The translations under genes and the position numbers were made by a program. From a virus, in the IMG/VR virus record IMGVR_UViG_3300021405_000053, positions 1 to 20,537 of that record: a stretch of 20,537 nt of DNA. One strand, given 5' to 3'. Shown here one piece after another: positions 1 through 20,537 of this stretch (its first letter is position 1; the number at the start of each line of letters is the position of its first letter). The notes beneath the pieces are model-generated. The model saw only the letters and a program-made list of their open reading frames with translations. It did not search any database and was not told where the DNA came from.

Positions 1-80
1 ACCTTCGCCCCCATCCGCTTGGCCGCCTTCAGCGCGCGGACGTAATCCTCCATCAGGGGCCCGTTGTGCTTAGTGGGCAT
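1..80 (-). CDS. Partial hypothetical protein running off the left edge
   Basis: Only the first 26 codons are present, read from ATG at 80 toward the window edge (MPTKHNGPLMED...). The start is supported by an AAGG ribosome site a few bases upstream and by an 11-base overlap with the end of the preceding gene, the packing used throughout this minus-strand block. The visible part is basic, with a lysine- and alanine-rich stretch. I do not recognise it. It is the most downstream visible member of the recombination/methylase operon. Confidence 0.5.
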   Translation of the reverse strand, partial: MPTKHNGPLMEDYVRALKAAKRMGAK

Positions 81-276
81 CAGTTGCCTTTTCGGCGAAC
101 ATATCGCCGGTTGGATGCTCAAGTTCGAAGAACCAGTCCTCGATGGCGTTCTGGATGGCTTGCGAGAGCGACCGGATTTGCGCCTCAGTCTCGCGTGGCT
201 GGATTTCAGCCAGGAAATAAAGGGCGAGACGCTCGCAGGCCGGATCATAGCTGAATTGGGGCTTGCGCAAGGTCAT
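70..276 (-). CDS. Small hypothetical phage protein (68 aa)
   Basis: The start is ATG at 276 ([11 protein letters not shown]), chosen because GGAGG lies 6 bases upstream; an in-frame upstream extension to 297 lacks such a site. The protein is acidic overall, with a likely helical middle (SLSQAIQNAIEDWFFELEHP) and no Cys motif, signal peptide or membrane segment. Its start overlaps the last codons of the methyltransferase gene by 4 bases, so translation is probably coupled. I do not recognise the family. By position it belongs to the early nuclease/methylase operon. Confidence 0.55.
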   Translation of the reverse strand: MTLRKPQFSYDPACERLALYFLAEIQPRETEAQIRSLSQAIQNAIEDWFFELEHPTGDMFAEKATDAH

Positions 277-1196
277 GAAATAGCCTCCATGGCGCACTCG
301 ACGAAGGCCCGCGCCACCGGCAGGACTACGGCGTTGCCGTATCCTCGGAGCATTCCGGTTCTGGACATGCCTTCGTAGGGGCCGCCCGATCCCAGATGGA
401 AGGCAGACCCATCAACCAGCGGGAATGACTGGGGCTCAATTGGCCGCCATTTGCCGTCGCGGCAGAAGATCCAGTCAGCATCCGACCAGAAGCAGTCAGG
501 CGGGCGGGGCCGACCAATTGGACGGTCGTCGAGAGCATCTTCTGCTTCGTGCCCAAGTTCGGATTGGCGGCCTTCTGTTTCGCGTTCAGGCGTTCCCACT
601 CTTCGGGAGCCATGTCGTTCTCGGAGGCGCTCGGCGTCGGCCAGCCCGCCAGTCGCGCCATCCCGCTCAAGGGCGTCGGCCATCCAGAAAAGCCGGTACC
701 TGAGGTGCGGAGCGCCGAGGCCGCAAGCTGGCAGGATGGCGGTCCCGACGGCATATCCGCTGGCCTCCAGGTCGTGGCGAACAGCCGCCATCCACTCCCG
801 CCCATCCTGGCTCGCAACCTGCTCTCCAAGGATCGTTGCAGGGCGGCGCTCGGCGATGAGGCGGTGAAAAGCGGGCCAGAGGTGTCGTTGGTCGACATGG
901 CCTTTTCGCTGTCCAGCCGCCGAAAGCGGCTGACATGGACATGACCCGGTGAAGAGCGGCCTTGCGAGCCGCCGGTTGCTCGCCTGCTCGGCTTCAGCGA
1001 CGGCTCTGGCCCAGACGCCGATCCCAGCGAAGAAGTGGAGCTCGTCGCATCCGGCGAGGTCATCTCCCCGAACATCGACAATTGACCGTTCATCGACCAC
1101 TCCATCGGGGATTTCGCCCAGCGCGATCAGGTTGCGCAGCCACGCCGCCGCGTGAGGCTCGATCTCATTGTAGAGGGCGGCGGCCTCAATGGGCAT
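273..1196 (-). CDS. C5-cytosine DNA methyltransferase (Dcm-like)
   Basis: This 307-aa protein is predicted to transfer a methyl group from S-adenosylmethionine to C5 of cytosine. The motifs are in family order: FFAGIG near residues 55-60 (AdoMet binding), GSCPCQP at 84-90 with catalytic Cys88, GEQVAS at 124-129 in place of the usual [11 protein letters not shown] at 164-171 (RxR) and RGYGNAVV at 284-291. The stretch between about 172 and 240 is the likely target-recognition region. ATG 1196 has GGAGG 6 bases upstream; ATG 1247, overlapping the previous stop, is a possible longer start. No partner restriction enzyme is recognisable, so protection of phage DNA from host restriction, or regulation, is more likely than a full R-M system. 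A second ORF runs through most of this gene in another frame. Confidence 0.9.
326..1093 (-). CDS. Candidate overlapping gene inside the methyltransferase gene (255 aa, other frame, same strand)
   Basis: The frame is open for 255 codons within the methyltransferase gene. ATG 1093 ([10 protein letters not shown]) has GGAG 6 bases upstream. The product is rich in Ser, Pro, Thr and Ala. It carries a repeated GWPTP motif (about 138-141 and 150-154), a segment [13 protein letters not shown] (85-97) and a C-terminal [18 protein letters not shown] (218-235). From memory, these features match a phage/prophage family of hypothetical proteins with N-terminal MN.QLSLFGE, GWPTP repeats and HSRWLMG. If so, both frames are conserved at one locus. 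The alternative is a long shadow frame repeatedly called as a gene in GC-rich genomes. No function can be assigned. Confidence 0.45.
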
Positions 1197-1243
1197 TGTA
1201 GGCCTCCAGGGCGGCCCGTAGCAGCAATCGGGCGCGGGTGGGC

Positions 1244-1471
1244 TCATCCGCCCCCGCCGCCGTCGAGATCGGCCTGGGCGAGGCCCGGCAGGGCGATGTC
1301 GGGCCATGTTAATTTTTTCTCCCTGGTTTGAGGCGTGGGAAAACGCACCGTTTGACGCGCCACGCCGCACCGCTGGGGTTGGGGGTAATACCAGCGCGAA
1401 TAGTGGTGGCAGGCCGACGCCTCGGTCGGCAGCAGCAGCCCGGCGGCGAGCATGATCGTCAGCGACAGCAT
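1244..1471 (-). CDS. Small exported Cys-containing protein (75 aa)
   Basis: Starting at ATG 1471, the protein opens with a hydrophobic stretch and a classical cleavage context (LLLPTEASA then CHHYSRWYYP, about residues 11-30), so it is probably secreted across the inner membrane. Because Cys21 follows the Ala, a lipoprotein is conceivable, although the LxxC box is imperfect (EASAC). The mature part has two Cys residues (21 and 35), many aromatic residues and a Gly-rich tail. It overlaps a tiny membrane-peptide ORF upstream and ends in an ATGA that could couple to a longer methyltransferase start. The role is unknown; exclusion or lysis-related functions are possible but unproven. The frame is open further upstream (ATG at 1579 or 1576), so the start is not certain. 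Confidence 0.55.
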   Translation of the reverse strand: MLSLTIMLAAGLLLPTEASACHHYSRWYYPQPQRCGVARQTVRFPTPQTREKKLTWPDIALPGLAQADLDGGGGG

Positions 1472-1557
1472 CCATCGGGATTGATCCCGATGATGACCAA
1501 CGCTAGCGCCAGGGCGAGCATCGCAATGATGAATTGAGGATCTTCGAACGGATGCAT
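1459..1557 (-). CDS. Tiny predicted membrane peptide (32 aa)
   Basis: ATG 1557 is preceded by a strong GAGGAGG site with a suitable gap. The 32 residues contain one hydrophobic span (FIIAMLALALALVIIGI, about residues 9-25) and end NPDGCCR. The 3' end overlaps the start of the exported 75-aa protein by 13 bases in a different frame. The strong ribosome site and the membrane span favour a real gene, but it is too short for family recognition. The pair of overlapping membrane and exported ORFs superficially resembles spanin or exclusion gene pairs; no spanin-specific feature is visible. Confidence 0.45.
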   Translation of the reverse strand: MHPFEDPQFIIAMLALALALVIIGINPDGCCR

Positions 1558-1575
1558 CGTCAATCCTCCTCGACA

Positions 1576-1923
1576 TCATTCGAACTCCTGCTTGATGCCG
1601 TAGCGCCGGGCCAGCTCGGTCGGTCCTCGGCCGACGACGCGGTGTTCCTTCTTGAGGCGCTTCATCTTGGCGATCTCGAACACGTCGCGCCGCGTTTTGA
1701 CGTCGTGGCACTTGAGGCAGAGCAACTTGCCATCGTCTGCCGAGAGCGCGGGCCGGTTGTCGTTGACCGGCTGCACGCCTTCGGGGACGCAATGGTCGAT
1801 CTCGTAGTCGGCCCGCGTCGGGCATTCGGCGCCGCACTCCTCGCACCACCTGCGGCCGGTCATGTCAGTCGCGCGGCGCTCGATGGCGCGCTGGCTGGCG
1901 GCCGAGAACGAGATGCGGATCAT
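1576..1923 (-). CDS. HNH endonuclease-like protein (115 aa)
   Basis: The pattern is that of a small HNH nuclease with a zinc-binding frame: C27-x2-C30, then DYEIDHCVPEG (39-49) with the Asp-His of the first HNH strand, then LLCLKCHDVKT (67-77) giving the second Cys pair and the terminal His. A basic C-terminal tail (KMKRLKKEHR) could bind DNA. ATG 1923 overlaps the upstream stop as ATGA and has a G-rich ribosome site. Family members nick or cut DNA, some acting in packaging and others as homing enzymes. Here it lies within the early recombination block, far from the terminase, so a recombination or host-DNA role is as likely as packaging. Confidence 0.8.
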   Translation of the reverse strand: MIRISFSAASQRAIERRATDMTGRRWCEECGAECPTRADYEIDHCVPEGVQPVNDNRPALSADDGKLLCLKCHDVKTRRDVFEIAKMKRLKKEHRVVGRGPTELARRYGIKQEFE

Positions 1924-2129
1924 GTTCCCCCCACATCTGGGCAGAGCCATCGCGCCAAGTCGTGGAGGCAATATCCACACACCAGCAGACCGTTTTCTCG
2001 CCGCTCTTCGTTGCCCCTCCCGGCGGGTTGGGGCTGGACCGCGCAAATCATCAGGACCCCCCAGCCGGTTTGATCATCGATCTTGCGGTCGCATCGTTCG
2101 CAGAGCGCCGGGAATGGCGGGTAGCTCAT
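1920..2129 (-). CDS. Small four-cysteine (zinc-ribbon-like) protein (69 aa)
   Basis: Cysteine pairs C10-x2-C13 and C51-x2-C54 suggest one zinc-binding ribbon; extra Cys residues occur at 29 and 63. The intervening segment is Gly/Arg-rich (QPQPAGRGNEERRENG). The gene is linked to its neighbours by ATGA overlaps at both ends. It could bind nucleic acid or be a structural zinc protein. I do not recognise a named family. Confidence 0.6.
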   Translation of the reverse strand: MSYPPFPALCERCDRKIDDQTGWGVLMICAVQPQPAGRGNEERRENGLLVCGYCLHDLARWLCPDVGGT

Positions 2130-2347
2130 GCCGCCCCCCGCCGCGCCCGTCGCGTCTCGGCGCCCTTGGCGTATGAACGCTCCTGCTGGCGCTCATAGCC
2201 CTCACAAACCAGAAGGATTGCCTCGCGCACACGATCCGGCAAATCGGCCAACCAGATCAGGATCGGCGCTCCAAGCTCATCCTTCGGCGTTGCCGGGCCA
2301 AGCTCATCAACCTTTCGGCGCAGGCTCTCTGCCCAAGTCTCTTTCAT
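2126..2347 (-). CDS. Small hypothetical protein (73 aa)
   Basis: ATG 2347 overlaps the upstream stop as ATGA, and the stop overlaps the next start the same way. The protein is predicted mostly helical (MKETWAESLRRKVDELG... WLADLPDRVREAILLVCEGYE) with a basic Arg/Ala tail. There is no Cys cluster or membrane span. I do not recognise it; only the operon packing and codon pattern support it as a gene. Confidence 0.55.
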   Translation of the reverse strand: MKETWAESLRRKVDELGPATPKDELGAPILIWLADLPDRVREAILLVCEGYERQQERSYAKGAETRRARRGAA

Positions 2348-2844
2348 GCCGCCCCCCGGAGCCGCTCAGGCTCGACGCCGATCAGGTTCGCGATCCAGCC
2401 CAGGATGTCGGCCTTGGAGGCCTCGAACTCGGCCTTCAGCATCCGGTCGAGGCCATGCATGCGTTGGCTGCGCGCCTTCTGCACGATGACGGTCGAGCCC
2501 CGCACGACGACGCGGGCGAACTCATCCTCGCCCCTGGCGTAGGCGGCCACGCGCGCCGCCGCCGCCCGGCTCCCGCAATCGATGATCGCCTCTCGATGCC
2601 AGCCGGTGGCGATCAGCGCCGCCTTGCGCAGATGCTCGGACGTCGGGAATGTCTCGGCCATGGCTTCGGGCAGGTTGGCCCAGGCCTCGGCGATCCAGGC
2701 GAACTGCTGCTGGTGGGAGGCCCAGCTCCGCTCGGACACCTCGTCGAGCCAGTACCGGCGGCCGATCACGAACGCCTTGTCGGCGGCCTTCGGCCTCGCC
2801 GGGATCATCGCTTCGCCGTTCCAGACAAAGGCCATCATGCTCAT
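2344..2844 (-). CDS. Conserved phage protein of unknown function (166 aa)
   Basis: ATG 2844 (MSMMAFVWNGEAM) is chosen over the longer frame because it overlaps the upstream HNH gene stop as ATGA. The sequence resembles, from memory, a family in alphaproteobacterial prophages with the pattern FVWxGExMxPxxxxxADxxFVxGxxYxL, then an ASH motif (42-44), an F/WxAL/IxEAWxNLPE segment (49-60) and FPTxEHLRKxAL (66-77). The second half has VARVVV-like beta strands followed by an F.ASKADIL helix (140-148). The family lies near recombination genes in such phages, which suggests DNA metabolism. No catalytic residues are obvious. Confidence 0.7.
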   Translation of the reverse strand: MSMMAFVWNGEAMIPARPKAADKAFVIGRRYWLDEVSERSWASHQQQFAWIAEAWANLPEAMAETFPTSEHLRKAALIATGWHREAIIDCGSRAAAARVAAYARGEDEFARVVVRGSTVIVQKARSQRMHGLDRMLKAEFEASKADILGWIANLIGVEPERLRGAA

Positions 2845-3173
2845 AGGCCCATCTTGTGAAGGTCGAGGTGGTGCTTGCGGCAAAGCCACACGACGTTGAG
2901 CGGCTCGCCGTAGTCGGGGTGATGCATCTCGGCGTCGTCGGCGTCGCACACGAAGCACGGCTCCCGCGTCAATTTGCCGCGCTTCAGATATTCTTTGGCG
3001 TAGGATCGGGCGTTGTCCTTGCGCCGCTGCTCAGCGTTCATCGGATGTGTCTTGCGCCATTCGCGCATGTAGGCGCGATGGTACGCGCGCTTCGCCTCGC
3101 GCCCTATTTCATATGAAATAGGGTCAGCCTGGATCGGCTCGCCTCTCTCATTTGTGAACTGGAAACCTTGCAT
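2841..3173 (-). CDS. HNH-type zinc-finger endonuclease-like protein (110 aa)
   Basis: The C-terminal half has the HNH/treble-clef pattern: C73-x2-C76, then EMHHPDYGEPLNVVWLCRKHHLDLH (residues 82-106), with His84/His85, C98 and the closing His residues. The N-terminal half is basic and carries YHRAYMREWR (31-40), a Y-x-R-x-Y-M-R element that recurs in two other proteins of this window. Start ATG 3173 has only a weak ribosome site; it begins 5 bases after a tiny ORF that follows the exonuclease gene. Family members bind or cut DNA. Its place next to YqaJ and ERF favours a role in phage DNA recombination. Confidence 0.75.
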   Translation of the reverse strand: MQGFQFTNERGEPIQADPISYEIGREAKRAYHRAYMREWRKTHPMNAEQRRKDNARSYAKEYLKRGKLTREPCFVCDADDAEMHHPDYGEPLNVVWLCRKHHLDLHKMGL

Positions 3174-3178
3174 GGGTT

Positions 3179-3226
3179 TCAGCCGGGCTTAATGGTTTCT
3201 GGCTGGGCTTTTGGGGCGATCATCAT
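3179..3226 (-). CDS. Candidate minigene between the exonuclease and HNH genes (15 aa)
   Basis: ATG 3226 overlaps the exonuclease stop as ATGA and encodes MMIAPKAQPETIKPG before TGA, leaving 5 bases to the HNH start. It fills the gap between the two genes exactly, so it could hand ribosomes from one gene to the next or be a functional micro-peptide. It is too short to judge by composition and may be chance. Confidence 0.3.
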   Translation of the reverse strand: MMIAPKAQPETIKPG

Positions 3227-3864
3227 GCCGCCATCGCGTAGCGGCGTGAGAGCTTGTCGACCTTCGCCTCCAGCTCCCTGATGAAGATCGTGATCTCGCG
3301 CTCGAGCGCGGCGATGAGCGCAGCGTCGCGATGGACGCGCTTGATCCAGAGCTGCATCGCGGGCGGGAAGTCGGGGTTGTACGAGACGTAGTCACACCAG
3401 GGGCTCACGGCGCAGGCCATCTGCCACTGCATCTGCACGGTGTAGTCGTTGCTGATCGTCTCGGTGAGCAGCGTGTCGAGATGCGCTGCGGGCTCTGGGC
3501 ATTTGATCTCGATCAAGCCCCCTATCGCCGTGCCGCCGGGCTGCAAGACATAGCCATCGGGCGAGGCGTGCGAGCCCTTGACGGTGAGGTGCGAGACGAG
3601 GCCCACCTGCTCGACCTCGACGCCGCGCACCATCTGGTAGAGCAGGCGCGCTTCAGGCTCGCGCTCGACCCCCCTCAGCATGGCGGCGCTCTTGAACTTC
3701 TCGAACGGCGTGTTGGTCAGGCGCTCAAGCACCTTTTCCGCCATCAGGCTGTCGCGATCCGCGCTGTAGCCGCCCGACTTGATGCGGCGCACGACGCGCG
3801 GCGCATCGGACGCGCCTATCGAACCGCAGCGCGCTTGGCGCCACTCCTCACTGCCCTGGAGCAT
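3223..3864 (-). CDS. YqaJ/lambda-exonuclease-family recombinase (213 aa)
   Basis: This is predicted to be a 5'-3' double-strand DNA exonuclease that generates 3' single strands for the adjacent annealing protein. Visible elements are GSEEWRQARCGSIGASDA (4-21), GVEREPEAR (65-73), SPDGYV (101-106) with Asp103, and GLIEIKCP (116-123) with the E119-x-K121 of the PD-(D/E)XK core. The Y-TVQMQWQMA segment (141-150) is the conserved glutamine helix. Length fits the family. ATG 3864 lies 17 bases inside the end of the annealing gene. With ERF it forms a two-component recombination system of the lambda Red type. Confidence 0.9.
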   Translation of the reverse strand: MLQGSEEWRQARCGSIGASDAPRVVRRIKSGGYSADRDSLMAEKVLERLTNTPFEKFKSAAMLRGVEREPEARLLYQMVRGVEVEQVGLVSHLTVKGSHASPDGYVLQPGGTAIGGLIEIKCPEPAAHLDTLLTETISNDYTVQMQWQMACAVSPWCDYVSYNPDFPPAMQLWIKRVHRDAALIAALEREITIFIRELEAKVDKLSRRYAMAA

Positions 3865-4651
3865 TCTTGCGCCCCTTCTCTGCCTTGGCGAGGTCGAGGA
3901 CCTGCTTCGCCCGCGTGTACTGATCGACGTTCATGTCGATCACGCTCTCGACGCCGACGAGCTTGAGCAGCGTCGCTTGGCTGCGGCCGGTGTCGTCGAT
4001 GAGCTTCTGCAGCTCGTTGGCCTGCTCGATGCTGATCTTGGGCGAGGCCTCGCTCTGGCCATCGTTGTCGCGCCCGGCGGCGAGGCCCAGCGCCTGCTTG
4101 AGCGTGGCGCGCTGCATGAAGGTGATGGTCGAGGTGACGGCTTGGTTCGCGCTCTTCTGGCCGCTCGTATCCTCGACGCCGTCCTGGGGGAACTCTTCGC
4201 TGTAGCCGTCGGCGTGGCTGAAGATGCAGGTGACGGTGATCTTGGCGCCGTTCTGCGTCACGCGATGGGAGTAGCTCAAGCCGTGCTTGGCGAGGATCGG
4301 GTCGACGACCTGAGTGATGTCGAACAGGTCCTCGTACTTGTAACTGGTGCGCCCGCGCCCATCCTTGTGAGGATAGTCGACGAGGCGTGTCTTGATGATC
4401 GGCGGCAGCTCGCCCTTCGCCTTGGCCTTCGCATCGAGGTAGGCGCGCTTGGCGGCGCGGTCCTCTTCGTCGTGCCGCGCCTTAAGCAGCCGGTCGAACA
4501 CTTCAAGGTTCAGCGCGGGATTGGTGGCGAGCCGCTCGATCACTGCGAGCAGGCCGCCGCCCTCGGTGGCCGAAGAGGGGGGTCCTGGGTCCGAGGGCGG
4601 CGCAGCGACCGACTGGTAAGGGACCCCGGCCGCTGGCTGATTATCGCTCAT
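3848..4651 (-). CDS. erf: ERF-family single-strand annealing protein (267 aa)
   Basis: This is a phage recombinase that anneals complementary single strands, working with the exonuclease encoded just downstream. The core (about 35-200) shows a Lys/Asp-rich helix LLKARHDEEDRAAKRAYLDA (55-74), the PPIIKTRLVDYP strand (83-94), YKYEDLFDITQVVDPIL.KHGLSYSHR (105-130) and the family signature AVTSTITFMQRATLKQALGL followed by GRDNDG (171-198). The N-terminus is Pro/Ser-rich and probably disordered; the C-terminus adds a helical extension (205-260). ATG 4651 is preferred over ATG 4663 because AGGG sits at the right distance. It is the first gene transcribed leftward from the operator array at 4744-4798. 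Confidence 0.88.
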   Translation of the reverse strand: MSDNQPAAGVPYQSVAAPPSDPGPPSSATEGGGLLAVIERLATNPALNLEVFDRLLKARHDEEDRAAKRAYLDAKAKAKGELPPIIKTRLVDYPHKDGRGRTSYKYEDLFDITQVVDPILAKHGLSYSHRVTQNGAKITVTCIFSHADGYSEEFPQDGVEDTSGQKSANQAVTSTITFMQRATLKQALGLAAGRDNDGQSEASPKISIEQANELQKLIDDTGRSQATLLKLVGVESVIDMNVDQYTRAKQVLDLAKAEKGRKNAPGQ

Positions 4652-4697
4652 CTGGTCCCTCATGCAAAGACCGAAGGTTGTCCCCCCGCCATCTGGC

Positions 4698-4711
4698 CGT
4701 CAACGTTTAAC
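4698..4711. promoter_or_regulatory. Degenerate operator copy near the leftward promoter
   Basis: The right half matches the repeated operator (AACGTTTAAC) while the left half differs. On the minus strand it contains TTGACG (4703-4698), a reasonable -35 element for leftward transcription into erf; the matching -10 is unclear. The overlap suggests, without proving, repression of the erf operon at this site. Confidence 0.4.
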
Positions 4712-4743
4712 ACAACTTTCTTCCACAAGTATTCGCACTATCT

Positions 4744-4757
4744 GTTAGACGTTTAAC
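4744..4757. promoter_or_regulatory. Operator copy 1, GTTAGACGTTTAAC
   Basis: A 14-base near-palindrome (GTTA-n-ACGT-n-TAAC) extended by CT/AG on the flanks. It is the first of three in the region between the divergent erf and regulator genes. Identical copies occur at 4763, 13539, 13584 and 14005. Confidence 0.75.
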
Positions 4758-4762
4758 AGGAT

Positions 4763-4776
4763 GTTAGACGTTTAAC
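4763..4776. promoter_or_regulatory. Operator copy 2, GTTAGACGTTTAAC
   Basis: Identical to the copy at 4744. Its start lies 19 bases after the first and 22 before the third, so the sites fall at roughly two-turn intervals, as expected for cooperative binding of repressor dimers. Confidence 0.75.
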
Positions 4777-4784
4777 ACCTATCT

Positions 4785-4798
4785 GTTAGACGTTTTAC
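4785..4798. promoter_or_regulatory. Operator copy 3, GTTAGACGTTTTAC
   Basis: One base differs from the consensus in the right arm, which may make this the weakest site of the array. It lies about 15 bases upstream of a TATACA sequence (4813-4818) that could be a rightward -10 element. Confidence 0.7.
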
Positions 4799-4874
4799 CG
4801 CTGGTACGTAGGTATACAAGTTGGCCCATGGCCATGCATACTTGAGTTATCTTGTGGATGGCGCGGATCTAGTC

Positions 4875-4904
4875 TTGACGAAATATCCGGCGGTGCGGCA
4901 TGTT
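4875..4904 (+). promoter_or_regulatory. Putative promoter giving a leaderless regulator mRNA
   Basis: TTGACG (4875-4880) is a good -35. CATGTT (4899-4904), 18 bases on, is a weak -10. This would place the transcription start at or within a base or two of ATG 4911. There is no purine-rich ribosome site before 4911, so a leaderless message is plausible, as for lambda cI from PRM. The call rests on sequence inspection only. Confidence 0.4.
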
Positions 4905-4910
4905 GTCCCT

Positions 4911-5219
4911 ATGCCCAAGCCGCACACACGCCTGCCGCGTAGGCCTCCCCTCCTGGAGCTGATCCGCGTGCGGCGGATGAAGTACCCGCACATGATGCAG
5001 GTGGACTTCGCCAAGAGGCTGGGGATCACCCGCCTGCACATGACCGCGATTGAGATGGGCCGCCGCACGCCGTCGACCGAGCTGGCTCTGCGCTGGCTGT
5101 CGCTGCTCGCGCCTCAAGCCCGGCTCGACATGTTCGGGCCGTTGCCGGTGATCGAGCAGCGCCTCGACCTGCTCAAGCAACTTCAGAAATTCTCTCCAAA
5201 GAGCCGCAAAGCAGCCTGA
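4911..5219 (+). CDS. HTH transcriptional regulator, Cro/CI-like (102 aa)
   Basis: The helix-turn-helix spans roughly residues 30-58: MQVDFAKRLGITRLHMTAIEMGRRTPS, the layout of XRE/Cro-family phage regulators. A longer frame opens at TTG 4821, but ATG 4911 (MPKPHTRLPRRPP) fits better: the domain is complete from there and a TTGACG promoter sits just upstream. The C-terminal third (LDMFGPLPVIEQRLDLLKQLQKF) may be a dimerisation helix. It is divergent from erf with three operator copies between them, so it is a leading candidate for the repressor that binds GTTAGACGTTTAAC. The HTH protein at 13618 is the rival. Confidence 0.75.
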   Translation: MPKPHTRLPRRPPLLELIRVRRMKYPHMMQVDFAKRLGITRLHMTAIEMGRRTPSTELALRWLSLLAPQARLDMFGPLPVIEQRLDLLKQLQKFSPKSRKAA

Positions 5220-5229
5220 GGGGCGTCCG

Positions 5230-5586
5230 ATGGCGCGGAAACGTAAGAGATTTACGCCGTCTGAAGATGACATCACCGCCGCCGTCGTCGATCACTGGAA
5301 GCTCCTCGGCGTCCCCGGCTCCCTGGTCGCCTCGATCCCCAACAAGCGCGCCTTCGGCCAGCCGGGCCTGAGGCGCGGCCTCGCCGATCTCCTCGTCCTC
5401 GCGCCCGACCTCCCCGTCGGCTTCATCGAACTCAAGCGCGACGAGGACAGCGACGTCAGCGACGCGCAGCGCGACTTCAGTCGCTTATGCGCCGGGCTCG
5501 CGATCCCCTACGCGATCTGCGTCGGTCGCGACGAGCCGATCCGCCTGCTTGAGGCCTGGGGCGTCGTGCGGAGGGCCGCCGCATGA
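5230..5586 (+). CDS. VRR-NUC domain nuclease (118 aa)
   Basis: A stand-alone VRR-NUC (PD-(D/E)XK superfamily) phage protein. It shows E12 in the first helix, IPNKRAFGQPGLRRG-LADLL with Asp53 (36-55), FIELKRDEDSD with E67-x-K69, and the VSDAQRDF helix with Gln80. Family length is about 90-150 aa. Such proteins are thought to cleave branched or structured DNA during recombination or replication. ATG 5230 has GAGGGG upstream, and the stop overlaps the next gene as ATGA, so the two nuclease-like proteins are probably co-translated. Confidence 0.85.
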   Translation: MARKRKRFTPSEDDITAAVVDHWKLLGVPGSLVASIPNKRAFGQPGLRRGLADLLVLAPDLPVGFIELKRDEDSDVSDAQRDFSRLCAGLAIPYAICVGRDEPIRLLEAWGVVRRAAA

Positions 5587-6050
5587 GCGACACGCGCGAC
5601 AGCGACCGCGTCACCTTCAACGGCGACGGCAAGTTCGACTTCCAGCTCAATCGCGCGCTGGTCGACGAACATCGGCTCGCGCGCCTCCTGCTCGACGGCA
5701 AGTTCGAACACAAGTGCGAGCGTCATCAGCCGTGGGACTTCGGCAACATTTGCATCGAGACGGCCTGGAATGGCCGACCGTCGGGCATCATGACGACCGA
5801 GGCGAGCGTCTGGGCGCAGGAGTTGAAGCACCGCGACGAGACCATCATGACGATGCTCTTTCCAGTCCCGGTATTGCGCAGGCTAACGCGTTATTTCGAG
5901 AACGATCCGGTCTGCAACAACCGCTTCCGGGGCGGCGGCGACGGCGGCCTCTCCGACGGCGTCAAATTGCCCATCGGCCCGCTGCGCCACTGGGGCAGGA
6001 TCGTCCAGGAAATGGAAATGCTGGAGTTCGCCAGGGAGGTGCTGAAGTAA
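5583..6050 (+). CDS. PD-(D/E)XK nuclease-like phage protein (155 aa)
   Basis: The middle has a restriction-enzyme-fold pattern: FEHKCERHQPWDFGNICIET (41-60) with E42-x-K44 and E59, followed by NGRPSGIMTTEASVWAQEL (63-81). I recall this arrangement (E.K.D...TGN..IE....G.PSGI.TTEA..W) in phage Holliday-junction or endonuclease-like proteins. The usual EVK is EHK here and the upstream Asp is not certain, so activity is unproven. The C-terminal part (FRGGGDGGLSDGVKLPI) is shared with the same family from memory. It is coupled to the VRR-NUC gene by ATGA. Confidence 0.6.
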   Translation: MSDTRDSDRVTFNGDGKFDFQLNRALVDEHRLARLLLDGKFEHKCERHQPWDFGNICIETAWNGRPSGIMTTEASVWAQELKHRDETIMTMLFPVPVLRRLTRYFENDPVCNNRFRGGGDGGLSDGVKLPIGPLRHWGRIVQEMEMLEFAREVLK

Positions 6051-6134
6051 GAACCTGGGCGGCGCATTTGGCCGAACACCGCCCAGGCCCAGGTTGGATG
6101 AGGGTTTCTACGCTCCTCTCCCCGGCCTTTAACA

Positions 6135-6173
6135 GAAGTTCATCACAACTCCAAGACGCGAGTTGTGAACTTC
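6135..6173. promoter_or_regulatory. Long imperfect hairpin / inverted repeat
   Basis: GAAGTTCATCACAACTC (6135-6151) pairs with GAGTTGTGAACTTC (6160-6173) around an 8-base loop. This gives 8 and 6 base pairs separated by a 3-base CAT bulge on the left arm. There is no U-tract afterwards, so it is either an operator-like inverted repeat or an RNA structural element rather than a typical terminator. Confidence 0.5.
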
Positions 6174-6486
6174 GTGCGTGCGTTCGGTTTCGCTATCCAT
6201 GCACGGCGGGTCTTTCGAGACGCGCTCATGTACTTGGCGAAGCCCAATAGAAAAGGGTCACGCATATGGCCGGTATCTTCCGGCTCGCCTAGCAGCGGCG
6301 TGGCGACGCGGGTGGGGCTACCAAGCCTATCTGGCACGGACTGCTAGATTTGACTGCCAGACGCCGGTGTACCGCGAGGCCCGGCGGCAAATGCAGGGAT
6401 GCTTTTGCCAAGCTCCTCCTACCCTGTCCGTAGCCTTTGGGAAAAGGCCGTGGGGGGTAAGGGGGGGTCTGGCTTTAGCAGGGAGC

Positions 6487-6509
6487 TTGGGTGGCCGTTG
6501 GCCACCCAA
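6487..6509. promoter_or_regulatory. Perfect 10-bp hairpin with 3-base loop
   Basis: TTGGGTGGCC (6487-6496), loop GTT, GGCCACCCAA (6500-6509). The stem is uninterrupted and GC-rich. It lies 40 bases before the GTG at 6550 and is not followed by a T-run, so it could be a U-less terminator, an attenuator or a 5' leader structure. Confidence 0.6.
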
Positions 6510-6549
6510 CCAGAGGCTACTGGTTCAGAATAAGGCACTGGAGGGAGCG

Positions 6550-6810
6550 GTGACGTCAAAACTCAAGGCGATGGCGGCTGCTGGCGACCCGTGGGCGGTC
6601 GCCACGTTGGCCAAGGCGCGGGCGCAGGGCCGGGCCGCTGCGGCGAGGGGCCGCGCCATTCAGCGAGGTTTGGCGGCGCCCAGGGCTGTTGATCCGGCTT
6701 TTGAGCAGGCCATGCGCGATGCTGAGGACATTCGCCGATGGACGGACGGGCCTAACGCGAGTGGATGGCGGATCTACCGGCTGGCGCAGGCGCTGTGCGA
6801 TGGCCGATGA
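6550..6810 (+). CDS. Small basic, Ala-rich hypothetical protein (86 aa)
   Basis: GTG 6550 is chosen because GGAGGGAG precedes it at proper spacing (6540-6547); the upstream part of the open frame has no coding character. The protein has a helical, Ala/Arg-rich first half (LAKARAQGRAAAARGRAIQRGLAAP, about 20-44) and an ARRAVDPAFEQAM...RIYRLAQAL-type second half, and may bind nucleic acid. It overlaps the next gene start by 11 bases. I do not recognise it. Confidence 0.55.
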   Translation: MTSKLKAMAAAGDPWAVATLAKARAQGRAAAARGRAIQRGLAAPRAVDPAFEQAMRDAEDIRRWTDGPNASGWRIYRLAQALCDGR

Positions 6811-7099
6811 ACCGCTTGACCCGTCGGTGATCGAGCTGCTGCGCCGCGATGCGTTCGACGAACTGGGGCGCGTGGCGATGCTCGCCGAGGACTACGCGCT
6901 GAAATTGTTCGACGCCACGGAGCGGCGCAATCCGCTGGAGGTCGCCGGGCGCCTCCAACAACTGCGCTTCTGCACGATGGCGATGATCCAGACCTTCAAC
7001 CTCATTTTGCGAGTAAAGCATGGTCAAGGAATGGCCGCAGAAGCAGGATCATCGGACGCCCACCGTGCGGATCAGCGATCCGGCGATGTCGTGGCATGA
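6800..7099 (+). CDS. Hypothetical protein (99 aa)
   Basis: ATG 6800 (MADEPLDPSVIELLRRDAF) overlaps the end of the preceding gene and has no separate ribosome site, so it is probably translated by coupling. Residues about 7-70 look like amphipathic helices. The last 25 residues are encoded over the start of the next ORF and have poor coding character. The family is not recognised. Confidence 0.55.
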   Translation: MADEPLDPSVIELLRRDAFDELGRVAMLAEDYALKLFDATERRNPLEVAGRLQQLRFCTMAMIQTFNLILRVKHGQGMAAEAGSSDAHRADQRSGDVVA

Positions 7100-7301
7100 C
7101 GTCGACCTCAACGACCTCCTGGGCTGCTGCCGCCGCGAGCTCGAATTGCGGCAGCGCGTCTACCCGAAGTGGGTGGCCAAGGGGACGATGAGCGAGAAGA
7201 AGGCCTTAAAGGAGATCGCGCTGATGCGCGCGGTCGTGGAGTTTCTCGTCCACTGCGTTTTCAAGGCGGTCACGCGGCGGGCGAAGGAGAACGCTGACTA
7301 A
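7020..7301 (+). CDS. Conserved small phage protein (93 aa)
   Basis: The core DLNDLLGCCRRELELRQRVYPKWVAKGTMSEKKALKEIALMRAVVEFLVH resembles, from memory, a common prophage protein with the pattern REL.LR.RVYP.WV..G.M....A..EIALM. It is probably a helical hairpin; the function is unknown. ATG 7020 overlaps the preceding gene by 80 bases. ATG 7086 (MSWHDVDLNDLL) matches the usual start of the family and overlaps by only 14 bases, so the true start may be 7086. The stop codon overlaps the stop of the opposing gene. Confidence 0.65.
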   Translation: MVKEWPQKQDHRTPTVRISDPAMSWHDVDLNDLLGCCRRELELRQRVYPKWVAKGTMSEKKALKEIALMRAVVEFLVHCVFKAVTRRAKENAD

Positions 7302-7498
7302 GACTTGGCGCGGGCGTCACGCGCCTTCTCGCGCTGCGCAGGGGTCATGTTCCCGCGTCGAATGCCCTGCTTGGTCGCCTGCAGCGTGCCCTTCTTCAGG
7401 TTGCCCGCCTTCTGCATCGCCGAGACGCCGACGCCGTAGGGATTGGCGACGCCCTTCGCCTTGAGCTGACTGACGACCCGGTCGAGAATTTTCGGCAT
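7298..7498 (-). CDS. Small basic phage protein (66 aa)
   Basis: ATG 7498 has GAGG just upstream. The pattern (MPKILDRVVSQLKAKGVANPYGVGVSAMQKAGNLKKGT...T.QGIRRGNMTPAQREKARDA) matches, from memory, a widespread family of short phage proteins with a KAG.LK.G....T..G..R..M...ER motif, often located among structural genes. It is strongly basic. It is the last gene of the long minus-strand operon and shares stop-codon bases with the converging plus-strand gene. Confidence 0.7.
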   Translation of the reverse strand: MPKILDRVVSQLKAKGVANPYGVGVSAMQKAGNLKKGTLQATKQGIRRGNMTPAQREKARDARAKS

Positions 7499-7513
7499 GT
7501 TGACCTCACGAAA

Positions 7514-8380
7514 TCAGCGATGAGGGCCGCCGCTGGTTTTCCAGATGTTGCCCTTCTGGAGCGGCCCGTACTTCCACGGGGCATTGCTCGTCGTGCTGAG
7601 GTCGCCATAGTTCGGCACGACGTTGCCGTTGGCGTCGATGTCCCAATTGTCGCCCGATGGAGCGCCACGAGCCAGCGGCCCGCTGACCGTCTGGGCGGCG
7701 GGCGCAGGCAGGTTCGCTGGGTTCACGCCTCTCGGAGCGCCTGGCGCTCCACCGCCGCCGAACAGGCCAGCGAGATTGAGCGCGGTCATCTGCGGCCCGC
7801 GATTGCGCGCGGTGGGGTCCATATTTTGGCCCTGGTCGAGCTGGACGAAGCGCGGGTTCGAGGTCGCGCCCGCTCCGCTCGCGCCGCCGCTCGCCAAGGG
7901 GCCAGGGACAGGCCCAGCGGCTCCGGGTCCAGCGGTGGCCAGCGGGTTCGCGGCTCCAGGCGCAGCCGCAGCAGGGGCCATGGTCGTCGAGCCCGGCTCC
8001 ATCGGCCCTGGCTGGACAGCGACGCCTCTTGCCTGCGGCAGGATTGACGGGCCTGCGGGGGCTGGCCCGTTCGCCATCGGCCCTGGAGGAACGGCCACGC
8101 CTCTCGCCTGCGGCAGGATGGAAGGCCCGGCGGGCGCTGGCGGTGCCGCGACTGGCGACACGGGCGGGTTGTCGCCGTCGCCATGGCCGAGATCCACCGT
8201 GGCCGCGTTCGCCGAGGAAATCGGGCCGAACATCTGCATGAGGTACTGAAGCCAGGAGGCGCTATTCCCAGCGCCCTGGGGGGCCGCTCCAGGCCCTCCA
8301 GTGGGCCCAGGGCCGCCGCCATAGCCAACGCCCTGCCTCGCCCAGTAGGGCAGGCTGTCGGTCAGATCGGTCACCGCCAT
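7514..8380 (-). CDS. Long Pro/Gly/Ala-rich low-complexity protein with internal repeats (288 aa)
   Basis: ATG 8380 follows a good GGAGG site. The N-terminal 60 residues (MAVTDLTDSLPYWARQGVGYG...NSASWLQYLMQMFGPISSANA) and the last 50 (WDIDANGNVVPNYGDLS...GPLQKGNIWKTSGG) look like short ordered segments. They flank a disordered middle rich in Pro, Gly and Ala. Two near-identical 25-residue units beginning APAGPSILPQARGVAV lie in tandem. The operon context (next to an Ig-like protein) suggests a virion or linker protein; no function is recognised. Confidence 0.75.
   Translation of the reverse strand: MAVTDLTDSLPYWARQGVGYGGGPGPTGGPGAAPQGAGNSASWLQYLMQMFGPISSANAATVDLGHGDGDNPPVSPVAAPPAPAGPSILPQARGVAVPPGPMANGPAPAGPSILPQARGVAVQPGPMEPGSTTMAPAAAAPGAANPLATAGPGAAGPVPGPLASGGASGAGATSNPRFVQLDQGQNMDPTARNRGPQMTALNLAGLFGGGGAPGAPRGVNPANLPAPAAQTVSGPLARGAPSGDNWDIDANGNVVPNYGDLSTTSNAPWKYGPLQKGNIWKTSGGPHR
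8001..8150. repeat. Two tandem 75-bp repeat units within the Pro/Gly-rich gene
   Basis: Units begin at 8001 and 8076 with ATCGGCCCTGG and share GCCTGCGGCAGGAT and the GCGGGGGCTGG-like end. The period is 75 bases, so the repeat keeps frame and gives the 25-residue APAGPSILPQARGVAV units. The copies have diverged at several positions. Confidence 0.75.
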
Positions 8381-8392
8381 GTTGGCCTCCGT

Positions 8393-8950
8393 TCACGCAC
8401 ACGCGATGGCGTTCGATAGGGGCGCGACTGTCGAGCCTGCGGCGTTGGTCGCCGTCACGCTACAGGTGATGTTGGTCCCGCTGTCGGCCGCGACCAAGAG
8501 ATAGGTCGCCGCCGTCGCGCCCGCGATGTTCAGGCCATTGCGCCGCCACTGGTATGCATACGAGGTGGGCACATAGGTCCACGTCCCTTGGGTGCAGGAG
8601 AGCGTGTTGCCGACCGCGCCGGTGCCGGTGACAGCAGGCGCGGCGGTGTTGACCGGCGGAATTTCGTTGGCCAACCCGGCGGTGATCGCGTTCGACATTT
8701 GCGTGTTGGTCAGATTGCCGCCCTTGCCCGCGTTGACCACCAAAAGGATGTCGTTGGTGAAATGCGAGTTGGCTGGATTGCCCGGCTGCAATCCGGCGGG
8801 CGCGGTCGAGATCGTGGTGTCGTGGGTGGTGACGTCGCTGCTCAACGCGGTGGCGATGGCGGTCAGCTCGGCCGCCCGGTTCGGGTACCATTTGTGGATC
8901 ATCGCGTTGAGCGCGACTTGGCCAGAGAAATCGGACACCTGGAAGGTCAT
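8393..8950 (-). CDS. Ig-like domain phage protein (185 aa)
   Basis: The C-terminal 80 residues form a recognisable bacterial Ig-like repeat: PAVTGTGAVGNTLSCTQGTW, then YAYQWRRNG-LNIAGATAATYLLVAADSGTNITCSVTATNAAGS. This module is common on phage tail fibres, capsid decorations and host-surface proteins. The N-terminal part (MTFQVSDFSGQVALNAMIHKWYP..., up to about 95) is a separate domain with a TT-rich linker. ATG 8950 has GGGAG upstream; GTG 8959, overlapping the upstream stop as GTGA, is an alternative. It is likely a virion protein exposed on the particle surface. Confidence 0.75.
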   Translation of the reverse strand: MTFQVSDFSGQVALNAMIHKWYPNRAAELTAIATALSSDVTTHDTTISTAPAGLQPGNPANSHFTNDILLVVNAGKGGNLTNTQMSNAITAGLANEIPPVNTAAPAVTGTGAVGNTLSCTQGTWTYVPTSYAYQWRRNGLNIAGATAATYLLVAADSGTNITCSVTATNAAGSTVAPLSNAIACA

Positions 8951-8955
8951 CGCCG

Positions 8956-9288
8956 TCACTCCCGCTTGGTCGGCGGGACGACGCCGGGCACCTGCTTGTT
9001 GACGCGCTCCTCGGCGGGACGCTCCTCGGTGGCCTCGGCGTAGGCCTTCTGGCCGTGCTGCTCGATCCAGGCCGAGCGGGCGCGCTGCTCGTCGGCGATG
9101 GTCATGCCGTCGGCATAGGCTCCTTCGGGCGGCTTTTCGGCGCGCGGATCGATGGCCGCCTGGGGGGTGAAGGCGGGCTGCTCCTTGGCGTGCGCCTCGA
9201 CTTTGGCGGCGGGCGCGTTTGCGGCGGGCTTAGGTGGTTGTGGGGGAGGGACGGGCGGCCTCTGCGGCTGCGTCGGTTGCGTCGGCAT
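8956..9288 (-). CDS. Proline-rich hypothetical protein (110 aa)
   Basis: ATG 9288 has AGGAG 7 bases upstream, inside the end of the preceding gene. The first 35 residues are Pro/Gln-rich (MPTQPTQPQRPPVPPPQPP). The middle carries EGAYADGMTIADEQRARSAWIEQHGQKAYAEA (about 68-95), which resembles short proteins I recall from rhizobial prophages. The tail is acidic then basic (PAEERVNKQVPGVVPPTKRE). It sits between probable virion proteins; no function is known to me. Confidence 0.6.
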   Translation of the reverse strand: MPTQPTQPQRPPVPPPQPPKPAANAPAAKVEAHAKEQPAFTPQAAIDPRAEKPPEGAYADGMTIADEQRARSAWIEQHGQKAYAEATEERPAEERVNKQVPGVVPPTKRE

Positions 9289-9556
9289 GGTCAGCTCCTG
9301 TGGGTTGGGGCTGACTGGCTCCTGTAGCATGTTCGGCCGGGGTCGACCACTCGCTGAGATGCTTGCGGAGCTTTTGCGCATCAGGCTGCTGGCGCGCGTT
9401 GAGCGCGATCTCGACCTTGAGCAATTCCTCGGCCAGCGCCTGCCACTGCTCGCCCCTGCGGTGCTTGGCCGCGCGCTGCAGCGTCGCCACCAGCGCCTCC
9501 GGTTCGTCGAGGTCGATCAGAATGTCGACCGTGTTTTGCAGCATTTCGTCCATCAT
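9230..9556 (-). CDS. Hypothetical helical protein (108 aa)
   Basis: ATG 9556 overlaps the upstream stop as ATGA and has AGGAG just before it. Residues 1-65 are helical and charged (MMDEMLQNTVDILIDLDEPEALVATLQRAAKHRRGEQWQALAEELLKVEIAL). The remainder is Ala/Thr/Pro-rich and overlaps the next gene by 59 bases. I recall LVATLQRAA.....W..LAEAL as a prophage small-protein pattern; the role is unknown. Confidence 0.6.
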   Translation of the reverse strand: MMDEMLQNTVDILIDLDEPEALVATLQRAAKHRRGEQWQALAEELLKVEIALNARQQPDAQKLRKHLSEWSTPAEHATGASQPQPTGADHADATDAAAEAARPSPTTT

Positions 9557-9891
9557 GCCTCTCCTGTGGTTGGCAGCGCCAATATAGGCGTGGGCTTGAA
9601 CACTTGCTTGACCCAGCGCGCGTGGCCAGCCTCGGCCTCGTCCCAGGTGCAATAACGCTCCATCTGCTCGGCTGATCCGTTGACGAACACCATCGTCTCG
9701 AACAGGATCGGCGGGCCTACGCGCGCAGGCCAGAAACTATGGTCGAGGCCGAGGAACACCGTCGACACGCGCACCTCGTCCTGCTGGGTGTCGGCGACCT
9801 GGCGGTCGGCCGTCTCGAACCAGCGCGCCCAGCACATCAGGTCGTCGCATTTGACCGGCTTGTGGCTGTTGAGGATGTACGTGTCGCTCAC
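9553..9891 (-). CDS. Conserved phage protein of unknown function (112 aa)
   Basis: The start is GTG 9891, overlapping the previous stop as GTGA. The sequence CWARWFETADRQVA...EVRVSTVFLGLDHSF.....PPILFETMVF (20-68) and the YCTWDEAEAGHARWV segment (80-94) match a family I recall from many phages and prophages (W.RW...... V..T......VSTVFLG.DH......PP.LFETM.F). It has no assigned function. It is soluble, with no Cys cluster. Confidence 0.75.
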   Translation of the reverse strand: MSDTYILNSHKPVKCDDLMCWARWFETADRQVADTQQDEVRVSTVFLGLDHSFWPARVGPPILFETMVFVNGSAEQMERYCTWDEAEAGHARWVKQVFKPTPILALPTTGEA

Positions 9892-10265
9892 TGCGTCCTG
9901 GCCTTGATCTGCGGCTCGACGGTCATCTGGTAGTTGATGTCGATCAGCGCCTTGACGCCGAGGATGTGCATCTCCAGCACCAGCTCGCGCATGCGCTTGG
10001 TCGCTTCGGGATCGCCGAGCTGCACATGCCCGGCGAGGTAGATCGCCAGGAGATCGGCGAGGACCCCGCCCTGCACCTCGGCGGACCTGCCAGCGAGCAG
10101 CGGGCGGATCTCTTTCACCAGCGCCAGGACCTCATTGGCCTGTTCGCTGGCCATGGACGACGTAAGCTCTGGCGAGGCGAACATCAGCGGCTGGCCGCAG
10201 GCGAGGCAGCGGATGCGGCCATGTGGGCCTTTAGCGCCGCAATAGGCGCAGATCGCTTCGCTCAT
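9888..10265 (-). CDS. Zinc-ribbon hypothetical protein (125 aa)
   Basis: C6-x2-C9 and C20-x2-C23 (CAYCGAKGPHGRIRCLACGQ) form an N-terminal zinc ribbon. The remaining 100 residues are mainly helical (NEVLALVKEIRPLLAGRSAEVQGGVLADLLAIYLAGHV...TKRMRELVLEMHILGVKAL). ATG 10265 overlaps the upstream stop as ATGA and is preferred to the longer frame from 10280. Possibly a nucleic-acid- or protein-binding accessory protein. Confidence 0.6.
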   Translation of the reverse strand: MSEAICAYCGAKGPHGRIRCLACGQPLMFASPELTSSMASEQANEVLALVKEIRPLLAGRSAEVQGGVLADLLAIYLAGHVQLGDPEATKRMRELVLEMHILGVKALIDINYQMTVEPQIKARTQ

Positions 10266-10528
10266 CCTTCTGTCCACCACACTTGCGCCTCGCGCTTGAA
10301 GCGGAACAGGCCGACGCGCTTGCCAGTCTTGCGGGCGACCTCCTGGGCGAGCGGCTTCATCTTCTTTTCGGCGACGTTGGGTGATGCAGTGACCAGCGGC
10401 GTCATGCCCAGGCCCGGCAGCCCCTCGGCGACGAGGCCGTGCAGACCTTCGTCGTCAATCGACATGAAGGCGTATACGAAGTGGATCTCGTTCTCGTTGC
10501 CGGGATCGTGGAAGATCGGCTCGCTCAA
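10262..10528 (-). CDS. Hypothetical protein (88 aa), TTG start
   Basis: TTG 10528 overlaps the preceding stop as TTGA and has GGGAG 7 bases upstream; no better start is in frame. The sequence has short beta-like segments (EIHFVYAFMSIDDEGLHGLV) and a basic C-terminal half (KKMKPLAQEVARKTGKRVGLFRFKREAQVWW). I do not recognise it. Confidence 0.6.
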   Translation of the reverse strand: MSEPIFHDPGNENEIHFVYAFMSIDDEGLHGLVAEGLPGLGMTPLVTASPNVAEKKMKPLAQEVARKTGKRVGLFRFKREAQVWWTEG

Positions 10529-10716
10529 CGTTCGCGCTCCCGTTCGAGAACGTTGAGCCGCGCCCTGATCTCGTCCAGCGCCCGCACGATGGTGAGCAAC
10601 GCGGATGTGGCGCTCGTCAACTCAAGTCTGAGCAGATAGACGAGGTAGGACAGGACCGCCATCACGCCGAGGAGCGCGCAGGTCTGGATGATGTCGATGA
10701 TGTCCACGATGCTCAT
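10525..10716 (-). CDS. Small membrane protein with cytoplasmic or periplasmic coiled tail (63 aa)
   Basis: One hydrophobic span (IIQTCALLGVMAVLSYLVYLL, about 9-29) is followed by a charged amphipathic helix ending RALDEIRARLNVLERERER. The size and shape fit small phage membrane proteins such as holin-like or i-spanin-like proteins, but no endolysin neighbour is seen, so no function is assigned. It is joined to both neighbours by overlapping start/stop codons. Confidence 0.6.
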   Translation of the reverse strand: MSIVDIIDIIQTCALLGVMAVLSYLVYLLRLELTSATSALLTIVRALDEIRARLNVLERERER

Positions 10717-11099
10717 GGCTTGGTTCCGACGAGCTTCATGATTGCGATGGCAGTCTCTAGCGGGAACACTTGATTGATGCTTACCAGCGCCCGACCGTCA
10801 GGATAAACGACCATCGATGCGCTCGGCGCCAATCGGCTCAACTCATCGACCTCGGCCTTCGGCATGAGGTCGGTCGTCTCCACGTCGAGCGCCTTGGCTA
10901 GCAGGGCAAGGCTTTCGGGGCTCGGCAGGCTTTTACCGCGTGTCCAAACGGATAAGCGGTCGCGGCCTAAGGCTTTGCCGTCTCGCGGGCTCCGACCGTA
11001 CATTTGGCGGGAGAGTTGCGATTGGTTGAGCCCCTTCGCCTCAATGATCGCATTAAGGCGAGCGGCGAACGCTGCGGCAATGGCGGGGGCCTTCGGCAT
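10713..11099 (-). CDS. XRE-family transcriptional regulator heading the minus-strand operon (128 aa)
   Basis: Residues 8-78 match an XRE HTH: FAARLNAIIEAKGLNQSQLSRQMYG, an insert (SPRDGKALGRDR), then LSVWTRGKSLPSPESLALLAKALDVETTDLMP. The insert between helices is longer than usual. The C-terminal region (MVVYPDGRALVSINQVFPLETAIAIMKL) may be a dimer or sensing part. ATG 11099 is preferred to TTG 11135 because the domain is complete from there. It is the first gene of an operon of about ten genes and is divergent from 11175, so it probably controls the intergenic region at 11100-11174. Confidence 0.75.
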   Translation of the reverse strand: MPKAPAIAAAFAARLNAIIEAKGLNQSQLSRQMYGRSPRDGKALGRDRLSVWTRGKSLPSPESLALLAKALDVETTDLMPKAEVDELSRLAPSASMVVYPDGRALVSINQVFPLETAIAIMKLVGTKP

Positions 11100-11138
11100 G
11101 CCCGACGCATAACCCCAAAGGTTGGCCCCGTGCAATCC

Positions 11139-11166
11139 TTCACATCGCGCACCGATTTGCTATCGT
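11139..11166 (+). promoter_or_regulatory. Putative promoter for a leaderless gene at 11175
   Basis: TTCACA (11139-11144), a 16-base spacer and TATCGT (11161-11166) give a fair promoter whose start would fall at about 11173-11175, the ATG itself. There is no ribosome site before 11175. On the opposite strand TTGCAC (11135-11130), 17 bases and TTATGC (11112-11107) would similarly start at ATG 11099, but this match is weak. Confidence 0.4.
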
Positions 11167-11174
11167 GCAAAACT

Positions 11175-11930
11175 ATGCCCAGACGCCGCGCCGACGCCGA
11201 CACCCGCCGCTTCTTCGATGAGTTCGAGAAAGTCCGCGCGTCGCGCTTCCGCGCCACCGGCGTGATCGACCCGGCCAAGCGCGAGGCCCTGATCCCGTTC
11301 CCCAACGGTAAAACCAAGCTCATCGGCACAGCCCACACATGGTTCGCCAAGGGCGGCGGCTGGTCGTACTTCGTCTGCCCGAAATGCGCCAAGCTCGCAG
11401 GCACGCTCTACCTGATCGACGACGCGCCGCTCTGCACCCGATGCTGCGACGCGATGAACATCAAGCACGCGACCCAATTGGCCTTCGGTCGAGAAGCCCG
11501 TAGGAGGGCCAAGGACAAGGTTCTCGACGCGCTGATCGCCAAGGTCGAGACAAACGAAAGCCTGCGCTTGAAGCCCGCGCCAAGCTCATGGCAGGGCAGA
11601 GCGCGCCAGGTCTACAATAGTCAGCGCCTGCAAGAGGCCATGCGCCGCAGGCTGATCGAACTCAGGCTCGAACAGCTCGCCTACCAGCAAAATAGAGACT
11701 ATGCTGACGAGGACGACACGCTCGACACCTATAAGCCCGTCCCTGAAGCCAAGCAGCTCATCGACCTGACGCCCATCTGGCGAGCCAACAGCGCCGAAAC
11801 CCTCTGCCAAGCCCTCGATAAAGCCCAGATTACAATCATCGCTGCACTCGAAAGCGATGATCCCCAACAGCGATTGAACGCGGCAAAACTATTGCTCAGA
11901 ACCAAGCAAGCCAGAGATCGCGGATTGTAA
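11175..11930 (+). CDS. Zinc-finger hypothetical protein (251 aa)
   Basis: The first 55 residues are basic and charged. Residues 57-95 (FAKGGGWSYFVCPKCAKLAGTLYL...PLCTRCC) form a Cys4 ribbon with C68/C71 and C87/C90. I recall this kind of ribbon (W.F.CP.C...... LY......C..C) in mobile-element proteins. The C-terminal 150 residues are helical, with an acidic patch (DYADEDDTLD). The open frame extends upstream to 11004, but that part overlaps the regulator gene antisense; ATG 11175 fits the putative promoter. A nucleic-acid-binding role is likely but no specific function is recognised. Confidence 0.65.
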   Translation: MPRRRADADTRRFFDEFEKVRASRFRATGVIDPAKREALIPFPNGKTKLIGTAHTWFAKGGGWSYFVCPKCAKLAGTLYLIDDAPLCTRCCDAMNIKHATQLAFGREARRRAKDKVLDALIAKVETNESLRLKPAPSSWQGRARQVYNSQRLQEAMRRRLIELRLEQLAYQQNRDYADEDDTLDTYKPVPEAKQLIDLTPIWRANSAETLCQALDKAQITIIAALESDDPQQRLNAAKLLLRTKQARDRGL

Positions 11931-12193
11931 ATGTATAACAGCGGAATGCACGCGGTCAAGTCGTCCGATTGGCATCACGCGCGTAACCTATTGAGTTCGT
12001 TGAGGTTTTAATTTTGCATCACACCATGTTGGCCTCAAGTATTCATCGTGCGAATGCTTCTAACTTCGGCCAACCCGAAGATTGAGCCATGTCCGCTCGC
12101 AGGGGTTGACCAGATCAGGCAGGCACCCTGAAACGTTCTCAAGCGACCATCTTATTCCTAATCAGAGCATCGACCTAGCTAAGTCATTTATAT

Positions 12194-12206
12194 CGTTATA
12201 ATAACG
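12194..12206. repeat. Perfect palindrome CGTTATAATAACG
   Basis: Six-base arms around a central A. TATAAT lies inside it at 12197-12202 on the plus strand, but no good -35 stands 16-18 bases upstream, so promoter function is uncertain. It lies in the most AT-rich part of the gap. Confidence 0.5.
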
Positions 12207-12263
12207 CCTCAAGCTCGTTTTTTCCGGACCTATAGCGGACCTGCTGAGACCGTCGCGGCTGCG

Positions 12264-12275
12264 GATCGTTGCAAC
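12264..12275. repeat. Direct repeat copy A, GATCGTTGCAAC
   Basis: Twelve bases identical to 12452-12463 and containing the palindrome GTTGCAAC. A further TGCAAC follows at 12280-12285. Confidence 0.5.
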
Positions 12276-12342
12276 CATATGCAACCGCAGCACAACCGCG
12301 TCATCCATGCGAGCTATGTATGTGGATCAGATCACAGCGAAA

Positions 12343-12359
12343 TCCCGCACCGTGCGGGA
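12343..12359. repeat. Perfect palindrome TCCCGCAC-C-GTGCGGGA
   Basis: Eight-base arms around one base. The one-base centre favours a protein-binding site over an RNA hairpin. No T-run follows. Confidence 0.55.
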
Positions 12360-12451
12360 ATACAACTCAATGATATCAATGTGTTAGCACGCACAGCGGA
12401 TTTCAAAACAAAATCTTTGGCACATTCAATTGGTTACGTGCGTCGATCATA

Positions 12452-12463
12452 GATCGTTGCAAC
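12452..12463. repeat. Direct repeat copy B, GATCGTTGCAAC
   Basis: Identical to 12264-12275, 188 bases downstream and in the same orientation. CGATC-ATA-GATCG (12444-12456) overlaps its left end. Confidence 0.5.
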
Positions 12464-12635
12464 ATAGTCGCGTGACGCAACCAGACCAAAGGGTGGTCGC
12501 CCTCCTTTCTGGTAAACAGAAAAGACCCCCCTATAGCACCCATCGTTGGGGGGGCCCCCGAAGGGGGGATCCCGCCCCCGCACCCGCCTCATTCCCAGAC
12601 TACACCCCCGCCAAGTAATAATAAACCTTGCGATT

Positions 12636-12691
12636 GTTAGACTAACCGTTAGACTAACAGTATAGCGCGTTAGACTAACCGTTAGACTAAC
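12636..12691. promoter_or_regulatory. Four tandem copies of the 11-base operator GTTAGACTAAC
   Basis: Copies begin at 12636, 12648, 12669 and 12681, two pairs with 12-base spacing whose first members lie 33 bases apart. Each is a perfect palindrome around a central A. It shares GTTAGAC and TAAC with the 14-base operator but is 3 bases shorter. The second copy is followed by AGTATA, a possible -10, exactly as the 14-base copy at 13539 is. The array ends 3 bases before the ribosome site of the gene at 12707. Confidence 0.75.
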
Positions 12692-12706
12692 GCGGGGAGG
12701 TTGGCG

Positions 12707-12958
12707 ATGGCGTTGAAGTACGTTGATGACGTCCCGGCTGCTCGGCCTGCTCCTGAGCGGCTGGCGAAGGCCAGGGCTATTTTGAGCGAGGCCTCGGAGC
12801 GTGTGGGGGCTGAGTATCGGCCGCCGCGTGATCTTCCGATGCCGAAGGCCGTCACAGAGGCCGTCACGCCGTCACGGGGCTTCGACCGTGTGACGTATCA
12901 GCGCGAGTACATGCGGGGCTGGCGGGCGCGGAAGAAGGGCGGTGGAGAGGGGCGATGA
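12707..12958 (+). CDS. Small basic phage protein (83 aa)
   Basis: ATG 12707 is 6 bases after GGGGAGG; the in-frame TTG at 12701 is too close to that site. The protein is Ala/Pro-rich in its first half, with a basic C-terminus YQREYMRGWRARKKGGGEGR (64-83). The Y-x-R-x-Y-M-R-x-W-R stretch is the same as in the HNH protein at 2841 and similar to one at 14046, and may contact nucleic acid. It is directly controlled by the operator array upstream. The stop overlaps the next start as ATGA. Confidence 0.65.
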   Translation: MALKYVDDVPAARPAPERLAKARAILSEASERVGAEYRPPRDLPMPKAVTEAVTPSRGFDRVTYQREYMRGWRARKKGGGEGR

Positions 12959-13305
12959 GCGCCAACGAGCACGACGACGACCAGCCAGACAGCGAGGATG
13001 GGATCGAACGGCTGCGGGACGAACTCGTCGCCAAGGCTCGCGAGATCGCGGCGCTGCACGCCAGCCGGGATGAATGGACAAGCACAGCGGTTGAGCGCGG
13101 ACTTGAGCTTGAAGAACTGCGCGACGAGATCGCGGCGCTGCGGGCAGAGTTCGATGCTCAAGTCAATCTCTTGAAGGCGTGCGAACACATAGCCGATGGG
13201 GATGAAGGTTGGGAGCGCCTACGCAACGAATGTCCTAGCACAGCGGCAGTGGCGCGATTGCGTGATGCCCTCAAGGGCGATGGCAAGCCTACTTCTTCGC
13301 CTTGA
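12955..13305 (+). CDS. Coiled-coil hypothetical protein (116 aa)
   Basis: Residues about 17-75 carry heptad-like leucines (IERLRDELVAKAREIAALHASR..., LELEELRDEIAALRAEF), so a dimeric coiled coil is likely. The N-terminus is acidic (NEHDDDQPDSEDG). It is coupled to the upstream gene by ATGA and overlaps the opposing RHH gene by 17 bases at the 3' end. Phage coiled-coil proteins of this kind vary in function; none is recognised here. Confidence 0.6.
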   Translation: MSANEHDDDQPDSEDGIERLRDELVAKAREIAALHASRDEWTSTAVERGLELEELRDEIAALRAEFDAQVNLLKACEHIADGDEGWERLRNECPSTAAVARLRDALKGDGKPTSSP

Positions 13306-13447
13306 GGCCTTCTTTGACCAGCAGGCGGATGGCTTCGGCGCGGGATGGGATACGGTTGGCCCACCGGTAGTCGTCGATCTCACGCAGCAGTTTGGGGGGA
13401 ATGGGGATGATGACGCGGGGGTCGGGCTCCTTCGGTTTGCGCGGCAT
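13289..13447 (-). CDS. Ribbon-helix-helix (CopG/Arc-like) DNA-binding protein (52 aa)
   Basis: The start is taken at ATG 13447 (MPRKPKEPDPRVIIPIPPKLL) because the complete RHH fold begins there; the longer frame to 13513 adds an unlikely Cys-rich leader. The beta strand is RVIIPIP (11-17) and the helices are PKLLREIDDYRWANR and SRAEAIRLLVKEGLKAK, typical CopG spacing. Such proteins usually repress their own promoter or act as antitoxin-like regulators; no toxin partner is seen. It is divergent from the HTH gene at 13618, with two 14-base operators between them. Confidence 0.75.
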   Translation of the reverse strand: MPRKPKEPDPRVIIPIPPKLLREIDDYRWANRIPSRAEAIRLLVKEGLKAKK

Positions 13448-13531
13448 TGGCCGATTGTTGCATCTGGGCCAACATGCGGTAAATATGCCGCAAATGCGCC
13501 CGTCATAGCCCACATACGGGCCTAGACTGTA

Positions 13532-13560
13532 TTGGATTGTTAGACGTTTAACAGTATACT
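13532..13560 (+). promoter_or_regulatory. Promoter with operator filling the -35/-10 spacer
   Basis: TTGGAT (13532-13537), a 17-base spacer and TATACT (13555-13560) form the best promoter in the window. The operator GTTAGACGTTTAAC occupies 13539-13552, within the spacer, so a bound protein would block RNA polymerase. It reads toward the HTH gene at 13618. Confidence 0.65.
13539..13552. promoter_or_regulatory. Operator copy 4, GTTAGACGTTTAAC
   Basis: An exact copy of the site at 4744 and 4763, lying inside the promoter spacer described at 13532-13560 and followed by AGTATA. Confidence 0.75.
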
Positions 13561-13583
13561 TGAGCCTTCCGCAACGCCCCTTC

Positions 13584-13597
13584 GTTAGACGTTTAAC
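13584..13597. promoter_or_regulatory. Operator copy 5, GTTAGACGTTTAAC
   Basis: Exact copy, 45 bases after copy 4 and 20 bases before the ATG at 13618. It would lie in the transcribed leader and could act as a roadblock or cooperative second site. Confidence 0.75.
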
Positions 13598-13617
13598 GTC
13601 CGATGACGGAGGGAAGC

Positions 13618-13887
13618 ATGGAAGCGCGGCGGTTGGAATATGTGATCGAGCAATGTTTACGGCGGCGGCGGCGCGAGGACCGGCCAGCGTTTCATTCTGA
13701 GATCGCGCGATTTTTGGGCGTGCAACCGATCACGTTGCGTCGGTGGCGGCGGGGTGAGCGGCCTGTGCCGCGCATGGCCGAGATCGTTTTCGAAATCCTC
13801 TTCAATTGGCCGGAGATTACCGCCGAGGCTGTGGATAAGTGGATCGAGAGGCGGGACAGGCAGTTAGCGCACGAAAAGCAACATTGA
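13618..13887 (+). CDS. HTH regulator, Cro-like (89 aa)
   Basis: ATG 13618 follows GGAGGG at 4-5 bases; ATG 13603 is in frame but lies before that site. The HTH is RPAFHSEIARFLGVQPITLRRWRRGERPVP (about 22-51), Cro/XRE-like, preceded by a very basic segment CLRRRRRED. The rest (MAEIVFEILFNWPEITAEAVDKWIERR) is helical. Its own promoter holds two copies of GTTAGACGTTTAAC, so it is likely autoregulated and a candidate to bind this operator across the window. Confidence 0.75.
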   Translation: MEARRLEYVIEQCLRRRRREDRPAFHSEIARFLGVQPITLRRWRRGERPVPRMAEIVFEILFNWPEITAEAVDKWIERRDRQLAHEKQH

Positions 13888-13971
13888 GGTATTCGCGGTG
13901 GGGGTTTTGAGCAGGCGATAGAACGGTTTAAGTCCCGGCCTCCACAGATTTGGGGGTTTACGCCTTAAGTT

Positions 13972-13985
13972 GTTAGACCTTTTAC
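13972..13985. promoter_or_regulatory. Operator-like copy 6, GTTAGACCTTTTAC
   Basis: Two bases differ from the exact 14-base site; the left arm GTTAGAC is intact. It stands 33 bases before copy 7. Confidence 0.6.
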
Positions 13986-14004
13986 TTAGCCAGCAGGCCA
14001 ACTT

Positions 14005-14018
14005 GTTAGACGTTTAAC
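14005..14018. promoter_or_regulatory. Operator copy 7, GTTAGACGTTTAAC
   Basis: Exact copy followed by AGTAAA, similar to the AGTATA that follows copy 4 and one 11-base copy. It precedes the gene at 14046 by 27 bases and is itself followed by AGGGGGAGG. Confidence 0.7.
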
Positions 14019-14045
14019 AGTAAAGGCGATAAGGGGGAGGCGACG

Positions 14046-14222
14046 GTGGGAAAAGACGCCGTGTGCAGGCGCCGCGATCAGGGCGAGGGCCCGCCGCCAG
14101 ACGACGGGCCGCATAACGACAACGCCCCCTTCGACCCCAAGGCGTGGCGGCGCAAATATATGCGCAAGTACATGGCCGAACGGCGCAAACGGGAGAAGGC
14201 CGCCAACCCGCCGAAGGATTAA
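14046..14222 (+). CDS. Small basic protein (58 aa), GTG start
   Basis: GTG 14046 lies 5 bases after AGGGGGAGG. The first 30 residues are Pro/Asp/Gly-rich. The second half is very basic: AWRRKYMRKYMAERRKREK (33-51), with the Y-M-R-K-Y-M pattern related to the YxRxYMR motif of two other proteins here. A nucleic-acid-binding role is plausible. It begins the long plus-strand run toward the terminase and is controlled by the operator pair just upstream. Confidence 0.6.
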   Translation: MGKDAVCRRRDQGEGPPPDDGPHNDNAPFDPKAWRRKYMRKYMAERRKREKAANPPKD

Positions 14223-14249
14223 ACCCGGCTTGTAAGGGAGCCCCGTCCA

Positions 14250-14465
14250 ATGACCGAGTTCACCCAGTACCGGCGTAAGCAAATCGCCGAGCTGCGCCCC
14301 TACGTCCCCGGCGAGATTATGGACGACGTGTCAATCAGCGGCGAGGACGCCAAGGCGGGCTCCCCCAAGCCCGGCGACATGATCGCCCGCAACCCCGCCA
14401 ATCACGCCGACCAATGGCTGGTCGCGGCGCAATATTTCGCCGACAATTTCGAGCCCGTCCAATGA
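14250..14465 (+). CDS. Conserved small phage protein (71 aa)
   Basis: ATG 14250 has AGGGAG upstream. The sequence IAELRPYVPGEIMDDVSISGEDAKAGSPKPGDMIARNPANHADQWLVAAQYFADNF matches, from memory, a common short protein of phages and prophages (RPY.PGE.M..VS.S..D...GSPK.GDMIARNP.NH.DQWLVA..YF..NF). Its role is not known to me. The stop overlaps the next start as ATGA. Confidence 0.8.
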   Translation: MTEFTQYRRKQIAELRPYVPGEIMDDVSISGEDAKAGSPKPGDMIARNPANHADQWLVAAQYFADNFEPVQ

Positions 14466-14926
14466 CCGACGACCTCGACGCCCTGCTCGACAAGGCTGGC
14501 CAACACGCCCGCATCGTGTTGGTCGAGATGAAGGAGACCGAGCTTCTGCCGACCTTCCTCATGATCGCCGCCGAGGAAAATATCCTCATGCCCGCGCGGT
14601 GGGGCGACGAGGCCGAAAAGAGGTTAATTCTCCGCGCCGCGCGCGAGATCATGAAGGAGAAGGGCGTCACCCGCTACAGCATGGTCTCGGAGGCCTGGAC
14701 GGCCAAGCAGCCCGAAGGCTGGAAGCCCGGCATGCCGCAAGGCCCGCTGCCCTCCGACCGGCCCGACCGCAAGGAAGTGGTGATCGCCATCGCCGCCGAT
14801 AAGACCGTGACCAAAAGCCGGATGTGGGACATCGTCAGGGGCGAAGGCGGCTCCGTCGTCGATCTCCGGCTCGACCAAGCCGCGCTGCAAGACCTCAGCG
14901 GCCGGATGGGGGAATTGCTGCGATGA
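14462..14926 (+). CDS. Hypothetical protein (154 aa)
   Basis: ATG 14462 overlaps the previous stop. The N-terminal half is helical and acidic (MTDDLDALLDKAGQHARIVLVEMKETELLPTFLMIAAEENI). The middle holds WTAKQPEGWKPGMPQGPLPSDRPDRKEVVIAIAADK (80-115), then TVTKSRMWDIVRGEGGSVVDLRL, beta-strand-rich. I recall similar proteins in phage genomes without known function. There is no signal, Cys motif or membrane segment. Confidence 0.65.
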   Translation: MTDDLDALLDKAGQHARIVLVEMKETELLPTFLMIAAEENILMPARWGDEAEKRLILRAAREIMKEKGVTRYSMVSEAWTAKQPEGWKPGMPQGPLPSDRPDRKEVVIAIAADKTVTKSRMWDIVRGEGGSVVDLRLDQAALQDLSGRMGELLR

Positions 14927-15276
14927 CCGTCCCCCGCGTCCGCGCCCAAGATGACAAGGCGACCCTCGACGACCTGCATCAGATCGAACGCGCGGTGATC
15001 GAAGCCCGGCACGCCCTCACCCGCGCCATGGTCGGCCACGGCCAACGCGAGCGCGAGAGCTTCATCTTCAACATCGGCTTCGCCCGAGGCCGGCTGTCGC
15101 GCATCACCGCGCGCATCTATGCGGGCATGGAGCCGCCGCCGCCGGTCAACGACGACGATCAGCCCGCGTTCGTCTGCCCGCGCTGCGGAGCCAAGAGCTA
15201 CAACCCGAACGACATCGCCAACCGCTATTGTGGACGCTGCCACGACTTCGTCATGGAGCAACCCGATGCGCCTTAA
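14923..15276 (+). CDS. Zinc-ribbon hypothetical protein (117 aa)
   Basis: The N-terminal 60 residues are helical (LDDLHQIERAVIEARHALTRAMVGHGQ...). The C-terminus is a ribbon with C85-x2-C88 and C103-x2-C106 (FVCPRCGAKSYNPNDIANRYCGRCHDF). It is coupled by ATGA to both neighbours. The ribbon resembles those found in many small phage proteins; no catalytic signature is visible. Confidence 0.65.
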   Translation: MTVPRVRAQDDKATLDDLHQIERAVIEARHALTRAMVGHGQRERESFIFNIGFARGRLSRITARIYAGMEPPPPVNDDDQPAFVCPRCGAKSYNPNDIANRYCGRCHDFVMEQPDAP

Positions 15277-15466
15277 GCTCAAGATCGACAGTATGGCCAT
15301 CAATTGGAGCGGCCCCGACGAGACGCCGCCGGAGCGATGCTCGGTCTGCGAGGCCCCGTTCACCGAGGACGATGTGCCGACCTCGGTGTGGTCGAGCGAA
15401 GGCTGGGCCGCGAGCTTCTGCGATGACTGCGTCGAGAAATACATCGAGTTGGAAAAAACGCCATGA
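15266..15466 (+). CDS. Small four-cysteine protein (66 aa)
   Basis: C25-x2-C28 and C52-x2-C55 (ERCSVCEAPF and SFCDDCVEKY) suggest a zinc treble-clef. ATG 15266 overlaps the previous gene by 11 bases; the longer open frame upstream is a shadow. The protein is acidic at the ends. The function is unknown. Confidence 0.6.
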   Translation: MRLKLKIDSMAINWSGPDETPPERCSVCEAPFTEDDVPTSVWSSEGWAASFCDDCVEKYIELEKTP

Positions 15467-15699
15467 GCGTCGCCTGGGACCAATTGTCCGCCCATCAGCA
15501 GGAGGCGGCCAAGGCGGCGGCCCGCCTGATCGAAGAGGCCGAGCTGCAATTCATGATGATGCTGTTCAGCGCGGGCGGCGTCCGCGCGGTGGTCGGCAAC
15601 ATCGAGCCCGTCGATGCGGTAAGATTGATCGAAGGCGCGCTGATGGCGGCCAAGAACACCACCAGTTACACCGAGATCGACGTCGGTCGACCAAACTGA
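15463..15699 (+). CDS. Small helical protein (78 aa)
   Basis: ATG 15463 overlaps the previous stop as ATGA. The sequence is Ala-rich and helical (HQQEAAKAAARLIEEAELQFMMMLFSAGG, then AVRLIEGALMAAKNTTSY). It is not recognised. Composition and packing support it as a gene. Confidence 0.55.
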   Translation: MSVAWDQLSAHQQEAAKAAARLIEEAELQFMMMLFSAGGVRAVVGNIEPVDAVRLIEGALMAAKNTTSYTEIDVGRPN

Positions 15700-15715
15700 A
15701 CTGAAGGAGGAGAGC

Positions 15716-16282
15716 ATGTCGTTGATCGGAACCGCCATCGGCGCCCTGGTGGCGCTGCTGCCCAGGCCAACCCTGGACAAGGCCGACGCGCGCTTCATCG
15801 CTGGCTATGACGCCGGGCTGAAAGACGGACGCCGCGAGGCCAAGGACGCTCAGGTCGAGGTCCAGCGCCTGACCCGCTCGCACGCCCGCCTCGTCGACCA
15901 CATCGAAACCCTGGAGCGCGAGATCCTGCTCGAACAGCATATCTGCGCCCACTGGAAGGAAGAGGCCGAACGCCTCGCCAAGCACGCCAGCGCCTCCCGC
16001 CTGCGCGCCGAGACGCTGGAGCGGGATCGACAGGACGTCCGATATCAGGCGCTCATGGCGCAAGCCCAGAACCCGCTCGCCTCGCAGCAGGCGCAGCAGA
16101 ACATCGCCAACCAGCAGTTCGCCCAGCAGGCGCAGCAGAACATCGCCATGGCGCAACAGCAGAACCTCGCCAACTATGCGAACCAAGCCCAGGGCCTGCA
16201 ATGGCGGGGGGACTACGATGGCTTCTGCAATTGCGTGCCCTCCCGCGCCCAGGTGTGGGGCGCCGACCGAGGAGAGGGATGA
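15716..16282 (+). CDS. Coiled-coil protein with Gln/Ala/Asn-rich repeats (188 aa)
   Basis: AAGGAGGAG at 15703 gives a strong start at ATG 15716. The N-terminus has a short hydrophobic stretch (MSLIGTAIGALVALLP). Residues about 25-110 are a long charged helix or coiled coil. Residues 115-170 contain a Q/A/N-rich repeat (QQAQQNIAN, QQAQQNIAM, QQQNLANYANQAQ) based on an exact 25-base DNA repeat (16085-16109, 16124-16148). The composition suggests a structural or scaffold-like protein; no family is named. Confidence 0.65.
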   Translation: MSLIGTAIGALVALLPRPTLDKADARFIAGYDAGLKDGRREAKDAQVEVQRLTRSHARLVDHIETLEREILLEQHICAHWKEEAERLAKHASASRLRAETLERDRQDVRYQALMAQAQNPLASQQAQQNIANQQFAQQAQQNIAMAQQQNLANYANQAQGLQWRGDYDGFCNCVPSRAQVWGADRGEG

Positions 16283-16365
16283 TGGCCAAGTTCGAACGCG
16301 GCTTCACGGCGAAGGAGCTAAACCCGTCCGACGAGCGCCCGCCCAAGCTCAAGGGCCGCGCATGA
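16279..16365 (+). CDS. Candidate minigene (28 aa)
   Basis: ATGATG at 16279 overlaps the previous stop and gives MMAKFERGFTAKELNPSDER and 8 more residues, ending at the next overlapped ATGA. GAGAGGG lies just before. The ribosome site and overlap at both ends support it, but size prevents recognition. Confidence 0.45.
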   Translation: MMAKFERGFTAKELNPSDERPPKLKGRA

Positions 16366-16397
16366 GCAAGAGGTTCAACAAAGGCCGCAAGCGATGA
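16362..16397 (+). CDS. Candidate minigene (11 aa)
   Basis: ATG 16362 to TGA 16397 encodes MSKRFNKGRKR, with ATGA overlaps on both sides. It is highly basic. It may be a real micro-ORF or just the linker that keeps the start-stop chain in step. Confidence 0.35.
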   Translation: MSKRFNKGRKR

Positions 16398-16615
16398 AGG
16401 AAGCGCGCGTCCTTCGCAACGTCCGCGTCGTCGACCGCAAGACAGGTCGGAACGTCGAGATCGACCTCGACGTCGAGGTCGACATCCACTGGATCGCCCA
16501 TCAGTTGGCGGTCAAGGCCTACAACAACAAGGCGCATAAGAGCCGCGCCCTGCACGGCCTGGTCGAGGTCCGCGTGCGCGGCACCAAGGCCACCCCGGTC
16601 GAGGGCGCCGCATGA
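16394..16615 (+). CDS. Small basic hypothetical protein (73 aa)
   Basis: The ATG overlaps the previous stop. A beta-rich first half (ARVLRNVRVVDRKTGRNVEIDLDVEVDIHWIAHQLAVKA) and a basic second half (NNKAHKSRALHGLVEVRVRGTKA) are visible. Not recognised; no Cys or membrane segment. Confidence 0.6.
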   Translation: MKEARVLRNVRVVDRKTGRNVEIDLDVEVDIHWIAHQLAVKAYNNKAHKSRALHGLVEVRVRGTKATPVEGAA

Positions 16616-16728
16616 CCGTCTGGACGTGGTCGATCCCTTGGCGCGCTTGGGGCGCGCAGAGGTTTGGCCTTGTGCTTTTGCCCGACGGCTACTTCTTCGT
16701 CGGCTTCTTCACAGTGATGGACGCATGA
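16612..16728 (+). CDS. Minigene encoding an aromatic-rich peptide (38 aa)
   Basis: It is coupled by ATGA at both ends. The peptide is rich in Trp, Phe and Gly (MTVWTWSIPWRAWGAQRF, then YFFVGFFTVMDA) and may be membrane-associated. The strict overlap pattern is the main evidence. Confidence 0.5.
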   Translation: MTVWTWSIPWRAWGAQRFGLVLLPDGYFFVGFFTVMDA

Positions 16729-16829
16729 TCAAGGAATTGCTCACCGCCCGCGTGACCGTGCCCGCATGGGTCGCGGCGCTGATCCTGGTCCTCGGCACGT
16801 ACTTCTGGATCGAGGCCGTGTTCCGATGA
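16725..16829 (+). CDS. Minigene encoding a single-span membrane peptide (34 aa)
   Basis: ATG 16725 overlaps the previous stop and TGA 16829 overlaps the next start. One hydrophobic segment (WVAALILVLGTYFWIEAVF, about 15-33) follows a short charged N-terminus. Size and position before terminase genes are compatible with a small phage membrane protein of unknown role. Confidence 0.55.
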   Translation: MIKELLTARVTVPAWVAALILVLGTYFWIEAVFR

Positions 16830-17236
16830 CTGACTTCGATCCCGACGCGCTCCGGCCGATGATCATCGCCAGGAACGGCGACATCACCGCTGTCGCCGGC
16901 GAGATCGACGCCGACAGCGAGGAATTGCGCAACTACATCATGAACACGCCGGTCCTGCGCCGCGCCCTCGACGAGGTGATCGCGCGCGGCGTCGACAAGA
17001 CGCTCACCGTCCTGTTCAAGGGCCTCGACGACGAGGACCACTTCTCCAACCAGCTCGCCTCGGCCAAGGAGTTCCTGAAATCGCGCGCCGCGCAACGGCG
17101 CGGCTTCCATCACGCAGGCGATCTCGAACTGAAGATGCCGACCAAGGGCGGCGCCCTCACGCTCACGTGGCTGCCGCCGGAGGACAATCGCGGGCCTGCC
17201 CCGCCGATGATCGAAGGCACGGTCGAGGAGGAATAA
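16826..17236 (+). CDS. Candidate small terminase subunit or other HTH protein (136 aa)
   Basis: The N-terminal part (IIARNGDITAVAGEIDADSEELRNYIMNTPVLRRALDEVIARGVDKTL, about 14-60) looks like a small-terminase HTH, where an AxxxG..xxxLxxYI helix is followed by a longer helix. Length and location, three genes upstream of the large terminase, also fit. The rest (FKGLDDEDHFSNQLASAKEFLK..., then a Pro-rich tail) is not diagnostic. Family members bind the packaging site and recruit the large subunit. The call is an inference from position and fold pattern. Confidence 0.5.
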   Translation: MTDFDPDALRPMIIARNGDITAVAGEIDADSEELRNYIMNTPVLRRALDEVIARGVDKTLTVLFKGLDDEDHFSNQLASAKEFLKSRAAQRRGFHHAGDLELKMPTKGGALTLTWLPPEDNRGPAPPMIEGTVEEE

Positions 17237-17551
17237 ATGAACGACGAAATGAAGAAGATGTGGGACGCCGCCTTCGACCATCCAGGCGAGGCAATCCCAG
17301 TCGGCCGCAGCGTTGTCTGCGACATCTGCGACCAGGATTGGACCGACAGGCCGGAGAGCGGCGGTTTCCTGTTCGTCTCCAAAGCCTACTGTCCCGACTG
17401 CGCCGTCGAAGGCCTCAGGACCATCAAGCGCTACAAGGAGGAGCGACACATCCGCGCTCTTTGCGGCTCCGAGAGCTTCGCCGATTTCGTTCGCCGCACG
17501 CGCGGCCCCGACGCCTTCATCCGGGTCACCGTTCGCAAGGACGCGCCATGA
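17237..17551 (+). CDS. Four-cysteine hypothetical protein (104 aa)
   Basis: It starts immediately after the previous stop. C28-x2-C31 and C52-x2-C55 (CDICDQDW, CPDCAVEGL) indicate a zinc ribbon, followed by a basic helical tail (RTIKRYKEERHIRALCGSESFADFVRRTRG). The function is unknown; it is in the same operon as the terminase. Confidence 0.65.
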   Translation: MNDEMKKMWDAAFDHPGEAIPVGRSVVCDICDQDWTDRPESGGFLFVSKAYCPDCAVEGLRTIKRYKEERHIRALCGSESFADFVRRTRGPDAFIRVTVRKDAP

Positions 17552-18180
17552 ACCTGCCCCCCACGCCCGACCGCATGAAGCTCCTCAAGCGCGACGAGCG
17601 CGGCTTCCCCGTGCCCTGGTTCGTCCATTGGCAGGACGACCAGCCCGACTTCCGCGTCGTCAGCCCCGGCAAGATCGCCATGGCCTTTCGCGGCGGGCGC
17701 TGCTGGATCTGCGGCGGCAGCATGGGCGTGCATCGGGTCTGCGTGATCGGCCCGATGTGCGTCGTCAACCGGGTGACCAGCGAGCCCCCGTCGCACCGCG
17801 ACTGCGCCGAGTTCGCGGCCAAGGCCTGCCCGTTCCTGACCAAGCCACGCATGCGCCGCAATGAGAAGGGGCTGCCCGTCGAGCGCGCGACCGTCGGCAT
17901 GCCCATTCCCCGCAATCCCGGCTGCGTCGCCCTCTACGAGACGCGCGCCATCTCGCCGTTCAAGGCGGGCGACGGCTACCTGTTTCGCCTCGGCGATCCC
18001 ACCCGCATCGATTGGTGGGCCGAAGGCCGTCAGGCGACGCGCGAGGAGGTCCTGGCCTCCATCGACAGCGGTTTCCCGATCCTCGTGGACACGGCGACCA
18101 AGCACGACGGCCCCGAAGGCGTCCATGAGCTGCTGCGCCTGCGCGATCAAGCCATGCGCTACCTGCCAGCCGCCGCATAG
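17548..18180 (+). CDS. Conserved phage protein with a Cys/His zinc cluster (210 aa)
   Basis: ATG 17548 overlaps the previous stop as ATGA. The sequence CWICGG (52-57), VIGPMCVVNRV (66-76), SEPPSHRDCAEFAAKACPFLTKPRMRR (78-104) matches, from memory, a widespread family in phages, prophages and plasmids of Proteobacteria (CW.CG..LG.......GPMC..NR...EPP.H..CA.YA...CPFL..P). C52, C55, C65, C71, H83, C86 and C94 could bind zinc. The second half forms a mixed alpha/beta domain. No function is known to me. Confidence 0.8.
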   Translation: MNLPPTPDRMKLLKRDERGFPVPWFVHWQDDQPDFRVVSPGKIAMAFRGGRCWICGGSMGVHRVCVIGPMCVVNRVTSEPPSHRDCAEFAAKACPFLTKPRMRRNEKGLPVERATVGMPIPRNPGCVALYETRAISPFKAGDGYLFRLGDPTRIDWWAEGRQATREEVLASIDSGFPILVDTATKHDGPEGVHELLRLRDQAMRYLPAAA

Positions 18181-18229
18181 GTTGGCCCCACGCCATGCGT
18201 TCCGCCTGTCACACGCGCGTGATAAGCCG

Positions 18230-18255
18230 AAAAAGCCCCAACCAAGGAGGCTTTT
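18230..18255 (+). promoter_or_regulatory. Hairpin around the ribosome site of the Pro/Gly-rich gene
   Basis: AAAAGCC (18231-18237) pairs with GGCTTTT (18249-18255) across 11 bases that include AAGGA of the AAGGAGG site (18244-18250). The last two G of the site lie in the stem. It could limit ribosome access or act as a weak terminator (stem followed by CCC rather than a T-run). A perfect palindrome CACGCGCGTG (18212-18221) lies just upstream. Confidence 0.4.
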
Positions 18256-18258
18256 CCC

Positions 18259-18831
18259 ATGCCGCAAATTGTTTTGCTCGTCCCCTTAGGCGAACTCCCC
18301 GGCCTCATCCCCGGCGTCCCCGGCCACCCCGACCAGGGGCTCCCTGGCGGCGGCGCCTATCCCGACCAGGGCCTGCCCGGCGGCGGTTGGGCCGGTCGGC
18401 CCAGCCATCCCATCGCCCCTGGCGGGCGTCCGATTGATCCCGGCTTCGGCTGGAGCGGCGGCGAGCGCCCAGGCCACGGCTTGCCTCGGCCTCCATTGCC
18501 CCCGCACGTTTGGCCGCGCCCGCCGGGCGGCGGCCTTCCGGTCGATCCAGGCTGGGGCGTAGGCGGCGGTCCAGCTCATCCCGATCATGGCCTGCCGATC
18601 TATCCGGTCGATCCGGCGCACCCCGACAACACTCTGCCGCCGGTCGAAGGCGTCGAGCCGCCGGAAGTGGACCCGCCCCCCGGCACCGTCTGGCCGCCGC
18701 TGCCGCCGGAAATCCCCGCTGGCAAGGCCATCGCCTTGGTGGCGATCTCCGGCCTCGGCTACCGCTATGCGGTGATCGAGATCCCGGAGAACCCGCCGGA
18801 GCTGCCGCCGCGCCCGCAGCCGAAGGCCTGA
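18259..18831 (+). CDS. Pro/Gly-rich protein with HPDQGLPGGG repeats (190 aa)
   Basis: ATG 18259 has a strong AAGGAGG site. After a hydrophobic start (MPQIVLLVPLG), residues 15-150 are Pro/Gly-rich with units such as HPDQGLPGGG, YPDQGLPGGG, HPDHGLPIYP and HPDNTLPP. The C-terminal 40 residues (GKAIALVAISGLGYRYAVIEIPENPPELPP) are ordered and hydrophobic. Similar proteins occur, from memory, in rhizobial prophages. It is probably a virion-associated extended protein; the function is unknown. It lies directly before the large terminase. Confidence 0.75.
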   Translation: MPQIVLLVPLGELPGLIPGVPGHPDQGLPGGGAYPDQGLPGGGWAGRPSHPIAPGGRPIDPGFGWSGGERPGHGLPRPPLPPHVWPRPPGGGLPVDPGWGVGGGPAHPDHGLPIYPVDPAHPDNTLPPVEGVEPPEVDPPPGTVWPPLPPEIPAGKAIALVAISGLGYRYAVIEIPENPPELPPRPQPKA

Positions 18832-18832
18832 T

Positions 18833-20176
18833 TTGTCCTTCGCCTCCGACGCCCAAACAAAACCCAGCGACGCCGACGCGCCGCTGGTCATCCCCTACCG
18901 GCCTCGAAAACACTTCCTCAGCCTGCACGCCAGCGACAAGAGGTGGATCTTCGCCTGCTGCCATCGACGCGCAGGCAAGACGGTGGCCATCGCCAACCAC
19001 CTGATCCGCGCCGCCTACCTCAACCCCAGGCAATGGCCGCCGCCGCGCTACGGCTACGTCGGCCCCTCGTTCGAGCAGGCCAAGGATCTGGTCTGGTCGT
19101 ATCTCAAGCAGTACACCTCGACCATCGACGGCGTCCGCTTCCTCGAAGGCGAACTCGCCATCGTCCTCCCCCACAACGGCGCGATCATCAAGCTCTACGG
19201 CGGCATGTCGGCCTACGAACGCATGCGCGGCATGTACTTCGACGGCATCGCCCTCGACGAATATCCGCTGTTGCAAAAGACCGTGTTCTCGACCGTGGTG
19301 CGCCCGTGCTTGGCCGACTATCGGGGCTGGGCCATCGTCTCAGGAACCTCGAACGGCGACGACCACTTCAACACCCTGCGCCTGCGCGCGATGGAGGACG
19401 AACGCTGGGACGTGTTCCTGATCCCGCTGTCGGAAACCGGCGAGGAGGCCCTGAGCTACGCCGAGGCGCGCGAACTCACCCAGGACATGAGCCCCGACGA
19501 ATACGCGCGCGAGATGGAATGCTCGTTCGACGCGCCCGTCGAAGGCGCCTATTTCGCCGAAAGCCTCAACACGCTCGCGCTGCAGGGCCGCGTCTGCAAG
19601 GTCCCGGTCGATCTCGCCGCCCCGGTCATCACCTCATGGGACCTCGGCGTGCACGACTATTGCTCGATCTGGTCGTGGCAGAACGTCGGCCGCGAGGTCC
19701 ACTTCGTCGACTACGTCATGGGCGTTGGCAAGGGCCTCGACCACTGGGCCCAGCACCTCAGGACCAAGAAGGCCGAGGGCGGCTTCCACTACCAGTGCCA
19801 CCTCCTGCCGCACGACATCGAGGCGCGCGAGATCTCCACCGCCAAGAGCCGCCGCAAGACGCTGGAGGAGCTGATCCCGAAGAACGAGCCGATCATCACC
19901 GTGCCCCGCATTCGCTCCAAGGAGGACGGCATCCACGCCTCGCGCGCCATGCTCGGCTCGGCCTATTTCGACGAGCTCAATTGCAAAGTAGGCTTGGCGA
20001 TGTTGAGAGGCTACCACAAGAGCGCGATGGGCCTGCCGGTGCACGGGCCGGGCCCGCACTCACACGGGGCCGACGCCTTCCAGACCGCCGCCGTCGGTTT
20101 TCATTTGGTCACCGGCTTGAGCGCCTCGATGCTCAGGCGCGGCGCCATGCGGCGGAAGATCCGGGGGCTCGTGTGA
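18833..20176 (+). CDS. terL: Large terminase subunit (447 aa)
   Basis: This is the DNA-packaging motor ATPase and nuclease. Motifs: Walker A CHRRAGKT (43-50), Walker B GIALDE with D142/E143, coupling motif SGTSNGDD (170-177), and RuvC-like nuclease acids SWDLG (D270), FVDYV (D293), PHDIE (D328) and HGADAF (D414). Length and order fit the family. The start is TTG 18833, one base after the previous stop, with GAAGG 6 bases upstream; no ATG is closer to the conserved N-terminus. Next to it lie a candidate small subunit and a small basic gene, consistent with a packaging operon. Confidence 0.93.
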   Translation: MSFASDAQTKPSDADAPLVIPYRPRKHFLSLHASDKRWIFACCHRRAGKTVAIANHLIRAAYLNPRQWPPPRYGYVGPSFEQAKDLVWSYLKQYTSTIDGVRFLEGELAIVLPHNGAIIKLYGGMSAYERMRGMYFDGIALDEYPLLQKTVFSTVVRPCLADYRGWAIVSGTSNGDDHFNTLRLRAMEDERWDVFLIPLSETGEEALSYAEARELTQDMSPDEYAREMECSFDAPVEGAYFAESLNTLALQGRVCKVPVDLAAPVITSWDLGVHDYCSIWSWQNVGREVHFVDYVMGVGKGLDHWAQHLRTKKAEGGFHYQCHLLPHDIEAREISTAKSRRKTLEELIPKNEPIITVPRIRSKEDGIHASRAMLGSAYFDELNCKVGLAMLRGYHKSAMGLPVHGPGPHSHGADAFQTAAVGFHLVTGLSASMLRRGAMRRKIRGLV

Positions 20177-20379
20177 ACCGCTTCCATTGCTTCGATCCCT
20201 ATACGCAGGACAAGGAACGCCGGGCGAAAGCTCGCGCCGAAGAGGCAATCGCGCGTCGCGCGCAGCTCAAGAGCGCGGCGTTCGCCCACACCGACCCCGA
20301 AGTGAAACGCCGCCGCGAGGTTCACGCCAGCCAAACGAAGCGAGCGAAGATCCCGGTCACTCTGCCGAAGGTTTGGTGA
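20173..20379 (+). CDS. Small basic protein after the terminase (68 aa), GTG start
   Basis: GTG 20173 overlaps the terminase stop as GTGA. The product is very basic and helical (DKERRAKARAEEAIARRAQLKSAAF, then VKRRREVHASQTKRAKIPVTLPKVW). The upstream part of this frame is a shadow of terL. It could bind nucleic acid or capsid; not recognised. Confidence 0.55.
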   Translation: MNRFHCFDPYTQDKERRAKARAEEAIARRAQLKSAAFAHTDPEVKRRREVHASQTKRAKIPVTLPKVW

Positions 20380-20431
20380 CAGGGCCGATGAAATCGGGCT
20401 AAGGTCGCCAGCATTCGGTCAGCTCCAAGGG

Positions 20432-20448
20432 ACCGGCTTTCCGCCGGT
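20432..20448. promoter_or_regulatory. Short hairpin before the last gene
   Basis: ACCGGC (20432-20437), loop TTTCC, GCCGGT (20443-20448). There is no T-run. It lies in the 95-base gap before ATG 20475 and may be a weak terminator or leader structure. Confidence 0.4.
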
Positions 20449-20474
20449 TAGTCCTCCTCGGAGCGAGTTGGCCC

Positions 20475-20537
20475 ATGGCCATCGACGGCGTCGAACGCAT
20501 CTTCACCTTCAAGGGTGACGGCGGAACACCGAACACC
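20475..20537 (+). CDS. Partial CDS at the right edge (structural arm, probably)
   Basis: Only 21 codons are visible (MAIDGVERIFTFKGDGGTPNT). GGAG at 20460-20463 is somewhat far (11 bases) but usable. In this kind of arrangement the next gene could be a portal or head protein, but nothing visible proves it. Confidence 0.4.
   Translation, partial: MAIDGVERIFTFKGDGGTPNT

Follow-up and report, generated by a model that had tools for sequence, protein, structure and literature searches.

A nested out-of-frame gene in phage C5-cytosine methyltransferase loci and its probable part in a split enzyme

The window studied here, an entire IMG/VR virus contig of 20,537 bases, contains on its minus strand a C5-cytosine methyltransferase frame of 307 codons (alpha) that wholly encloses a second ORF of 255 codons (beta), in the +1 frame relative to alpha, that is, one base further along. 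Comparison with related loci makes it almost certain that this ORF is real and the DNA dual-coding. The two readings are conserved together, the frame under constraint switches along the gene, the internal start signal is retained, and methylase motifs IX and X are distributed over the two frames. From these observations we consider it probable, at roughly 0.87, that the locus encodes a split C5-cytosine methyltransferase, with motifs I-VIII and X in alpha and the target-recognition region and motif IX in the nested beta. Hundreds of phages and prophages share this conserved arrangement, which their records usually annotate as one gene.

The locus and its two protein families

The features of the locus are collected in Table 1. 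An earlier sequence-only reading of this DNA had pointed to the ORF inside the methylase gene, with its own ATG and a GGAG six bases upstream, and described it correctly; the protein features it named, two GWPTP units and a characteristic end, are all there, and the methylase segment that it obtained by shifting the wording of the end by one frame does overlap the start of the end motif in the other frame. The family of phage proteins to which it referred exists as well, as PHROG 1008 (matched by beta at 1.8e-19) and PHROG 31772 (2e-23). That reading offered no function for the ORF; the evidence below indicates that beta is most likely the specificity subunit of the methylase. Elsewhere in the window there are genes for an HNH endonuclease, a YqaJ exonuclease, an ERF recombinase and a large terminase, with a weak VRR-NUC match.

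Table 1. Features of the methyltransferase locus, and phage-context genes, in the window
Feature	Position	Strand	Evidence
Alpha, C5-cytosine methyltransferase frame, 307 aa (M at 1196, stop at 273)	273..1196	-	PF00145 5e-15, PHROG 363 5e-66
Alpha motif I, FFAGIG	1017-1034	-	
Alpha motif IV, PCQ	927-947	-	
Alpha motif VI, GEQV	810-827	-	
Alpha motif VIII	684-713	-	
Alpha motif X, GYGNAVV	318-344	-	
Beta, nested +1-frame ORF, 255 codons/aa (ATG 1093, stop 326-328)	326..1093	-	
GGAG, likely Shine-Dalgarno of beta, ending 6 nt before ATG 1093	1100..1103	-	sequence
Possible second internal beta start (MSTNDTSG), local ribosome site weak in the window	896..898	-	
Putative target-recognition stretch, window codons 165-239, constrained in beta frame, neutral in alpha	477..701	-	omega, alpha pLDDT
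Two GWPTP units in beta, within the target-recognition stretch	623-646, 662-685	-	
Alpha segment constrained mainly in alpha frame	441..482	-	omega alpha 0.17, beta 0.79; conserved in A4
Beta motif, counterpart of the in-frame motif IX of Gordonia-type alpha	389..442	-	68 synonymous, 0 nonsynonymous
Alpha-only C-terminus beyond the beta stop	273..325	-	omega alpha 0.06, +1 frame 4.2; +1 stops reappear
Phage-context genes	1579-4663	-	
Phage-context genes	5230-5583	+	
Phage-context genes	18833-20173	+	

The PHROG 1008 profile also matches all of the relatives compared with it (106/106). This family, PHROG 31772 and the alpha family, PHROG 363, are all labelled DNA methyltransferase; they are listed as separate families, with no remark in the entries that 363 on the one hand and 1008/31772 on the other are two readings of one DNA. 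Beta has no family in Pfam or NCBIfam and no sequence relative in the PDB. The "Mte8-like protein" of Escherichia K1 phages is beta: in Escherichia phage K1H both frames are annotated, this protein lying inside the methylase gene, and no function is given for it, while most other records annotate one frame only. Both nested frames of Paenibacillus phage Pagassa (781-1851 and 983-1687 of locus L468) are annotated as DNA methyltransferase. No account of the overlap in phages was found in the literature, in a search that covered open-licence papers.

Conservation of the open +1 frame

The relatives comprise 289 distinct loci, nearly all retrieved through similarity to alpha alone; a few were added by beta similarity or from annotated phages, and the result does not depend on them. 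A +1 frame as open as this falls short of significance in the window gene by itself (65% GC; p=0.24, synonymous shuffling within the gene), and its significance comes from the relatives rather than from this single GC-rich gene. A +1 run of 200 or more open codons is present in 288 of the 289 methylase loci; among the other long ORFs that these loci contain, 3 of 207 have one. Over the core, defined as window codons 48-278, the 289 loci have 9 +1 stops in 73,384 codons, where 967±22 are expected from synonymous shuffling within each gene and 1310±27 from the codon usage of flanking and neighbouring genes; no core stop at all is found in 280 of them, compared with 11 or 5 expected under the two null models. 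The stop-poor zone of about 230 codons has sharp edges that match the start and end of beta, with +1 stops frequent before codon 48 and beyond 280, and stops are abundant in the +2 frame of the same genes. The second-frame stops in relatives that the sequence-only reading had named as evidence against dual coding are thus nearly lacking, and of its two alternatives, a large conserved overlap or a widespread annotation artefact, it is the overlap that is borne out. The depletion is also seen at 47-53% GC, in the Lc-Nu and Gordonia groups described below.

Two loci (L081 and L319) have a single core +1 stop each with the methylase frame intact, possibly through decay of beta or sequencing errors. 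In another (L170) the +1 frame of a different ORF, 331 codons long, stays open for 329 codons (p=0.01, shuffle), either by chance or as another overlap.

The start of beta

Most relatives have a strong Shine-Dalgarno sequence followed by the beta ATG, inside the alpha motif DERSI(E)DV. The pair is retained in 199 of the 289 loci, where redrawing the synonymous codons would leave it in 50, so that the conservation of start and ribosome site that had been suggested as a check is indeed found, and the Arg codon of DERSI is AGG in 42% of cases, compared with 8.7% elsewhere in alpha. The spacing from GGAG to ATG seen in the window recurs in L091 and L011; a further in-frame ATG of the window lies at 1105. 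The motif DERHLWP marks a second start, the standard one for the Gordonia group and the sole usable one in Escherichia phage N15, and the possible second start of the window is the counterpart of both; the N15 relatives are without the upstream beta start and use another. In N15 itself (L003, gene 58) the nested +1 gene is present and unannotated, with a GGGAGG ribosome site and its ATG at alpha codon 97.

Constraint along the two frames

Changes were counted for each frame in 70 matched close pairs, by simple per-frame counts and with pairs that are not fully independent. Split by methylase codon position, they come to 43/14/43% in the overlap; the two alpha-only ends give 15/13/72 and 22/11/67%, and the flank genes 19/11/70%. 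Third-position constraint, the synonymous-site signal that had been proposed as a check, is present where the two frames overlap.

Only the methylase is constrained in codons 0-33 (omega 0.06 for alpha, 5.5 for +1) and 48-89 (0.04 and 5.6), and both frames are constrained in codons 105-164 (0.27 and 0.58). Codons 165-239 are constrained in +1 only, at 0.16 (0.13-0.20), the alpha value being 1.15 (0.91-1.46), so that across the putative target-recognition region the methylase frame drifts neutrally. Alpha is the more constrained over codons 240-254 (0.17 and 0.79), +1 alone over codons 255-269 (alpha 1.37; +1 0, with 68 synonymous and 0 nonsynonymous changes), and the methylase alone in the motif X end, codons 285-306 (0.06 and 4.2). 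It follows from these values that the DNA alternates between two genes, with a middle stretch that is truly shared. Over the N-terminal ~50 residues of beta the frame is kept open and the amino acids are without constraint. The three closest relatives of the window give no clear codon-position pattern, and their recognition stretch is too diverged to align.

Related phage groups

Window-type loci lie on contigs assigned to Enterobacteriaceae, Burkholderiales, Rhodobacteraceae, Desulfovibrio, Leptospiraceae, Acidobacteria and others. Searches with each of the three beta types gave matches in 218, 171 and 301 phage records, the sets partly overlapping. The Lactobacillus Lc-Nu group (50% GC) has a beta with WPTP units and motif IX (LNPAWVEWLMGYPIGWT) and 10 +1 stops where 125±9 are expected. 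The Gordonia Baddon group (median GC 47%) has motif IX in-frame in alpha and nothing but an LPTP region in beta; there are 41 +1 stops against 433±15 expected, none of them in codons 100-159, and the +1 frame dominates codons 150-240. Actinophage methylases might have been expected to carry LPTP in frame, but the Gordonia-type LPTP lies in +1.

Yet another division is found in Mycobacterium phage Backyardigan (gp74/gp73; L467, 699-1794) and Arthrobacter phage Chocolat (gp80/gp81; L471, 240-2337), where alpha ends after motif VIII, the +1 gene has LPTP units, IX and X together in one frame, and the two genes overlap by 23 and 38 bases, respectively. The conserved +1 reading in both reaches upstream of the annotated start of the second gene. 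The closest alpha to that of the window (L011, IMGVR_UViG_3300050821_004996) is 91% alike over the first 175 residues; its beta is about 110 residues longer, with more WPTP-like units, and the length of the recognition region thus differs among near relatives.

Motifs and structure models

Alpha has motifs I, IV (PCQ), VI, VIII and X of the C5-cytosine methyltransferases (PF00145), and lacks the motif IX and recognition domain that PF00145 calls for in the same chain. The motif IX pattern is found in the +1 frame only in 257 of the 289 loci and in frame 0 in none (0/289), while motif X is present in alpha in 284. The window motif IX is collinear with that of M.HhaI, a match that is not significant alone. 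The three nested groups have beta profiles that align with one another (E 4e-26, 3e-20 and 3e-10), and alpha homology by itself would account for some of this similarity in the catalytic half. The same homology would not be expected to give the cross-frame match between the +1 motif IX and the in-frame motif IX (E 1e-6 and 2.5e-7).

The AF2 model of alpha matches M.HaeIII and M.HhaI; its catalytic core and motif X helix are confident, and residues 195-236, in the recognition stretch, have pLDDT <50 and are predicted to be disordered. Beta modelled alone gave pLDDT 64 and pTM 0.30, with meaningless fold matches and no structural match beyond them.

Comparison with known systems

Among characterised enzymes, M.EcoHK31I and M.AquI come closest. 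The small gene of the former reportedly lies inside the large gene in another frame (Lee, Kam and Shaw are said to have described this in 1995), and if so the nesting of the small gene in the window is like it. The window alpha, with I-VIII and X and without IX, and the small chain with motif IX also resemble the two polypeptides of M.EcoHK31I (YGGCCR), a large chain with I-VIII and X and a small one with IX (PMC3404938). In M.EcoHK31I, however, the large chain is credited with the predicted recognition domain, leaving motif IX alone to the small one (PMC3404938), whereas the stretch between VIII and IX in the window is constrained only in beta; because of that large-chain recognition domain no membership with M.EcoHK31I is claimed, the comparison being one of descriptions. 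M.EcoHK31I has moreover been described as one enzyme, and here there is a multi-phylum phage family with its putative recognition region in a nested gene.

M.AquI is likewise a two-polypeptide C5 methyltransferase, with the catalytic motifs in one chain and motif IX in the other (PMC3404938). Its beta also has motif X, whereas the window has motif X in alpha and its beta lies entirely inside the alpha gene; Backyardigan and Chocolat, with both IX and X in the small chain, are the most M.AquI-like. A hidden HNH endonuclease ORF out of frame in the methylase of mycobacteriophage ShiLan (PMC11855218) is similar in its placement, but it is a homing insertion in the third frame and not part of the enzyme.

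The proposed enzyme and other readings

In the enzyme that we propose, the methylase frame would yield alpha, comprising the catalytic half (motifs I-VIII) and the C-terminal motif X, and translation in +1 from the internal start codon, with its own ribosome site, would yield beta. Beta would supply the target-recognition region with its WPTP units, and motif IX, both absent as conserved sequence from alpha, and would be the chain that recognizes the target. Alpha and beta may then assemble into one active heterodimeric enzyme that methylates the phage DNA, probably protecting it against host restriction.

Programmed ribosomal frameshifting, in which ribosomes would pass into +1 around motif VIII and produce a single, longer enzyme, would suit loci of the Backyardigan/Chocolat type, where one +1 shift after VIII would give a full chain of I-VIII, recognition region, IX and X. 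We think it improbable: the +1 frame is kept open for ~120 codons upstream of motif VIII, up to a start with a conserved ribosome site, and the frameshift product of the window would lose motif X unless a second shift back took place. To much the same degree we doubt that beta, while real, has some other job, such as that of a regulator or anti-restriction factor, with alpha methylating alone. The lack of a structure match for beta alone would fit such a role, as would the conservation of some alpha residues in the overlap (codons 240-254), but the two chains complement each other in motif IX, each having it exactly where the other is without it, alpha drifts neutrally over the recognition stretch and is predicted to be disordered there, and in Backyardigan and Chocolat the LPTP region shares a chain with IX and X. 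Least credible by far is an artefact of GC-rich codon usage, with the second family a mistranslation of the methylase. The window gene, taken alone, would allow it, yet it is excluded by the within-gene shuffles, the flank codon usage, the +2 frame and the other genes; the signal holds at 47-53% GC, and +1 omega falls to 0.16 and 0.

Beyond the split enzyme itself, we lean, with modest confidence, towards a class of phage C5 methyltransferases, large and spread over several phyla, whose recognition part lies in a nested out-of-frame gene and in which the meaningful frame switches along the DNA. Alpha would be the old reading of the catalytic half and the overprinted one of the recognition half, with the opposite holding for beta, a pattern like that left by a pair of compensating frameshifts in a single-chain enzyme that was split by them.

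Significance

Beta lies wholly within another gene, is supported statistically over more than 300 loci of several bacterial phyla, and is largely unannotated. Its recognition would correct many phage methylase annotations, account for the absence of motif IX and of a recognition domain from their alpha chains, and reveal where specificity is encoded. If the proposed enzyme is correct, specificity could evolve as WPTP units are gained and lost, while the catalytic chain stays as it is. The locus is also a clean natural case in which overlapping frames trade constraint segment by segment, which makes the origin and upkeep of overlapping genes testable in laboratory phages such as N15.
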